Source: Candidatus Chloroploca sp. Khr17 (GTDB lineage: Bacteria > Chloroflexota > Chloroflexia > Chloroflexales > Chloroflexaceae). Taken from it: a stretch of 64,000 bases of DNA. The notes below the pieces were generated by a model. It saw only the letters and a list, made by a program, of their open reading frames with translations, did not search any database and was not told where the DNA came from. The translations under genes and the position numbers were made by a program. Shown piece by piece: positions 1 to 64,000 of this stretch. Each line of letters starts with the position of its first letter. The first letter of the stretch is position 1. The DNA lies in contig NZ_RYFF01000004.1 of NCBI RefSeq assembly GCF_004138165.1, positions 62,001 to 126,000 on the forward strand. Direction: 5' to 3'.

Positions 1-1278
1 CGTGGGTTCTGTGCGATGCTGCTCGATCTTGTCGTTGGGCGACGCCGTCTGCGCAGTGAACATGGGGCCGAGTTGACGGCAGTAACAACACGGGCGCTAC
101 GGGGCATGGTCGGTGATGGGGCGGGCCTTGAAGCTTCGGTGATGCGTGGCGAGCAGAGCAATACCTCGATCAATTTTGGCGGGCGCATGATCATGAAACT
201 CTTCCGCAAAGTTGATACCGGGGTCAATCCCGATCTTGAAATTGGACGCTACCTCACCGATGAGGCTGGCTATGCCCATACCCCGCCGCTGGCCGGGGCG
301 ATCGAGTATACAAGGCCTGGCGAAGAAGCGATCACGCTGGCCTTGTTGCAAGGCTTTGTACCCAATGAGGGCGATGCCTTCGATTTTGCGATTGATGTGC
401 TCAATAGCTATTTTGATCGCGTGCTGGTCGAGCCTGAGTTGGTCGCACCTGCAACCGAGGTGACCATTGCTGCGCTGCTTGATGCCGACGTTGAACCGCC
501 AACTCCCGGGGGTGAGTTGATCAGTGCCTATCTCGACTCGGCTCAGTTGCTGGGCAAACGTACCGCCGAATTGCATCTAGCCCTTGCACGCGGCAAGTCA
601 ACGGCATTTGCGCCTGAACCCTTCTCGCTGCTCTATCAACGCTCGCTCTACCAGTCGGTGCGCAGTTTGACCGCTGAAACTATTCAGGGCTTGCGTAAGG
701 TGCTGCCAGGTTTGCCCGAAAACGTCCGCGAGGATGCTAGTCAGTTGCTGGCCCTTGAGTCAGAGTTGATGGCTCGCTTCCGACGGGTTAGTGCGACGAA
801 GATCGAGGCCTCGCGAACGCGGATTCACGGTGATTACCACCTCGAGCAGGTGCTCTATACCGGCCTTGACTTCATGATTATTGACTTTGAAGGCGAGCCG
901 ATCCGGCCGATTAGCGAGCGTCGCATTAAACGTTCACCGTTACGTGATATCGCCGGTATGCTGCGCTCGTATCAGTATGCAGCCTATTCAAGTTATTTTG
1001 AACGCCTCCAATCGACTACGCTGTCGCCCGAAGAGACGGCACGTCTGCGTCAGTGGGCCGATTTTTGGGCCTTCTGGGTTGGTGCCGCATTCCTGCGCAG
1101 CTATCGTGAACATACTGAAGGGGCTTCGTTTGTGCCCGCTGCACGTGGTGATCTTGAGACCCTCCTCGAGGTCTTTTACCTCGAGAAGGCGGTCTATGAG
1201 GTTGCCTATGAGATGAATAATCGCCCCACCTGGCTCAGCATTCCGCTTAGTGGAATTTTGCGCCAGATTACAGGGTAA
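1..1278 (+). CDS. C-terminal maltokinase part of a trehalose synthase/maltokinase (5' end outside window)
   Basis: The reading frame is open from base 1, so the gene continues upstream; the first internal ATG is at 16. The visible part matches the maltokinase (Mak/Pep2) module, which phosphorylates maltose to maltose 1-phosphate with ATP and feeds the GlgE route to alpha-glucan. Diagnostic motifs are HGDYH (about residue 271 counted from the ATG at 16) and IIDFEGEP (about 289), the catalytic and metal sites of the APH-like kinase fold, followed by the RSPLRDIAGMLRS segment typical of this family. The ending YLEKAVYEVAYEMNNRP is also typical. In many bacteria this module is fused behind a GH13 trehalose synthase (TreS), which would explain the open 5' end; a stand-alone kinase is the alternative. 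It begins a same-strand cluster with glgB, a GH57 gene and treY. Confidence 0.85.
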   Translation, partial: RGFCAMLLDLVVGRRRLRSEHGAELTAVTTRALRGMVGDGAGLEASVMRGEQSNTSINFGGRMIMKLFRKVDTGVNPDLEIGRYLTDEAGYAHTPPLAGAIEYTRPGEEAITLALLQGFVPNEGDAFDFAIDVLNSYFDRVLVEPELVAPATEVTIAALLDADVEPPTPGGELISAYLDSAQLLGKRTAELHLALARGKSTAFAPEPFSLLYQRSLYQSVRSLTAETIQGLRKVLPGLPENVREDASQLLALESELMARFRRVSATKIEASRTRIHGDYHLEQVLYTGLDFMIIDFEGEPIRPISERRIKRSPLRDIAGMLRSYQYAAYSSYFERLQSTTLSPEETARLRQWADFWAFWVGAAFLRSYREHTEGASFVPAARGDLETLLEVFYLEKAVYEVAYEMNNRPTWLSIPLSGILRQITG

Positions 1279-1319
1279 ACTTCTCTGGATAGAAGTTTTT
1301 CCCATTTGATGAGGAGTAT

Positions 1320-3470
1320 ATGTCAGAAGAGCTTAAAAAACCACGTCGTAGTCGTACAAAACAAACGACAACGTCACCCGAATCAGTGACAGAAACAACG
1401 GCTACGCCTGAAGTGAACACGCCCGTGGTGCCTGAACCAATTGAGGTAGCCAGCCAGACTGATGAAGCCGTTGTTGCGACGACTGAAGATCACGATTCGT
1501 CCGATGCTGTGGCTGAACCAATGCCGTCAGGGATGCCCTCAATCGCGATCCCTGTGCCGACAGATCCCTATCCCGGATCACCGATTTTGACTGACGATGA
1601 TATCTATATCTTCAACGAAGGCAATCACTTTCGCTTGTACGAGAAACTGGGGGCGCATGTTACCACAGTAGATGGACAGGAAGGCACCTATTTTGCGGTC
1701 TGGGCGCCAAATGCCGAGTATGTTGCGGTGATAGGTGCCTGGAATAACTGGCATTCGGGTCACAATCCGCTCAAGGCTCGGGGTGACTCGGGGATCTGGG
1801 AAGCCTTTGTGCCTGGGGTTGTCAAAGGGGCGAGTTATAAGTTCCACGTCTCGTCGCGCTTTCACGCCTACAAAGAAGATAAGACCGATCCCCTAGGTAT
1901 TATGTATGAGGTTTCCCCTGGTACCGCCTCGATTGTCTGGGATCGCGCGTATACCTGGAATGATGAGGCCTGGATCGAGAGCCGCATGCAGCGTCAGAGC
2001 TTGCATACGCCAATGTCGATCTATGAGGTTCACCTTGGATCATGGATGCGCGTCCCCGAAGAAGGGGGACGCTCACTCTCGTACCGCGAGATTGCGCCCA
2101 GGCTTGCCGAACACGTCAAGCGCTGCGGCTTTACCCATATCGAGTTGCTCCCCATCACCGAGCATCCCTTCTTTGGCTCGTGGGGCTATCAGACGACGGG
2201 CTTTTTTGCTCCGACTAGCCGCTATGGGACACCTCAGGATTTCATGTACTTTGTCGATCATCTCCATCAGCAGGGGATCGGGATTATCCTCGACTGGGTG
2301 CCTTCGCACTTCCCAACTGATGGCTTTGGCCTGAGTTACTTTGATGGTACCCATCTGTATGAACATGCCGACCCCCGCAAAGGCTTTCATCCCGATTGGG
2401 GGAGCTACATCTTCAACTATGGACGCAATGAGGTGCGGAGTTTCTTGATCAGTTCAGCGCTCTGCTGGCTCGATACGTTCCACCTTGATGGCCTGCGCGT
2501 TGATGCCGTCGCCAGCATGCTCTACCTCGATTATTCGCGGCAGCCGGGTGAGTGGATCCCCAACCAGTATGGCGGGAACGAGAATATCGACGCGATCATG
2601 TTCTTGCGCCAGTTCAATACCGAAGTCTACAAGAACTTCCCCGGGGTTCAGACCATCGCTGAAGAGAGCACGGCATGGCCGATGGTGTCGCGCCCGACGT
2701 ATGTGGGCGGGCTCGGCTTTGGGTTTAAATGGGATATGGGCTGGATGCACGATACGCTCTCGTATTTCCGTCGTGACCCAATCTTCCGCCGGTTCCATCA
2801 CAACGAGTTGACCTTCCGCGGGCTCTATATGTTCACCGAGAACTATGTGCTCGCGCTGTCACACGACGAAGTGGTGCATGGCAAGGGTTCGTTGCTCGAC
2901 AAGATGTCGGGTGATGTCTGGCAAAAGTTTGCCAACCTGCGCCTCCTCTATAGCTATATGTATGGTCAGCCAGGCAAGAAGCTTATTTTTATGGGTAGTG
3001 AGTTTGGCCAGTGGCGCGAGTGGAAACACGACGAGAGCCTTGATTGGCATCTGATGATGTTCCCGTCGCATCGCGGTATCGCTGATACACTCGCTGATCT
3101 CAATCGCCTCTATGTGAGTGAACCAGCCCTAGCTGAACTGGAGACCGATCCCGATGGCTACGAATGGATCGATGCGAATGATGCCGATAATAGTACCTAC
3201 AGCTTCTTGCGCAAGGCACGTTCGAATGGCGATCAGATCCTGGTCGTGATGAATGCAACCCCGATCATCCGTGAAAACTACCGCGTCGGGGTGCCTCGTG
3301 GTGGCTGGTGGGAAGAGCTCTTTAATAGCGATGCCAAAGAGTACTGGGGCAGTGGCATTGGCAATGCTGGCGGTGTTATGGCCGATGACCAGCCGAGCCA
3401 TAATCGCCCCTTCTCGCTTACCATCGACCTGCCCCCACTCGGTGCACTCTTCTTCAAGAGTCGCGGGTAG
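1320..3470 (+). CDS. glgB: 1,4-alpha-glucan branching enzyme GlgB
   Basis: Glycogen branching enzyme: cleaves alpha-1,4 chains and re-attaches them through alpha-1,6 bonds. The product is 716 residues. The first 85 or so are a Thr/Glu/Pro-rich, probably disordered extension; then come a CBM48-like module (around FAVWAPNAEYVAVIGAWNNW, 115-140) and a GH13 barrel. Catalytic residues can be placed: nucleophile Asp395 in GLRVDAV, the Glu448-Glu449 pair in AEESTAWP, and Asp516 in LSHDEVVHGKGSL. The C-terminal beta domain ends in LPPLGALFFK. The ATG at 1320 follows a good ribosome site (gatgaggag). The gene lies 41 bp after the maltokinase, so the two are probably co-transcribed; two strong hairpins follow it. 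The acidic N-terminal extension is longer than usual. Very confident assignment. Confidence 0.97.
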   Translation: MSEELKKPRRSRTKQTTTSPESVTETTATPEVNTPVVPEPIEVASQTDEAVVATTEDHDSSDAVAEPMPSGMPSIAIPVPTDPYPGSPILTDDDIYIFNEGNHFRLYEKLGAHVTTVDGQEGTYFAVWAPNAEYVAVIGAWNNWHSGHNPLKARGDSGIWEAFVPGVVKGASYKFHVSSRFHAYKEDKTDPLGIMYEVSPGTASIVWDRAYTWNDEAWIESRMQRQSLHTPMSIYEVHLGSWMRVPEEGGRSLSYREIAPRLAEHVKRCGFTHIELLPITEHPFFGSWGYQTTGFFAPTSRYGTPQDFMYFVDHLHQQGIGIILDWVPSHFPTDGFGLSYFDGTHLYEHADPRKGFHPDWGSYIFNYGRNEVRSFLISSALCWLDTFHLDGLRVDAVASMLYLDYSRQPGEWIPNQYGGNENIDAIMFLRQFNTEVYKNFPGVQTIAEESTAWPMVSRPTYVGGLGFGFKWDMGWMHDTLSYFRRDPIFRRFHHNELTFRGLYMFTENYVLALSHDEVVHGKGSLLDKMSGDVWQKFANLRLLYSYMYGQPGKKLIFMGSEFGQWREWKHDESLDWHLMMFPSHRGIADTLADLNRLYVSEPALAELETDPDGYEWIDANDADNSTYSFLRKARSNGDQILVVMNATPIIRENYRVGVPRGGWWEELFNSDAKEYWGSGIGNAGGVMADDQPSHNRPFSLTIDLPPLGALFFKSRG

Positions 3471-3476
3471 TCGAGG

Positions 3477-3513
3477 GTTGAGGCCAGGGTGCCCGCGGCA
3501 CCCTGGCCTCAAC
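3477..3513 (+). terminator. 17-bp perfect stem-loop after glgB
   Basis: Bases 3477-3493 pair perfectly with 3497-3513 around a three-base loop (cgc), six bases after the glgB stop codon. No T-run follows, so intrinsic termination is uncertain; it may instead protect the 3' end or mark a processing site. Confidence 0.6.
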
Positions 3514-3570
3514 TTACGTGCTTTTCGGCGGGGACAGCGGGCCTGTGACCCCAAGAAGCTCTCTTCATTC

Positions 3571-3634
3571 TTCTGGCGCACGATGCCCGCAAAGCTGGCA
3601 TCGTGCGCCAGAAAAACCGCAGGTTTTGCGGGCA
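3571..3634 (+). other. Overlapping, mutually exclusive hairpins between glgB and the GH57 gene
   Basis: Bases 3571-3587 pair perfectly with 3597-3613 (17 bp, 9-base loop). Part of that hairpin (3584-3593) is also a perfect complement of 3625-3634, and 3613-3618 can pair with 3622-3627. The structures cannot all form together. They lie 53 bases before the GH57 start codon. A regulatory role is inference only. Confidence 0.4.
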
Positions 3635-3686
3635 ACAACCCTAAATGTAATGTATATAGGGCCATCGGCCCACACACCACAAGCTT

Positions 3687-6125
3687 ATGCCTGAGCGATA
3701 CATCTGTATACACGGCCACTTCTACCAACCACCACGCGAAAATCCCTGGATCGAGTCGATTGAGCAGCAAGACTCGGCCTACCCCTACCACGACTGGAAC
3801 GAACGCATTACGGCTGAGTGCTATGAAGAGAATGCTGCCTCGCGGATCCTTGATGCCCAGGATCAGATTGTTCGCATTGTCAACAACTACAGCCGCATTA
3901 GTTTCAATGTCGGCCCTACCCTGCTAAGTTGGCTTGCCGAAAAATCCCCCCGTGTCTATCAGGCGATCCTCGATGGCGATGCCGAGAGCATCCGCTCTTT
4001 CGGGCGTGGCTCGGCGATGGCCCAGTGTTACAACCATATCATTATGCCGCTTGCCTCGCGCCGCGATAAGCTAACACAGGTACGTTGGGGGATTGCTGAT
4101 TTTATCTATCGCTTTGGGCGCCATCCCGAGGGGATGTGGCTACCCGAGACGGCCGTCGATCTTGAAACCCTCGATATGATGGCTGAACACGGGATTGTCT
4201 TTACGATCCTTGAACCGCATCAGGTCAGCCATTTCCGGAAGCTTGGCGATCTCGTCTGGAATGATGTGCGTGGCGGGCGCGTTGATCCGACCCGCCCCTA
4301 TCTGGTGCAACTCCCCAGTGGTCGTTCCATCACGGTCTTCTTTTATGATGGCCCGGTCTCCCGCGCCGTTGCGTTTGAACGCCTCTTGGTCAATGGCTCA
4401 ACCTTCGCCGCCCGTATTGCCGGCACTTTCAGCGAGTATCGCCCCTGGCCCCAGATCGCGAATATCGCAACTGATGGCGAAACCTATGGGCACCATCATC
4501 GCCACGGTGATATGGCCCTTGCCTATGCGCTGCAGTATATCGAAGAACGTGGCCTCGCACGTCTGACCAACTATGCCGCCTACCTCGCGGCCTATCCGCC
4601 GACCCATGAGGTGCAGATTGTCGAGCAGACCGCCTGGAGTTGCGTGCATGGCGTTGGTCGGTGGAGCACCGATTGTGGCTGCAATAGCGGTGGCAATCCG
4701 GGTTGGCGTCAGACGTGGCGTGCACCACTACGCGCTGCGCTTGATTGGGTGCGCGATACGCTGTCGCCACGCTTCGAAGGGCTCGGGCGTCATTTGTTGC
4801 ATGATCCCTGGGCCGCCCGTGATGACTATATCCAGGTGGTTCTTGAACGTACCCCCGAACGCATCGAGGCCTTCCTGCAACGCCACGCTCGCCCGTCACT
4901 CGATGAGAGCCAGCGCATCGCTGTCCTGAAATTGATGGAACTCCAGCGCCATCTGATGTTGATGTACACCTCGTGCGGCTGGTTCTTTGATGACCTCGCG
5001 GGGATCGAGACGGTGCAGGTGATCATGTATGCAGGACGGGCCATTCAACTTGCGCATGAACTGTTTGGCGAAGATTATGAGCCCAGTTTTCTTGTGCGGC
5101 TCGCCCAGGCCCAGAGCAATGATCCCGCCCAGGGCGATGGCCGTCAGATCTATGAGCGCAAGGTTCGCCCAGCAATCGTTGATTTGCGCAAAGTCGGTGC
5201 CCACTATGCGATGTCTTCACTCTTTGCCGGGTACGAAGAGCGCGCGCAGGTCTATAGCTATCTCGTTGAATACGAAGATTATCACCTGCTCCCCTCGGGC
5301 AAGACACGTCTCGCGATGGGCCGGATGCACATCCGTTCGGTGATTACTGGTGAGTCGGCCCGCCTGAGTTTTGGGGTGTTGCATATGGGCGACCATAATA
5401 TCTCGGGGGGGGTGCGCGAGTATCAGGACGAGACGGCGTATCACCTGATGATCGAAGAGTTGAGCGAGCTCTTTCTGCGCGCTGATCTTCCTGGTGTGAT
5501 TCGCATGATTGATCATACGTTTGGTCGCGATGCGTCGTCACTCAAGTTGCTCTTTGGTGATGAACAGCGCAAGATCCTCAAGATCGTGCTTGATTCGAGC
5601 CTCGCCGATGCGACTGCTTCGTATCGGCGGATCTATGAGCAACATGCCCCCTTGATGCGCTTTCTGGCGAGCCTCGGGACGCCAGTGCCCCACGAGTTTC
5701 AGATTGCCGCCGAGTTTGCGCTCAATACCGAGTTCCGCCAACTGCTCGAAGCTGACTCGCTCGATCTTGACCGCATTCATGCCTTGCGCCGCGAAGCCTC
5801 ACGTGCCGGGGTGACGCTTGATAGCGCTGGCATCGGTTATAGCCTCTCGCAGACGATCGAACTGATCACCGACGCATTTCAGGCGCAACCCCGCGATCTC
5901 GCGTTGCTGCAGCAACTCGATGATGCCGTCGGTCTGGCCCGCGGGCTACCGTTTGAAGTGGATGTCTGGCAAACGCAGAATGTCTATTATCAGTTGCTTC
6001 AGAGTACCTACCTTGATGTACGGGCCGAGGCGGCCCAGGGTTATAGCGAGGCACGGCAGTGGATCGTTGCCTTTACGTCGTTAGGTCAACGTCTTGGTTT
6101 TCAAGTCCGCACGGGCAGTGGGTAA
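3687..6125 (+). CDS. GH57-type DUF3536 glycoside hydrolase
   Basis: Product of 812 residues resembling the alpha-amylase/alpha-mannosidase-like GH57 proteins that carry a C-terminal DUF3536 domain. The N-terminus reads RYICIHGHFYQPPRENPW, the typical start of the GH57 barrel with its first conserved His and the Q-P pair. Further family landmarks are MAQCYNHIIMPLA, HPEGMWLPETAV, VFFYDGPVSRAVAFE and ATDGETYGHHHRHG. The C-terminal half (from about 540) is helical and carries the DUF3536 signature region around GVLHMGDHNISGGV. The substrate is not established for this subfamily; an alpha-glucan is likely from the context between glgB and treY. ATG 3687 is the first start in the frame; no strong ribosome site is visible. 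treY follows after 63 bp. Confidence 0.88.
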   Translation: MPERYICIHGHFYQPPRENPWIESIEQQDSAYPYHDWNERITAECYEENAASRILDAQDQIVRIVNNYSRISFNVGPTLLSWLAEKSPRVYQAILDGDAESIRSFGRGSAMAQCYNHIIMPLASRRDKLTQVRWGIADFIYRFGRHPEGMWLPETAVDLETLDMMAEHGIVFTILEPHQVSHFRKLGDLVWNDVRGGRVDPTRPYLVQLPSGRSITVFFYDGPVSRAVAFERLLVNGSTFAARIAGTFSEYRPWPQIANIATDGETYGHHHRHGDMALAYALQYIEERGLARLTNYAAYLAAYPPTHEVQIVEQTAWSCVHGVGRWSTDCGCNSGGNPGWRQTWRAPLRAALDWVRDTLSPRFEGLGRHLLHDPWAARDDYIQVVLERTPERIEAFLQRHARPSLDESQRIAVLKLMELQRHLMLMYTSCGWFFDDLAGIETVQVIMYAGRAIQLAHELFGEDYEPSFLVRLAQAQSNDPAQGDGRQIYERKVRPAIVDLRKVGAHYAMSSLFAGYEERAQVYSYLVEYEDYHLLPSGKTRLAMGRMHIRSVITGESARLSFGVLHMGDHNISGGVREYQDETAYHLMIEELSELFLRADLPGVIRMIDHTFGRDASSLKLLFGDEQRKILKIVLDSSLADATASYRRIYEQHAPLMRFLASLGTPVPHEFQIAAEFALNTEFRQLLEADSLDLDRIHALRREASRAGVTLDSAGIGYSLSQTIELITDAFQAQPRDLALLQQLDDAVGLARGLPFEVDVWQTQNVYYQLLQSTYLDVRAEAAQGYSEARQWIVAFTSLGQRLGFQVRTGSG

Positions 6126-6188
6126 CAACGCTGTTTGCGTTGTGCGACTGCACGGTCTTTGTATCGCTTTGTAGAGTGAAAGAAATCC

Positions 6189-9100
6189 ATGAAAGCATCA
6201 CTTCGCCCCCAGGATAAAGAGGGCATCGAGCAACTGTTGCATCAACTGCCACGCCGCCTCCCCCGGGCAACGTACCGACTTCAGTTTCATGGTGCTTTCA
6301 ACCTTGATCACGGGGCGCAGCTTGCCGGGTATCTGCAACGCCTTGGCATCAGTGATGTCTATGCTTCACCAATCTTGACGGCCCGTGTGGGGAGTCTCCA
6401 TGGCTATGATATTACTGACCATGGCCAGATCAACCCCGATCTCGGTGGCGACGAAGCCTTCAAGCACTTCAGTGACACGCTGTTGCAGCATCATCTTGGC
6501 CTGATCCTTGATGTGGTGCCCAACCATATGGGCATTGGTGATCTACGCAACACATGGTGGTCGGATGTGCTCGAGAATGGGCCATCTTCAATCTATGCGC
6601 ACTATTTTGATATTGATTGGGATCCTGTGCGCCCTCAGTTGCGCGCTAAAGTGTTGCTCCCCATTCTGGGGGCGCAGTATGGCGATGTGCTCGATGCCGG
6701 TGAACTGCAACTCCGCTATACGGGCGGTGCGTTCTTCCTTGCCTACTACGAGCATCTTTTCCCGCTTGATCCATGTAGTTATGCCGAAGTGCTTGGCTAT
6801 AAACTTGATGCTTTGATCAGCGAGCTTGGCAGCGATCATGTGGATGTGGTCGAGTTGCAGAGTATCCTGACCGCTCTCTCGTATCTGCCCGCTCATACCG
6901 AGGTAGCCCCGGAAAAGGTGTTGGAACGCAATCGCGAAAAAGAGGTGATTAAACGACGGCTGGCCAATCTCTATGAGCAGAGCGAGCCAGTGCAGGCGGC
7001 CATCGAAGCGACCCTGGCCTTCTACAATGGCACGCCAGGTCAAACCGAGAGTTTTGATCGCCTCGAGGAGTTGATCGCACGACAGCCATATCGCCTCGCG
7101 TTCTGGCGGGTTGCCACCGAAGAGATCAATTATCGCCGTTTTTTTGATATTAACGATCTCGCCGCGATCCGCGTCGAGTTGCCCGAGGTTTTGCAGGCAA
7201 CCCATCAACTGGTTTTTCGTCTGCTTGCTGAAGGACGTGCGACTGGCCTGCGGATCGATCATCCCGATGGCCTCTGGCGCCCGCCCGCCTATTTCCGCCA
7301 GTTGCAGGCGAGCTATCTTGAAAACTGGGCCGCCGCAACCCTCAAAGCTGCTGGTCTTGAACCCGGTGAGGAGGCCACCGACTCGGCCATCGTTGACCAC
7401 GTCGCCGCTTGGATCACTCAGACGCTTGCCCAGAGTGAACGCGAGGGTGCTTCATGGCCGCTCTATGTGGTCGCCGAGAAGATTCTGTCGGCTGGTGAGG
7501 ATTTGCCCGCTGATTGGGCCGTGGCTGGTACAACTGGCTACGATTTCTTGAATGAGGTCAATGGTATTTTTGTTGATCAAGCGGCACGCAAACAACTTGA
7601 TCGCCTCTATACCGATGTGGCTGGCGTGCAACCGCGCTTTGCTAATCTCGTCAATAGCAAAAAGAAGGAGATCATGCTCGTCTCGCTGGCGAGTGAGATC
7701 AATACCCTGAGCCATATGCTCGACCGGCTCACCGAGCGCAATCGCCACTATCGTGACTTTACCCTCAATAGCCTCACCTTCATTATCCGTGAAGTGATTG
7801 CCTGTCTGCCCGTCTACCGCACCTATATCAGTGGTCTTGACACTGTCACGCCCTGGGACGAGCGCTATGTTGAAGCTGCGGTGCGTGAGGCCAAGCGCCG
7901 TAATCCTCGTACCGCCGAGACGATCTTCAATTTCCTCTGCGATACGCTCTTGCTCCGCAATCTCGCTAGTTTCGCCGAAGATGCTCGCCCCGAGGTGATC
8001 CGCTTTGTGATGAAGTTCCAGCAGATCAGCGGGCCGGTGATGGCCAAGGGCGTTGAAGATACGACGTTCTATGTCTATAACCGTTTAGTCTCGCTCAATG
8101 AGGTCGGTGGGCATCCCGAGAACTACGGGCATAGCGTTGAGTACATGCATAAGCATGCCGGTCATCGCAGTACACGCTGGCCCTCTTCGATGCTCGGCAG
8201 TTCGACCCACGATACCAAACGGGGCGAAGATGTGCGCGCTCGGATCAATGTGCTCTCAGAGCTTCCTCAAGAATGGCGTCAGATCGTCAGCCGCTGGACA
8301 CGCCTCAATCTGCGCAAAAAGAAGACGCGTGATGACACGACAATGCCCTCGCGCAACGATGAGTACCTGCTCTATCAGACCCTGGTCGGGGCATGGCCTT
8401 TTGCCAATGGCGCAACCCCTGATCCCGAAGTCTATCGAGGTGAGGCACTTGAAGGGTTCCGCGAACGCATTGTCCAGTATATGGAAAAGGCAACCCGTGA
8501 GGCCAAGGTGCATACGAGTTGGGTCAATCCCAATGCCGACTATGATGCCGCTGTCCGCCGCTTTGTCGAGGGTGTCCTTGACCCACGCCGCAGCGGGCGC
8601 TTTCTCGATAGCCTCGCGATCTTTGCCGAGCGCATCGCTTTCTTTGGCTTTTTCAATAGCCTGGCCCAGACCCTGATTAAACTGACGGCACCAGGGGTGC
8701 CCGATATCTACCAGGGCTGCGAGCTCTGGAATTTGAGCCTCGTTGACCCCGATAACCGCCGTCCGGTTGATTATGCCGTGCGCGAACGTCTGCTCGATGA
8801 GATTGTCACGCGGTGCGAAGCTGGCGAGCAGGCTGGCTTTGCGCAGGAGTTGTTCGAACAAATGACCGATGGTCGCATCAAGCTCTATCTAACCTACACC
8901 GTCTTGCAGGTGCGGCGGGCGAAGCCAGAGCTCTTTGTCGGCGCCGGTTATCTGCCGCTTGCCGGCGCCGGCGACCACGCCGACCACGTGGTCGCCTTTG
9001 CCCGCCAGAGCGATGCGGGCGAGTTGCTCACCGTTGTCCCACGGTTGCCGTTGCGCCTCGCCAATGGCGAACGTCTGCCCCCAACTGGTGAGCGCTGGGG

Positions 9101-9260
9101 CGAAACGCGTCTGATTGTTCCCCACGCCGCCGATGGCACCCGCTATCGCGACCTGTTTACCGGGGCTAGCCTGGCCGTCGATACCCACGATAACCACACC
9201 GGCTTCTGGATGCGCGACGTGCTTGCCCAGTTCCCGGTTGCGTTGTTGGAACAGATCTGA
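6189..9260 (+). CDS. treY: Malto-oligosyltrehalose synthase TreY
   Basis: Isomerises the reducing-end alpha-1,4 bond of maltodextrins to the alpha,alpha-1,1 bond of trehalose; TreZ would then release trehalose. The 1023-residue protein begins with the TreY hallmark YRLQFHGAFNLDHG, then ISDVYASPILTARVGSLHGY, LDVVPNHMG, TGLRIDHPDGLW (catalytic region) and VVAEKILSAGEDLP. The late motifs MAKGVEDTTFYVYNRL, SSTHDTKRGEDVRAR and APGVPDIYQGCELW are all typical. Length is slightly above the usual 700-950 residues. No treZ is visible in the window; it may lie elsewhere, or the GH57 protein just upstream may supply a debranching or hydrolysing partner (inference). A GC-rich hairpin starts right after the stop codon. 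Confidence 0.95.
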   Translation: MKASLRPQDKEGIEQLLHQLPRRLPRATYRLQFHGAFNLDHGAQLAGYLQRLGISDVYASPILTARVGSLHGYDITDHGQINPDLGGDEAFKHFSDTLLQHHLGLILDVVPNHMGIGDLRNTWWSDVLENGPSSIYAHYFDIDWDPVRPQLRAKVLLPILGAQYGDVLDAGELQLRYTGGAFFLAYYEHLFPLDPCSYAEVLGYKLDALISELGSDHVDVVELQSILTALSYLPAHTEVAPEKVLERNREKEVIKRRLANLYEQSEPVQAAIEATLAFYNGTPGQTESFDRLEELIARQPYRLAFWRVATEEINYRRFFDINDLAAIRVELPEVLQATHQLVFRLLAEGRATGLRIDHPDGLWRPPAYFRQLQASYLENWAAATLKAAGLEPGEEATDSAIVDHVAAWITQTLAQSEREGASWPLYVVAEKILSAGEDLPADWAVAGTTGYDFLNEVNGIFVDQAARKQLDRLYTDVAGVQPRFANLVNSKKKEIMLVSLASEINTLSHMLDRLTERNRHYRDFTLNSLTFIIREVIACLPVYRTYISGLDTVTPWDERYVEAAVREAKRRNPRTAETIFNFLCDTLLLRNLASFAEDARPEVIRFVMKFQQISGPVMAKGVEDTTFYVYNRLVSLNEVGGHPENYGHSVEYMHKHAGHRSTRWPSSMLGSSTHDTKRGEDVRARINVLSELPQEWRQIVSRWTRLNLRKKKTRDDTTMPSRNDEYLLYQTLVGAWPFANGATPDPEVYRGEALEGFRERIVQYMEKATREAKVHTSWVNPNADYDAAVRRFVEGVLDPRRSGRFLDSLAIFAERIAFFGFFNSLAQTLIKLTAPGVPDIYQGCELWNLSLVDPDNRRPVDYAVRERLLDEIVTRCEAGEQAGFAQELFEQMTDGRIKLYLTYTVLQVRRAKPELFVGAGYLPLAGAGDHADHVVAFARQSDAGELLTVVPRLPLRLANGERLPPTGERWGETRLIVPHAADGTRYRDLFTGASLAVDTHDNHTGFWMRDVLAQFPVALLEQI

Positions 9261-9263
9261 GCG

Positions 9264-9278
9264 GTGGGGCGGCCCCAC
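9264..9278 (+). terminator. Short hairpin after treY
   Basis: Stem gtgggg/ccccac with loop cgg lies three bases after the treY stop. It is short and lacks a T-run, so it is only a possible terminator together with the stronger hairpin at 9314-9349. Confidence 0.4.
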
Positions 9279-9313
9279 TACCTCGTTGTAGCCAAAGCCC
9301 GGGCCTCAGCTTT

Positions 9314-9349
9314 GTTGTAACCAGCCGCACTTGCGCGGCTGGTTACAAC
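9314..9349. terminator. 15-bp perfect stem-loop between convergent genes
   Basis: Bases 9314-9328 pair perfectly with 9335-9349, loop acttgc. It lies between treY (+) and the ferredoxin-fusion gene (-) and overlaps the last codons of the latter. On the + strand it is followed by gaaaaac. Likely works as a bidirectional terminator. Confidence 0.6.
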
Positions 9350-10791
9350 GGAAAAACTTCTTCCACCGGAACCAGTCGTAACGACCCCGTCGGGCACCTG
9401 CTGACACACGTCAGGTCGTTGTACCCATGGCACAAGTCGCATTTGTCGGCGCGATGCGTCGGCCGCGCTGGCTCCAACGGGATCATCGGGCTCCGCCGCA
9501 GGCGATCACTCGCGGCCCGTAGCATTGTCACCAGCGGCCCACGCTGAGGACGCTGGTGGGGCAGCGGGACACTCGCAACGGCATCGTAGGGGCACGCTTC
9601 AAGGCATTTGCCACACCCCGTGCAGGCGTCGGTGATGATCAACACACCGTTTTCGGTGCGCTCAAAGGCGTCATCAGGGCAGACTTCCACACATTCAGCG
9701 CCGACACTGCATTGCCGACAGGTATCCACAACATCAAACTGATCAATCATGGCCCCGTTCAGACTCAAACGGGCACGCCCATGGCGATCGGCACACGCCT
9801 GCTCGCAGATGCGACACTCTGGTGGGCAGAGTTCCGGGGTGCGCACGAGTAGATGAGTGCCCCGCAACAGGCCCTTCGTCACCGCCAGTTCAACCTGGTG
9901 CTTCCGCTCTTCATCATTGCTCACCTTCTCCGAGTTGCTGAGACGGGCTTCGATGACCTGGCGGAGTTGCGCTTCAAGCTCCGGACGCTCTTCAATCAGG
10001 CGGTAAAATTCAGCACCTGGCAGGGCAAGCACATCGGTAGGGGTCAGAGCGCGCACATTCGCCCGATGGGGCTTGCTGGTCAACAACGACATCTCACCAA
10101 AGAAATCGCCTTCACCCAGCGTAGCAATGGTCACGCCATCTTGTTCAACTATCACCTGACCATTCTCAAGCAAATAGAGCGCACTCGCCGGTTCGCCCTG
10201 ACAGATAATGAGGTTACCCCGCGCAACATGCATTGGTTCAAGTAACCCCGCCAAGGCCAGACGCTCCATCGGGAAGAGTTGACTCAACAAGGGGACCCGC
10301 GCCAGGGTACAGTCAACCATTCGCTGCTTGTAGACACGGCGCAAAGCCGCAGCGAGCATGGGCATGCTACTCATTGCGTCGCGGAGTTCGGCCATCGGTA
10401 TCTGCAAAAGGTGGCAGTCGGTTTGTGTCAGTGCGCTCATCCGCCGAAAGAAATCACCAAACAGCGGCCCTTCGCCAAAACAATCGCCACGTGACAATGC
10501 TCCCATCAACACATCGCGGCTATCTTTGTCACGCAAGCGCAAAAACAGGCTCCCCTGCAATATAATGAAGAGGAAGCGATCCTGTTTCTGTTGTCCTAAG
10601 AGCGTCGCCCCGGCAGGGAAAGCGCGAAACGTGCTCATCGCCAGCAGACGGTTCAATTCACCCGGCGGCACATCTTGGAAGCAATCAAGGCACGCCAGCA
10701 CTGCCAGCGCTTCTTTACGCCGCATACTCTCACGATCAGCCCGCGCCTGTGCGACAGGCGAACGGGCTGGTGAAGGTTTTTTTGCCGCCAT
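9343..10791 (-). CDS. Fusion of two cyclic-nucleotide-binding domains with a 16-Cys polyferredoxin
   Basis: 482 residues in two parts. Residues about 35-150 and 165-285 are two cNMP-binding (CRP/PKA-type) domains; both keep the FGE phosphate-cassette motif (FGEGPLFGDFFRR and FGEMSLLTSKPHRANVRA). Residues about 325-470 carry 16 cysteines in four groups: CPPECRICEQAC, CRQCSVGAECVEVCP, CTGCGKCLEACP and CDLCHGYNDLTCVSRCP. The last three closely follow the electron-transfer subunits of the HycB/CooF/AorA type, which bind four [4Fe-4S] clusters. No membrane segment, signal peptide or HTH is visible, so this is a soluble electron carrier with a ligand sensor, not a CRP-type transcription factor. The ATG at 10791 follows aggtagg. 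It is divergent from an aldehyde oxidoreductase gene, its likely redox partner (inference). Confidence 0.85.
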   Translation of the reverse strand: MAAKKPSPARSPVAQARADRESMRRKEALAVLACLDCFQDVPPGELNRLLAMSTFRAFPAGATLLGQQKQDRFLFIILQGSLFLRLRDKDSRDVLMGALSRGDCFGEGPLFGDFFRRMSALTQTDCHLLQIPMAELRDAMSSMPMLAAALRRVYKQRMVDCTLARVPLLSQLFPMERLALAGLLEPMHVARGNLIICQGEPASALYLLENGQVIVEQDGVTIATLGEGDFFGEMSLLTSKPHRANVRALTPTDVLALPGAEFYRLIEERPELEAQLRQVIEARLSNSEKVSNDEERKHQVELAVTKGLLRGTHLLVRTPELCPPECRICEQACADRHGRARLSLNGAMIDQFDVVDTCRQCSVGAECVEVCPDDAFERTENGVLIITDACTGCGKCLEACPYDAVASVPLPHQRPQRGPLVTMLRAASDRLRRSPMIPLEPARPTHRADKCDLCHGYNDLTCVSRCPTGSLRLVPVEEVFPL

Positions 10792-10823
10792 TGCTACCTA
10801 CCTTAGGTCTCATATGCATGAAC

Positions 10824-10906
10824 TTTAGGGCGCTAGCCCTAAAAACCCATATGTATGCTGGTGCAAACCGCCAGTGACGCTGGCTGTTTGCACCAGCATA
10901 CGTATG
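10824..10906 (-). promoter_or_regulatory. Two stem-loops in the presumed leader of the cNMP-ferredoxin gene
   Basis: Bases 10848-10868 pair with 10886-10906 (one G-T wobble). After one mismatch the inner stem 10870-10874/10880-10884 continues, giving about 26 bp in total. A second, 8-bp hairpin lies at 10824-10843. If transcription starts at the promoter near 10952-10979, both are in the 5' leader, the smaller ending about 33 bases before the start codon. Confidence 0.5.
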
Positions 10907-10951
10907 ACGCTTGGGTCCGCAGGCCCCAAACTACTCACAAGCCTGAACCCT

Positions 10952-10979
10952 ACTATACCATACCAGATTGCGCGAGCAA
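10952..10979 (-). promoter_or_regulatory. Candidate promoter for the cNMP-ferredoxin gene
   Basis: On the minus strand TTGCTC (10974-10979) is followed after 16 bases by TATAGT (10952-10957). On the plus strand a TATAAT (10982-10987) facing the oxidoreductase gene lies a few bases away but lacks a clear -35 box. The divergent promoters therefore overlap. Predicted from consensus only. Confidence 0.4.
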
Positions 10980-11020
10980 GGTATAATGGAGGAAAAGAAG
11001 ATGATGTAGCATCGTGAGCA

Positions 11021-12838
11021 ATGTACCTTATGGCTCTCCGTACTCTGACCATTGACCTGGCACGCGGTCACGCTCGCCAGTTTTTGCCGGCTACGGTCGA
11101 ACGCGATTATCTTGGTGGTCGTGGCGCAATTGCATGGCTGCTCTGGCATCACCTGCCGCCCGCTACGGCTCCGATGGCTCCCGAAAATGTGCTGGTCTTT
11201 GCCGCAGGTCCGCTCGCTGGCACCTCTGCGTTTGCCTCGGGCGGCTTTGTGGTTGGAACCCGTTCGCCCCTGACTGGCGCAATTGCTTATAGCTGGGCCC
11301 AGGGTCACTGGGGGGCACAGTTGCGCCGCGCTGGCTATGATGTGCTCGTGATCCGTGGTCAGGCCACCGATTGGGTCTACCTCGCGATCGAGGATAATCA
11401 GGTGCAACTGCACTCGGCAACGCATTTGCTCGGTGCTGATACGGTGGCAACCGCCGCGATGCTTCAAGCTCGCCACGGCTATGAGGCCACTGTGCTCGCA
11501 CTTGGCCCCGCCGGTGAGGCCGAGGTTGCCTATGCCAGCATTGTTGCCGAGGGTCGCTACCCCGCTGAACCCGCCGGCACCGGCGTTGTGATGGGGGCGA
11601 AACGCCTCAAGGCGATCGTCATTCGCGGTGGCCCGCCGTTGACGGCCCACGACCCGCAGCGTATGCAGGCCGCCCTCGATGTCATCCGCCGCCGCGTTGA
11701 AAGCAGCCACGTTGCCGCCGGCCTCAGTGAGGTTGGCAGTAGCCATCTCCTCACGCGTGCCGTTGAGCAAGGCGCGTTCACTGAACACAATGGGCAACGT
11801 GGATACGGCAGTGAGCACATGCTCACCCTTCGGTCTAGCCTCACTGCCCATCCCCGTGAGTCGCGTGGCTGCCAGGATTGTCCGATGCCCTGTTATTTCG
11901 ATCTCTTCCAGAACCCCGAGGTGCGCCGCCCTGTGCCCGAACTTGAATGTGTCGCTGGGTTTGGCGCTTGGTGTGGCATTACTGACCTTGATTGCCTCAC
12001 CCTGCTCGCTGACCGCTGCCTCCGCCTCGGGCTTGATCCCGTTGCGACGAGCGCTGCCGTCAGTTTTCTGATGGAATGCCAAGAGCAGGGGCTGACTCAG
12101 CAGAAGTCGCTCGTCTGGGGCGATGGCAAGGCGATCCTCACTGCCGTCGAGAACCTCGGTCGCAAGCACGAGAAACGTGACCTGCTCTCGCTTGGTGTTG
12201 GTGAGATGCAAGGTGTCTTCTGGGGTAGTGAGGCTTTTGCGCCGCAGGTCAAGGGCCAGGCGATGCCCGCCCTCGATGTGCGTGCGTCCTATCTGCTGGC
12301 CCTCGCGACCGCGACCGCCCCTATTGGCGGCGATTATCGCTATGCGATGGCCTACGAACCCTTCCATCCCACGCCGCCGCCCTGGATTCCTGAACAGTCC
12401 GGAATGCCCCACGACGCTTATGGCAAGGTTGCCCGCCTCATTTGGCACGAGCGCTTCGCCGCCATCCTCGATGCCGCCGGAATCTGCCGCCGCCTCGGGT
12501 TGATGGGCTATCAGATTTCACCACGTGAATTGCTCGCGTTGATCGCCGGGGCAACCGGGGTGGTCTTGACCGGCGCCGATATGTCCCGTCTCGGTGAACG
12601 TATTCTGACGGTCGAACGCCTCTTTGCTCGTCGGTATGCCGATAATGGTGGCCTTGATACGCTCCCCTCTCGCTGGCTGCGTGAGCCGCTTGAAGATGGA
12701 TCCGCCGCCGATCAACTGCCTCCCCTTGCTTCGATGCTCGCCGCATATTATCAGCGCCACGGGTGGTCGCCTGCGGGCGATCCAACCCCCGAACGCCTGG
12801 ATGAGCTTGGCATTAAACGTCCAACGAGTAGTGCTTAG
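11021..12838 (+). CDS. Aldehyde:ferredoxin oxidoreductase family protein (tungsten/molybdenum enzyme)
   Basis: 605 residues of the AOR family: bis-pterin tungsten or molybdenum enzymes with one [4Fe-4S] cluster that oxidise aldehydes (or reduce acids) with ferredoxin. The N-terminal pterin-binding domain shows YLGGRGAIAWLLW and GPLAGTSAFASGGFVVGTRS, followed by VLALGPAGEAEVAYASI and the GTGVVMGAKRLKAI loop. Cluster ligands are Cys284, Cys287 and Cys291 (CQDCPMPC) and, near the C-terminus, Cys489 in AAGICRRLG, matching the CX2CX3C...C pattern. ATG 11021 or ATG 11030 could start the protein; the strong GGAGG at 10988 instead faces an ATG-ATG-TAG minigene at 11001. It ends one base before proB. 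The divergent 16-Cys polyferredoxin is the obvious partner. The substrate cannot be told. Confidence 0.9.
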   Translation: MYLMALRTLTIDLARGHARQFLPATVERDYLGGRGAIAWLLWHHLPPATAPMAPENVLVFAAGPLAGTSAFASGGFVVGTRSPLTGAIAYSWAQGHWGAQLRRAGYDVLVIRGQATDWVYLAIEDNQVQLHSATHLLGADTVATAAMLQARHGYEATVLALGPAGEAEVAYASIVAEGRYPAEPAGTGVVMGAKRLKAIVIRGGPPLTAHDPQRMQAALDVIRRRVESSHVAAGLSEVGSSHLLTRAVEQGAFTEHNGQRGYGSEHMLTLRSSLTAHPRESRGCQDCPMPCYFDLFQNPEVRRPVPELECVAGFGAWCGITDLDCLTLLADRCLRLGLDPVATSAAVSFLMECQEQGLTQQKSLVWGDGKAILTAVENLGRKHEKRDLLSLGVGEMQGVFWGSEAFAPQVKGQAMPALDVRASYLLALATATAPIGGDYRYAMAYEPFHPTPPPWIPEQSGMPHDAYGKVARLIWHERFAAILDAAGICRRLGLMGYQISPRELLALIAGATGVVLTGADMSRLGERILTVERLFARRYADNGGLDTLPSRWLREPLEDGSAADQLPPLASMLAAYYQRHGWSPAGDPTPERLDELGIKRPTSSA

Positions 12839-12839
12839 T

Positions 12840-13958
12840 ATGACGAATCTTCCTTCACGCCTTGTGATCAAGCTCGGTACCAGCGTTCTGACCGCCGGTA
12901 CCGATCGCCTCAATCGCCCGTACCTCGTTAGCCTCGCGCGCCAGGTCGCCGACCTACGCGCTCAGGGGGTTCAGGTACTCCTTGTCTCGTCTGGGGCCGT
13001 CGCTGCTGGCCGCGAACGCCTCAATGATGCGCCCGATCACCGCTTTCGCGCCAATGTGCCCCTCAAACAGGTCTATGCCGCCGTTGGGCAGAGCCGCCTG
13101 ATGCACCTCTACGAGCAACTCTTTGAGTTGTATGGCCTTCAGGTCGCTCAGGCCCTCTTGACCCGCGATGATCTCCGTGACCGTCGACGTTACCTCAATG
13201 CCCGCAATACCCTGTTGCTCTGCATCGAGCGCGGCATTGTGCCGATTATTAATGAAAATGATGCCGTGGTCACCGCCGAGATTCGTGTCGGTGATAACGA
13301 TAATCTCTCGGCTATGGTCGCTGGCCTCGTTGATGCCGATCTTTTGCTGATCCTCACCGATATCACCGGTCTCTATACCGCCGACCCACGCAATGATCCC
13401 AGCGCTGAATTGATCAATGAAGTCGAGGTGATCGATGAGCGGATCTGGAGCATTGCTGGCGCCGCTGGAACCCATCGTGGTACCGGTGGTATGCAGACCA
13501 AGATCCAGGCCGCTGAATTGGCGACCCGCGCCGGTACCACCGTCGTGATTACCTCGGGCATGCAGCCCGATGTGGTGCTCCGTGTTGCCCACGGTGAACG
13601 CCTCGGGACCCGCTTCCCGGCAGCCGCGAGCCACCTCGACTCGCGTAAGCGCTGGATCATCGCCGAAACAGCCCGGCAGAGCCGCCTCGTCGTTGATGCA
13701 GGTGCCGTCCAGGCGCTCCGCTATCAGGGCCGTAGTCTCTTGCCCGCTGGCATTGTGGCCGTCGAGGGTGAATTTGACCGCGGCCAGACGGTGCGTATCT
13801 TTGACCAGGAAGGCCACGAGATCGCCCGCGGCCTGACCCAGTATCGCGCTGCCGATGTCCGGACAATCAAGGGCCTCCGTTCAACGCAGATCGCCGAGAC
13901 CCTTGGGTATGAGTATGGCCCCGCCGTCGTTCATCGTGATGACATGGTGCTGATGTGA
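12840..13958 (+). CDS. proB: Glutamate 5-kinase ProB
   Basis: Catalyses ATP-dependent phosphorylation of glutamate, the first step of proline synthesis. 372 residues with an N-terminal amino-acid kinase domain (LVIKLGTSVLTAG, VLLVSSGAVAAGRERL, PIINENDAVVT, GDNDNLSAMVAGLVDADLL, GTGGMQTKIQAAELA) and a C-terminal PUA domain (about 275-372). I chose ATG 12840, right after the preceding stop (tagtatg), because the kinase motif begins there; the frame is open further upstream but that stretch lies inside the oxidoreductase gene and has no family similarity. No proA is visible nearby. The gene overlaps the next by four bases (GTGA), so AOR, proB and uvrA probably form one transcript. Confidence 0.95.
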   Translation: MTNLPSRLVIKLGTSVLTAGTDRLNRPYLVSLARQVADLRAQGVQVLLVSSGAVAAGRERLNDAPDHRFRANVPLKQVYAAVGQSRLMHLYEQLFELYGLQVAQALLTRDDLRDRRRYLNARNTLLLCIERGIVPIINENDAVVTAEIRVGDNDNLSAMVAGLVDADLLLILTDITGLYTADPRNDPSAELINEVEVIDERIWSIAGAAGTHRGTGGMQTKIQAAELATRAGTTVVITSGMQPDVVLRVAHGERLGTRFPAAASHLDSRKRWIIAETARQSRLVVDAGAVQALRYQGRSLLPAGIVAVEGEFDRGQTVRIFDQEGHEIARGLTQYRAADVRTIKGLRSTQIAETLGYEYGPAVVHRDDMVLM

Positions 13959-16696
13959 GCTGGATTATTGTCCGTGGTGCCCGTGAGCACAATCTTAAAA
14001 ATATTGATGTGCGCTTGCCCCGTAATCAGTTGGTGGTCATCACCGGTCTCTCGGGGTCGGGCAAGAGTACGCTGGCGTTCGATACGATCTTTGCCGAAGG
14101 CCAGCGGCGTTATGTCGAAAGTCTTTCGGTGGCCGCTCGTCAGTTTCTCGGCCAACTCGCCAAACCAGATGTTGATGCCATCGAGGGTCTTTCGCCAGCG
14201 ATTGCGATTGATCAGCACAGCGGGAGCCGTCATCCGCGCTCAACGGTCGGAACCGTCACCGAGATCTATGATTTTCTGCGCCTCCTCTTTGCCCGCACCG
14301 GTCAACCACACTGTCCGCAGTGCGGCCTGCCCCTCATCCGCCACTCGGTGCAAGAAATGGTTGATGCGATCCTTACCCTCCCCGAGGCGAGCCGCCTGCT
14401 CTTGCTTGCTCCGCTGATTGCCCAGCGTACCGGCGATCACGTGCTGGTCTTTGATGAAATGCGCCGCCGTGGCTTTGTCCGCGTGCGCGTCAATGGCGAT
14501 GTCCGTGACCTTGATGAGGTCATCACCCTCGATCCTCAACTCAGCCATACGATCGAGGTGGTGGTCGATCGCTTGATTGTGCGCCATCCCCCAACCAACG
14601 TTGCTCGCCCCCGCGCTGATCAACTCGCCGAACACCCCGATCGCGTGCGCATTACCGACTCGGTCGAGACGGCCCTCAAGCTTACCGCAGGGCGGTTGCT
14701 TGTGCATACGCTCAATGGCGCAACCCTGAGCTTTTCACAGGCCTATGCCTGCCCCGATCACGGGTCGATCAACCTCTTCAACCTCGAACCACGTCATTTT
14801 TCGTTCAATAGCCCGCACGGTGCCTGCCCAACCTGTGATGGTCTGGGCCAAATCGCTGAACGCGATCTCGGTGCGCATCGTGACCATGCGTTGCCTGCAT
14901 CTACGCTCCCTGATGAACTTCCCGCTGATCAAGAAGAAGCCGACGAGGCTGCCCTGCTCAACGGGGCTTTCCAGATCTGCCCTTCGTGCCACGGCGATCG
15001 CCTGCGGGCTGAAGTGCGGGCCGTCACTTTTGCCGACCAAACCTTGCCCAACATCAATCGGATGCCGATCACCGAGGCGTTGGCCTGGACCCAGAGGATC
15101 TTGATGCTGGTGGAGGAAAAACCGCCCACGTCACCAGCAGACCATCCCTCAACCGACGCCGACCCTGCCCCCACAGAAGCAGGCACGGCACCCACAACCC
15201 TCACCACCCGCCAACGCTTGATCGCCGCCCCGCTACTCAAAGACGTCGTCGAACGCCTTGCCTTCCTTGTCGATGTTGGTCTTGGCTACCTCACCCTCGA
15301 CCGGGCGGCCACGACCCTCAGCGGCGGCGAGAGTCAACGCATCCGTCTGGCAACCCAGGTTGGCGCGGGGCTCTCGGGGGTGATCTATGTGCTTGACGAA
15401 CCAAGCACCGGTCTCCATCCCCGTGACCACGAGCGTCTGTTGCGGACGCTCATCCGCCTCCGCGACCTCGGCAATAGTGTGCTGGTCGTTGAACACGATG
15501 AGGCGACGATCCGCGCCGCCGATTGGATTGTTGATATTGGGCCCGGTGCTGGCCCACAAGGCGGCGAATTGATCGTCAGTGGCACCCTCGAAACCGTGCT
15601 CGCCGAGCCGCGCTCACTCACCGGGCAGTACCTCAGTGGCAAGCGCCAAGTCCCACGCCCAACGCAGCGACGCCCCGGCAACGGTCGCTTCCTGACCATC
15701 CGTGGCTGCCGTGAAAACAATCTACACGATCTCGACGTGACGGTTCCGCTCGGATGCCTCGTGGTCGTCACCGGTGTGTCAGGCAGTGGCAAAAGCAGCC
15801 TCGTCATGGATACGCTCTATCCTCGCCTCGCCCAAGAATTGCATGGCGCCCAGGGTCGCGTCGGGCTCCATACGAGCCTCGAAGGGCTCGCAGCTATTGA
15901 CAAAGTTGTCGCGATTGATCAGCACCCCATCGGGCGCACGCCACGCTCAAATCCAGCCACCTACAGTCGCGTCTTTGACCCAATGCGCAACCTCTTTGCC
16001 GCCACCACCGAGGCCCGCGCCCGCGGGTACGATGCCTCACGCTTTAGCTTCAATGCCCGGGGTGGCCGCTGTGAAGCCTGTAGTGGCGAGGGTCTGATCC
16101 GCGTCGAAATGCAGTTCCTTCCCGATCTCTTTGTGCCCTGCGACCGCTGTGGTGGCGCCCGCTACAACCGTGAAACCCTCGATATACGCTATCGCGACCA
16201 GACCATTGCCGATGTGCTCGCCATGACCGTCGCCGAGGGTGCCGAGTTTTTTGCCCGCGTCCCCGCGATTGCCGAACGGCTGCAAACGCTGCTTGATGTT
16301 GGCGTCGGCTATATCCGCCTCGGCCAACCGGCCAATACTCTCTCGGGCGGCGAAGCACAACGGATCAAACTGGCAACCGAACTGGCCCGTCGCGCCACTG
16401 GACGCACCCTCTATATCCTTGATGAGCCAACCAGCGGCCTGCACATTGCCGATATCGAACGCCTCTTGAGCATCCTGCATCGCCTCGTTGATGCAGGCAA
16501 TACCGTCATGGTCATCGAGCATAACCTCGATGTCATCCTGCACGCCGACTGGGTGCTTGACCTAGGACCCGAGGGCGGCAGCGGCGGTGGGCAACTCGTC
16601 GCCGCTGGCCCCCCTGAAACAGTGATGCAGGTCACCACCTCACCCACGGGAACATACCTTGCCAGACATCACGCGTCACTGATCAACCAAGGTTAA
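13955..16696 (+). CDS. uvrA: Excinuclease ABC subunit A (UvrA)
   Basis: Damage-recognition ATPase of nucleotide excision repair. 913 residues, somewhat shorter than the usual 930-960. Two ABC modules are complete: Walker [10 protein letters not shown] (about 32) and GVSGSGKSS (about 607), signatures [14 protein letters not shown] and [14 protein letters not shown], and Walker [11 protein letters not shown] and [10 protein letters not shown]. Zinc sites include [14 protein letters not shown] in the second half. In the first half one usual Cys pair reads CPDH before CPTCDG, so that site would be C-X2-H. A Pro/Thr/Asp-rich stretch (about 390-415) precedes the first signature and looks like a flexible insert. 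The GTG start overlaps the proB stop. Grouping with proB and an AOR is unusual; no uvrB or uvrC is in the window. Confidence 0.95.
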
Positions 16697-16705
16697 CATA
16701 ATTAA

Positions 16706-16735
16706 TTGACGATACGGTAAGCCATCGTGTACAAT
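16706..16735 (+). promoter_or_regulatory. Candidate promoter upstream of the beta-helix/response-regulator genes
   Basis: TTGACG (16706-16711), 18-base spacer, TACAAT (16730-16735), ten bases after the uvrA stop. It is one of two good matches in the 208-bp gap before the next gene, and the resulting leader would be about 160 bases. Confidence 0.5.
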
Positions 16736-16800
16736 ACCAATACTCACCCCTACTGCGAAACCACGCATGGTTCTCGTAATGCGACTGTAACCTCGCCTAC

Positions 16801-16829
16801 TTGTGATCCCGGTCGCTACATCCTATAGT
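16801..16829 (+). promoter_or_regulatory. Second candidate promoter in the same gap
   Basis: TTGTGA (16801-16806), 17-base spacer, TATAGT (16824-16829). It would give a leader of about 70 bases for the gene starting at 16905. Confidence 0.45.
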
Positions 16830-16904
16830 ACTTCGTAGGGGATGTATGCCGTCAAGGTGGGTAGTCACCATCTCTCATGTTGCCGTGCAAGAAAGGGGAT
16901 CTCG

Positions 16905-18545
16905 ATGGAGCGCATCATCATCCGCGATCATCAACCGATCGCTCCGTTTGCTGAACCCGCACGCGAATTACGTATTCTGAATAAGCCTCTTTGGTTGCTC
17001 CAACGCGATCTGCTCAAACATCATTGCAAAGGCAGTCTTGAAATAAATTCAATTGAAGATCTTTTCACTCAACAAAACAGCAACTCAGATGAGTTATTAG
17101 TTTATCGTGATAATCTCTATTTTAATGGCAACCTTATCGAGGCGTTCATCAGTGCCGCGCGCACTTCGGGGCGTGCCTGCCAGATCGCGTTTCGTGCCAG
17201 CAATCCTGCCACCGGCGTACGGGGTGACCCCACTATCGAACGCCATGCGTTGCAGTTGACCCGTGGTTTTGTTGCGCGCACCGCGCAACCCTGCCTCGAT
17301 GAAGGTCGCGAAGTGTGCGCCGATGTCTATCTTGCCGAACTCTACTATTTCCCTCACGGCCCCGTTCAAGAACCTATCCCGCTTATTATCGAAACCCAGA
17401 GCCACGAGATGGGCTATTATCATATCCCAAGTTATATGGCGCATAAGGGCGATCTCACCTATCAGATTCCGTTGCGCGCTTTTCTTTCCCTTGAAAGCTG
17501 GGTGCATGTCTTTATCGCCAATATCTTGATGGGTGTCTTCACCGATGCGGCAGCGCAAGATGTCAAAATGAGCCGCGCTCGCCTCAAAGATGTGCTGCAC
17601 TGGAAACGCGAAGACTGGCGTATCTTTGTTGATAAGGCCGGCTTCTCGGCAGCGGCAATCTGGCAACGCCTCAATCCCTTTGAAGAGATGTGGCGCAACC
17701 ATTTCCTCGCCTCCCACGCCCTCGTCAAAGTAGGTAAAAATTGCTCGATTGATCCTTCGGCAACCATCCACGGGCCAACCGTGATCGGGGATAATGTCTA
17801 TATCGGACCAGGCGTTGTGATTGCCAATAGCATCATCGGCAATAATGTCAATGTGATGCAGGGAAGTCAGGTGATGCTCAGTGTGGTCAGTGATCGCTGT
17901 TTCCTCCCCTTCAATGCGGGTCTCTTTATGACCACCTTGATGGAAAATAGTATGGTCGCTCAGAATTCCACCCTGCAGTTGACCGTCGTTGGGCGCAATA
18001 CGTTTATCGGGGCCAATAATTGTTTTACCGATTTCAATCTGCAAAATGAACCAATCAAAGTAATGCATCAGGGCGAGGCTGTTGAAGTGCATCTCCCCGT
18101 CCTGGGCTCAGCTGTGGGTCATAATGTGAAAATCGGCAGTGGCTTTGTCGTCTACCCTGGACGAATGATCGAGTCGAATACCGTTATAATCTTTGATCAT
18201 GATCAGGGCTTGATTAGCAAGACGGTCAGGGGGCACGATGTCGACGATGTCGACGTTGGTACCGGTGAACCACGCCGGATTATCTATCACTGGCCCAATG
18301 TCTACCACGATCCAGCCCAACCAGACCATCCTGAACCACCTGGGGCATCTCTTGAACAGATCCAACCAGCCTATCCCAACGGAAGCTGCCGTTCTAATGG
18401 CGATCACCACGATGCGTCCGCTTTGCATGAGCATCAGTCGTTGCCAGCCCCAGCCCGCTCAATCAGTCAACCGACTGGCTCTGTCAGCCAGCAGCACCAG
18501 CGCGTCGGTGTTTCTCCCACCAGTGCGAGGAGGTCAATCCGGTGA
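16905..18545 (+). CDS. Left-handed beta-helix (hexapeptide) protein with nucleotidyltransferase-like N-terminus
   Basis: 546 residues if started at ATG 16905, which follows gaaagggga; an upstream in-frame ATG at 16842 lacks a ribosome site. Residues about 275-425 form hexapeptide repeats of the left-handed beta-helix type (CSIDPSATIHGPTVIGDN, VYIGPGVVIANSIIGNN, VVGRNTFIGANN, VGHNVKIGSGFVVYPG), as in sugar-nucleotide pyrophosphorylases and acyltransferases. The first 250 residues weakly resemble the N-terminal part of GlmU-like NTP_transf_4 proteins (ARELRILNKPLWLLQRD) but lack a clear nucleotide-binding signature. The last 75 residues are Pro/Ser/Gln/His-rich and probably disordered. The stop overlaps the GTG of the following response regulator by four bases, so the two are translationally coupled. 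Activity unknown. Confidence 0.75.
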   Translation: MERIIIRDHQPIAPFAEPARELRILNKPLWLLQRDLLKHHCKGSLEINSIEDLFTQQNSNSDELLVYRDNLYFNGNLIEAFISAARTSGRACQIAFRASNPATGVRGDPTIERHALQLTRGFVARTAQPCLDEGREVCADVYLAELYYFPHGPVQEPIPLIIETQSHEMGYYHIPSYMAHKGDLTYQIPLRAFLSLESWVHVFIANILMGVFTDAAAQDVKMSRARLKDVLHWKREDWRIFVDKAGFSAAAIWQRLNPFEEMWRNHFLASHALVKVGKNCSIDPSATIHGPTVIGDNVYIGPGVVIANSIIGNNVNVMQGSQVMLSVVSDRCFLPFNAGLFMTTLMENSMVAQNSTLQLTVVGRNTFIGANNCFTDFNLQNEPIKVMHQGEAVEVHLPVLGSAVGHNVKIGSGFVVYPGRMIESNTVIIFDHDQGLISKTVRGHDVDDVDVGTGEPRRIIYHWPNVYHDPAQPDHPEPPGASLEQIQPAYPNGSCRSNGDHHDASALHEHQSLPAPARSISQPTGSVSQQHQRVGVSPTSARRSIR

Positions 18546-19498
18546 GCAAAGAACGTATTCTAGTCGTTGAAGACCAGCCTGATATTTCCAACTTGCTCAA
18601 GATCTATTTCACCTCACGCGGTTACGAGGTCTTCACCGCGATGCGTGGTTCCCATGCACTGGAGATCTGTAGCAAAACACCACCCAATCTCGCCCTCCTC
18701 GATGTCAATCTTCCCGATATGGAAGGCTATGAAATTGGGCGGGCGTTGCGGGCCAACCCCCGCACACGCCATATTCCGATCATCTTTTTGACGGCACGCG
18801 GTGAACGCCGCGACCGTCTGATCGGCCTCGGTGAAGTGCAGGCTCAGTACTATATCGTCAAACCCTTTGATATCGAAGAAGTTCATACGATTGTCAAGAA
18901 CCAACTTGATGAGGCCCGGCGCAAAAATCAGTTGCACCCCGTCACCAATCTCCCTACCGCCGAGTTGATCAATGAGCAACTCCGCAATCTCTTGACGACC
19001 CAGGGTTGGGCGATGGCCCAGATCCATATCAATGGCTTCGAGACCTTTACCCAGAGTTATGGCTCGGTTGTGGGTGAGGATGTGCTCAAGTTTACCGCAT
19101 TGCTCCTCAACGAGGGTGTCACCGAAGTTGGCGTAGGGAACTCTGATGAGTTTGTCGGCCAAATGGTGGTCGGACCTGATTTTGTCGTGACCTCAACCCC
19201 TGAACGGATCAAGCTGATCTGTGAACATTTACTAAATCGTTTTGACGAAGAAATTGGGTTACACTACAATTTTCGCCATCGTAAACAGGGCTTCCTGGAG
19301 GTCACTGATGAGAACGGAACGATGCGTCAGGTGCCGTTGATGTCGCTCGCTATCGGTGTCCTGACTAGTCAGGACGGCCCGTTTTACGATATCCGTGAAC
19401 TCAGCGAGACTGCTGCCGAAACACGCCAGCGCGCCACCCATCAGGCGCGTGAGCAGGGCCGTAAGAGTTGGGTTGCCTATGGTCGGGGGCATGCCTAG
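18542..19498 (+). CDS. Response regulator with degenerate GGDEF output domain
   Basis: 318 residues. Residues 1-120 are a receiver domain with acidic pocket VVEDQPD, phosphoacceptor Asp54 (LALLDVNLPD), Thr/Ser in IFLTARG and Lys in YIVKPFD. After HPVTNLPTAELINEQL, a segment typical of the start of diguanylate cyclase domains, residues about 140-250 follow the GGDEF fold, but the active-site motif reads GVGNSDEF instead of GGDEF. Cyclase activity is therefore unlikely; a binding or dimerisation role is more plausible. The GTG start follows gaggaggtc and overlaps the upstream gene. The giant kinase gene begins 92 bp downstream and is the probable cognate kinase (inference from context). Confidence 0.85.
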   Translation: MSKERILVVEDQPDISNLLKIYFTSRGYEVFTAMRGSHALEICSKTPPNLALLDVNLPDMEGYEIGRALRANPRTRHIPIIFLTARGERRDRLIGLGEVQAQYYIVKPFDIEEVHTIVKNQLDEARRKNQLHPVTNLPTAELINEQLRNLLTTQGWAMAQIHINGFETFTQSYGSVVGEDVLKFTALLLNEGVTEVGVGNSDEFVGQMVVGPDFVVTSTPERIKLICEHLLNRFDEEIGLHYNFRHRKQGFLEVTDENGTMRQVPLMSLAIGVLTSQDGPFYDIRELSETAAETRQRATHQAREQGRKSWVAYGRGHA

Positions 19499-19590
19499 AC
19501 AGGAGCTGTCCGTTCAGGCTCTTCAGAAAGCTGCTTCATCTCCGTTTATATGAGCAGAACGTCGCTGTGGAGGAGCACCACGACTGAACT

Positions 19591-22500
19591 ATGGATACCA
19601 CACTTGCCCTGACCTCTGCAACAGGCTGGGAGTTGCTCGCACAGCTTGCCCAGAGCATGCAACTTCAAACACCAGTACCTTCAGCCGACTATGCCGGTCG
19701 ACTCGTTGTGTTACTGGCTCGCTATCTTCCTTGCTCGGCCGGTCGCCTTGAACTCTGTGAGCAAGGATATGTCGTGGCTACCGCAGCCTGGGGTGCCGAG
19801 TTTGCCCCGTCTGAAGCCTCGACCCTCCTCGAGTGTCGTGCAGATGCTGAGTTGGTCGGGCAAGTGTTCCTCTATGAACACTACGGCGTTCTCGTCGAAC
19901 CTGCGTTTCGTACCGCCCTCGCGGCGCAACTTGCCTTCTTGATCGCCTCCCAACAGCGCTTGCTTACTTCAAATCAGATCGAGCAGATCTATGAAATCGC
20001 CGCCGCCAGGCTCAAACTGGTCGGTGATCGCGATCTCGTGACCCTGCTTCAGACGTTTTTGACCAGTGTTGCCTCCCTTCTGCAGGTTGAGGCGGGCGCG
20101 ATCTATACCGTTGACGCCGATGAAGGCCGCCTCAACTTGCTCGCCCTCGGTGCGCATGAGCTGCGACTCACGACGAGTTTGCCCCTGTCAAGTGAAAATC
20201 TGATTGTTCAGGCCCTTCAGGGCATGCAAGTTGGCGCACTGACGCTTGACCTGTGTCGCACGACCCAGGCCTCGCCACAAGACCTTGCCCGGCCCGCGCT
20301 GGCGGTGCCGCTCAAGCATCAAGACGAGTCTGTCGGTACCCTCGTCTTCCTCTTGAAGCATGCTCATGTTGCTCCCCGGCTCTTGCAGGCCGCCGACGTA
20401 TGTGCCTCCCAGGTGATGCTCTTGGTGCGCAATGCACGCCTCTTGAGCCATCAACAACAGCGTGCCCGTGAACTCTTCGTCCTCTATGAAAATAGTCAAC
20501 AGATTACCGGCACTGGTCAACTTGATGGTATGCTCGCCCGCGCAACCGAGAATATTGCCCTTACCCTCAAAGCTGATATCTGTGCCGTGCATCTGGTCGA
20601 ACAATCACCGCCCGATACCCTGCATACCATCAGTGTCTACAACGACGACTCGAACCACCATGCCGAGCGCAATGGACGGTTTCCTACGACCCTCAAAGGG
20701 GCCAGGTTTATCCTCGCTCAAGTGGGTCGCGACGAAACGATGCTGATCGAAGATACCCAGGCGATCGCCGGGCATAATGATTTCGCCGCAATCCTCGCTA
20801 CCGCAGGCTGCCAGAGTGCGCTCGTCTTGACGCTGCGAGGCCAGGATCAGATCCTCGGGTTGATGACCCTTGGCTTCAAGCGCCCCCGCCACCCGGTCTC
20901 GCCAACCGACCGCAACCTCGCGCAGGTGCTTGCCGCTCAGGTTGCAACAGCTATTCTCAATCGCCGCCTCTATCTCGCTGCCCAGCAACGCGCCACCGAG
21001 CTTGAGTTGCTGCAAAGCATTAGTCAAAAGTTGGCGGCAGAACTCTCGCTTGAAGAGACGATCGAGGCAATCCTCGCCGGGGCCAAGGAACTCGCTCGTT
21101 TTAACGGTGCCCGGATTACGCTTGTCGATCAACGTGCGCAAGCGTTACGCATCAGTGCCCAGTGGGGTCTCGACGAGGCACTCGCTGCGGCTGAGTTGAC
21201 CACCTGGCTTTCACGTCATCAGCGTGCCCTGCGCATTAGTGACCTCGCGCTCCTTCCTCCCCAACTCCGCGATCTGCATCTTTCAGGTGCTGTCAAACTC
21301 GCTGACCAGGTGCCTGCGCGATCATACCTGGGGGTTCCGTTGCGCCTCCGCGAAGAATTGCTTGGAACCTGTGAGTTGTTTGCGGTGCAACCTGGCGCTT
21401 TTACTGAAGATGATGCCCGTTTGCTCACGATTGTCGCTGGCTATGCCGCTCAGGCCATCGCCAATGCCAGTCGCTATGAACACGCTGACACTAGTCTCCA
21501 GGCTCGTATTGAACAGTTACGCGCACTCCAGCGAGTCTCGAGTCAGCTTGCCTCCACGCTCGACCAAAAAGAGATCCTGCAGTATGTGCTCGATCAGGCC
21601 CTCAAGGTGACCAGGGCAAGCCATGGCTTGATCGCTCTCCGTAACACCGCTGATGATGAGACGGCTGAACACGCACTGCTGCTCGATACGCTTGGGTTGG
21701 GTGACCAGCAAACCCCCACCATTGATCGCGATGTCCTCGATATTACCGCACCAGAGGTTCGGTCGATCTATTTTATTGCTGAGGCCGTTGGGTTTGATAC
21801 GGCACGCCATGATCAATTGATCGGCGCCCCTTTGCCCTTCACCGCAACTACGGCCTGGCGCGCCCTCGAACGACGTGAGCCCGAGTTCAACGATCGGTTG
21901 TCTGCTGATGAGTGGGTTCCTGAACACCTTGCCGACAAGCAGTCAGCCCTCGCAGCCCCTATCTTCTATCAGGCTGGTGTCTACGGGGTCTTGATCCTTT
22001 TTGCACCCCGTTTGCGTGCGTTTGATTATGATGCCGTTGAGTTTTTGCGTGCCCTGACCCACCAGACCGCTGTCGGGATTGGCAATGCCCAGCGGTACGC
22101 CGAGTTAGAACACCTCTACCGTACCCAGGAGACAAAAGCCGAGATCCTGAACAATGTGCTCGAAATTGGGCAGGCCCTGCGCGCTGATCGTTCGCTTGAG
22201 AATTTGCTCGAACAAGTTGCGTATAGTGCCGTCGAGTCGGCCAATTATCGTAAGGCGCTCTTCTGTCTGACTGACCCTCACCAACCTCGTCTGCTCACGC
22301 CATTCGCCGCTGCTGGCATTCCACGCGATGTGCTTGCCTCAATGAAACAACTGGCGCTTGATGATCGCCTCGTGACCCTTTACCTCGAACCCCGTTTTCG
22401 TCTCGGACGCTGCTATTTCATTCCCGCTCAAGAAGCGCGTGCGATCGAGAGCGCGTTTGAGACAAATATTTTCGCGTATCTGCAAGGTGATGATGAGCAC

Positions 22501-25500
22501 CTGCCCTCCGAGTGGCAAACAAGCGACCGCCTCTGCGTGCCCCTCTATGCAACTGACGGCGATCTGCTCGGGGTCATGCTGGTCGCCGATCCGCTCGATC
22601 ATCGCCGCCCAACCGAACGTACCGTTGAACCACTCGCAATCTTTGCTGACCAGGCCGCTATTGCGATCGAGAATGCCTGGCTTTTGCGTGATGCCGATGC
22701 CCGCGCCGATGAGATGACCGCCCTCTTTCAGGTTGGTACGGCCGCAACCTCAACCACTGATCTCGATACCCTGCTCAACCGTGTCTATACCGAGCTTACC
22801 TCCTTCCTTGGGGTGCCAAGTTTCTTCTTTGTGGCAAGCTATCACCACGAGACCGATGATATCTATTTCAATCTGTTTATGCAAGGCAACCAATTGGCCT
22901 ATGCCATGCATAAGACCGTGGTGCCAAGATCGGGTCTGATTGAATTGGTGCTCCGCAATGGCGAACCACTGTTGATCGCGGATCTCTGGGCTGAACCAGC
23001 CTATCAGGCTCAGGCCGTGCATTATGCCGATGAAGCAGCGTCTATTCGTTCCTGGCTGGGGATCCCGCTCATCAGTCAGGGCCGTGCCGTCGGTCTGCTC
23101 TGTCTGCAAGATGTGCAACCCCATGCCTTTGCCCAACCTGAGGTTCAGTTCCTTTCAACGGTCGCCAACCAGCTTGCCATTGCAATCGAACGGGCAAGTC
23201 TCTTCGATGAGCGCGAACGCCGCCTCGCCGAGCTTGATGTGATCAATCAGATTGGCCACGTGACGAGTTCGACGCTTGACCTCCGGACGATGCTTGAACA
23301 GGTCTATGATCACCTTAGGAGTTTCCTGTCCCTCGATTCTTTCTTTGTCTTTATCTACTATGAAGAAGAGAATCGTATCACCCTCTCGATTGAGGTTGAT
23401 AATGAGATCTTGACGTTCGATGATCATTGGCGTTCCCCCAGCCCAACGAGCTTGACCGCACGGATTATTCAAACACGCAACCCCCTGCTCTTCCACGATC
23501 TCCGCCAGGAAGAGATGGACACGAACCTTAACCCGATTACTTTCGGTACCGACCGCCTCTCGGCTTCATGGCTCGGTGTGCCGTTGCTCGTTGGCGAGAG
23601 CAGTGTCGTCGGTGTCATTGCCGTCATGAGTTATAGCCCTGGGTTGTATGGCCCCCGTGAACAATCCTTCTTGACAACGGTAGCCAATCAACTGGCCCTT
23701 GGTGTCCAGAATGCACGCTTGCTCGAACAAGCCGAGGCCCAGGTTGACCAGTTGCAACTCGTCAATCAGGTGTCGTTCATGGCGAGTGCCGAAACTGATG
23801 TCCAGGCGATCTATCAACTCGTGGTTGATGCAATGGCGCAGGCCACGCGCGTCGATCAGGCCCGACTGGTCATCTATGACCGCGAGGCTGGAGTGGCCTA
23901 TGCTGTCGCTGAACATCGGGCCAGTGGCATTCTTGATCAGATCCGCATTCCGCTGCGCCATAGCCCTTCCGTTGATTGGCTCGATCAACACCGCGAACCT
24001 CTGGTTGCCCTCGATGCGCAGCATGATCCGCTCTTTGTCCTGTCCCATGCGACCTTCCGTGAGCTTGATATTCGCTCGATTACCCTCGTGCCGCTTGTTG
24101 TCGCTGAACAGGTGATCGGTGCCGTTGGCCTCGATTTTGTTGGCCGGATCGGTGAATTTACGCCTCAGGCGATCAAGTTGTGCCATACAATTGCGAATCA
24201 AACCTCAACTGCGATTAGCCGCGCACAGGCGTTTGCCGCCGCAAGTGCGAGTGCCGAGGCCCTTGAACAAAAGGTGAAAGACCTCTCCACGGTGCTTGAT
24301 GCCGCCGGCATCCTCTCCTCCCTCTTGCGCCCCGATGAGGTGCTGAATAAACTGATGGATCTGGTGAGCCGAAGCCTCGGTGTGGCTACGGTTGCCCTCT
24401 GGATTATCAATGGTGAGGATGTCCTGGTACCCATCGCTATCGCGGGTATTCCTAGTGACCAGCGCCAGAGTATGCGCGTTCCCGTCGGTGAAGGTATGAC
24501 TGGACGTGTCGCCTCCACCCGCAAGCCGCTCATTATTGATAATGTGGAACTCTCTGGCACGTCACTCTATCCAAACTACCAGCGCGAAAATCACCTCGTC
24601 TCCTATATGGGGGTGCCCGTCATCTATCAGGGCCAGACGATCGGTGTCCTCAGTGTGATGACGAACGCTGAACGTCATTTTAGTCAGGACGAACAGGCGC
24701 TTCTGTCAGGTCTCGCCGACCAGGCGGCAACGGCGCTTCAGACCGCCCGCCTCTTTCAGGAACGCGAGCAGAACATTCATGAGCTCTCGACAATCAATAC
24801 GATTAGCGCTGATGTCAATGCAACCCTTCAGCTTGACGACCTCATTTCGCATCTCCACGAGGGTATTGGCAAGGTTCTTGATGTCCGTACTTCAATGGTG
24901 GCTCTGTACGATGTTACTAATGCGACGCTTACCTGCCCCCTCGCCTATCATCAGGGCCTTCGTGTGCAACCTACCTCCCAGATGCTTCGCGATGCGGTGA
25001 ATGCCAGGGTTGTCCAGTCCCATCAGTCGCTCCTGTTCACGAGCCGCGATGACATCCTTGCCGCTGGCTTGCTCCCTGAACCATTTGACCCCGCTCTGGT
25101 TGCGTATCCGGTCGAATCGCTGCTGGTTGTGCCCATCCTCTTTGGCAATCAACCCCTCGGTGTGATCAATCTGCAGAGCGATGAACCACGTGCGTTTACC
25201 GAGGGCGATGAGCGTTTCTTGATGACCGTGGCGAATCAGGCCGCAGCCGCTATCAATAATGCCCGTCTCTTCAGCGAAATGACGCACAATGCCGAAGAGA
25301 TGCAGACGCTCCTCGGTGTGACCCGTAGCCTCGCAGGCTCCCTTGATCTCGATGAGACCCAGCGCCTCATTGCGTCCGGTACGCTCGGGTTGCTCAATGC
25401 CGAGTTGTGCGCCGTGCTGCGCCTCGATGCCCACGGAACCATCGAACAGCAGGTCCTTGTTGATGCCTCTGGCCTTCGTGACGATCTCCATATCGACTTT

Positions 25501-27522
25501 CGCTTCCATGGCATGACCCAAATGCTGCTCGAACGGAATGCACCACTCGCCATCGCCGATCTCCAGGTACTCGAAGATTCAAATCCCGATGCGCTGCGTC
25601 TCGGTATTCGGAGTGTCGTCGGCACAGCGATTGGGCTGCACGATCAACGCCTCGGTGTGATCTGGATTGGGTTGTATCAACCGCACGAATGGTCGGCTCA
25701 ACAAATTTCCCTGCTTGGCATTCTCGCGAATCAGGCCGGTCAGGCCCTCAAGAGTGCCCGCCTCTTCGAAGAGATCTCGAATCTCGCCGCCGATCTTGAG
25801 CATCGCGTGAAAGAACGGACGGCTGAGGTCGAACTCGCGAATCAGCAACTCTCTGAGGAAAAAGAACGCCTCGAAGCTGTCCATACCATTACGCTTGAAT
25901 TGACAACCCAGCTTGATACGTCGATCATTCTGCGCGAATCCCTCGAGTCGATCTCGCTGAATCTTGGCGTTACACGCGGGTCAATTATGCTCCGCGATCC
26001 CGAAACCCAGGTGCTTATCTGCCGTGCGGTGCTCTTTGGCCTTGGTGATGCCCGTACCGCGAATATCCCCCTCAGCCTGGGCGGCGGTGAGGGCCTCGCC
26101 GGCTGGGTGATGCAATCCCACGAGTCGGTCAATATCCCTGATGTCCTCCAAGATCCGCGCTGGCAACAAGAACTCGGACGCGCTGATGATGCCCGCTCAG
26201 CCGCTGCGGTTCCCTTGCAAACTAGCGATCAGGCCCTTGGCGTGATCGTGCTCTCGAGTACCCAGGTGAACTATTTTACCGACTCGCAGATGAATCTCCT
26301 CGGTACGATTGCGAGCGTCGTCGCTGCGGCTATCTCGAATGCCCAACTCTATGGCTATATTAATGAACTCGCCAATCGCAATGGTCTGCTCCTCGAGGCC
26401 CAACGCGAAGAGAGTTCCAAACGCGCCGCTGTCTTTAGCTCGGTCAGTGAGGGCATTATCGTGCTCGATCCCGACCAGCGCATTACCCTCTTCAATCCCG
26501 CAGCTGAACAGGTTGTCGAGGTTGCTTCGGATATGGTGCTTGGTCAGCCGCTGAGTATCCTCGAACACCTCAATACCAATGATATGGCCGTGCAACGACG
26601 TGCACGGGCGATCTTCCAGGCGCTCGCCAATGGCCTCAAACAGGTGGAGTTGCATCAGCAGATCTATTCAACCTCGATTGATCTCACCGATCCGACCCAG
26701 TTTATTGCGGCTAATCTGGCCCCAGTCATTGCTCCTAGTGGCGACCATTATGGCAATGTCGCTGTGTTGCGTGATGTAACCGGTGAAATCGAGGCCGATC
26801 AGGCGAAACGCCAGTTTATCTCGGATGTGAGCCACGAACTGCGGACACCCCTCACGGCAGTCAAAGGCTATGTCGATGTCCTGCTGTTGACCGCTACGGA
26901 TAGCCTGAATGAAGACCAGATTGGGTTTCTCCAGATTATCAAAAATAATACGAATCGTCTCCGAGCACTGATTGACGATATTCTGGAATTCTCGCGCCCC
27001 GACTCCAAGCGTAAACTCCAGATTAGTGACATTGATATTCCATCATTGATTAAAGAGGCCGTGCAGTCGTTACTGCTCGAGGCCGAACATAAGCAAATGC
27101 AGGTCTCACTTGATGTGCCCGACGATCTGCCGCTCGTGATGGGCGATCAACGCCGCATTAGCCAGGTCTTCTTCAATCTCTTCTCGAATGCTGTCAAGTA
27201 TACCTTTGAAGGTGGTCGTATCCACGTCCGCGCGTTCCTTAATCCAGGCGGTATGCTCCAGATCGAAGTCGAAGATACTGGCGTCGGCATGACCCCCGCC
27301 CAACTCAAGAAACTCTTCCGTCCGTTCTACCGTGCGGATAATCCCCTCCGTGATATCACCGGAGGCACCGGTCTCGGCCTGGCGATTGCCAAACAGATTG
27401 TGGAACAACACGGGGGCGAAATGTGGGTACCCTATAGCGAACCGGGACGCGGCAGTGTCTTTAGTTTTATTCTGCCCCTTGAACAGCCTGAAGCTGAGCA
27501 GACTGACGAGGACGCCACGTGA
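19591..27522 (+). CDS. Giant multi-GAF hybrid-less sensor histidine kinase (2643 residues)
   Basis: Soluble histidine kinase made of a long row of GAF sensor units. I count twelve clear GAF repeats plus a degenerate first one, each ending in a variant of FLxTVANQxAxAIxNARLF (for example near residues 1210, 1380, 1730 and 1900). A coiled-coil stretch (LEHRVKERTAEVELANQQ, about 2075) lies before the last GAF. Then follow a PAS domain (IIVLDPDQRITLFNPAAEQ, about 2285), the dimerisation/phosphoacceptor domain with His2415 (DVSHELRTPL), and an ATPase domain with N box FFNLFSNAVKYT, G1 VEDTGVGM and G2 GGTGLGLAIAKQ. No transmembrane segment or signal peptide is seen. The first in-frame start is ATG 19591, just after an in-frame stop. 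It overlaps the following hydrolase gene (GTGA). Ligands of the GAF units are unknown. Confidence 0.95.
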   Translation: MDTTLALTSATGWELLAQLAQSMQLQTPVPSADYAGRLVVLLARYLPCSAGRLELCEQGYVVATAAWGAEFAPSEASTLLECRADAELVGQVFLYEHYGVLVEPAFRTALAAQLAFLIASQQRLLTSNQIEQIYEIAAARLKLVGDRDLVTLLQTFLTSVASLLQVEAGAIYTVDADEGRLNLLALGAHELRLTTSLPLSSENLIVQALQGMQVGALTLDLCRTTQASPQDLARPALAVPLKHQDESVGTLVFLLKHAHVAPRLLQAADVCASQVMLLVRNARLLSHQQQRARELFVLYENSQQITGTGQLDGMLARATENIALTLKADICAVHLVEQSPPDTLHTISVYNDDSNHHAERNGRFPTTLKGARFILAQVGRDETMLIEDTQAIAGHNDFAAILATAGCQSALVLTLRGQDQILGLMTLGFKRPRHPVSPTDRNLAQVLAAQVATAILNRRLYLAAQQRATELELLQSISQKLAAELSLEETIEAILAGAKELARFNGARITLVDQRAQALRISAQWGLDEALAAAELTTWLSRHQRALRISDLALLPPQLRDLHLSGAVKLADQVPARSYLGVPLRLREELLGTCELFAVQPGAFTEDDARLLTIVAGYAAQAIANASRYEHADTSLQARIEQLRALQRVSSQLASTLDQKEILQYVLDQALKVTRASHGLIALRNTADDETAEHALLLDTLGLGDQQTPTIDRDVLDITAPEVRSIYFIAEAVGFDTARHDQLIGAPLPFTATTAWRALERREPEFNDRLSADEWVPEHLADKQSALAAPIFYQAGVYGVLILFAPRLRAFDYDAVEFLRALTHQTAVGIGNAQRYAELEHLYRTQETKAEILNNVLEIGQALRADRSLENLLEQVAYSAVESANYRKALFCLTDPHQPRLLTPFAAAGIPRDVLASMKQLALDDRLVTLYLEPRFRLGRCYFIPAQEARAIESAFETNIFAYLQGDDEHLPSEWQTSDRLCVPLYATDGDLLGVMLVADPLDHRRPTERTVEPLAIFADQAAIAIENAWLLRDADARADEMTALFQVGTAATSTTDLDTLLNRVYTELTSFLGVPSFFFVASYHHETDDIYFNLFMQGNQLAYAMHKTVVPRSGLIELVLRNGEPLLIADLWAEPAYQAQAVHYADEAASIRSWLGIPLISQGRAVGLLCLQDVQPHAFAQPEVQFLSTVANQLAIAIERASLFDERERRLAELDVINQIGHVTSSTLDLRTMLEQVYDHLRSFLSLDSFFVFIYYEEENRITLSIEVDNEILTFDDHWRSPSPTSLTARIIQTRNPLLFHDLRQEEMDTNLNPITFGTDRLSASWLGVPLLVGESSVVGVIAVMSYSPGLYGPREQSFLTTVANQLALGVQNARLLEQAEAQVDQLQLVNQVSFMASAETDVQAIYQLVVDAMAQATRVDQARLVIYDREAGVAYAVAEHRASGILDQIRIPLRHSPSVDWLDQHREPLVALDAQHDPLFVLSHATFRELDIRSITLVPLVVAEQVIGAVGLDFVGRIGEFTPQAIKLCHTIANQTSTAISRAQAFAAASASAEALEQKVKDLSTVLDAAGILSSLLRPDEVLNKLMDLVSRSLGVATVALWIINGEDVLVPIAIAGIPSDQRQSMRVPVGEGMTGRVASTRKPLIIDNVELSGTSLYPNYQRENHLVSYMGVPVIYQGQTIGVLSVMTNAERHFSQDEQALLSGLADQAATALQTARLFQEREQNIHELSTINTISADVNATLQLDDLISHLHEGIGKVLDVRTSMVALYDVTNATLTCPLAYHQGLRVQPTSQMLRDAVNARVVQSHQSLLFTSRDDILAAGLLPEPFDPALVAYPVESLLVVPILFGNQPLGVINLQSDEPRAFTEGDERFLMTVANQAAAAINNARLFSEMTHNAEEMQTLLGVTRSLAGSLDLDETQRLIASGTLGLLNAELCAVLRLDAHGTIEQQVLVDASGLRDDLHIDFRFHGMTQMLLERNAPLAIADLQVLEDSNPDALRLGIRSVVGTAIGLHDQRLGVIWIGLYQPHEWSAQQISLLGILANQAGQALKSARLFEEISNLAADLEHRVKERTAEVELANQQLSEEKERLEAVHTITLELTTQLDTSIILRESLESISLNLGVTRGSIMLRDPETQVLICRAVLFGLGDARTANIPLSLGGGEGLAGWVMQSHESVNIPDVLQDPRWQQELGRADDARSAAAVPLQTSDQALGVIVLSSTQVNYFTDSQMNLLGTIASVVAAAISNAQLYGYINELANRNGLLLEAQREESSKRAAVFSSVSEGIIVLDPDQRITLFNPAAEQVVEVASDMVLGQPLSILEHLNTNDMAVQRRARAIFQALANGLKQVELHQQIYSTSIDLTDPTQFIAANLAPVIAPSGDHYGNVAVLRDVTGEIEADQAKRQFISDVSHELRTPLTAVKGYVDVLLLTATDSLNEDQIGFLQIIKNNTNRLRALIDDILEFSRPDSKRKLQISDIDIPSLIKEAVQSLLLEAEHKQMQVSLDVPDDLPLVMGDQRRISQVFFNLFSNAVKYTFEGGRIHVRAFLNPGGMLQIEVEDTGVGMTPAQLKKLFRPFYRADNPLRDITGGTGLGLAIAKQIVEQHGGEMWVPYSEPGRGSVFSFILPLEQPEAEQTDEDAT

Positions 27523-28355
27523 GTGCCATTCATCTTGACAATCGTCTGGTTCACTACGAGGTCGTAGGACGCGGCCAGCCAATTATTTTCCTCCATAGCT
27601 GGCTCGGCTCGTGGCGTTACTGGGTCTCAACGATGGATCTTGTCTCCGAGCGCTACCGTGCCTATGCCCTCGATTTCTGGGGCTTCGGTGAGAGCGATCG
27701 GCACGGTAGTCATTTCACGATTACCGATTATGTCCATATGCTCGGCCAGTTTATGGATCAGATGGGCATTGCCAAAGCGAATCTGGTCGGTCACGGACTC
27801 GGTGGCATGGTGGCAATACGCGCTGCACGCGAGCAACCCGATCGTTTTTTACGCCTGATGACGGTCTCGACCCCGATGCAAGGCCATACCCTCGCCGATC
27901 TGGTCAAACCAGGTACTTTTTCGCGCCTCCTCGGCAAATCCAATCCAAGCAATATCTGGTCGAAGTTGCTCCGCAGCATCCCTATCACTGATCCTGAGGT
28001 GCAACACGAACTGCTCGAAGATACCGAGGGCCTCAGTGAAACAGTGCTCGCCAGTGTGCAAGAATCCCTCTTTGATACCGATCTCCGCTCAACCGTCAAT
28101 GTGCTTGAGCGCCCCCTCCTGGCTGTCTATGGTGCCCAAGATAAGATTATCAATCTTGACCATATCATGTTTCTCAATCAACTCCATGATCGACCGGTGC
28201 AGTTACTGATTCTGCCGAAAGCCAACCACTTCCCCTTCCTTGAGCAAACGACAACTTTTTCACGCCTGCTGCTCGATTTTCTCATCGCTGAACAACAACC
28301 CGTGGAGATCAAGGAGGAGTGGAAACGACGGGTCAATCAGCGCGAGTATCTCTAA
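27519..28355 (+). CDS. Alpha/beta-hydrolase-fold protein lacking the nucleophile serine
   Basis: 278 residues with a clear alpha/beta-hydrolase fold: oxyanion-hole region IIFLHSWLGSWRYW, then LDFWGFGESDRHG, and the nucleophile elbow. That elbow normally reads GHSxGG but here reads GHGLGG: residue 93 is Gly (codon gga at 27795-27797). The acid (Asp208 in VYGAQDK) and His237 (PKANHFPFLEQ) of the triad remain. It is therefore probably a binding protein or an enzyme with altered chemistry, not an ordinary serine hydrolase. The GTG start overlaps the stop of the giant kinase gene, so the two are coupled. RsbQ of Bacillus, an alpha/beta-hydrolase working with a PAS-domain phosphatase, is a possible analogue (inference). 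It ends one base from a convergent gene. Confidence 0.85.
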   Translation: MSAIHLDNRLVHYEVVGRGQPIIFLHSWLGSWRYWVSTMDLVSERYRAYALDFWGFGESDRHGSHFTITDYVHMLGQFMDQMGIAKANLVGHGLGGMVAIRAAREQPDRFLRLMTVSTPMQGHTLADLVKPGTFSRLLGKSNPSNIWSKLLRSIPITDPEVQHELLEDTEGLSETVLASVQESLFDTDLRSTVNVLERPLLAVYGAQDKIINLDHIMFLNQLHDRPVQLLILPKANHFPFLEQTTTFSRLLLDFLIAEQQPVEIKEEWKRRVNQREYL

Positions 28356-28356
28356 G

Positions 28357-29487
28357 CTAGGCCTCTACCGCGCTCCGCCGAATCGCATAGTGCATCATGC
28401 CCAGGACAATCAGGCCGAGACAGAGCAGTGCCACCAGTTTTGCACTCGCGGGGATGGCAAGCAGGGCAATAACTCCAAAAACGGTGCTGAGCGTGTAATA
28501 GATCATGACGACCTGACGCTGCGAGAGGCCCAGATCAAGCAGGCGATGGTGCAGGTGATCGCGTCCCGCACGTGCAGCCGAGTCGCCCCGCACCGTGCGA
28601 CTCAAAATCAGCCAGGCCATGTCAATCAAGGGCAGCCCCATCACGAGTAACGCGGTGGCTAGTTTGGCCCCACCAATGATAGCACTGACCCCCAGAATGT
28701 ACCCCAGCGACATCGCGCCTACATCACCCATAAACGTGCGTGCCGGGTGCAGGTTAAAGGGTAAAAAGCCCGCACATGCCCCCGCCAGAGCAAGCGGCAG
28801 AAACGCAACCGTGTATTGTGGCGGCTCAAGACTTAGGGTGTGCAAGGCGAGAATAACCCCGGCAATCAGCGTGATGCCCCCCGCCAATCCATCCAATCCA
28901 TCCGTCCAGTTGACCATGTTCTGCATCCCGACAATCCAGAAGACCGTGGCCCCAATAGCAAGCCACGGACTCAGGTTATGCAGATGAATCTGTTGGAGAA
29001 AGGGGAAATTAAAGGCCGTCAGAATAATGCCCCGTGCCTCGGTGGCTTGCCCCATCGCATCAGGATAGAGCGTCTGATCCCAGAGGTAGGGGCCAACCGC
29101 GATCAAAGCCGCCACGATATGCAGCACGAGGCGCCGTCCGGCAGGCAAATTGCGCAGGTCGTCAATGAGGCTGACACACGCCACAACGCTCAATCCCGCA
29201 AGCAAAAGCCCTAGCCGTATGCGTTCGGCTGAGGTGCGTTGTAACACAGGATCAAGCTGCTCAAAGGCAAAACTCGCGAGCAAGGCGATGGCAAAACCAG
29301 CAATCATCGCTAGGCCACCGACTGTTGGCGTCGCGATCCGATGCACATGGCGCGGCCCTGGCTGCGCTACCCATCCCTCGCGCTTGCTCAACCGGATCAG
29401 CGGTGGCGTGAGCAAGGCGGTGAGCACCAGAGCAACCCCAAAGGTGAGCGCCAAGGCAAGGGTTACCATATGACGTTGCCCGATCAA
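28357..29487 (-). CDS. WecA/MraY-family undecaprenyl-phosphate sugar-1-phosphate transferase
   Basis: Polytopic membrane enzyme of the polyprenyl-phosphate N-acetylhexosaminyl-1-phosphate transferase family, which starts assembly of cell-wall or surface glycans. Up to 376 residues, almost entirely hydrophobic (about 10-11 membrane helices). Family motifs: [20 protein letters not shown] (Asp-Asp), [27 protein letters not shown] and the His motif [11 protein letters not shown]. Two starts are possible: TTG 29487, overlapping the upp stop (TTGA), or ATG 29469; no good ribosome site marks either, and coupling favours the first while the usual N-terminus favours the second. No lipopolysaccharide or teichoic acid genes are adjacent, so the sugar is not identifiable; a WecA/TagO-like role is more likely than MraY. 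Confidence 0.9.
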
Positions 29488-30113
29488 CCCGTCCCAAACT
29501 GACGATCGCCAGCATCACCCAGGCCTGGCACAATGTAGCCGCGCTCATTGAGAAAACGGTCAATCGCGGCCAGATGAATATCAACATCGGGATGCGCAGC
29601 CGTCAATGCCTGCACACCCTCGGGGGAAGCAATCAACCCGAGGAATTTGATCCGCCGTGCCCCCCACTGCTTGAGAATATCTACTGCAGCCACGGCTGAA
29701 CCACCCGTTGCTAGCATTGGATCAACGATCAACGACAGATCAATATTCGGTTCTGAAGGTAGTTTATTATAATACGTGACCGGCTGAAGCGTCTCGTGAT
29801 CACGGTAGAGACCCAGATGCCACACATGCACGGTCGGCAAAATATCAATAATGGCCTCAGACATTCCCAGGCCTGCCCGCAGAATCGGAATGACTCCGAT
29901 GCGATCAGCGACTTCAAAGCCTTCACACGGGGCCAACGGCGTCTGCACCGTCAGCGGGGCAAGACTGAGATCTTCCGTCGCTTCATAAAAGATCAACTGG
30001 GCAATCTCGCGCACTAGTTCACGGAATTTCTTCGGTTCAGTCAGATTGCTCCTGAGCAAGGCCAGTTTATGTTGAACAAGCGGATGGGTGGAAACAAAGA
30101 CCTGATCGCCCAT
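29484..30113 (-). CDS. upp: Uracil phosphoribosyltransferase
   Basis: Converts uracil and PRPP to UMP in pyrimidine salvage. 209 residues, the usual length. Signature features: [15 protein letters not shown] at the N-terminus, [15 protein letters not shown], the PRPP-binding loop [16 protein letters not shown], and the C-terminal [17 protein letters not shown] that binds uracil. The gene lies 12 bp downstream of the response-regulator gene and overlaps the following membrane transferase gene, so it sits inside the clp-regulator transcription unit. Confidence 0.97.
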
Positions 30114-30125
30114 AGCAAGGCACCT

Positions 30126-30860
30126 CTACGCTTCAGTGAGTTTATACCCTACACCTCGAACCGTCACGATCAACACCGGGCGTGAGGGCACTTCCTCCAC
30201 CTTCTCGCGCAGGCGTCGTATACAGACATCTACCAGATTCGTCTCGCCCGCATACTCGTAGCCCCATACCTCACGAAACAGTGTCTCACGGTCAAAGACC
30301 TGACCGGGATTCGCCGCCAGAAAATAGAGCAATTCAAACTCCATTGGCGTCAGATTGACACTCTGCTCGCGGACGGTCACGTAATGGCGTGGACCATCAA
30401 TAAAGAGCGGTCCGATCCGCAGTGTGGGTGGGGCTCGTCGCGACTTATAGCCCTCGACCCGACGCAGGATCGACTCGACACGGGCAATCAACTCCACCGT
30501 CTTGAATGGTTTGCGAATATAATCGTCAGCCCCGAGTTCAAAGCCTTGAATGACATCATCAGTCCCATCTCGGCTCGTCAGGATCACAATAGGGACGTCG
30601 CTTTCAGCCCGGATGTGCCGACACACTTCAAAGCCATCAGCAAAAGGCATCATCACGTCAAGAATGACCACATCAAACGGTTGCTTACGAAACGCCTCGA
30701 CCGCGTCAAGCCCATTACTAACCGCCGTCAGTTCATAGCGCGGATCACTGAGGGTGACTTTGATCAAATGGGCGATGGACGGGTCATCATCGGCGATCAA
30801 AATACGCCGGGGGGGGCGTGGATCTTCAACGGCCCGGTCATTTGTACGAAGGAAAGGCAT
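30126..30860 (-). CDS. OmpR-family response regulator without adjacent kinase
   Basis: 244 residues. Residues 19-135 form a receiver domain (IADDDPS, phosphoacceptor Asp68 in VVILDVMMP, Thr in VILTSRDG, Lys in DDYIRKPFK), followed by a winged-helix DNA-binding domain (LTPMEFELLYFLAANPGQVFDR motif region, ending VRGVGYKLTEA). No histidine kinase lies next to it; it is 15 bp downstream of clpX and 12 bp upstream of upp, so it is an orphan within a proteostasis operon. It may be driven by one of the large kinases in this genome, but which one cannot be told. Confidence 0.93.
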   Translation of the reverse strand: MPFLRTNDRAVEDPRPPRRILIADDDPSIAHLIKVTLSDPRYELTAVSNGLDAVEAFRKQPFDVVILDVMMPFADGFEVCRHIRAESDVPIVILTSRDGTDDVIQGFELGADDYIRKPFKTVELIARVESILRRVEGYKSRRAPPTLRIGPLFIDGPRHYVTVREQSVNLTPMEFELLYFLAANPGQVFDRETLFREVWGYEYAGETNLVDVCIRRLREKVEEVPSRPVLIVTVRGVGYKLTEA

Positions 30861-30875
30861 CCGTATAGAACCTGA

Positions 30876-32189
30876 TCAGACGGCTTCATCAAGACGCCGC
30901 CGGTACTCACTGCGTTCGGTGCGGGGCATCAAGATCGGCAAGCCGCGCCCGTAAACAACTTCGGCATTGATAATGCATCGTCCAATATGTTCCTGAGCCG
31001 GCACCTCATACATTACATCAAGCAGCACTTCTTCGACAATGCTCCGCAAGGCACGCGCCCCGGTACGAGCCTGCATGGCCCGCTCAACAATTGCCTCGAT
31101 CCCATCCGCAGTGAATTCTAACTCACAATGATCAAGCGCCAGCAACTTCTGATACTGCTTGATCACAGCATTGCGCGGTTCGGTCAGAATCCGTGACATC
31201 GCGCTATGTGACAGCGGCTCAAGGGCCACAACCACCGGCAGACGCCCAATGAATTCAGGGATGAAGCCGTAGTGCATCAGATCATCAGGACTGATCTGCG
31301 CCACCAGGGCCGCGTGATCATCGACTGTATGCTCTGTCGCCTGGCCGCCAAACCCGATCATTTGCCGACCCCGCAAGCGCTGTGTCACCACCGTTTCGAT
31401 GCCTTCGAAGGCACCACCACAGATAAAGAGCACGTTCGTCGTGTCAAACGAAATATACTCTTGCTGTGGATGTTTACGCCCTGGCAAAGGTGGTACATGC
31501 GCCACGCCGCCCTCAAGAATCTTCAAAAGAGCCTGCTGCACCCCTTCTCCCGAGACGTCGCGCGTAATCGAAGGATTATCAGCCTTACGGGCAATCTTAT
31601 CAATCTCATCAAGATAGATGATGCCGGTCTGCGCACGCTCAACATCACCATCGGCAGCCTGGATCAGACGCAAGAGGATATTTTCCACATCCTCGCCAAC
31701 ATACCCGGCCTCTGTCAGTGCTGTTGCGTCGGCGATCGCAAAGGGGACATCAAGAATACGAGCCAGCGTCTGTGCAAGCAAGGTCTTGCCACTGCCCGTT
31801 GGCCCAAGCAAGAGGATGTTGCTCTTGCTAATCTCAACATCATCAATTTTTGCCCCGGCGCGAACTCGCTTGTAGTGGTTGTAGACGGCAACTGAAAGCA
31901 CGATCTTCGCTCGATCCTGCCCAATCACATACTGGTCAAGTTTCTCACGCAACTTGCGCGGGGCAGGCAAGCGTGCCGGACCGGGCGGTGTATTGCGCCG
32001 CGGGGCCGCCATCTGCTGCTCGGTCTCTTCGGCAATGATCGCGCTACAGAGCGCCACACACTCATCACAGATAAAGACCGTACCTGGCCCGGCAATCAGG
32101 CGTTGCACCTCGTCCTGACCCCGACCACAAAACGAGCAGACATACGCTCCACGATTGTTACTACCACTATTATTACGAGAACGGGACAT
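30876..32189 (-). CDS. clpX: ATP-dependent unfoldase ClpX
   Basis: Hexameric AAA+ unfoldase feeding the ClpP protease. 437 residues from ATG 32189, which has a proper ribosome site (cggag) and gives the standard N-terminus; an in-frame start at 32216 lacks this. The N-terminal C4 zinc finger is CSFCG...CDECVALC. Then come Walker A GPTGSGKT, Walker [12 protein letters not shown], the pore-loop region and sensor RVTEPRNA-like segment [14 protein letters not shown], and the family C-terminus [11 protein letters not shown]. It is 108 bp downstream of clpP, in the classical tig-clpP-clpX order. A Gly/Pro/Arg linker separates the zinc finger from the AAA+ core. Confidence 0.97.
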
Positions 32190-32215
32190 GAATTTCTCCG
32201 CTAATCCCCAGGTCA

Positions 32216-32285
32216 AGGTCGATCATCGAACCCCGAGTGCCATGGCAAGCCCTGATCTACCCCTTTCAGGCCCGTTGATCGACCT
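32216..32285 (-). other. Long-range paired element in the clpP-clpX spacer
   Basis: Bases 32216-32225 are a perfect 10-bp complement of 32276-32285; the 50-base interior contains a small palindrome (gccatggc). The paired element fills most of the 108-bp gap and ends about 27 bases before the clpX start. Could be an RNA processing or stabilising structure; function unproven. Confidence 0.35.
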
Positions 32286-32297
32286 CACCCGGTCATG

Positions 32298-32945
32298 TCA
32301 CTTCTTGTCAGTCAAATCTTCGCGACTCAGAATTTCATCAATAATGCCGTACTCTTTGGCCTGTTCAGGCGTCATAAAGAGATCACGGTCAAAATCTTTG
32401 GCAATGCGCTCAACTGTCTGACCCGTATCCTTTGAAAGCAATTCTCGCACCACCTGCTGCATGCGCAGCAGCTCACGCGCCATAATCTCGACATCAGGCG
32501 CATAGCCCCGCGCCCCACCACCAGCAGGATGCATATGGATCGTCGAGTGCGGCAGACTATAGCGTTTGCCGCGCGCCCCACCCGCAAGGATCGGTGTGGC
32601 CATACTTCCTGCCATCCCTACACAGACGGTGGCAACATCCGGGCGAATGTGGCGCATCGTATCATAGATCCCCAACCCGGCGGTAACCGAACCGCCTGGG
32701 CTATTGATATAAAGCCAGATATCGCGATCGGGATCTTCACTTTCAAGAAAGAGCAACTGGGCGACGATCAGATTAGCAATCTGATCTTCAACCGGCGTCC
32801 CAAGGATGATGATCCGTTCCTTGAGCAGCCGTGAATAAATATCAAAGGCCCGCTCACCACGACTCGTACTCTCAACAACCATTGGAATCAGAGCTTCGGG
32901 GCCTTGTGATGACCATTCCATGCTCTTGGGCGAAAGCCATTTCAT
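32298..32945 (-). CDS. clpP: ATP-dependent Clp protease proteolytic subunit ClpP
   Basis: Serine peptidase that forms the tetradecameric chamber. 215 residues. The catalytic triad can be placed at Ser114 (GMAGSMA), His139 (IHMHPAGG) and Asp188 (DFDRDLFM), with the same spacing as in E. coli ClpP (25 and 49 residues). Other landmarks are [10 protein letters not shown]-like [19 protein letters not shown] and [12 protein letters not shown]. The ATG at 32945 overlaps the tig stop codon (ATGA). The first 20 residues before IPMVVE are likely removed as a propeptide. Confidence 0.97.
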
Positions 32946-34387
32946 AGGGTTCGTTCCTCACTTGTCACAGGCTCATCACGTGTCACCGGTGCTGTTTCGC
33001 TCACGCTGGTTGCCTCAGCGTCCTGAGCCTCACCCTCAAGCGCTTCTACCGCAGACCCTGCCTCATCGACTGGTTCTTCTGCCACGCTAGGTTCAATCCC
33101 GGCCGCAAGCTTGAGTACCCGCTCACGCAATTTACGGTCAATCAACGCATTGAAAATCATGCCACGCATCTCACCCTGAAAGGCATGCATGACCTGAGCG
33201 CGCTGCTCTTCACTGTAATCAGCGACCGCACGGATAATCTCGGCCTCGATCTCTTCTTCCGCGACATTCAATTCTTCACGTTCCACGACCTCGGCCAAAG
33301 CGAGCGTCACTCTCGTGCGCTTCTCGGCCTCGGGCAAGAGGGCCGCAATCGCCTGCTCTCTGGTTTCACCACGAAACTGGAGCATCTGCTCGAGCGTAAT
33401 GCCGTAGCGAGCAAATTCGCGGCCCTGATCTTTCAGCATATCATCCGCCATGTTCTCGATCATGACGTCAGGGATATCAAACTCGGTTATCTCGAGCACA
33501 TGATCGATGAACGTATCAAGCACTTTGCGCTCGGCAACATGACGCGCCGTTGTTTCAAGATCATTGCGTGTCTTGGTGCGGAGTTCTTCGAGGGTTCCCT
33601 CAAATTCTTGCAACTGGGGCAACTCTTCCCACGGCGGCAAGACCCGCTCTTGCATGCCCAGTACTTCAACTTTGAACGTGACTTCCTTGCCACGCACACG
33701 CTCATCTTCATGATCCTCAGCCATCTGCGAAACAACGTCAACGTTATCACCAACGTTGACCCCGATGAGTGCAGTGTAAAGTTCGTCTAGCAGACGACCT
33801 TTGACTAGATCGAGGGTATGTTCAGGGCGCTCCTCGCCTTCTTCGCGCTCATCAAGTGTTTCACCATTGACAAAGGTCTCAAGGTGGACTTTGAGGCTAT
33901 CACCCTCCTGGGTTGGCCGTGGCTCGTCCAGTTCCTTGAGCACCACATGACGATCACGCATTGCCTCCATCATGCCTTCAAGCTGTTCGTCAGTGATTTC
34001 ATCAGGCTCGAACGGTACCTGGATCGTCTGGTAATCACCAACCTTGACGGTGGGGGGCAAGGGCACCGTAATGGTGAAAACAAAGGGATCAACCGAGGTA
34101 ATGACATCAAGTTCGGCAGGGCCAATTGGTTCGATCTCTTCTTGGATGATTGCATCCTGAAAGGCTTTTGAGATCAGATCATTCTGAGCATCTTGAATCA
34201 GTGCTTCGCGCCCAAAGGTACGCTCAATGATGACACGCGGTGCTTTGCCTCGGCGAAAACCATGAATCTGATACTTCTGAGAAAAACGACGAGCAGCCTG
34301 GTCAAGCCCGCGCTCGAAGCGTGCTGCATCAAGCTCAATCTGCAAAGACATCCGGCTCTTGGGTAATTTTTCGGTGGTAACCTTCAC
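32942..34387 (-). CDS. tig: Trigger factor (ribosome-associated chaperone/PPIase)
   Basis: Folding helper bound at the ribosome exit tunnel. 481 residues in the family order: N-terminal ribosome-binding domain with signature [17 protein letters not shown] (about 43-59), a central FKBP-like PPIase domain (about 155-240: [26 protein letters not shown]), and a long helical C-terminal arm. The last 50 residues are Glu/Ala/Ser-rich and probably disordered, longer than in most homologues. The start is GTG 34387 with a good ribosome site (ggagag). First gene of the tig-clpP-clpX-regulator-upp-transferase unit; a strong promoter lies about 100 bp upstream. Confidence 0.96.
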
Positions 34388-34483
34388 GCTGACATCTCTC
34401 CGTACTCAAAGCTACACTGCACGAGCACTAGCTGTACCACAAGGCACAACAGCACGCGCCGCTGCGAGACGCTATCCTGTGCC

Positions 34484-34512
34484 ATTATAGCACGTTGATG
34501 CGGTCGTGGAAA
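34484..34512 (-). promoter_or_regulatory. Promoter of the tig-clpPX unit
   Basis: Minus strand: TTTCCA (34507-34512), 17-base spacer, TATAAT (34484-34489) preceded by TGC, a perfect extended -10 box. The leader to the GTG at 34387 would be about 90 bases. Confidence 0.65.
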
Positions 34513-34533
34513 GTCTCAGGTCGTTTGCGCTGG

Positions 34534-34562
34534 TTGACAGCGCTTCTTCTTCATGGTACATG
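34534..34562 (+). promoter_or_regulatory. Weak promoter candidate for the metalloprotease gene
   Basis: A perfect TTGACA (34534-34539) is followed after 17 bases by TACATG, a poor -10 match. It diverges from the tig promoter; the two -35 boxes are about 22 bases apart. Confidence 0.35.
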
Positions 34563-34630
34563 TTACCCCAACTTCATCTGCGTCGTAACCTTTTTCCGGC
34601 ACCCTGTTAGTGCTGGAGGAGTAAACTATC

Positions 34631-35602
34631 TTGTCGCCTATTCAACGCGCAATGACAGCGCTTGCATCGGTTGTCGGCTTGCTCACCCTTTTTGTGCTGT
34701 TAGGAGCTGGTGTGCCTGAGCCTTCACCTTCGATGTACTCTGCTGCTGTTGTTGTCGCCCCTCAGCAACTGACGCCTTCAGCAGTGGCCGTTTTGCCAAC
34801 TGCGACGGTAACACCAATCCCGTTGCATCCAACCGCAACCCTTGCACGCCGCGATTTTAATGAAACGACGGCAATCAAGGTTGCCCCCACGAGTTTCCTC
34901 CCCGGACGCGGGCCTGCGCTCCCCGGTGAGTTTGTCTATGCTAGTCGCCGAGTCGATTTTTATGTGGGGCGGGGAACCTTTGCTCCTGAACAGGTCATTG
35001 AACTTGCCCTCAAGTCCGACCACGCCCTCTCGTACATGCAACGCCGTTTTGCGGTAACCCTGAATGAGCGCATTTCAGCTGGTGTCTACCATACAAGCCT
35101 CGCGCCTGGTCAAGGGACACGTGGCATTGCGTACACCCACGGCAATACGAATGTTCGTATTTATTACCGTGCCGACGAAGACATGCATAATGCGCTCGTC
35201 ATCCTGGCGCACGAGTTTGCGCATGCACTTCAGGCCGAAGCTTATGGCAAAGACGCGCAGTCCCGTTCCGATCTGGTTTTACTCGAGGGCCTCGCGAGTT
35301 GGATCGCTGGCGAATACTGGTTGAGCCTGTCAGGCGCCGTATCATTTCAAGAGCTCGCCCAAAATCACTATCAGGCTGGCTATACGAGCAGTCTTGCGAC
35401 CATGGATCGCCGCAATCAGAATGTTGCCTACGATATGTGGGTCGGCTTTGTTGATTATCTGACCCGTACCTATGGCTGGGATAAGTTCAATACGCTCTAT
35501 GCCAATGGTCGTGGGCGTGCCGCAGGCTCAGCCAATTATGCCGAGATCTATGGCAAGTCGTTTCAGGAGTTGCAAAACGAATGGTATGCGACTCTCCGGT
35601 AG
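34631..35602 (+). CDS. Secreted gluzincin-type zinc metalloprotease (peptidase MA-like)
   Basis: 323 residues. A hydrophobic N-terminal segment (about 8-26) looks like a signal peptide or anchor; residues 30-100 are Pro/Thr/Ala-rich; the rest is a peptidase domain. The zinc motif HEFAH (His194, Glu195, His198) is followed 21 residues later by Glu219 in LLEGLASWIAGEYW, the gluzincin pattern of the peptidase MA-like group. The best start is TTG 34631, ten bases after tggaggag; ATG 34652 is the alternative and would shorten the signal region. Acts outside or at the membrane. Substrate unknown. It stands alone, divergent from tig and convergent with the dehydrogenase operon. Confidence 0.85.
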   Translation: MSPIQRAMTALASVVGLLTLFVLLGAGVPEPSPSMYSAAVVVAPQQLTPSAVAVLPTATVTPIPLHPTATLARRDFNETTAIKVAPTSFLPGRGPALPGEFVYASRRVDFYVGRGTFAPEQVIELALKSDHALSYMQRRFAVTLNERISAGVYHTSLAPGQGTRGIAYTHGNTNVRIYYRADEDMHNALVILAHEFAHALQAEAYGKDAQSRSDLVLLEGLASWIAGEYWLSLSGAVSFQELAQNHYQAGYTSSLATMDRRNQNVAYDMWVGFVDYLTRTYGWDKFNTLYANGRGRAAGSANYAEIYGKSFQELQNEWYATLR

Positions 35603-35622
35603 GCCTCTGGAGCTATACCGCA

Positions 35623-35656
35623 TAGGGTGGGTAGGGCGTTTGCCCTACCCACCCTA
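35623..35656. terminator. 15-bp perfect stem-loop between convergent genes
   Basis: Bases 35623-35637 pair perfectly with 35642-35656, loop gttt, located between the metalloprotease (+) and the E2 gene (-). Likely bidirectional terminator; no T-run. Confidence 0.6.
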
Positions 35657-35670
35657 GCGGCATCCCCCAC

Positions 35671-36987
35671 CTACACAGCTTCAAGCGCACGCTTGATAGC
35701 TAGCAAAAACGCATCTGCCGTCGCCCCGTCAGCAATGCGGTGATCAAAGGTGAGTGAGAGATACGCCATCGGCTTGATCGCAATCGCATCTACCCCCTGC
35801 TGGGTGATGACGATCGGTCGTTTGACGATCGCCCCAACGCCAAGAATCGCAGCCTGGGGCTGATTGATGATCGGGGTGGCAAAGAGGCTGCCTCCAACCC
35901 CATGATTGGTGATGGTAAAGGTGCCGCCCTGCGTCTCGTCTGGTTGGAGCCGCCGTGTGCGTGCGCGACTTGCCAGATCACCTACCACCCGCGCCAGACC
36001 AAGCAGGTTCTTTTCGTCGGCATCGCGAACCACCGGTACCAGCAGGCCTTCATCGAGCGCAACGGCCACCCCAATGTGGATGCGCCGATGCATCAGAATG
36101 CCTTCGGCGGTGAAACTGCCATTAAAGACTGGTGTTTGGCCCAGCGCCGTCGCTACCGCCTGGACGACATACGGTGTCACCGTCAGGCGTACGCCCTGTT
36201 GCTCAAAGCTCGCCCGGTGCGCCTCACGGTGCGCCATAACGCTGCTCAGGTCAACTTCCATCACGGTGGTTACATGGGGCGAGATGCGCACCGAGCGCTC
36301 CATGTGTTCGGCGATCCTGCGACGCATCGGCGAAAGCGGTACCAATTCAGCGTCTTCTGGCAAGGCAAGCCGTTCCACCGGACGTGCGTGCGATACCGAC
36401 ATTGCTGGCACTGCCTGCGCAACCGGGGGCACCATCGGTGGCACCGGGGCCGAGACAGCTGTCGCCGGTTGGGCTGGAGCGTTCGTGGTCGCACCGTCAC
36501 GCGACGCAACAAAGCGCAGAACATCTTGCTTGGTAATCCGGCCTCCCTGACCTGTTCCAGGAATACCCGCCGGATCAAGCCCATGTTCAGCTATCAGGCG
36601 AGCAACAACCGGCGAAAGAAACGTATTATGTGCCGGTGAAGAGGGTGTCGTCATTGCTGACCGAGCAGCCATAACCTCGGTACGAGGCATCGCCCCAGCC
36701 TCGGTGGGCGCTGGTGGCGCTGGGGCTGGCGCTATCGCTACCGCATCAGCCCGGCTACCCAATCGGGCAATGACCGTCCCTACCCGGACGGTTTCACCCT
36801 CTGGCACCAGAATCTCTAGCAATGTCCCAGCAACAGGTGCCGGTACCTCACTATCAACTTTATCGGTAATCACCTCAAGGAGAGGCTCATATTTCGCAAC
36901 GGGCTCGCCCGGTTGTTTCAACCAACGCCCGATGGTTCCCTCAGTAACACTCTCGCCCAGTTGGGGCATCGTAAGCTCGGTAGTCAT
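35671..36987 (-). CDS. Dihydrolipoamide acyltransferase (E2) of a 2-oxoacid dehydrogenase
   Basis: Core subunit that transfers the acyl group from lipoyl-lysine to CoA. 438 residues: lipoyl domain with Lys43 in EVITDKVDSE; an Ala/Pro-rich linker; peripheral-subunit-binding domain (FLSPVVARLIAEHGLD, GTGQGGRITKQDVLRF, about 124-160); a second Pro/Ala linker; and the catalytic domain with the active-site motif DHRIADG near the C-terminus. The MPQLGESVTEGTI start resembles branched-chain and 2-oxoglutarate E2 proteins. It is the last gene of the E1alpha-E1beta-E2 set. No E3 gene is adjacent. Branched-chain 2-oxoacid dehydrogenase is the likeliest identity, pyruvate or acetoin dehydrogenase remain possible. 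Confidence 0.93.
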   Translation of the reverse strand: MTTELTMPQLGESVTEGTIGRWLKQPGEPVAKYEPLLEVITDKVDSEVPAPVAGTLLEILVPEGETVRVGTVIARLGSRADAVAIAPAPAPPAPTEAGAMPRTEVMAARSAMTTPSSPAHNTFLSPVVARLIAEHGLDPAGIPGTGQGGRITKQDVLRFVASRDGATTNAPAQPATAVSAPVPPMVPPVAQAVPAMSVSHARPVERLALPEDAELVPLSPMRRRIAEHMERSVRISPHVTTVMEVDLSSVMAHREAHRASFEQQGVRLTVTPYVVQAVATALGQTPVFNGSFTAEGILMHRRIHIGVAVALDEGLLVPVVRDADEKNLLGLARVVGDLASRARTRRLQPDETQGGTFTITNHGVGGSLFATPIINQPQAAILGVGAIVKRPIVITQQGVDAIAIKPMAYLSLTFDHRIADGATADAFLLAIKRALEAV

Positions 36988-37011
36988 AGGTTGTTGCGTT
37001 CCATCTGTACA

Positions 37012-37995
37012 CTAATAGGCCGCGAGGCGGCGCATTGCCTCGGCAATCTTCTGGGGATTCGGCATAAAGGCATCTTCGAGCGACCGCGCAAATGGCATCG
37101 CAGGCACATCAGGCCCACCAAGCCGTACAATCGGGGCATCCAGATGCTCGAAGGCATGCTCGGCGATCAGGGCCGCGATTTCACCCCCGAAACCTCCGGT
37201 CAGGTTATCCTCGTGGACAATCAACACCTTGCCAGTCCGTCGGCTACTCGCCAGGATCGTCGGTACATCTAGCGGCCGCAGCGTACGCAAATCAACGACT
37301 TCAACACTCACCCCACTGGCAGCAAGACTCTGCGCTGCCTCAAGACAATAATGGATCATCAAGCCGTAGGCAAAAACAGAGAGATCCTCGCCAGGGCGTT
37401 TGATCTCCGCAGGCCCGATCGGTACGCGATAATCATGCTCGGGAACCTGCCCTTTGATCAAGCGGTAGGTCTTTTTATGTTCAAGAAAGAGCACGGGGTT
37501 ATTATCTTCAATCGCACTCTTCAACAGACCCTTGGCATCATAAGGAGTCGCAGGCGCAACCACCTTGAGCCCGGGCACGTGCGCAAAAAAAGCCTCGATA
37601 CTCTGACTATGGTAGAGTGCGCCGTGAATCCCGCCGCCATAGGGGGCACGAATCACCATCGGTACCGACCAGTCACCATTCGAACGATAATGGATGCGGG
37701 CAGCCTCCTGGACAATCTGATTAAAAGCGGGGGCAATGAAATCGGCAAACTGAATCTCAGCAATTGGGCGCGTATCATTCATCGCGGCCCCAATGCAGGC
37801 TCCGACAATCACACTCTCGGCAAGGGGCGAGTCAAGCACCCGCAAAGACCCATATTTGTCAATCAAGCCCTCGGTCACGCGAAAGACCCCCCCACGGCGT
37901 CCGACATCCTCCCCAAAAATAAAAATACGCTCGTCCTGAGCCATCATCTCATCGAGGCCCTGACGGATAGCCTCCAGCAGGTTTATTTCTGGCAT
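37012..37995 (-). CDS. 2-oxoacid dehydrogenase E1 component, beta subunit
   Basis: 327 residues, the usual length for the separate beta chain of the thiamine-diphosphate E1. Landmarks: FIFGEDVGRRGGVFRVTEGL at the N-terminus, DSPLAESVIVGACIGAAMND, EIQFADFIAPAFNQI, PYGGGIHGALYHSQS, and the C-terminal transketolase domain EVVDLRTLRPLDVPT with IVHEDNLTGGFGGEI. It pairs with the alpha subunit encoded nine bases upstream to decarboxylate the 2-oxoacid. The E2 gene follows 24 bases downstream. Confidence 0.95.
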   Translation of the reverse strand: MPEINLLEAIRQGLDEMMAQDERIFIFGEDVGRRGGVFRVTEGLIDKYGSLRVLDSPLAESVIVGACIGAAMNDTRPIAEIQFADFIAPAFNQIVQEAARIHYRSNGDWSVPMVIRAPYGGGIHGALYHSQSIEAFFAHVPGLKVVAPATPYDAKGLLKSAIEDNNPVLFLEHKKTYRLIKGQVPEHDYRVPIGPAEIKRPGEDLSVFAYGLMIHYCLEAAQSLAASGVSVEVVDLRTLRPLDVPTILASSRRTGKVLIVHEDNLTGGFGGEIAALIAEHAFEHLDAPIVRLGGPDVPAMPFARSLEDAFMPNPQKIAEAMRRLAAY

Positions 37996-38004
37996 AATTG
38001 TTTC

Positions 38005-39021
38005 TCACAGTGCATAAACATAGTTATAGAGCGTCTCAGGATCGGGCATAGGAGCCTGTTCGGCCGCTTCGGTTGCCGCATCAACTTCAGCGGCGACTTC
38101 AGCACGCAGATCGCGTTCTTCGGCCTCACTTAGCATATCCTGGTCGTGCAGATAGGCCACAAAACGGGCCAGAGGATCGCTGAGGCGCATACTCTTCAGT
38201 TCACGCTGTGAGCGATAGGCACGATCATTATCATCAGAACTATGAGCAGTGAGACGAACGACCCGCGCCTCAATCAAGGTAGATCCATCGCCACGCCTGG
38301 CTCGTTCAACCGCACGACGGGTCACCTCATAGACCGAGAGCACATCAGTGCCATCAACACTGATGCCAGGAATGCCATAGGCTGGCCCACGGTCAGCCAC
38401 ACTCGTCACGGCCATCTGCTGCTTCTGAGGAACACTGATCGCGTACTCATTATTTTCACACTGGAAAATGACCGGTAACTGTTGCACCGCAGCCAAATTA
38501 ATGCCCTCGTGAAAATCACCCTGACTGGCTGTCCCTTCACCAAAGCTTGTCCAGACCACGGCATCGCCACCTCTGATGCGTTCCGCAAGGCCAACACCAG
38601 CTGCGTGGGCAATCTGGGTTCCCACCGGTGACGACTGGGTAATAATCTTGAGACGGCGATGCGAATAGTGGGCTGGCATCTGTCGCCCACCTGAACTGGG
38701 GTCAGTGGCCCGGGCAAAGAGTCCAAGCATCACTTCGGTTGGGGTCATCCCCATCACCAGCACGGTTGCGAGCCCACGGTAATAGGGCAATGTAAAATCC
38801 TTGCCACGGGTCAGCGCAAAGGCCGCACCAACCTGTGCGGCCTCATGACCCTGGCACGAAATAACAAAGGGGGCTTTGCCAGCCCGGTTCAGCAACCACA
38901 TCCGCTCATCGAGCACCCGTGCCAGCAACATAAACCGAAACATCTCGCGCAATGTCGCTGCCGATAGATCCCCTCCCGACTCGGAGGCACCAGGGACAAG
39001 ATCAGCAATCGATACAGTCAT
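38005..39021 (-). CDS. 2-oxoacid dehydrogenase E1 component, alpha subunit
   Basis: 338 residues. The thiamine-diphosphate motif starts at GEGTASQGDFHEGIN and closes with QCENNEYAIS. Other marks are SCQGHEAAQVGAAFAL, PYYRGLATVLVMG and RVVRLTAHSSDDNDRAYRS; this last segment is closer to branched-chain E1alpha than to the PDH type, which usually reads with a phosphorylation-loop His-Ser at that place. ATG 39021 follows gaggagagcctg. First gene of the operon; its leader contains an intrinsic-terminator-like structure, suggesting control by premature termination. Confidence 0.94.
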   Translation of the reverse strand: MTVSIADLVPGASESGGDLSAATLREMFRFMLLARVLDERMWLLNRAGKAPFVISCQGHEAAQVGAAFALTRGKDFTLPYYRGLATVLVMGMTPTEVMLGLFARATDPSSGGRQMPAHYSHRRLKIITQSSPVGTQIAHAAGVGLAERIRGGDAVVWTSFGEGTASQGDFHEGINLAAVQQLPVIFQCENNEYAISVPQKQQMAVTSVADRGPAYGIPGISVDGTDVLSVYEVTRRAVERARRGDGSTLIEARVVRLTAHSSDDNDRAYRSQRELKSMRLSDPLARFVAYLHDQDMLSEAEERDLRAEVAAEVDAATEAAEQAPMPDPETLYNYVYAL

Positions 39022-39064
39022 CAGGCTCTCCTCAATCTGCGCCTACGCACAATACCTAGGCAGC

Positions 39065-39094
39065 AAAAAACCCCGTAACCGTGTGGCACGGGGT
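39065..39094 (-). terminator. Intrinsic-terminator-like hairpin in the leader of the E1-E2 operon
   Basis: Minus strand: accccgt (39088-39094) pairs with acggggt (39070-39076) and is followed by six T residues (39065-39070). An alternative inner pairing ccgtg/cacgg exists. It lies between the likely promoter (39180-39208) and the E1alpha start (39021), about 44 bases before the start codon, so it could act as an attenuator. Confidence 0.6.
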
Positions 39095-39179
39095 GCATTG
39101 AAAAGTGTGCGCCGGTTGGCACTCATGCGAAACAGAGTTGACACACAACGTCTTCTTTGACGGCCACCTGGATATATGT

Positions 39180-39208
39180 AGTGTAGCACAGAGCACGTCT
39201 CGCTGCAA
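39180..39208 (-). promoter_or_regulatory. Candidate promoter of the 2-oxoacid dehydrogenase operon
   Basis: Minus strand: TTGCAG (39203-39208), 17-base spacer, TACACT (39180-39185). The resulting leader is about 150 bases and contains the terminator-like hairpin and a 27-codon frame (39126-39043) without ribosome site. Confidence 0.5.
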
Positions 39209-39305
39209 AAGCGGCAAGGTTGCTATGGCGTAGCAGTGCCCCTCATGCTACAATATGCTCGTTCATAATCTATCGCTTCTGCATTGACGTAAGGTATACC
39301 GCCTC

Positions 39306-39509
39306 ATGAGTAGTGAAACGATCACGAAGCCGAGCCTGAAGCGTGATATTGTTCGCCTCATTCCTGCCGAAGATGAACAACCGCTCCTACGCGGTCTCTT
39401 GATTGGTGTTGCCATCGGGGCGACAATCGTGACGGTCGTGCTGGTTGCACGGACAATCAAACAACGACGGGCAGCGGCCAACCGTACCCCGCCTGCATCG
39501 TCAGCCTGA
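39306..39509 (+). CDS. Small single-pass membrane protein, unknown function
   Basis: 67 residues: a charged N-terminal part (1-27), one membrane helix (about LLRGLLIGVAIGATIVTVVL, 27-46) and a basic tail (TIKQRRAAANR). The pattern suggests an N-out or N-in single-pass protein with the basic tail in the cytoplasm. ATG 39306 is preceded by a region without a clear ribosome site. It lies 27 bp upstream of the YugP-like protease gene. No family recognised. Confidence 0.65.
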   Translation: MSSETITKPSLKRDIVRLIPAEDEQPLLRGLLIGVAIGATIVTVVLVARTIKQRRAAANRTPPASSA

Positions 39510-39536
39510 GTATGAAGTATCTCGACGGAGTAAAAA

Positions 39537-40244
39537 ATGTTTGTTTTTGATCCACTTTACTTTCTCTTTGCGCTCCCTGCGATGTTGTTCGCAATGTGGG
39601 CACAGTTCCGGGTCAAGTCTGCTTACAACAAATGGTCACAGGTGCGTGGTGCGCGCAGTCTGAATGGGTTCGACGTTGCCCGTACCTTGATGGAAAATGA
39701 AGGCCTGCAACATGTCAAGGTCGAACGCATCGATGGCATGTTGACTGATCATTACGATCCACGCGACAAAGTTATCCGTCTCTCGGAGGGTTCCATTCAG
39801 CCTTCGGTGGCAGCCATGGCGATCGTGGCCCACGAACTTGGGCATGCCGCGCAAGACAAAGAGGGCTATTTCTGGTTGCGTGCCCGTGCCAGCATTGTTG
39901 GCATTGCCAATCTTGGCTCGAACCTCGGGACGATTCTCTTTTTTGTTGGTCTGTTGCTAGCCTCCCTGGTTGGGCAGGGGGAGCTTGGCTATAATATCGC
40001 TATTGCTGGGGTTGTCCTCTTCTCAGCGGCAGTCGCCTTTACGCTGGTGACGTTGCCCGTCGAGTTCAATGCCAGCTCACGTGCCAAAGTTATGCTCGAG
40101 CGAAGTGGTCTTGTCTCAACGAGCGAAGCTGCAGGTGTCAATGCGGTCTTGCAGGCAGCGGCCCTGACCTATGTTGCTGCAGCAGCTCAAGCAATTGCGC
40201 AACTTCTCTACTTCATCACCATCCTTATGCGACGGAGGGACTAA
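39537..40244 (+). CDS. YugP-like neutral zinc metallopeptidase (membrane)
   Basis: 235 residues. The start FVFDPLYFLFALPAMLFAMWAQFRVKS is the typical first membrane helix of the YugP family. The zinc motif HELGHAAQD (His99, Glu100, His103) lies in the cytoplasmic loop, after YDPRDKVIRLSEG; two more hydrophobic hairpins (about 118-175) and a C-terminal helix (LTYVAAAAQAIAQLLYFI) complete the topology. The segment VTLPVEFNASSRAK is a family signature. Its role is not established. It is framed by two very small membrane protein genes on the same strand, close enough for one transcript. Confidence 0.9.
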   Translation: MFVFDPLYFLFALPAMLFAMWAQFRVKSAYNKWSQVRGARSLNGFDVARTLMENEGLQHVKVERIDGMLTDHYDPRDKVIRLSEGSIQPSVAAMAIVAHELGHAAQDKEGYFWLRARASIVGIANLGSNLGTILFFVGLLLASLVGQGELGYNIAIAGVVLFSAAVAFTLVTLPVEFNASSRAKVMLERSGLVSTSEAAGVNAVLQAAALTYVAAAAQAIAQLLYFITILMRRRD

Positions 40245-40247
40245 ACG

Positions 40248-40373
40248 ATGGATCAGGATTTACGACGAAGAATGGTACATGGCCTCATTAATCTTGCCCT
40301 GGGCCTGGCTGCGGCATGGCTCGCAACGTATCTCACCAACAAAATCCTTGGATCACCTGAGAGCGAGGCCTAA
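40248..40373 (+). CDS. 41-residue membrane miniprotein
   Basis: ATG 40248 lies three bases after the stop of the YugP-like gene and seven bases after a strong ribosome site (cggaggga). The frame runs to TAA 40371-40373: a basic N-terminus (MDQDLRRRMVHG), one hydrophobic helix (LINLALGLAAAWLATYLT) and a short acidic end (GSPESEA). The tight coupling and good ribosome site argue that it is translated. Function unknown; may be a partner or regulator of the protease. Confidence 0.65.
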   Translation: MDQDLRRRMVHGLINLALGLAAAWLATYLTNKILGSPESEA

Positions 40374-40403
40374 CGCGTCCGTTGACCAGAAAAGGTAAGG
40401 CCA

Positions 40404-40853
40404 ATGGAGAACTGGCAAGCTAATTTGCTGCATACGTCCGATGCAATCAGGCAGTTATTGAGTCAGTTGCGTCGCGTAGCGGTGCTTGGTATTCGTCCCG
40501 AACGTATGGCACATAAACCAGCCCATTATGTCCCGGCGGCTCTGGTCGAGATGGGCCTCGAGATTGTCCCTGTCCCAGTGCTGGATCAGGATGTTCCGAC
40601 CATCCTGGGCCGCCAGGTCTATCCAACGCTTGCCGCCATCCCTGGCCCGCTCGATCTGGTTGACGTCTTTCGTCGTTCGCAAGACCTGCCAGCTCATCTT
40701 GATGATATGCTGGCCGCTCGTCCGCAGGCTGTCTGGTTCCAATCAGGCATTTACAACCATGAAGTTGCGGAACAACTCGCTCGCGCCGGCATTCAGGTCG
40801 TACAAAGCCGCTGCCTGATGGTTGATTACCGCCACTTCCTCCACACACCGTAG
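40404..40853 (+). CDS. CoA-binding (YccU-like) Rossmann-fold protein
   Basis: 149 residues matching the small CoA_binding domain proteins: RRVAVLGIRPERMAHKPAHYVPAAL (nucleotide-binding turn), LEIVPVPVL, then PLDLVDVFRRSQDLPAHLDDML and the family-typical AVWFQSGIYNHEVAEQLARAGIQVV with a late Cys-Leu-Met (SRCLMVDYRHF). Such proteins bind CoA or a related nucleotide; the physiological role is unclear. The gene is 30 bp after the miniprotein gene and is followed by a 22-bp perfect hairpin, so it ends this small unit. Confidence 0.88.
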   Translation: MENWQANLLHTSDAIRQLLSQLRRVAVLGIRPERMAHKPAHYVPAALVEMGLEIVPVPVLDQDVPTILGRQVYPTLAAIPGPLDLVDVFRRSQDLPAHLDDMLAARPQAVWFQSGIYNHEVAEQLARAGIQVVQSRCLMVDYRHFLHTP

Positions 40854-40874
40854 GGTACGAGTTCAGCATCCCAC

Positions 40875-40921
40875 GTTTCAGGTGGGGGTGGACGGCGATG
40901 CCGTCCACCCCCACCTGAAAC
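40875..40921 (+). terminator. 22-bp perfect stem-loop before the ATP synthase operon
   Basis: Bases 40875-40896 pair perfectly with 40900-40921 around the loop gat. It lies in the 318-bp gap between the CoA-binding gene and atpB. No T-run follows. The rest of that gap holds the promoter at 40937-40965 and a leader of about 200 bases with a 7-bp stem (41024-41030/41050-41056) and no gene that I can see. Confidence 0.6.
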
Positions 40922-40936
40922 AAATTCTCGCCTCAT

Positions 40937-40965
40937 TTGCCGCACGAAAAAGGGTGTGGTATACT
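40937..40965 (+). promoter_or_regulatory. Promoter of the ATP synthase operon
   Basis: TTGCCG (40937-40942), 17-base spacer, TATACT (40960-40965) with TGG directly before it (extended -10). It sits 16 bases after the long hairpin. The leader to the atpB start would be about 200 bases, long enough for regulation. Confidence 0.65.
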
Positions 40966-41171
40966 CGCCCTTGGCACCCTAAAAGCCCTGTCTCGTTAGC
41001 CACGTTGCAACTTGTGCTTTTTACCGTCCTGTGTTATTCTTGTTTGTGAAGGACGGAACGAATAGCCGGTGCAACTGTCAAGGCGGCTGGCTTAAGCGTT
41101 CTAACCATAACGCGTGACAGAGTCAGGTTGGCCGCCAGGGTGCGGTTTGGCAGTGTCGAGGAGGTAGTGCG

Positions 41172-42119
41172 TTGTCGTCACGTAATCGCAACATCCTGAT
41201 CGTGGTTGGCGCGATCATTGCCGGAATTGCCGCACGGTTACTTTTCCCCATGGGTCAGCCTGCCATCTCGGTCAAGGCTGAAGAAATCTTCGGTATCCCC
41301 AATTTCACCAACTCCATGTTCGTTTTGCTTCTGGTCGACATCTTCTTGATTGTGATTGCCTTCCTGGCAACGCGCAATATGCAGATGGTGCCCAAAGGTC
41401 TCCAGAACTTTATGGAGTGGGTGCTCGAGATGATGTTCAACTTCTTCAGTTCGATTAACAAGAAGTGGACACCAGCAGCCTTTCCTCTGCTCGCCACCAT
41501 CTTTTTGATGGTGCTGGTCTCGAACTGGACGGGGTTGCTCCCGGGTTTTGGGTCGATTGGCTTTTGCCACGCAGGCGAGAGTCACGCTTCGTTGGCCTTG
41601 AATATCCAGGATCCCTATGCTGGTCTTGTGCCGTCACCGTTTGCCGCTGCCGAGGGTGAAAGCAAGTACCTCGGATGTCAGCCCGGCGAGAGCATCGTGG
41701 AGTTGTTCCGTGCCCCTACAGCTGATCTGAATCTTACCCTGGCTCTGGCCCTCATAGCTGTCTTCGCCATCGAATACTTTGGCTTCCGCGCCCTGGGTGT
41801 GGGCTACCTCGGGAAATTCTTCAACGTAAAGGGTGGGGCCGTTGGGTTCATTGTTGGCATCTTTGAATTTATTTCCGAGATTGCCCGTATCCCCGCGTTT
41901 ATGTTTCGTCTTTTTGGCAATATCTTCGCGGGCGAAGTACTGCTAATTGTGATGATCTTCCTGTTGCCCCTTGCCCTGCCTATTCCGTTTTACATCTTTG
42001 AAGTCTTCGTTGGCTTCATTCAGGCCTTTATCTTCTCGGTTCTGACCATTGCCTTCATTGGTCTGGCAACCGAGCACCACGGCGACGATCATAGTCACGC
42101 CGAGGGAGCCCATCACTAA
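41172..42119 (+). CDS. atpB: ATP synthase Fo subunit a
   Basis: Proton-channel subunit a of the F1Fo ATP synthase, 315 residues with about six membrane helices. The functional Arg lies in EIARIPAFMFRLFGNIFAGEV, the hallmark helix of subunit a. TTG 41172 is the start, following a strong ribosome site (gaggaggtagtgcg). A hydrophilic loop with PGFGSIGFCHAGES and KYLGCQPGES between helices 2 and 3 is longer than in E. coli and has two Cys, a possible periplasmic disulfide. The C-terminus is His/Asp-rich (HHGDDHSHAEGAHH). First gene of atpBEFHAGDC; no atpI is seen upstream. Confidence 0.96.
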   Translation: MSSRNRNILIVVGAIIAGIAARLLFPMGQPAISVKAEEIFGIPNFTNSMFVLLLVDIFLIVIAFLATRNMQMVPKGLQNFMEWVLEMMFNFFSSINKKWTPAAFPLLATIFLMVLVSNWTGLLPGFGSIGFCHAGESHASLALNIQDPYAGLVPSPFAAAEGESKYLGCQPGESIVELFRAPTADLNLTLALALIAVFAIEYFGFRALGVGYLGKFFNVKGGAVGFIVGIFEFISEIARIPAFMFRLFGNIFAGEVLLIVMIFLLPLALPIPFYIFEVFVGFIQAFIFSVLTIAFIGLATEHHGDDHSHAEGAHH

Positions 42120-42180
42120 GCGGTTCCGGGTCTTTCGGCCCTGTTCCATACAAGACTGTACGACAAGGTATAGAGGATAG

Positions 42181-42432
<252 letters not shown>

Positions 42433-42456
42433 CATCGCGTCACGTAGGGGGTCTTT

Positions 42457-42951
42457 ATGGAAGAGCTGGGATTGAATCTGCCCAAGCTGATCTATCAGAT
42501 CATCAACTTTGTGCTGTTGATGGTCATCCTCTACGCGCTGCTCTATCAGCGGGTGCTGGCGATGCTTGCAGAGCGCCGACAGCGAATTGAGCAGAGCTTG
42601 AAGGACGCCGAACAGGTGAAGTTGCAACTGGCTAACGCCAGACGGGATTATGATGCCGAGATTGCCAAGGCCCGTCAAGAGGCTGCGACAATTGTGGCTC
42701 AGGCCCAGGAACGTGCTCGGGCACAAGAGGCCGAGATTGTCGCACAGGCCCGCCGTGAGGCAGAGCGCGTGCGCGATGAGGCCCGAACCCAGGCAGTTCA
42801 AGAGCGTGAACAGTTGTTGCGTGAGGCGAAAGATCAGATTGCCGAGTTGGTCACGTTGACGGCTAGTCGGGTTCTCGATGCAGAATTGAAGGCGAGTGGG
42901 CACGATAAGCTGATCGCTGAGTCGTTGTCGGCCCTTGGTCGTCGTAACTAA
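42457..42951 (+). CDS. atpF: ATP synthase subunit b
   Basis: 164 residues: one N-terminal membrane helix ([19 protein letters not shown]) and a long charged coiled coil rich in Ala, Glu, Arg and Gln with the typical [16 protein letters not shown] pattern. Forms the peripheral stalk with subunit delta. Only one b-type gene is present, so the stalk should be a homodimer. ATG 42457 follows gtaggggg. Confidence 0.94.
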
Positions 42952-43054
42952 CGCACGTTCTGTCGCTGTGGCCTGAACGTTCTGTGAAGACTGTAGCGAC
43001 ATAACGTATTGCACAAGCTCGTGTGGCCTCAGGCCGCGCACGAATGAGAAGATT

Positions 43055-43546
43055 ATGGCAACGACAGTTGACGCCAGGGCAATCGCAAGTACCCTCTATG
43101 ATGCACTGATCGGCACAGCCGTTGAGCAGTTGCAGTTGGCTGCACCCAAACTCGCCAAAGTTTCCGGTGGTGAGTTGGCCAAACAGATCGATGCAGCGTT
43201 GCCACCCCAGGCTCTGCCTCAGGTGCGTAATTTCTTGCTCGGTCTCGCCCGCGAAGGCTTGCTCGGCCAGTTGGATGACATTGTAGCCGCTTTCACCGCG
43301 TTTGCGAGTGGGGCACCCGAAGCGGCCCTCGATGCTGTGGTGACAAGCGCCGTAGAGTTGTCGTCGGCCCAGCAAGCGAAAATTCTTGCTGAACTGAAAG
43401 AACGCTATGGCACAGGCGTGGTGGTGAGTTTTGCCGTCGATCCGACCTTGATTGGTGGCCTGATTATTCGTGTCGGTGATCAGGTGCTTGATAATAGTCT
43501 GCGTACGCGCCTCAGCGTGTTGCAGCGCAATATGCTTGCAGGGTAG
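43055..43546 (+). CDS. atpH: ATP synthase F1 subunit delta
   Basis: 163 residues; the N-terminal half is helical and the C-terminal half ends with the delta/OSCP signature (VVVSFAVDPTLIGGLIIRVGDQVLDNSLRTRL). Connects the b dimer to the top of F1. The N-terminal helices are more divergent than usual and somewhat shorter, but position between atpF and atpA and the C-terminal motif are decisive. ATG 43055 follows gagaag. Confidence 0.93.
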   Translation: MATTVDARAIASTLYDALIGTAVEQLQLAAPKLAKVSGGELAKQIDAALPPQALPQVRNFLLGLAREGLLGQLDDIVAAFTAFASGAPEAALDAVVTSAVELSSAQQAKILAELKERYGTGVVVSFAVDPTLIGGLIIRVGDQVLDNSLRTRLSVLQRNMLAG

Positions 43547-43637
43547 TTTCCAATATCCAGGGGCGACAAGGCCGGCGGCTTCAGGACGTGTATGCGCCCG
43601 CAGGCTCCGGCTTTTCATCTGCTGATGGAGCGTCTAG

Positions 43638-45206
43638 ATGACCACGATGACTGATGAATTGCTTGCCCGCTTGAAGCAAGGCATTGCGAGCGGGGTTGAA
43701 TTTGAGCCGCGTCAGGTTAATGTTGGCACTGTTACCTCAATTGGTGATGGTGTGGCCCGCATTAGCGGCCTTGACCAGGTGCGGGCTTCCGAGTTGATCG
43801 AGTTTCCGCCGAAGGCAGGACGTGTCGAGTCGATCTTTGCCTATGCCCTCAACCTTGAAGAAAATAGCGTTGGTGCGATCATCCTCGGCGATTATCAGTC
43901 CATCGAGGAGGGCGATATCGTCACGTCGACAGGACGGGTGATCTCGGTGCCTGTTGGCCAGAGTTTGCTTGGACGGGTAGTTAATCCGCTCGGCCAGCCG
44001 ATGGACGGCAAAGGCCCTGTGGAGGTTAAGGCCTATCGCGAGGTCGAGCGCATTGCCCCTGGTGTGATTACCCGCCAGTCGGTTGATACGCCAGTGCAAA
44101 CAGGAATCGTGGCGATTGATGCCCTTATTCCAGTTGGCCGCGGCCAGCGTGAGTTGATTATCGGTGACCGGCAGACTGGCAAGACGGCCGTTGCTGTTGA
44201 TACCATCCTGAACCAGAAGGGTCAGGGGATGGTCTGTATCTATGTCGCAATTGGCCAGCGCCGTGCCCAGGTTGCTCAGGTCGTGGGTATTCTCGAAAAG
44301 TACGGTGCGCTTGATTACACTATTGTTGTGTCGGCAACCGCATCTGAGTCAGCAGCGCTGCAGTATATTGCACCCTATGCTGGCTGTTCAATGGCCGAAG
44401 AGGTCATGGAAAACGGGGTCATGCTGGATGGGCAACTCGTCAAGGATGCCCTGATTGTGTATGACGATCTGAGCAAGCACGCGGTGGCGTATCGCCAGGT
44501 GTCGTTGCTGCTCCGTCGGCCCCCTGGCCGCGAAGCCTATCCCGGCGATGTCTTCTACCTCCATTCGCGTTTGCTTGAACGCGCTGCACGTCTCAATGAC
44601 GATTATGGTGGTGGCTCGATTACGGCCCTGCCGGTGATTGAGACGCAGGCCAATGACGTGTCGGCCTATATCCCGACCAATGTCATCTCGATTACCGATG
44701 GACAAATCTATCTCGAGACCGACCTCTTCAATGCAGGCCAGCGCCCCGCCTTGAATGTTGGTATCTCGGTGAGCCGTGTCGGTTCTTCAGCGCAAACCCG
44801 GGCAATGCGCTCGGTTGCCGGTAAGCTCAAGGGTGAACTGGCACAGTTCCGCGATCTGGCAGCGTTTGCTCAGTTTGCCTCGGATCTTGATGCAACGACC
44901 CGCGCCCAGATCGAGCGAGGCCAGCGGATGCAGGAGTTGCTCAAACAACCCCAGTATAATCCACTGCCCATTGAAGATCAGGTCGCCATCCTGTATGCAG
45001 CCAACAATGGCTTCCTCGAGGGAATTCCCGTTGCCTTTATTACAACGTGGCGCGACGATTTCTTGAACTTCCTCAAGACAGCCCATCCCGAGGTGCGCAC
45101 CCTGATCCGCGATAATCGTCTGGATCGCAAGTTCCCCTCGGATGCGGTCAAGAATGCGCTTACGTCGGCGATTAAAGAGTTTAACGCCACGAGTAACTAT
45201 GCTTGA
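43638..45206 (+). CDS. atpA: ATP synthase F1 subunit alpha
   Basis: 522 residues. Nucleotide-binding, mainly non-catalytic subunit. The P-loop [15 protein letters not shown], the segment [48 protein letters not shown] and the signature [17 protein letters not shown] are all standard. N-terminal beta-barrel (about 25-95) has [19 protein letters not shown] 43638 also gives the usual N-terminus. An imperfect 21-bp hairpin lies between this gene and atpG. Confidence 0.98.
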
Positions 45207-45208
45207 TG

Positions 45209-45256
45209 TTTGTGCATGGACGTTGCCCCTGACAGGGCAATGTCCATGAGCAAACT
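45209..45256 (+). other. Intra-operon stem-loop between atpA and atpG
   Basis: Bases 45209-45229 pair with 45236-45256 (21 positions, one mismatch, two G-T wobbles; loop ctgaca). It begins three bases after the atpA stop and ends 17 bases before the atpG start, without a T-run. Possibly a processing or stabilising hairpin that sets relative subunit expression. Confidence 0.55.
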
Positions 45257-45273
45257 GCAATTCGGAGTATCCC

Positions 45274-46149
45274 ATGGCGAGTAGCCGTGAAATCAAGCGG
45301 CGGATCCGCTCAGTCAAGAATGTTGCCCAGATCACTCGCGCAATGGAGATGGTCTCGGCTTCGAAGATGCGCCGTGCGCAGCGGAATGTGGTCGCGACAC
45401 GTCCCTACGCTGAGAGTATGCGTCAATTGATTGCTGAGTTGACCGGCCGTATTGTTGGTACCGGGCGTAAAGGCACGTTGCTGGAAGTCCAACCTAATAG
45501 CGGGAAAGTGGGGTTGATTGTCGTGACCCCTGACCGTGGTCTGTGTGGTAGCCTTATCTCGAATGTGCAGCGCCAAGCCGGGCGCTTTATTCTTGAGCAG
45601 AATAACACAGGCAATCAGGTCGAGACCTTTACATATGGCAAAAAAGGGCGCGATTTTCTTGTGCGCAGCGGTCAGAAGGTGATCGCTGAGACCATGAAAC
45701 TCGGTGATGCTCCGTCCCTCGAACAGGTGCTTGGGGTGGCCCAGGCCGCGCTGTCCCGCGTGCAGACAGGCGAGTATAGCGAAGTGCATATTGTCTATAG
45801 TGAGTTTGTCAATACGCTTGTCCAGCGCCCTGCCCTGAAACGCCTGGTTCCAGTGGAAACACCTGAAGCAAGCGGGGCACCACGCCTCGACTTCACCTAT
45901 GAGCCAAGCCAGGAAGAGTTGCTCGAAGAATTGCTGCCGCGTTATGTCGAAACCCAGATCTATCAGGCCGTGCTCGAAAGCATTGCCAGCGAACATTCGG
46001 CACGCATGGTGGCAATGCGCAATGCAACGAAGAGTGCCAAGGATCTCGCACGTGAATTAACCCTAACCTTTAATAAGGCTCGCCAGGCGGCAATTACCAA
46101 AGAGGTGAGTGAGATCTCTTCGGGTGCCAATGCCCTGGCCGATGGATAG
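45274..46149 (+). CDS. atpG: ATP synthase F1 subunit gamma
   Basis: Central rotor shaft, 291 residues. N-terminal helix [26 protein letters not shown] and C-terminal helix [20 protein letters not shown] with [20 protein letters not shown] are the conserved coiled-coil ends; the central Rossmann-like part contains [20 protein letters not shown] 45274 follows cggag. Length is normal; no redox-regulatory cysteine insert like that in chloroplasts is seen. Confidence 0.97.
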
Positions 46150-46216
46150 TGCTGTCAGCACTGGCTGGCAGGCCCCTGAGCAATCGCGGTGGATGCCGCT
46201 GTAACTGCAACACTGA

Positions 46217-47662
<1,446 letters not shown>

Positions 47663-47665
47663 GCC

Positions 47666-48082
47666 ATGCCAGTCCATCTTGAGATTGTCACTGCCGAGCG
47701 CCAAATCTATTCCGATGAGGTAGATCTGATCAGTGCCCCAACACGTGATGGGCGCGTCGGGATCCTGCCCCGCCATGCACCATTGCTGACCATCTTGCAG
47801 CCTGGTGAGTTGACGATTGTCAAGGATGGCACCCGCACCCCGTTTGCCGTCTCGGGTGGCTTTATGCAGGTTTTACCCGATCGCGTCACGATCCTGGCTG
47901 ATACGGTGGAACGCGCTGATGATATTGATGCCGCTCGGGTTGAAGCAGCAATTAAACGGGCCGAAGAACTGCGTCAGTCGGCTCAGACCGAGCAAGAGAT
48001 GGCGCTCGCCGAAGCCAAATTGCGCAAAGAGATGGTACGCCTCCAGGTGATGCGTATGCGCGAAATCGGACGGCGCCAGTAA
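47666..48082 (+). CDS. atpC: ATP synthase F1 subunit epsilon
   Basis: 138 residues: N-terminal beta-barrel (MPVHLEIVTAERQIYSDEVD, GRVGILPRHAPLLTILQPGEL) and a C-terminal helical hairpin rich in Ala/Glu/Arg that can inhibit ATP hydrolysis. Starts four bases after the atpD stop with aagggat as ribosome site. Last gene of the operon; a hairpin follows. Confidence 0.96.
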   Translation: MPVHLEIVTAERQIYSDEVDLISAPTRDGRVGILPRHAPLLTILQPGELTIVKDGTRTPFAVSGGFMQVLPDRVTILADTVERADDIDAARVEAAIKRAEELRQSAQTEQEMALAEAKLRKEMVRLQVMRMREIGRRQ

Positions 48083-48109
48083 GATTCGCCTTCGACAGTG
48101 TTGCGAAAG

Positions 48110-48140
48110 GGTCAGGGTGAGCATTTGGCACGCCCTGACC
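48110..48140 (+). terminator. Hairpin after the ATP synthase operon
   Basis: Bases 48110-48119 pair with 48131-48140 (one G-T wobble, 11-base loop), followed by ttcgctttt. It starts 28 bases after the atpC stop and is the probable operon terminator. Confidence 0.55.
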
Positions 48141-48183
48141 TTCGCTTTTGCCCATCCCAAGTCTCGGCACATCAGCTTTTTGT

Positions 48184-48235
48184 CAGCTACAGACACACTA
48201 AAGAGGTTCTTGGACAGCTATAGATACGTTATAAT
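48184..48235 (+). promoter_or_regulatory. mreB promoter with a 31-bp-spaced direct repeat
   Basis: A perfect TATAAT lies at 48230-48235; the best -35 candidate is TTCTTG at 48207-48212 (17-base spacer), a weak match. A 13-base word occurs twice, at 48184-48196 and 48215-48227 (11 of 13 identical), 31 bases apart, i.e. about three helical turns; the second copy lies in the spacer. This could be an operator. Confidence 0.5.
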
Positions 48236-48299
48236 AGAGGATGTTTTGGCTCTCTTTTTGTACCTACTGGGTGTATGTTGGTAGATACCAGGGGAAATT

Positions 48300-49310
48300 A
48301 TGGCCCGCAAAATTGGCATTGATCTCGGAACCGCAAATGTCCTCGTGTATGTCAAAGGCAAAGGCATTGTGCTCTCTGAACCTTCGGTGGTAGCGTTGAG
48401 CACCCGCGATGGCCGTGTGCGCGCTGTTGGGGCCGAGGCCTTGGCGATGCTTGGGCGTGAACCCGAGAGCATTGAAGTGGTGCGCCCGATGCGCAATGGT
48501 GTCATTGCCGACTATGTTGTCACCGAAGCGATGCTGAAATATTTCATCATGCGGGCGGCAGGGCGCTTTCGGGTAGCCAAGCCAGAGGTAATGATCTGTA
48601 TTCCAGCCGGGGTGACCAGCGTCGAGATGCGTGCGGTTCGTGATGCTGCCCTCGAGGCTGGGGCTGGGCGCGCTTTTCTGATCCGTGAACCACTTGCCGC
48701 CGCCATCGGTGCAAATATTCCGGTTGCCCAACCCTCGGGCAATTTGATTATTGATATCGGTGGAGGGACAACCGAGGTGGCTGTTATTTCCCTCAATGAT
48801 ATTGTGGTCAGTACTTCGGTGCGGGTCGGCGGCAATAAGTTCGACGAGGCGATCGCAGCTTATGTCAAACGCAAATATAATGTCCTCATTGGCGAACGTA
48901 CTGCCGAGAGTATCAAGATCGAGATCGGGTCGGCGCTCCCCCTCGAACGACCTTTGACCGCCCAGGTGCGCGGGCGTGACCAGGTCGCTGGGTTGCCGCG
49001 AACCATCGAAATTGACTCGAATGAGATCACCGAAGCGATCCAGGAACCCCTCGAGGCGATTGTCAATGCGGTGCGGGCGGTGCTGGTCGAAACTCCGCCG
49101 GAACTGTCGTCGGATATCATTGATAAAGGCATGGTGATGACCGGCGGCGGTTCGATGCTGCGCCGCATCAATGAGTTGCTCACCGAGGTCACTGGTGTGC
49201 CATGCTATGTCGCTGATCAGCCGGCTTCCTGTGTGGCAATTGGCACAGGTCTGGCCCTCGAAAACCTCGATATTCTGCGTGATAGTCTCAGTGGGGATGA
49301 TTTGAATTGA
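48300..49310 (+). CDS. mreB: Rod-shape actin homologue MreB
   Basis: 336 residues. Cytoskeletal ATPase that organises cell-wall synthesis under the membrane. Actin-fold motifs: [18 protein letters not shown] (phosphate 1), [18 protein letters not shown] (phosphate 2), and [17 protein letters not shown] (adenosine). The connecting segment [15 protein letters not shown] is typical of MreB. No mreC or mreD follows; in filamentous bacteria stand-alone mreB-type genes are common, so a paralogue such as Mbl is possible. ATG 48300 follows caggggaa. Confidence 0.93.
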
Positions 49311-49313
49311 TGA

Positions 49314-49334
49314 GCCAGGGCCCCTGACCCTGGC
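49314..49334 (+). terminator. Short hairpin after mreB
   Basis: Stem gccaggg (49314-49320) with ccctggc (49328-49334), 7-base loop, starting three bases after the mreB stop and ending just before the next start codon (49341). May separate the two genes. Confidence 0.45.
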
Positions 49335-49340
49335 CCGTCA

Positions 49341-50063
49341 ATGCGGACTTTTGGCGGTAGCATTATGAAACAATCGTGTAACCCGCCCAGCAATGGGCTT
49401 GTGCTTGAGATTGGGAGTGGGGATAATCCGAATCCACGGTCGAATGTCCTGGTGGATCGGTTTCTGGGATCAGATAATCGTGAGCGAGGCGGCGATCTGG
49501 TGGTCGATCGCCCGTTTGTGGTAGCTGATGCGCACTTTTTGCCCTTCAAGGATGGGGCTTTTGCCTATGCGATCTGTTCGCATATCCTTGAACATATGGA
49601 CGATCCCGAGCAGTTTGCGCGTGAGTTGCAACGTACCAGTGCCGCCGGTTATATCCAGAGTCCGTCAGAAATTGCCGAGCGCCTCTTTCACTGGTCTTTT
49701 CACCGCTGGTATGTCAATCTCGTTGGCGACACGCTTGTCTTGCATCCCAAAGAACCTGCCGAGCCCTTTGGCGAGTTGTTTGACTACCTCTATGAGTATA
49801 ATCCAGCCTACTATTTTTTTCAGCGCAGCATGCCCGACCTCTTCTGGGTTGAGCGTGAGTGGCACGGTGACAATTTGCAGGTAGAGGTACACGAAACGTC
49901 ACCGTTACCACTCCGCGATCCGGTTGCCCTACGTGAACTGGTTCGCCCGCGTCGTACCCCCCTGGCGCTGATCGGCCTCTTTTTTGCCGCCCTTGGGGCG
50001 CGGAGCCTGCGTACGCACGCACGCCGCCTCTTGCGTAAGGCTGTTGGGCGAAGCTACGTCTGA
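49341..50063 (+). CDS. Class I SAM-dependent methyltransferase
   Basis: 240 residues. The SAM-binding motif I is LVLEIGSGDNPNP (about 20-32), motif II VVADAHFLPFKDGAF, and the following ICSHILEHMDDPEQFARELQR is the type 11 signature. The C-terminal half (FHWSFHRWYVNLVGDTLVLH, then a hydrophobic Leu/Ala/Arg-rich end) is specific and may contact membrane or a glycan; surface-polysaccharide methyltransferases often look like this. Start is ATG 49341 or ATG 49365. The last ten bases overlap the convergent kinase gene. Substrate unknown. Confidence 0.85.
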   Translation: MRTFGGSIMKQSCNPPSNGLVLEIGSGDNPNPRSNVLVDRFLGSDNRERGGDLVVDRPFVVADAHFLPFKDGAFAYAICSHILEHMDDPEQFARELQRTSAAGYIQSPSEIAERLFHWSFHRWYVNLVGDTLVLHPKEPAEPFGELFDYLYEYNPAYYFFQRSMPDLFWVEREWHGDNLQVEVHETSPLPLRDPVALRELVRPRRTPLALIGLFFAALGARSLRTHARRLLRKAVGRSYV

Positions 50064-51136
50064 TTCTGGTGTGCCGATATCTGGATGGGTTGCGCAGGAT
50101 CATTGATGGGCAGGGTTACGGTACATGTAGTGCCGTGGCCTTTGCCCTCACTCGAGGCGCTCACGTTGCCACCATGCATTTCACTGATGGCTTTCACGAT
50201 TGCCAGGCCGAGACCTGTTCCTCCCGTTCCTCGACTCCGGGAGCTATCGGTGCGGTAAAAGCGTTCAAAGATCGTCTCGATCTGTTCTGGCGTTAACCCT
50301 TCACCGGTATCACGTATTTCAAGACGGATCCATAGCTCATCAACGCTCGTCACCACCGTAACGCTTCCCCCGCAAGGTGTGTGTCGTAGTGCGTTCGTGA
50401 GCAGATTAAAGAGCACTTGCCGTATGCGGAGTGGGTCGATCCACAAGCGAGGCACGTTCGCAAGCTGACTAGTCAGGCGCACACCTGCTTCGTCGGCAAG
50501 TGGCGTGAGAGCTTGGAGACTCTCGGTTACAAGATCGCTCAGGTCAGTCCATTGGCGTGTAAGTGGCAGTTGATGGCTTTCAGCGAGCGCGAGTTCACCA
50601 AGATCAGTGACAAGGCGGGTCAGGTGGCGTGTCTGACCATAGAGGTGCGCGATGGCAGCTCCATCGAGCGGGGTGAGCTCGTCTAACGCAATGCGAAGAT
50701 TGCCTTCGAGAACGGCCAATGGTGTACGTAACTCGTGCGAAATATCATTCATCAGATTGCGGCGCAAGATCTCGCCTTGATGCAATCCATCTGCCATCTT
50801 ATTAAACGTCCGGGCCAGATCTTGCAATTCCTCACTGCCACAGACAGGGACAGTCACCGTCAAGTTGCCTGAGCCAATTTGCCGAGCAGCCTGGGCGATG
50901 GCACTCACCGGAGCACTCACCACGCGGGCAATGACGATACCACTAGCGAGACCTACCAACGCAGAGAGTGCCATAAACTCGAGTAGACGGCTGGCAATCT
51001 CTGCATCAGGCGGATCGCCACGGGGGTCTTCCCAACCAGCGGTATGTGGGATGATGATGGAGAGGAACTGGAGAAAAAAGACCGCAAAAAGCACCCCTCC
51101 GATCAGCACGCTAAAGCGCACCCAGAGGCGATTCAT
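50054..51136 (-). CDS. BaeS-like membrane sensor histidine kinase
   Basis: 360 residues: two membrane helices (about 8-30 and 55-75) around a short 25-residue outside loop, a HAMP domain (about 75-125, APVSAIAQAARQIGSG), the phosphoacceptor domain with His134 (DISHELRTPLA), and an ATPase domain (FNLLTNALRHT, RDTGEGL, GGTGLGLAIVK). Such a small outside loop suggests sensing within the membrane. It starts eight bases after its response-regulator gene, forming an operon; its end overlaps the convergent methyltransferase gene. Confidence 0.94.
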   Translation of the reverse strand: MNRLWVRFSVLIGGVLFAVFFLQFLSIIIPHTAGWEDPRGDPPDAEIASRLLEFMALSALVGLASGIVIARVVSAPVSAIAQAARQIGSGNLTVTVPVCGSEELQDLARTFNKMADGLHQGEILRRNLMNDISHELRTPLAVLEGNLRIALDELTPLDGAAIAHLYGQTRHLTRLVTDLGELALAESHQLPLTRQWTDLSDLVTESLQALTPLADEAGVRLTSQLANVPRLWIDPLRIRQVLFNLLTNALRHTPCGGSVTVVTSVDELWIRLEIRDTGEGLTPEQIETIFERFYRTDSSRSRGTGGTGLGLAIVKAISEMHGGNVSASSEGKGHGTTCTVTLPINDPAQPIQISAHQNQT

Positions 51137-51144
51137 AGCTCTTC

Positions 51145-51852
51145 CTACTGTTTAGCGAGGCGGTAACCGACGCCATAGACCGTACAGATATAACGCGGAT
51201 TATTGGGATCGGGTTCGATTTTACGGCGCAGATTGCGAATGTGCGTATCAAGAACGCGGCCCAAACCTTCGTAGGCATAACCCATTGCTCGTTCGAGCAG
51301 ATCGTCACGGGTGAGGGTGTAGCCAGGATGTTCGAGCAGTGCCTCAAGCAGTTTGAATTCGGTACGAGTGAGTTCAACAGGCTGCCCCTGAATGGTCAGG
51401 CTATGCTGATCCAGATTGAGACAAAGTTCCCCGGCGATGAGCGTACGGGGCGTGACAGAGCCGTGCAGATCAAGGGATCGGCGGCGAAGGAGCGCGCCAA
51501 CACGAGCAACCACCTCACGCCCGTTGAATGGTTTGGTAATGTAGTCATCGGCACCAAGTTCGAGGCCTAGGATCTTATCTCCTTCATCAATACGTGCGGT
51601 CACCAGAATGATTGGTAGGGCACCAAGGATCGCATCAGAACGTGCGACACGAATGAGTGACCAGCCATCGCGGCCTGGCAGCATGAGATCAAGGATAACA
51701 AGATCAACCTGCTCGTAGCGCATTGCTTGCAGGGCTGCGTTGCCATCATGTGCCGTCAGTACATGATAGCCAGCCTGCTCGAGATAGCTCCGCAAGATAT
51801 GGGCGATTGATTGGTCATCGTCAACGACCAGAATGCGCTGCTTCATAGGCAT
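51145..51852 (-). CDS. OmpR-family response regulator
   Basis: About 235 residues. Receiver domain with VVDDDQSIAHIL, phosphoacceptor in VDLVILDLMLPG (Asp53 counted from the ATG at 51846), Thr in ILVTARID and Lys in DYITKPFNG; winged-helix DNA-binding domain with LTRTEFKLLEALLEHPG and the ending ICTVYGVGYRLAKQ. Starts at ATG 51852 or 51846 are both possible; further in-frame ATGs upstream run into the promoter. A -10 box lies so close that the mRNA may be leaderless from 51846. Operon with the BaeS-like kinase gene downstream. Confidence 0.93.
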   Translation of the reverse strand: MPMKQRILVVDDDQSIAHILRSYLEQAGYHVLTAHDGNAALQAMRYEQVDLVILDLMLPGRDGWSLIRVARSDAILGALPIILVTARIDEGDKILGLELGADDYITKPFNGREVVARVGALLRRRSLDLHGSVTPRTLIAGELCLNLDQHSLTIQGQPVELTRTEFKLLEALLEHPGYTLTRDDLLERAMGYAYEGLGRVLDTHIRNLRRKIEPDPNNPRYICTVYGVGYRLAKQ

Positions 51853-51888
51853 ATCGTAGCACACCATGCTGAAGAAACTCTGAAGAAA
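51853..51888 (-). promoter_or_regulatory. Pho-box-like direct repeat and -10 box before the response-regulator operon
   Basis: The nine-base word ttcttcag preceded by t (minus strand) occurs twice, at 51880-51888 and 51869-51877, exactly 11 bases apart. Ten bases further on is TACGAT (51853-51858), a -10 box. An 11-bp repeat pair ending ten bases before the -10 box is the arrangement used by PhoB/OmpR-type activators, so autoregulation is likely. Confidence 0.6.
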
Positions 51889-52208
51889 TGGCCCCATTTC
51901 TGGTGAAGGCCCGTTGCCCGTCATCGTGACTATTCACGGCGGTGGCTTTATGCTCGGTGACAAAGCGGATGCGATGGCTACGACGGGCATTGATCAATTG
52001 CTTGAAGCGGGGTATGCTGTTGCAAGCATCAACTACCGTTTGAGCACAGAGCGCCTTACTCTATGATGCGCTTGTGGCGGCACAGGGTGACGAGAACGTG
52101 ACCTTTATGTTGATTGAAGGTGCTGGTCACGGCGGCGAACAGTTTTTTGATGCTGCCAACCTCCAAGTGGGCCTCGACTTCTTTGCGAAGCATCTGGGAA
52201 GGTCGTGA
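51884..52208 (+). pseudogene. Internally deleted and frameshifted alpha/beta-hydrolase (esterase) remnant
   Basis: From 51884 the frame reads PLPVIVTIHGGGFMLGDK...AGYAVASINYRLSTE, the oxyanion-hole half of an HGGG-type esterase. It then breaks: after a stop near 52064 the neighbouring frame continues LYDALVAAQGDENVTFMLIE, GAGHGGEQFFDAANL and ends at 52206-52208, i.e. the C-terminal part with the catalytic His. Around 100 residues carrying the nucleophile Ser and acid are missing, as is the 5' end. A decayed gene, not a sequencing slip, since both a deletion and a frame change are needed. The upstream part borders the response-regulator promoter. Confidence 0.8.
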
Positions 52209-52228
52209 AAAGGACACATGCAGGGTGC

Positions 52229-53215
52229 TTACTCGCCCTCCAGAATCTCAAAGACCAGACTGTGAGGAAGTGAGAGAGGACGTTGATCAAGCAGGTCGTG
52301 GCGGATCTGGGCCATCTCGATGAGGTGGCCTTTTTCGTGCTCGACGATCCAGTTGCCTTGATGGGTCAGTGGGATCGTGCCAAAGATCGTGTGGTGCCCG
52401 GTACGACGCCAGGCAGCCACGGTCAAACCACGGAGCAAATCGATCGTCTGCATACGACTCGTATGGAAGGCCTCCATAAGATCAACCATCAGGTGGGTGC
52501 GATAGCGTCCAGCCTGCACCAGGGTTGGCGGATGGGCATTGGGCAACTGAGGGTTATCTGTTTCAAGGATCAACCAGGCCCGTTCGCGAAAAACCACATC
52601 CATATCAGCCAGATGACCAACCTGCTCTTTGATCGAAGCGGCACCCACAGCCGGGGTAGCCAGTTGCTCTTCGCTGAGATCAGCCACCAGAGCCTGGAGG
52701 GTTCCCCATGTCTGTTCGAGTTGCCGGACAATTGTGTGCGGGCCAAGCGTCCCCATTGACTCGGTGGCACGGAAGCTAAGAAAGCCCTCGCGCACCGTAC
52801 CACAGACATCACAGGTGGCCGGTGCTCCTTCCATGAGCTCGCCACAACTGCCACAGACAAAGAGATCGCCCATCTCTTCGGCAACAAGATCGCGGCCTTC
52901 GCCAAGGGCCTGAGCCGCCCGTTCAAGCAATGCCCGCGGGAGGGTGCTGATACCGGTCACTGGCCCAGATGCGATCATATCAGGCTCAAACCCTGCCAGT
53001 GCGTGAGCGACATTAAGGCGCGTTTTGCCAACGACCCCGAGGGCACGCAGTGCTTGTTCAGCCCGCACCCGCTTCATACTGCTGAGGGCGGCGAGTAAGC
53101 GGGAGACATTGTATTTGCGCTCACGGCGAGCCTGGAGTGACCAGACATAATAGGCTGTGTAGCCCATGCTGGTACTGCAGAGCAACTTCCGATAATCGTC
53201 TTGATCAGGTTTCAT
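52229..53215 (-). CDS. Rubrerythrin-like/rubredoxin-like/DinB fusion protein
   Basis: 328 residues in three parts. Residues 1-115 form a ferritin-like helical region (YTAYYVWSLQARRERKY, SMKRVRAEQALRALG) in which the usual Glu/His iron ligands of rubrerythrin are largely absent. Residues 120-140 are a rubredoxin-like knuckle pair with Cys121, Cys124, Cys135 and Cys138 (CGSCGELMEG, CDVCG). Residues about 160-320 form a DinB-type four-helix domain with candidate metal ligands in VGHLADMD and VEHEKGHLIEMAQIR. DinB proteins include metal-dependent thiol transferases. The function of the fusion is unknown. It lies 12 bp downstream of the epimerase gene on the same strand. Confidence 0.8.
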   Translation of the reverse strand: MKPDQDDYRKLLCSTSMGYTAYYVWSLQARRERKYNVSRLLAALSSMKRVRAEQALRALGVVGKTRLNVAHALAGFEPDMIASGPVTGISTLPRALLERAAQALGEGRDLVAEEMGDLFVCGSCGELMEGAPATCDVCGTVREGFLSFRATESMGTLGPHTIVRQLEQTWGTLQALVADLSEEQLATPAVGAASIKEQVGHLADMDVVFRERAWLILETDNPQLPNAHPPTLVQAGRYRTHLMVDLMEAFHTSRMQTIDLLRGLTVAAWRRTGHHTIFGTIPLTHQGNWIVEHEKGHLIEMAQIRHDLLDQRPLSLPHSLVFEILEGE

Positions 53216-53227
53216 GGCTTGCTTGCT

Positions 53228-53635
53228 CTAATGCTGATGTTGTACCAGTTCAGTGAGGACACCCTGGGCACCGGCTTTGGGATGCACGAAGGCGACTAGT
53301 GTATTGTGGATACCCGGACGCGCCTGTTTGTCGATCAGAGGAACACCACGCGCCTGAAGTTCAGCGAGCGAGGTAGCGATATCATCAACGCGATAGGCAA
53401 TATGGTGAATGCCGGGACCTTTCTCACTTAAAAACTTGGAGAAAGCTGCCTGCTCTGAGGTCGGGGCAATCAATTCGATCAAGGTCTCACCAAGGCGGGC
53501 AACCCCGACGGCCATGTGGCGATCGTCCAGACTGATGCGCTCCCACTCGGTGATGCCGTAGGCCTGACTGTAAAAAGCAATCGCCTCCTCGACATTATGA
53601 ACAGCAAAGCCAATGTGATCAATAACCGTGAACAT
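53228..53635 (-). CDS. mce: Methylmalonyl-CoA epimerase
   Basis: Interconverts (R)- and (S)-methylmalonyl-CoA in propionyl-CoA metabolism and, in Chloroflexaceae, in the 3-hydroxypropionate bicycle. 135 residues from ATG 53635, which has a strong ribosome site (aaggagt); an in-frame ATG at 53653 precedes that site. Vicinal-oxygen-chelate fold with metal ligands in IDHIGFAVH (His7), TLIELIAP, GPGIHHIAYRV and VLTELVQH. No mutase gene is adjacent. Alternative identity: another glyoxalase-family protein, less likely given the motifs. Confidence 0.93.
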   Translation of the reverse strand: MFTVIDHIGFAVHNVEEAIAFYSQAYGITEWERISLDDRHMAVGVARLGETLIELIAPTSEQAAFSKFLSEKGPGIHHIAYRVDDIATSLAELQARGVPLIDKQARPGIHNTLVAFVHPKAGAQGVLTELVQHQH

Positions 53636-53678
53636 ATGTACTCCTTTACACATAGAAACTAGCGCTTAGATATAGGCT

Positions 53679-53707
53679 ATTATACCCTGTCTGGCCAGAT
53701 CTGGCAG
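53679..53707 (-). promoter_or_regulatory. Promoter of the epimerase gene
   Basis: Minus strand: CTGCCA (53702-53707), 17-base spacer, perfect TATAAT (53679-53684), about 45 bases before the start codon. The -35 region lies in a near-tandem repeat (ctggccagat at 53691-53700 and ctggcagat at 53701-53709). Confidence 0.6.
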
Positions 53708-53801
53708 ATGAATCTGGGTCTACGTCACTTTTTTGTAAAGTAAACCATAGCATCAGTGACCATGAGAGAGTACAATGCAAACAATGGTATGGTAGACACG
53801 C

Positions 53802-53832
53802 TTGTAGCGCTTACGCTGCCCTACATTATAGT
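53802..53832 (+). promoter_or_regulatory. Weak promoter candidate for the sensor kinase gene
   Basis: TTGTAG (53802-53807), 19-base spacer, TATAGT (53827-53832), only 12 bases before the ATG, implying a very short leader. An inverted repeat gtcact (53724-53729)/agtgac (53755-53760) lies between the divergent promoters. Confidence 0.35.
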
Positions 53833-53844
53833 ACGGTCTTCCTT

Positions 53845-56031
53845 ATGCTGAGTGTACAGCCTGAGCAAGCGACAGAGGCCCTGATGCTGCTGGCCGAAGC
53901 GACCCGGTTGCTCTACGAAGATCAGCCGCTCCAACAGCGTGTTCATCGTGTATTTGAACTCTTGCGCGGGCCGGTCAGTTTTCGTGATGCACGCTTGACA
54001 TGCTGGCTCCAGTCGGCTCAACCGGGCACAGCTCGCCAGCAATACTATTCTGCCCGTGGTTGGCCCTATCCGTGGGATGAAGCCCTCACACGGCGGGTGG
54101 CCCTGAACGGAGTTTTTGAGAGTCGGACAATTGTGCTGAGCAACGAGGCGGCGGGAGATGGTGATTTGCCAGTTATGCAGGCAGCCTACCTTGGCACACC
54201 GATCTTCTGGGGCGGGCGTTTATGGGGTGTCATCGAGTTGCGCGCCCCCACCGGTACGAACCTGGTCAACCTCGGACGTGAAATGCTCACAGGCTTGCTG
54301 CCTCAGTTAGCCATTGCGATTGCCCGGGAAGGGCGGCGTGAAACAGTCCCGGCTGGTCTTACGCCAGTGAGTGAGACGCCAACTGGTCTCACCCTTGAGC
54401 CGCAACGTCGCCAGCAACTGAGTGAACTCGATGCAAATTTAGAGCAAATGCTCGATTTGCATGAATTATTGAGTTTACTGTTACGGCGTACCATCGAGGC
54501 AACCGGGGCTGACGCCGGAGCGATTGTGCTTGTCGATCACCAGCGGCGTCAATTGATCCTGCAACTGGCCGAAGGCTATCCATCATCTTTGCAGCAGGGG
54601 CTGACGAGCCAGGGGCGCCAGCGGTTTAACTGGGAGACAGGCTTGGCGGGTCAGGCGGCCCACAGTGGTCGGGTCTTGCTTGTACGCGATCACGCAACGC
54701 AAGTCGGGCTACAGCCTACCTGGGCAGGAGCGCGAACCGAACTCGCGGCACCAGTGTTGCTCGGCGACCGTCCTGCAGCCATCATTTTATTGCATAGTAC
54801 GCGGGCAAATGCCTTTGGTGAAGATGAACTGAGTTTTATGCGTGCCCTCTGCCGCCGGGTCGCCAACCCGCTCAACCGGGCCATTCATTACCAAGAAGCG
54901 CTTGAGAGTGCCAATTATCTTGGTCAAGTCTTTGCCAGTTTGCCAACAGGGTTGGCATTGATTGATGCAAGTGGCAAAGTGTTGCGGGCGAACCCTGCCT
55001 GGAGTGAAATCTGGGGCTTGCGGGGAACACTGGCACGCTCGCCCTTTCACGTCAGTTTTGATCTCGTCGAGTTACTCTTGCCACGCCTGCAGGACCCCAT
55101 GCGCCTGACCGAATTTTTTACCCGGTGTCAGCGCAACCCCGCCGAACTACAGACAACCCGTGTGCGCCTGGTCAACCCAAATCAGAATCTGCAAATCCTC
55201 TCGGTGCCGACGTCTGACAGCCAGCACCGGATCACCGGGCGGCTCTGGGCAGTGACTGATGTCACCCGCGAAGGCGAAGCCGATCGCCTCAAACACGAAT
55301 TTGTTTCGATGGTCAGCCACGAATTGCGGACACCACTAACCTCAATCCTCGGTTATACTGAACTCTTGTTGAACCGTGAATTTACGACACCTGACCGCAT
55401 GCAGTTTACGCAAACAGTCTTTGATGAAGCGAGTCGTCTCTCACAACTGGTGGAAGACTTGCTAAGCATTTCACGGATTGAAGCGGGCAAAGTTCAGCTC
55501 AATCGGTGGCTCACCTCACTCCATAGCATTGTGGCCGAGTTGACGACGCAACTCAACACCCAACTGGCCCGTCATCGTATGTTGCTGGATGTGGCCCACA
55601 ACTTACCCCCAGTCTATATTGATCGTGACAAAGTGAAGCAAATTATCTTCAATCTTTTAACCAATGCGATCAAGTATAGCCCGAATGGTGGGCAGATTGT
55701 GTTGGCAATCAAGGAGGCTGACGAGGAAGACCTGCCGCTTGATCATCCACCAGGCAGGTGGATCCGGATTGCCATTAGCGACAAGGGACTTGGCATTGCC
55801 CCCGAGGATCTGCCCCGTATCTGGGAGCGCTTTTATCGCGTGGATAATACGAACACGCGCAGGATTGGCGGAACGGGTTTAGGTTTGAGCATTACCCGTG
55901 CGCTTGTCGAATTGCATGGAGGGCGGATCTGGGCTGAAAGCGAACTTGGAACTGGTTCAACCTTTACCTTTACCCTTCCTATTCCTGGCGTCAACGTTGG
56001 CTTTCGTCAACGCCTTGCTGATAGTGTGTAA
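53845..56031 (+). CDS. Soluble GAF-PAS sensor histidine kinase
   Basis: 728 residues. A degenerate GAF-like region (about 1-160) and a clear GAF domain (about 195-345, ATGADAGAIVLVDHQ, GLAGQAAHSGRVLLV) are followed by a PAS domain (LPTGLALIDASGKVLRANPAW, about 365-475), the phosphoacceptor domain with His492 (MVSHELRTPLTSILGY), and an ATPase domain (FNLLTNAIKYSPNGG, SDKGLGIAPEDL, GGTGLGLSITRAL). No membrane helix. The domain style matches the giant kinase of this window. Starts at ATG 53845. A phosphoesterase gene begins four bases after its stop, so the two are likely co-expressed. No response regulator is adjacent. Confidence 0.94.
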   Translation: MLSVQPEQATEALMLLAEATRLLYEDQPLQQRVHRVFELLRGPVSFRDARLTCWLQSAQPGTARQQYYSARGWPYPWDEALTRRVALNGVFESRTIVLSNEAAGDGDLPVMQAAYLGTPIFWGGRLWGVIELRAPTGTNLVNLGREMLTGLLPQLAIAIAREGRRETVPAGLTPVSETPTGLTLEPQRRQQLSELDANLEQMLDLHELLSLLLRRTIEATGADAGAIVLVDHQRRQLILQLAEGYPSSLQQGLTSQGRQRFNWETGLAGQAAHSGRVLLVRDHATQVGLQPTWAGARTELAAPVLLGDRPAAIILLHSTRANAFGEDELSFMRALCRRVANPLNRAIHYQEALESANYLGQVFASLPTGLALIDASGKVLRANPAWSEIWGLRGTLARSPFHVSFDLVELLLPRLQDPMRLTEFFTRCQRNPAELQTTRVRLVNPNQNLQILSVPTSDSQHRITGRLWAVTDVTREGEADRLKHEFVSMVSHELRTPLTSILGYTELLLNREFTTPDRMQFTQTVFDEASRLSQLVEDLLSISRIEAGKVQLNRWLTSLHSIVAELTTQLNTQLARHRMLLDVAHNLPPVYIDRDKVKQIIFNLLTNAIKYSPNGGQIVLAIKEADEEDLPLDHPPGRWIRIAISDKGLGIAPEDLPRIWERFYRVDNTNTRRIGGTGLGLSITRALVELHGGRIWAESELGTGSTFTFTLPIPGVNVGFRQRLADSV

Positions 56032-56035
56032 TATC

Positions 56036-56662
56036 ATGCAGATTCTTACGATCAGTGATGAGGTTGTTCCCACAATCTACAGCTTGAATATCAAACAGCG
56101 CTTTCCCGCGATTGATTTTGTCTTAAGTTGCGGCGATCTGCCCTATTACTATATCGAGTTTGTCATGACCATGCTTGGCGTGCCATGTTTCTATGTCTAT
56201 GGCAACCACGATGGGTCACAGTTTCTAGAGACCGGGGAAGAGTTGACGGCCCCTCGCGGGGCTATTTCGGTTGAAGGTCGCGCCATGCGCTATGGGGGGC
56301 TCAGTATCGCCGGGCTCGGTGGAAGTTTGCGCTACAAACTTGATGGGTATCATATGTATACTGATGCCGAGATGATGCGGCGGGCCTGGCGTCTGGTACC
56401 CTGGATGCTGCTCAATAACTATCGTTATGGCAGTTATCTTGATATTCTGATCACCCATGCCCCACCCCTTGATATCCACAACGGCCCGGATTACCCACAT
56501 CGCGGCTTCCAGACGTTTCTCTGGCTGATGGATCGCTTCCGTCCGCGCTATCTCATTCACGGTCATATTCATCTCTCGTATGGCTATACGAGCACGACCG
56601 AAACCCGTTATGGCGATACGATGGTGATCAATACGGCCGGGTACGGTCTGCTTGAACTCTGA
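56036..56662 (+). CDS. Calcineurin-like metallophosphoesterase
   Basis: 208 residues from ATG 56036; upstream in-frame codons lie inside the kinase gene. Metal-binding motifs of the family: ILTISDEV (the usual D-x-H first motif is changed, the His being replaced), SCGDLPYYY, YGNHDG, ITHAPPLDIHNG and HGHIHLSYG. The altered first motif could weaken one metal site; otherwise the dimetal centre looks intact. Substrate unknown; possibly a phosphoester or cyclic nucleotide. Close coupling to the kinase gene and a strong hairpin right after it define a two-gene unit. Confidence 0.88.
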   Translation: MQILTISDEVVPTIYSLNIKQRFPAIDFVLSCGDLPYYYIEFVMTMLGVPCFYVYGNHDGSQFLETGEELTAPRGAISVEGRAMRYGGLSIAGLGGSLRYKLDGYHMYTDAEMMRRAWRLVPWMLLNNYRYGSYLDILITHAPPLDIHNGPDYPHRGFQTFLWLMDRFRPRYLIHGHIHLSYGYTSTTETRYGDTMVINTAGYGLLEL

Positions 56663-56676
56663 TCAAAGGCAAAGAA

Positions 56677-56719
56677 CTGGCTGTGAGGGGGCTGGCAAAG
56701 CCAACCCCCTCACAGCCAG
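56677..56719 (+). terminator. Long stem-loop after the phosphoesterase gene
   Basis: Bases 56677-56691 pair perfectly with 56705-56719; after one mismatch the stem continues (tggc/gcca-like), loop aaa. 15 bases after the stop codon, no T-run. Confidence 0.55.
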
Positions 56720-56862
56720 CTATCAGATCAACCCTCTTGCAATGAAAGACTGTTCATGCTACCCTACGCTTAAAGTGACGCAACCATAGCGGCTGCGCAG
56801 GTCCCGTCGAAGGTAGACAGACATCACACGGCGTCGTGGGACGTAGCCAGGAGATAGAATCG

Positions 56863-57789
56863 ATGTCCTGGATTCAGCAGACGACTCGTGAGGATTTTAG
56901 TCGAGCCCGGCGCAAAGCACTGATCACTCAGTTGCTTTCGCTAGTTGATCGTTCTTCGAATGAACTGCTCGCGTTTGAAGAGGTGCGCTCACGCCTGAAT
57001 GTGCGGAGCCAGCGCGATCTAGGCCTCCACAGTGTGCCGGTCGCGCAAATTATTGGCAGCGAAGGCCGCTACGCCGATTTTGACCGTCAGTTTGCACCCC
57101 GACATCAGGCTACGATGTCACGCTGGCTGTCGGTTGATCGTGCCTTCCACGAGGCAGTGACGCTGCCAGCGGTCGAACTCTACAAGATCGGTGATATTTA
57201 TTTTGTCAAGGATGGCAACCATCGTGTCTCCGTAGCCCGTTTGCAGGGCCAGGTAGACATCGATGCGTTGGTGATCGAACTGGTCGTTGATGTGCCGCTT
57301 GGTTCAGATTTGAGTATGCGCAGTCTCTTGCTGAAGGAAGAATATAGCGATTTTCTTGAGTGGACTGAGTTGGCAAGCCTGCGTCCAGAGCAGCGGATGG
57401 AGTTTAGTGAACCGGGGGGCTACCTGGCCTTGATCCAGCATATCAATGCCCATCGTTACTATCTAAGTCAGGAACAAGGCAGTGAAGTTACCCGCGATGA
57501 AGCCGTTACAAGGTGGTACGATACGGTCTATATGCCGGTTGTCAGTGTAATCCGTGAGAGTGGGGCCTTGCGTTCGTTCCCAGGCCGTACCGAGGCTGAC
57601 CTCTATCGGTGGATTATGGATCATCGCTGGTATCTGCGCGAACGCAATGGTGGGGCTGACCCTGGCCCACTCGTTGCGCTTGAAGACTATGTACGGTTGT
57701 TTGGACGACTGAGCCTTGCCGAATTGACCGAGCGCCTGATGCGTGGGCTTCGTGCGGCCGTCAAACCCTCTACCGACCGCGCTGCGTAA
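56863..57789 (+). CDS. ParB/sulfiredoxin-fold-like protein, unknown function
   Basis: 308 residues from ATG 56863, with a good ribosome site (aggagatag); a GTG at 56836 is in frame but lies before it. The central motif IYFVKDGNHRVSVARLQG (about 120-137) recalls the nucleotide-binding corner of ParB/Srx-fold proteins (and of DUF4032), where such a DGNHR segment binds a nucleotide. Upstream is QRDLGLHSVPVAQIIGSEGRYADFD, also ParB-like in spacing. The C-terminal half is helical with many charged residues; no HTH is obvious, so a partition role is unlikely. It is 15 bp upstream of the glycosyltransferase gene. Function not known. Confidence 0.7.
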   Translation: MSWIQQTTREDFSRARRKALITQLLSLVDRSSNELLAFEEVRSRLNVRSQRDLGLHSVPVAQIIGSEGRYADFDRQFAPRHQATMSRWLSVDRAFHEAVTLPAVELYKIGDIYFVKDGNHRVSVARLQGQVDIDALVIELVVDVPLGSDLSMRSLLLKEEYSDFLEWTELASLRPEQRMEFSEPGGYLALIQHINAHRYYLSQEQGSEVTRDEAVTRWYDTVYMPVVSVIRESGALRSFPGRTEADLYRWIMDHRWYLRERNGGADPGPLVALEDYVRLFGRLSLAELTERLMRGLRAAVKPSTDRAA

Positions 57790-57804
57790 CAGAAGGTCTG
57801 TGTT

Positions 57805-60471
57805 GTGAGTCCGACCGTGTCTGTTGTTCCTACACGATCTGCGCGCCTCCCACGGCAGGTTGTCGCCATGGTTGTGACTCCAACCCTGCTGGCGCTCTTC
57901 ACCCTGGCACTTCTGATGCTCGGTTCATCGCTAGCACGCGCTTCTCACCAGATGAGGGTCGATGATCCGCTGCTCGGGCGATCGTTGTTCCGTTTTTATC
58001 CACTCGAAGTGAGTGAAACGGGGATCTATCGCTGGTCACGCCCCGAGGCAACGCTCTTTCTCTATGGCTATGATGGGCGTGCCGTCGTGACAAGTCTGCG
58101 CCTGGCGGCGTTTCGACCTGCCGATCAGCCGGTTGCTCTGGTTCATCTGCGAAGCGACACGCTTGATCAAGGCTCATTTCCGGTCGACTCTGTCTGGCGA
58201 ACCTATCATCTGCTGATGCCGATGCGCCCTACTGGTGAAACACCGCTCTACTTCACCACAGCAGCCTATCAATCGCCCGCTGATCCACGTGAACTCGGGG
58301 TGGCCCTGAGTGACGTGACGATCGCCGCGACGCCGGGCTTGATGCTCCATCCGGTGCGCCTGGTCTATCTGCTTGGCTGGCCGTTGCTTGGCTGGCTTGC
58401 GCTGGTGCGACTGCGTGCCTCGCCCAGGCTGGCGGTGGGGGGCGGCCTGGTGATGGCGCTTGGGGCTGGCTGGGCTGCCGCTTTTCCGGTTGAAGCAGGC
58501 TACTGGTGGCCGACCCTTGGCTGGCCCTGGTGGCCGCTGCTCCCATTCGCACTGCTAATGGGAGCCCGGCAACTCGGCTTATTGCTTGCTCGTGTGCGCT
58601 CATATCTTATCTCTCACTCTACGCTCAGTCTGGCAGGCATTGGCCTGGCGCTGGGGGCCTTGCTCGCGCTGCGCTTGGGCTTTGCCGTTGCACCTGGGAT
58701 GCTGCTACTCGTGGTAGGTACGTGGCTTGGACAAGTCTGGCTCAAGCGTGCTGCATTACGCCAGGGGCTTCTGAGCACGCGCAAGGTTGCGATCATGCTC
58801 GCGCTGCTTGGGCTCCTTGCCCTGGGCACACGCCTCGTAAACCTTGACACACAGCCCGCTGGCCTCTGGCGTGACGAGTCGCGTCACGGCTTGCAGGCCT
58901 TGCGTATCTGGGAAGATCCAGCGTATCGTCCGGTCTATGTCGTAGAAGGAGCCGATCTTCCTGCCCTGCTCTTCTACCTGATGGCACCGGTCATCGGCAG
59001 CTTTGGCCCGCACCCGTGGAGTGTGCGCCTCGTGAGTGCGCTGGCTGGTGCGCTGACACCATTGGCACTTTATTGGGCTTCGGTGCCCCTTATCGGTCGT
59101 CGGGCCGCGCTCGTGGCTGCAGGATTGCTTGCAAGTGCATCTTGGGCGTTGAGCATGAGTCGGTGGGCGTTTCCGGCAACCCTGGATCATCTGCTTGTCC
59201 TGACCGCGCTTGGTCTGGTCTGGCGTACCCTGCCCGTTGATGCCTCCCAACTGAGCCTGTTCGATGCACCGCGAACCAAGCCAGAGGTAAATCAGCAACG
59301 CAGAAGCATAGTGCCTTCCATGATTGGCATGGCGGTGGCAGGCTTGCTGGGTGGCCTGGCGATGTACACCTACCATACGGGGCGGCTGGCCCCGGTCGCC
59401 CTCGGCGCGGCTGTGGTGATACGCCTTGGCCTGAACCCGTATCTATGGCGTAAAGCGGCACCGGGTCTTGCCATCGCGCTCGTTGTAGGGGCACTCATGA
59501 TCACGCCACTTGGTTTGGCGATCCTCGGTGATCTTGAAGGCTACAACCGACGCGTCGGAACGGTTTCGTGGCTTGATGCCAATAACCCTGTTAGCCGTAC
59601 ACCGCTTGCGCTTGCACTTGATAATCTGCAACGCTATGCGCTCGCCTACCATGCCATTGGCGAGCGCAATGGCCGACATCATCTGCCCGATGTCCCGCTG
59701 CTCGATCCCGTGACCGGTCTGTTACTCGCGCTTGGGCTTGGGGCGGCGCTCCCTCGCCTTCGGCAACAGCCGGGACTCCTTGTGGTTGTAACACTGGGCG
59801 TCATCTATCTTGTGCCAGCCGTTTTGAGCAACGACGCGCCTCACGCAATGCGTGCGCTTGGCACGCTTGCCCCGGCTTGCATGCTGGCCGGGATCGGGTT
59901 TGTCGGTCTGCGTTATGGCCTCGGAGGTTCGCCTGACCAGATTGATGAGCCTGCACCGAGCGCCTTTGCGTCAACTATTTCGCGGGTTTACCCAAAGGAG
60001 AAGCCAGTGCCGCCGCTGATACGCGCTGCTCCTTTGATGCTGCTTGGCGCAAGCCTGCTCTTCAACCTCTGGCTCTATTTTGGCGTGATGCGGCTTGATC
60101 CACGCGTCTATGGGGAATTTGATCTGGTCGAAACAGCAGTGGGACGGCTTATTCAGCAGGATCATGAGCAGAACAATCTGGTGAGTGAAGACCTAACAAT
60201 CTATTTGCCTGAAGCACTGCGCACAGCCGACACGGTTCGTTTCATGACCTGGGGAATCGAGCTAGGCCGTTACGATGGGCGTCCCCTTGAAGCAGAAGGG
60301 GCAGCAGTGATCTTGTTGCCTGCCAGTGCGGATGATACAGAACAAGCTGCGGCCCTGGCCGCACTCGGGGCTGAAGGCCGCGCCCTTGGTGTGGTGGCAA
60401 CAAAACCTCATGGCACACCACTGGTACTTGCTTTTGGACGTGGGCAAGCCGCTGATCGAATGCTGCGCTGA
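57805..60471 (+). CDS. GT-C-type membrane glycosyltransferase (GT39/ArnT-like)
   Basis: 888 residues. After an N-terminal membrane helix (about 22-45) there is an exported-looking beta-rich region (about 50-175); then 12 or more membrane helices. The first loop after helix start at about 335 carries LWRDESRHGLQALRIWED, the Asp-Glu motif of lipid-sugar-dependent transferases of the GT39/PMT/ArnT type. A C-terminal soluble domain (about 760-888) follows. GTG 57805 is the start (spaced 15 bp after the previous stop); ATG 57868 is an alternative. It probably moves sugars from a polyprenyl-phosphate donor to a protein or lipid outside the membrane. The extra N-terminal domain is unusual. Confidence 0.8.
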   Translation: MSPTVSVVPTRSARLPRQVVAMVVTPTLLALFTLALLMLGSSLARASHQMRVDDPLLGRSLFRFYPLEVSETGIYRWSRPEATLFLYGYDGRAVVTSLRLAAFRPADQPVALVHLRSDTLDQGSFPVDSVWRTYHLLMPMRPTGETPLYFTTAAYQSPADPRELGVALSDVTIAATPGLMLHPVRLVYLLGWPLLGWLALVRLRASPRLAVGGGLVMALGAGWAAAFPVEAGYWWPTLGWPWWPLLPFALLMGARQLGLLLARVRSYLISHSTLSLAGIGLALGALLALRLGFAVAPGMLLLVVGTWLGQVWLKRAALRQGLLSTRKVAIMLALLGLLALGTRLVNLDTQPAGLWRDESRHGLQALRIWEDPAYRPVYVVEGADLPALLFYLMAPVIGSFGPHPWSVRLVSALAGALTPLALYWASVPLIGRRAALVAAGLLASASWALSMSRWAFPATLDHLLVLTALGLVWRTLPVDASQLSLFDAPRTKPEVNQQRRSIVPSMIGMAVAGLLGGLAMYTYHTGRLAPVALGAAVVIRLGLNPYLWRKAAPGLAIALVVGALMITPLGLAILGDLEGYNRRVGTVSWLDANNPVSRTPLALALDNLQRYALAYHAIGERNGRHHLPDVPLLDPVTGLLLALGLGAALPRLRQQPGLLVVVTLGVIYLVPAVLSNDAPHAMRALGTLAPACMLAGIGFVGLRYGLGGSPDQIDEPAPSAFASTISRVYPKEKPVPPLIRAAPLMLLGASLLFNLWLYFGVMRLDPRVYGEFDLVETAVGRLIQQDHEQNNLVSEDLTIYLPEALRTADTVRFMTWGIELGRYDGRPLEAEGAAVILLPASADDTEQAAALAALGAEGRALGVVATKPHGTPLVLAFGRGQAADRMLR

Positions 60472-60479
60472 GAACTATC

Positions 60480-61610
60480 ATGAACACACAGATCTGGAAT
60501 CACACCCAACTACGCTGGCATCAGTTGCGATGTCAGGGATTCGTCTCACCACTGGCAACCCCCGAAGCGGTCGCATCTCAACTGATTGGCGTGCAGGCGC
60601 AGATTGTGCCCGCAGCCGGTTTGGCGCTGTGGAATCGGCTCGCGGCGTTTACTGCAGCCGAGTTATCCGAGCGCTTGTATGCACAGCGGAGCCTGGTCAA
60701 GCTCTGGGGGCAACGCCATACCCTGCACCTCTATGCTCGCGAGGATTGGGCGCTGCTTTATGCGGCACAGGCGGATCTGAAGAGTTACTGGGAGCGTGAG
60801 GCGCGCAAGACAGGGGCTAGTCTGACGGAACTTGAAGCACTGGTCAGCACAGTCGAAGCCCTCTTGCGTGAGCGGGATGATCTGGGGCGAAGCGACTTGC
60901 GTGCGACGGAATTAGCGCTTGATGAGACACATCTTTCGGGTTGGGGAGGCATCTTTTCGATCCTGGCGCGGCGTGGTCTCGCATGTCATGCGCAGCCGCG
61001 GGCAGGCGAAGCACGGATGGCTCACCGAACGCGCTGGCTACCAGAAATGGCCTGGGATCCGCCAGCAGTGGAGCAAGCCAATCTGACCCTGATGAAACAG
61101 TATTTCGCCACGTATGGGCCTGCGACGCTTCAGGATTTTGCCTACTGGCGCGGGCGAACCTTGACCGAAGTCCGTCGTTGGGCGGTCTTACTCGCTGATG
61201 AACTCGTGCAAGTGCAAGTTGAAGCGCAAACAATGCTCGCCTTGCGTACGGCACTACCTGAGCTTGATCTTGTTCCACCCGAAGCTGAAGCATGGCCGGT
61301 CAAGCTCCTCGGGCGCTTTGATCCGCTCTTGCTAAGCATCAAAGACAAAAGTCAATTGATTGCGCCTGAACACTACCAGCGTGTCTGGCGGCCCGCCGGA
61401 CATATCGAGGCGACCGTGCTGGTGGCCGGGCGCCTTGCTGGTACATGGCGTTATGAGCGCCGCCAGGGTGGCCTGGTCTTGACGATTGCGCCCTTTGAGC
61501 CTCTTTCCGCAAGGGTACGCCAAAGCGTTGAAGCGCAGGCGGAAGGTGTTGCTACACACTTTGGGCTTGCTCTGGTAACATTGAACTGGGTTTCAGCCAA
61601 AGCAAGATGA
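60480..61610 (+). CDS. Winged-helix AlkZ-like (HTH_42) DNA glycosylase family protein
   Basis: 376 residues. The family pattern is clear: SQLIGVQAQIVPAAGLALWNR (about 33-53) with the Q-x-Q motif at Gln39/Gln41, then RSLVKLWGQRHTLHLYAREDW (about 70-90), and PVKLLGRFDPLLLSIKD in the C-terminal part. AlkZ-type proteins with this motif remove bulky or crosslinked alkylated bases; the Q-x-Q residues are catalytic in characterised members. ATG 60480 lies eight bases after the glycosyltransferase stop. A role in alkylation-damage repair is inferred from the motif. Confidence 0.85.
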   Translation: MNTQIWNHTQLRWHQLRCQGFVSPLATPEAVASQLIGVQAQIVPAAGLALWNRLAAFTAAELSERLYAQRSLVKLWGQRHTLHLYAREDWALLYAAQADLKSYWEREARKTGASLTELEALVSTVEALLRERDDLGRSDLRATELALDETHLSGWGGIFSILARRGLACHAQPRAGEARMAHRTRWLPEMAWDPPAVEQANLTLMKQYFATYGPATLQDFAYWRGRTLTEVRRWAVLLADELVQVQVEAQTMLALRTALPELDLVPPEAEAWPVKLLGRFDPLLLSIKDKSQLIAPEHYQRVWRPAGHIEATVLVAGRLAGTWRYERRQGGLVLTIAPFEPLSARVRQSVEAQAEGVATHFGLALVTLNWVSAKAR

Positions 61611-61638
61611 CAACGCATAGCAGGAACGATGGAGCACG

Positions 61639-62451
61639 ATGACCTTGCACGAGTGGCGTGTGCTGCCCTATCAAGCGACTGACGTTGCGAGCGAGCTCGC
61701 GGCGAGTGATAGTTTATTAGCAGGGCTTGCGGATGTGGCGCAGCCTGTGGTGCGCTGGTATGGCGCGCCAGGCGAGGCCCTGGTGCTTGGTTCAGGGCAA
61801 CGGCTCAGCGAGATTGACCGCGAAGCAGCCAGGCAAACCGGGGTGACGGTACATCGTCGCAGTTCGGGCGGGGGCGCGGTGCTCTTTACACCTGGCTTTC
61901 TGATGCAGGATATTGCCTTGCCGCCGACCTCGCCACTCTACCGTACTGACGTGACCGAAGCGTACCGCTGGCTTGGCGAAGCCTGGGGGAGTGCTCTGGG
62001 CCGCCTGGGGCTTATGACAACGCTGGTTAGCGTGGCTGAAGCACGTGCCGATGCGAGCAGCCTTGATGAGTTGGTGCGGCGAGCCTGTTTTGGCGGACGC
62101 TCGCCGTACGAACTGCTCGCCGACGGGCGCAAGCTGGTCGGTTTTTCGCAGATCCGTCGACGCCCTGGGGCGCTGTTTCAGGTTGGCCTGTACCGCCATT
62201 GGCCCGGAGCGGAACTGGTGCGGTTGCTCGGTCTTCCCACCGCGAGCCAGACGCACCTGGTTGACAGGCTGGCCGAGCGCGTTGTTGGCCTCGACGAACT
62301 GCTCACACCAGTTCCAGACGAACGCACCGTCATGGATGCATTTGCGCACGCCCTGGCCGAGCGTTACGAGGTTCAGCTTGTGGCTGACACCTGGCGAAGT
62401 GATGAACTCCAGGGAGCGGCGCAAGCGTCTGGACGCTATCTGCCCTTGTAG
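61639..62451 (+). CDS. Lipoate-protein ligase/octanoyltransferase (LplA/LipM family)
   Basis: 270 residues. Biotin/lipoate A/B ligase fold with GLGSGQ-like VLGSGQRLSEID, the substrate-loop motif HRRSSGGGAVL (about 72-82) and ADGRKLVGFSQIRRR with Lys165, the lysine that attaches the acyl group in ligases. Cys150 (RACFGGRSPYEL) sits at the place of the catalytic cysteine of Bacillus LipM, so the protein could be a LipM-type octanoyltransferase rather than an LplA ligase. It would serve lipoyl domains such as that of the E2 protein encoded at 35671-36987. ATG 61639; it ends three bases before the convergent MurJ-like gene. Confidence 0.88.
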   Translation: MTLHEWRVLPYQATDVASELAASDSLLAGLADVAQPVVRWYGAPGEALVLGSGQRLSEIDREAARQTGVTVHRRSSGGGAVLFTPGFLMQDIALPPTSPLYRTDVTEAYRWLGEAWGSALGRLGLMTTLVSVAEARADASSLDELVRRACFGGRSPYELLADGRKLVGFSQIRRRPGALFQVGLYRHWPGAELVRLLGLPTASQTHLVDRLAERVVGLDELLTPVPDERTVMDAFAHALAERYEVQLVADTWRSDELQGAAQASGRYLPL

Positions 62452-62454
62452 GAT

Positions 62455-63891
62455 TCACGGCGTTCGCAACGGATCGCGCACTTTGTACCAGAGCACCACG
62501 AGCAAGATGACCGTCTCGCCGAATGCACTCAACACATGGGCCATCGGCACAGCGGCCACCCCAAACCGTTCGAGCAAGAGCATTGCGAGCATGATGCGGA
62601 TCACAAGCTGGAGCATATTGGCGAGCATCGCGGTCAGGGTGTCATAACGTGCGACAAGGGCGCGGGTCGCGACCTCAGTCGCAACATAACTGGGCAACCC
62701 CAGGGCATAGATCACGAGCACCTGATACGTCAGCGCAACTGCCGCCGCATCAAAGGCCCCGCGTTGAAAAAGCAACATCAGCAAGGGGCGTCCGAGCGCG
62801 ATCAAGAGCGCAGCAGCAAGCAACGCGAGAAGCGAAGCCGTGACGAGGGTGCGAAGGATGAGGCGACGAAAGCCAGCCAGATCGTTGCGAATACCGAGCA
62901 AGGCGAGGTGAGGCAGCGCTGCCTGGCCGACGGCTACCCCGAGCAAGCGGGTGGGCAAACCAATCAAGAGCCATGCATTGAAAAGCGCCCCGATAGCTGC
63001 TGCAATGCCCGTGAGACTGGCAATGGCCGTATCAACAATATTGCCCGCATAATTCGAAACCGCGCCCAGCGCATTGGGCACCATCAAGCGTCCGACCGTA
63101 TGCACATCAATATTATTGGGTTCCCAGACAACCGCTGGGCGATACCCTCGCTGGCGGAGACCGGGCACCAGCAACCCAAGCTGGATCAGGGCATCAATAA
63201 GAGCGCCAATGGTCGGCCCATAGATGCCCACCTCGGGGATCAGAATAGCAAGCAGAACGCCCCCGATCAGCGTCACATTGCGGGCAGCAATAGCAAGAGC
63301 CGGAAGCAACACCTGATTGCGGCTAATCAAAATAGCAGCGAGGGCTGCCTCAGCCACAACAAGCAGCACCTCCATCAGCATCAGGCGCGAAAGGCTCACC
63401 GTAAGGGCCTGAGTTGGGGCATCAAAACCCGGGGCGAGCAGGGTGCGAACGAAAAGCGGGGCAACCAGGGCGGCCACGAGGGCAAGCGGCGCAATGAAGG
63501 CCAGCATCATTGTCAGCGTTGCATTGACGAGGCGCAGGGCTGACTGTTCGTTATCACGGTTTGCCACACGCAGCAAGACCGGAATCAACGCATTGGTCAG
63601 GGCACCGCCGGCGACCAGCATCGCCACCGTCTCGGGTAAACGAAACGCTGCATAATATGCGGCGGCTTCGGGACCGAGGCCAAAGCGGGCATTGAGCAGG
63701 ATCTGTCGGATCACACCGAGCGACGCCGAGATCAGAAACGTCACGACATAGAGTGCCGTGGCCTCACGCACCGCAAACTCAAGGGTAGGCCATGCGTGCA
63801 ACGGCGTACGGCGAAGGCGCTGGCCGAGACCAACGAATAACGCGAGGTAGCGTTGGATATACGAATAGATCAGCGTGCGTTGCTCAAACAC
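62455..63891 (-). CDS. murJ: MurJ/MviN-type lipid II flippase
   Basis: 478 residues with about 12 membrane helices. The family N-terminal signature is present after a 45-residue leader: LISASLGVIRQILLNARFGLG and AYYAAFRLPETVAMLVAGGALTNALIPVL. Then ISRNQVLLPALAIAARNVTLIGG and RMLMLMEV-like LMLMEVLLVVAEAAL follow; the C-terminal helices end in FGETVILLVVLWYKVRD. Slightly short for MurJ, which usually has 14 helices and 500 residues, and the cytoplasmic leader is unusual, so a related MATE/MOP flippase for another polyprenyl-linked product is possible. The ATG is at 63891. Confidence 0.85.
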   Translation of the reverse strand: MFEQRTLIYSYIQRYLALFVGLGQRLRRTPLHAWPTLEFAVREATALYVVTFLISASLGVIRQILLNARFGLGPEAAAYYAAFRLPETVAMLVAGGALTNALIPVLLRVANRDNEQSALRLVNATLTMMLAFIAPLALVAALVAPLFVRTLLAPGFDAPTQALTVSLSRLMLMEVLLVVAEAALAAILISRNQVLLPALAIAARNVTLIGGVLLAILIPEVGIYGPTIGALIDALIQLGLLVPGLRQRGYRPAVVWEPNNIDVHTVGRLMVPNALGAVSNYAGNIVDTAIASLTGIAAAIGALFNAWLLIGLPTRLLGVAVGQAALPHLALLGIRNDLAGFRRLILRTLVTASLLALLAAALLIALGRPLLMLLFQRGAFDAAAVALTYQVLVIYALGLPSYVATEVATRALVARYDTLTAMLANMLQLVIRIMLAMLLLERFGVAAVPMAHVLSAFGETVILLVVLWYKVRDPLRTP

Positions 63892-63918
63892 AAAGGAAGA
63901 AAGGTGATCAAGAGTAAA

Positions 63919-63954
63919 CAGGTGTCACACGGTCGCAAGACCGTGTGACACCTG
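63919..63954. terminator. 16-bp perfect stem-loop with GCAA tetraloop
   Basis: Bases 63919-63934 pair perfectly with 63939-63954, loop gcaa. It lies upstream of the MurJ-like gene at the window end, so it is probably the terminator of a gene to the right or part of the leader. Confidence 0.5.
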
Positions 63955-64000
63955 CTTGCGCAAAGCCATACGCACACAATGGACTAGAAGAGCAACCCAC

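Follow-up and report, generated by a model that had tools for sequence, protein, structure and literature searches.

The window, a 64,000-nucleotide stretch of DNA, encodes on its minus strand a fusion of two CNB domains with a ferredoxin module and, divergently on its plus strand, an AOR/WOR-family large subunit (Table 1). The explanation that we favor, tentatively and at slightly less than even chances, is that the fusion is an electron-transfer subunit of the WorS/HycB type with a degenerate tandem CNB, recruited in one family to a non-canonical WOR.

Table 1. Positions of the two genes, their predicted functional residues and neighboring elements in the window
Feature	Position	Strand	Basis
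CNB-CNB-polyferredoxin fusion ORF, 482 aa	9343-10791	-	ORF, PF00027 and Fer4 matches
Predicted four-cluster ferredoxin module, residues 307-482	9346-9873	-	Fer4 matches, PDB profile matches
Cys group 4: C451, C454, C462, C466	9394-9441	-	ortholog alignment
Cys group 3: C390, C393, C396, C400	9592-9624	-	ortholog alignment
Cys group 2: C358, C361, C367, C371	9679-9720	-	ortholog alignment
Cys group 1: C322, C326, C329, C333	9793-9828	-	ortholog alignment
CNB-B, ~residues 163-290; FGE kept, phosphate-contact Arg replaced by His242	9922-10305	-	PF00027, alignment
His242 codon, at canonical phosphate-binding-cassette Arg position	10066-10068	-	alignment
CNB-A, ~residues 33-143; Glu107 and Arg116 present in window, lost in part of family	10363-10695	-	PF00027, alignment, AlphaFold2 model
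27-bp inverted repeat, 93% complementary, upstream of fusion; GGTTTTT follows on minus strand	10848-10906		repeat search
Back-to-back divergent -10-like motifs: GGTATAGTA on - (10951-10959), GGTATAATG on + (10980-10988)	10951-10988		pattern only
AOR/WOR-family large subunit; ORF opens at 11021, start probably ATG 11030	11030-12838	+	PF02730, PF01314, orthologs
Ser240, at PfAOR Thr243 position	11738-11740	+	alignment
CxxCxxxC of WOR [4Fe-4S] cluster: C284, C287, C291	11870-11893	+	alignment
Leu418, at PfAOR Tyr427 position	12272-12274	+	alignment
Tyr439, at PfAOR His448 position	12335-12337	+	alignment
C489, fourth cluster ligand	12485-12487	+	alignment
proB (glutamate 5-kinase), starts one base after AOR stop; conserved neighbor in window's family	12840-13958	+	synteny

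The fusion protein and its ferredoxin module

As a preliminary description of this DNA had proposed, two putative cNMP-binding domains are joined to a 16-Cys module. The domain search matched PF00027 in two stretches of the protein (E 7.8e-39 overall) and also gave Fer4 matches, and all 16 Cys proved invariant, groups 1-3 in 57/57 aligned rows and the last four Cys in 56/56, one of the 57 rows being truncated before them. This pattern is kept down to ~37% identity, which excludes chance, and the Cys groups predict four [4Fe-4S] clusters. In the AlphaFold2 model of the whole protein, the CNB part lies mostly at pLDDT 70-90 and the ferredoxin part at 40-70; modeled alone, the ferredoxin module gave a mean pLDDT of 47, which is not confident.

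The suggested likeness of the module to HycB and AorA subunits was borne out in the PDB, where its profile matches HycB3 (2.7e-15), 9mqx_E (1.8e-13) and AorA (9.6e-11), and the module resembles the AOR small subunits 9mqx_E, AorA (8c0z_C) and WOR5 (6x6u_B). It is also 31% identical to a 136-aa candidate WorS ORF adjoining another Chloroflexota WOR. With the WorS/AorA small subunits (Class II WORs, PMC13328260; Aromatoleum AorABC, PMC10413684; 6x6u; 9mqx_E), the fusion would share a four-cluster double ferredoxin of detectably similar sequence and, in the window's family, a gene adjoining that of a WOR large subunit. Unlike them, it is about 480 aa long with two N-terminal CNB domains and is often unlinked from the large subunit, and HycB3/HycB4 match its module equally well or better. 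These HycB/HydN/FdhB-type subunits (HDCR HycB3/HycB4, 7qv7) have four Cys groups as well, and HycB3/HycB4 rank near the top of the PDB chains that the profile matches over the full module, but they carry no CNB fusion, and no hydrogenase or formate dehydrogenase genes were noted adjoining the fusion here.

Ligand residues of the tandem CNB domains

Both CNB domains had been credited with FGE cassettes, and FGE is indeed found in both; it is, however, just one part of a cNMP site. Specifically, position 242 of CNB-B, where the phosphate-contacting Arg would be expected, is His in 50/57 aligned rows and Arg in 0/57, as compared with Arg in 61/75 of other CNB proteins examined as background. Two Nitrospirota CNB-CNB-polyferredoxins likewise lack this Arg by reading of their sequences. 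The ribose-contacting Glu of the phosphate-binding cassette is present in both domains of the window's protein (E107 in CNB-A, E233 in CNB-B) and in 45/57 and 51/57 rows of the family, respectively. In CNB-A, Glu107 and the cassette Arg (Arg116) are canonically spaced in the window and its close relatives. This Arg is found in 43/57 family rows and is lost in Herpetosiphonaceae-like genomes, and the 57-row alignment reveals that the CNB-A Glu and/or Arg are gone from whole lineages in several families. The loss of ligand-contacting Arg/Glu that had been named as evidence against nucleotide sensing is thus seen in CNB-B, which is without the Arg, and not in the window's CNB-A, which keeps both residues. 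Judged from these alignments, the two CNB domains no longer both offer a complete canonical cAMP/cGMP site.

With respect to structure, the AlphaFold2 model has no helix after the CNB-A FGE, in a low-confidence stretch (pLDDT 60-70). In CNB-B, Glu and Gly are retained and a helix is predicted to follow FGE (alignment and model). Together with the near-invariant His242, these retained CNB-B features suggest a pocket under selection. By Foldseek, the fusion shares its tandem CNB fold with PKA regulatory subunits, including the cAMP-independent trypanosomatid PKAR (6flo, 6hyi; PMC10959531), although no kinase is involved here. The trypanosomatid PKAR has also lost the phosphate Arg, as has CNB-B. 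A trypanosomatid-type nucleoside site in CNB-B was not supported, since CNB-B has Ala or Ser in place of the ribose-binding Glu that defines it (Ala202 position). In NCBIfam, the CNB part also resembled the encapsulin 2B shell, which contains a CNB domain, but below the cut-off. Elsewhere in the same genome, the hydrogenase cluster holds a stand-alone degenerate CNB protein. The genome also has nine matches to the class III cyclase domain (PF00211), and a cyclic nucleotide may therefore be made in the cell.

The neighboring WOR-family enzyme and its linkage to the fusion

The ORF at 11021-12838 (plus strand) carries PF02730 and PF01314 (AFOR_N and AFOR_C). The alignments of most orthologs begin at query residue 4, which makes ATG 11030 the probable start. 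All four Cys of the WOR [4Fe-4S] cluster (C284, C287, C291 and C489) are present, in agreement with the preliminary description. Thr243, Glu313, Tyr427 and His448 are cofactor residues reported for most aldehyde-oxidising WORs (PMC13328260). The window's enzyme reads S, E, L and Y at these positions and keeps one of the four (Glu309, corresponding to PfAOR Glu313). Most of these changes hold across 44 ortholog rows, with S in 42/44, E in 44/44, L or I in 44/44 and, at the His448 position, Y in 34/44 and H in 1/44. In the PDB, the catalytic subunit best matches 9mqx_D, a chain of the entry that also contains 9mqx_E. PfAOR (1aor) and 9mqx_D have AFOR_N, AFOR_C, the four cluster Cys and Glu313 in common with the window's enzyme; relative to PfAOR, Thr243 is changed to Ser, Tyr427 to Leu, His448 to Tyr and Arg76 to Gly. 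Since three of the four reported cofactor-site residues are changed, the aldehyde ("AOR") label is doubtful, and the AOR-type assignment holds in terms of domains and cluster Cys. MoaA (PF06463), found in 57/60 genomes of the order, makes pterin synthesis plausible in these genomes; at that frequency it is uninformative as a co-occurrence marker. Replacement of ProA by the enzyme beside proB was rejected, as a proA match above cut-off lies elsewhere in the genome.

The fusion was found in all Chloroflexales families and in two Nitrospirota proteins, and in none of the other Chloroflexota sampled outside Chloroflexales. In the window's family (Chloroflexaceae, judged by named relatives), the divergent arrangement is conserved: the two genes are adjacent in 20/21 genomes having both, and seven genera keep the pair while outer neighbors change, those on the fusion side being variable. 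In other families the genes are unlinked in 20/20 genomes having both. Homologues away from AOR genes, which had been said to speak against the proposed link, are therefore seen in Nitrospirota and in three of the four families, the window's being the exception. Among genomes at least 90% complete, 38 have both genes, 10 the fusion only, none the AOR only and 4 neither, counted with kinship among genomes ignored. Co-occurrence thus holds for the AOR of this clade, which at this completeness is not seen without the fusion, but not for the fusion, which is also present, with its cysteines complete, in genomes that lack the AOR. This persistence, taken with the lack of linkage in other families, indicates that the fusion is not dedicated to the AOR. 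Adjacency alone is weak evidence as well, because AOR-proB is almost as conserved a neighbor pair as fusion-AOR. In 13 loci of unlinked AORs there was no other ORF with CxxCxxCxxxC, and so none of these loci encodes an alternative small subunit. Distance correlations of CNB-A, CNB-B and the ferredoxin module with the AOR were all 0.79-0.88, with CNB-A correlating most after correction for ferredoxin; this measure failed to point to an AOR-contact domain and did not single out the ferredoxin module.

Between the two genes, the arms of the inverted repeat vary yet remain complementary in two genus relatives, and similar pairs of -10-like motifs, 25-30 bp apart, occur in several relatives. A consensus scan found no sigma-70 site. 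On the explanation that we favor, the two genes would probably be co-expressed from back-to-back divergent promoters.

Competing explanations and proposed mechanism

A serious possibility, although one that we consider somewhat unlikely, is that the fusion works on its own, as a polyferredoxin or redox-linked CNB protein for several low-potential enzymes or as a redox-state sensor, with the AOR adjacency reflecting inherited gene order and no dedicated complex. Its presence in every family of the order and in AOR-less genomes fits such a role, as do the similarly conserved AOR-proB synteny and the gene neighbors outside the window's family, which on sequence inspection were mostly housekeeping or unrelated (unrelated in the Nitrospirota). 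Against this stand the lack of any AOR of the clade without the fusion in the at least 90% complete genomes, the promoter-like motifs and the retention of the pair over seven genera. An unlikely extension of the electron-transfer role is a ligand-gated electron wire, in which the tandem CNB would use the conserved His242 pocket to sense a non-canonical small molecule and act at the protein level as a switch for electron transfer between the cellular redox pool and a WOR-family enzyme that does not use aldehydes.

The gating originally proposed, in which the tandem CNB, chiefly through CNB-A in the window's family, would bind cAMP/cGMP and directly control electron exchange with the AOR, appears improbable. 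The canonically spaced CNB-A residues of the window and its close relatives, the Foldseek grouping with PKA regulatory subunits and the cyclase matches are in its favor. As a family-wide property, however, direct gating is unlikely because CNB-B is without its Arg and the CNB-A residues are not kept in all families, and as a general mechanism it was not supported; the missing helix in the low-confidence CNB-A stretch also counts against it. Slightly less probable again are purely structural CNB domains, serving dimerisation or docking with no ligand, as may hold for other degenerate CNB proteins. Eroded ligand residues, the sub-cut-off encapsulin match and the CNB protein of the hydrogenase cluster agree with this, and the selection apparent at the CNB-B pocket does not.

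For the recruited WorS/HycB-type subunit that we favor, the complex, electron path, co-expression and any regulation that we infer would be as follows. The fusion would be a soluble double ferredoxin with four [4Fe-4S] clusters, taken on in the window's family to exchange electrons with the neighboring WOR-family enzyme, with coordinated expression of the pair. Electrons would leave the W/Mo bis-pterin for the WOR cluster and then reach the polyferredoxin and a further carrier, or they would take the opposite course. The tandem CNB would serve to modulate or scaffold their transfer, by means of protein-protein contacts, weak binding of cNMP to CNB-A or a ligand of another kind.

CNB domains are chiefly known as controllers of kinases, channels and transcription factors, and limited searches of open-access papers returned no description of a CNB-polyferredoxin fusion. 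If the proposal is correct, a CNB fused to a four-cluster electron relay would constitute a direct link from signal to electron flow, in a protein that is kept throughout an order of phototrophs and related bacteria and that here lies beside a WOR-family enzyme whose site residues are non-canonical. Being without the cAMP/cGMP signature, CNB-B would also offer a tractable case for what degenerate CNB domains bind.

The CNB-CNB-polyferredoxin fusion

The joining of two CNB domains to a polyferredoxin, as observed in the preliminary description, is real and conserved (PF00027 twice, with 16 invariant cysteines), and it is apparently undescribed in the open-access literature searched. In an alignment of 57 rows including the window protein (identity down to about 37%; some genomes are possibly represented twice), none of the 16 cluster cysteines varies; one row stops short of the last four, which the other 56 all have. 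Such conservation lies far outside what chance would give. When the ferredoxin module was searched against the PDB, the matches were polyferredoxins, HycB3 and HycB4 (ferredoxin subunits of HDCR), the small subunit 9mqx_E, AorA (8c0z_C) and the WOR5 small subunit. An ORF next to another tungsten-containing oxidoreductase (WOR) of the Chloroflexota, a candidate WorS, is 31% identical to the module. These matches point to a double ferredoxin of the WorS/HycB type, the sequence alone being compatible with either subfamily.

Coordinates of the fusion, its neighbor and related genes (L, fetched loci; G000:C96, contig of the window's own genome)
Feature	Position	Strand	Remarks
CNB-CNB-polyferredoxin fusion, 482 aa	9343-10791	-	two PF00027 domains; C-terminal four-group cysteine module
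AOR-family ORF	11021-12838	+	PF02730 and PF01314; divergent from fusion
Second AOR-family gene	L213:8397-10211 (G000:C96)		four canonical residues; few kb beyond hydrogenase cluster
Stand-alone CNB protein, 165 aa	L216:12476-12973 (G000:C96)		no FGE; no Arg at usual place
Nitrospirota CNB-CNB-polyferredoxins	L022:528-2411; L023:4575-6146		25-26% identical to window protein

With its counterparts in C. mongolica and C. asiatica the fusion shares 96-97% identity, and by sequence the 6.4 Mb draft genome containing the window appears close to Candidatus Chloroploca; family and genus names were assigned from named relatives. The other Chloroflexota sampled yielded no full-length relative at E <= 1e-30. 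Two Nitrospirota proteins share the layout, likewise without the phosphate-contacting Arg, and no AOR was found among the ORFs of the stretches examined there.

A 27-bp inverted repeat (10848-10906) lies in the presumed 5' leader of the fusion. Its arm, CATAYGTATGCTGGTG, occurs solely as this pair in each of three genus genomes searched, and in two genus relatives the arms vary in sequence with complementarity kept. Since GGTTTTT follows on the minus strand, this repeat could be an attenuator.

The AOR-family enzyme and its pairing with the fusion

The adjacent AOR-family large subunit (AOR) probably starts at 11030, as most ortholog alignments begin at residue 4. Its best PDB match, 9mqx_D, belongs to the same entry as 9mqx_E, and all four cluster cysteines are kept. 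Most aldehyde-oxidizing WORs carry Thr243, Glu313, Tyr427 and His448 in PfAOR numbering (PMC13328260). The window AOR has Ser, Glu, Leu and Tyr at these positions, and its orthologs (44 rows, some loci entered twice) have Ser in 42, Glu in 44, Leu or Ile in 44 and Tyr in 34. None of the four is changed in a second WOR of the window's genome; the locus of this second WOR also holds a stretch (L213:about 14700-18700) whose translations contain repeated units, resembling a CRISPR array. As other Chloroflexota WORs likewise deviate from the four-residue pattern, the clade of the window AOR is divergent but not unique, and "aldehyde:ferredoxin oxidoreductase" serves here as a family name, the activity itself being putative.

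Among 60 genomes of the order Chloroflexales, the fusion occurs in 53 and the AOR clade in 43. The adjacency behind the link proposed earlier holds within the window's family, where the genes are adjacent and divergent in 20 of the 21 genomes with both (in the sole exception both lie close to contig ends), but not in other families, where none of 20 such genomes shows linkage and one single-contig genome has the genes about 1.5 Mb apart. In genomes at least 90% complete, 38 have both, 10 the fusion only, none the AOR only and 4 neither (Fisher p 0.004, kinship ignored); thus the AOR seems to need the fusion, but the fusion does not seem to need the AOR. Across the 13 loci retrieved for unlinked AORs, CxxCxxCxxxC appears in no further ORF, so that these AORs have no alternative small-subunit gene at their side.

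In terms of gene order, fusion-AOR-proB is stable while outer neighbors vary, the AOR stop and proB start lie one base apart (12838-12840), and AOR-proB order is retained in 17 of the 20 loci retrieved from the window's family. Because synteny with this housekeeping gene is almost as strong, fusion-AOR adjacency alone is modest evidence. Divergent -10-like motifs, back-to-back and 25-30 bp apart in several relatives (pattern matches only), suggest coordinated expression; scanning the window for the sigma-70 consensus gave no site. A predicted multi-membrane-helix protein, PrsW-like by our reading, neighbors the AOR in three families (L171, L172, L174, L177, L179, L191, L199).

Proposed cyclic-nucleotide gating and the role of the fusion

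The modeled tandem CNB module resembles PKA/PKG regulatory subunits (Foldseek). In canonical CNB domains the phosphate-contacting Arg sits in PR[ST]A. At this position of the second domain, CNB-B, Arg is found in none of the 57 rows and His in 50, with the Glu of FGE retained in 51; in relatives outside the fusion family, the same columns hold Arg in 61 of 75 and Glu in all 75. CNB-A of the window protein has both Glu107 and Arg116. Across the 57 rows this Glu is absent from 12 and this Arg from 14, including Herpetosiphonaceae-like genomes, and in the CNB-A model FGE is not followed by a helix, the confidence there being modest. In the window's own genome, a stand-alone CNB protein of 165 aa is encoded immediately downstream of a gene cluster resembling HdrCBA-MvhD-[NiFe]-hydrogenase and of the maturation-protease-like gene that goes with it.

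A CNB domain without the phosphate Arg can bind another ligand, as trypanosomatid PKA does with nucleosides (PMC10959531). CNB-B of the fusion likewise lacks this Arg, but the Glu defining the nucleoside site is Ala or Ser. Given the state of CNB-B and the loss of CNB-A residues in some lineages, direct gating by cAMP or cGMP would be possible through CNB-A in the window species but does not appear to be a property of the whole fusion family; the cAMP-gated AOR is the least supported part of the preliminary description. Our best reading, held tentatively at somewhat under even odds, is that the fusion would be an electron-transfer subunit whose CNB module is degenerate and which in one family may partner a non-canonical WOR.
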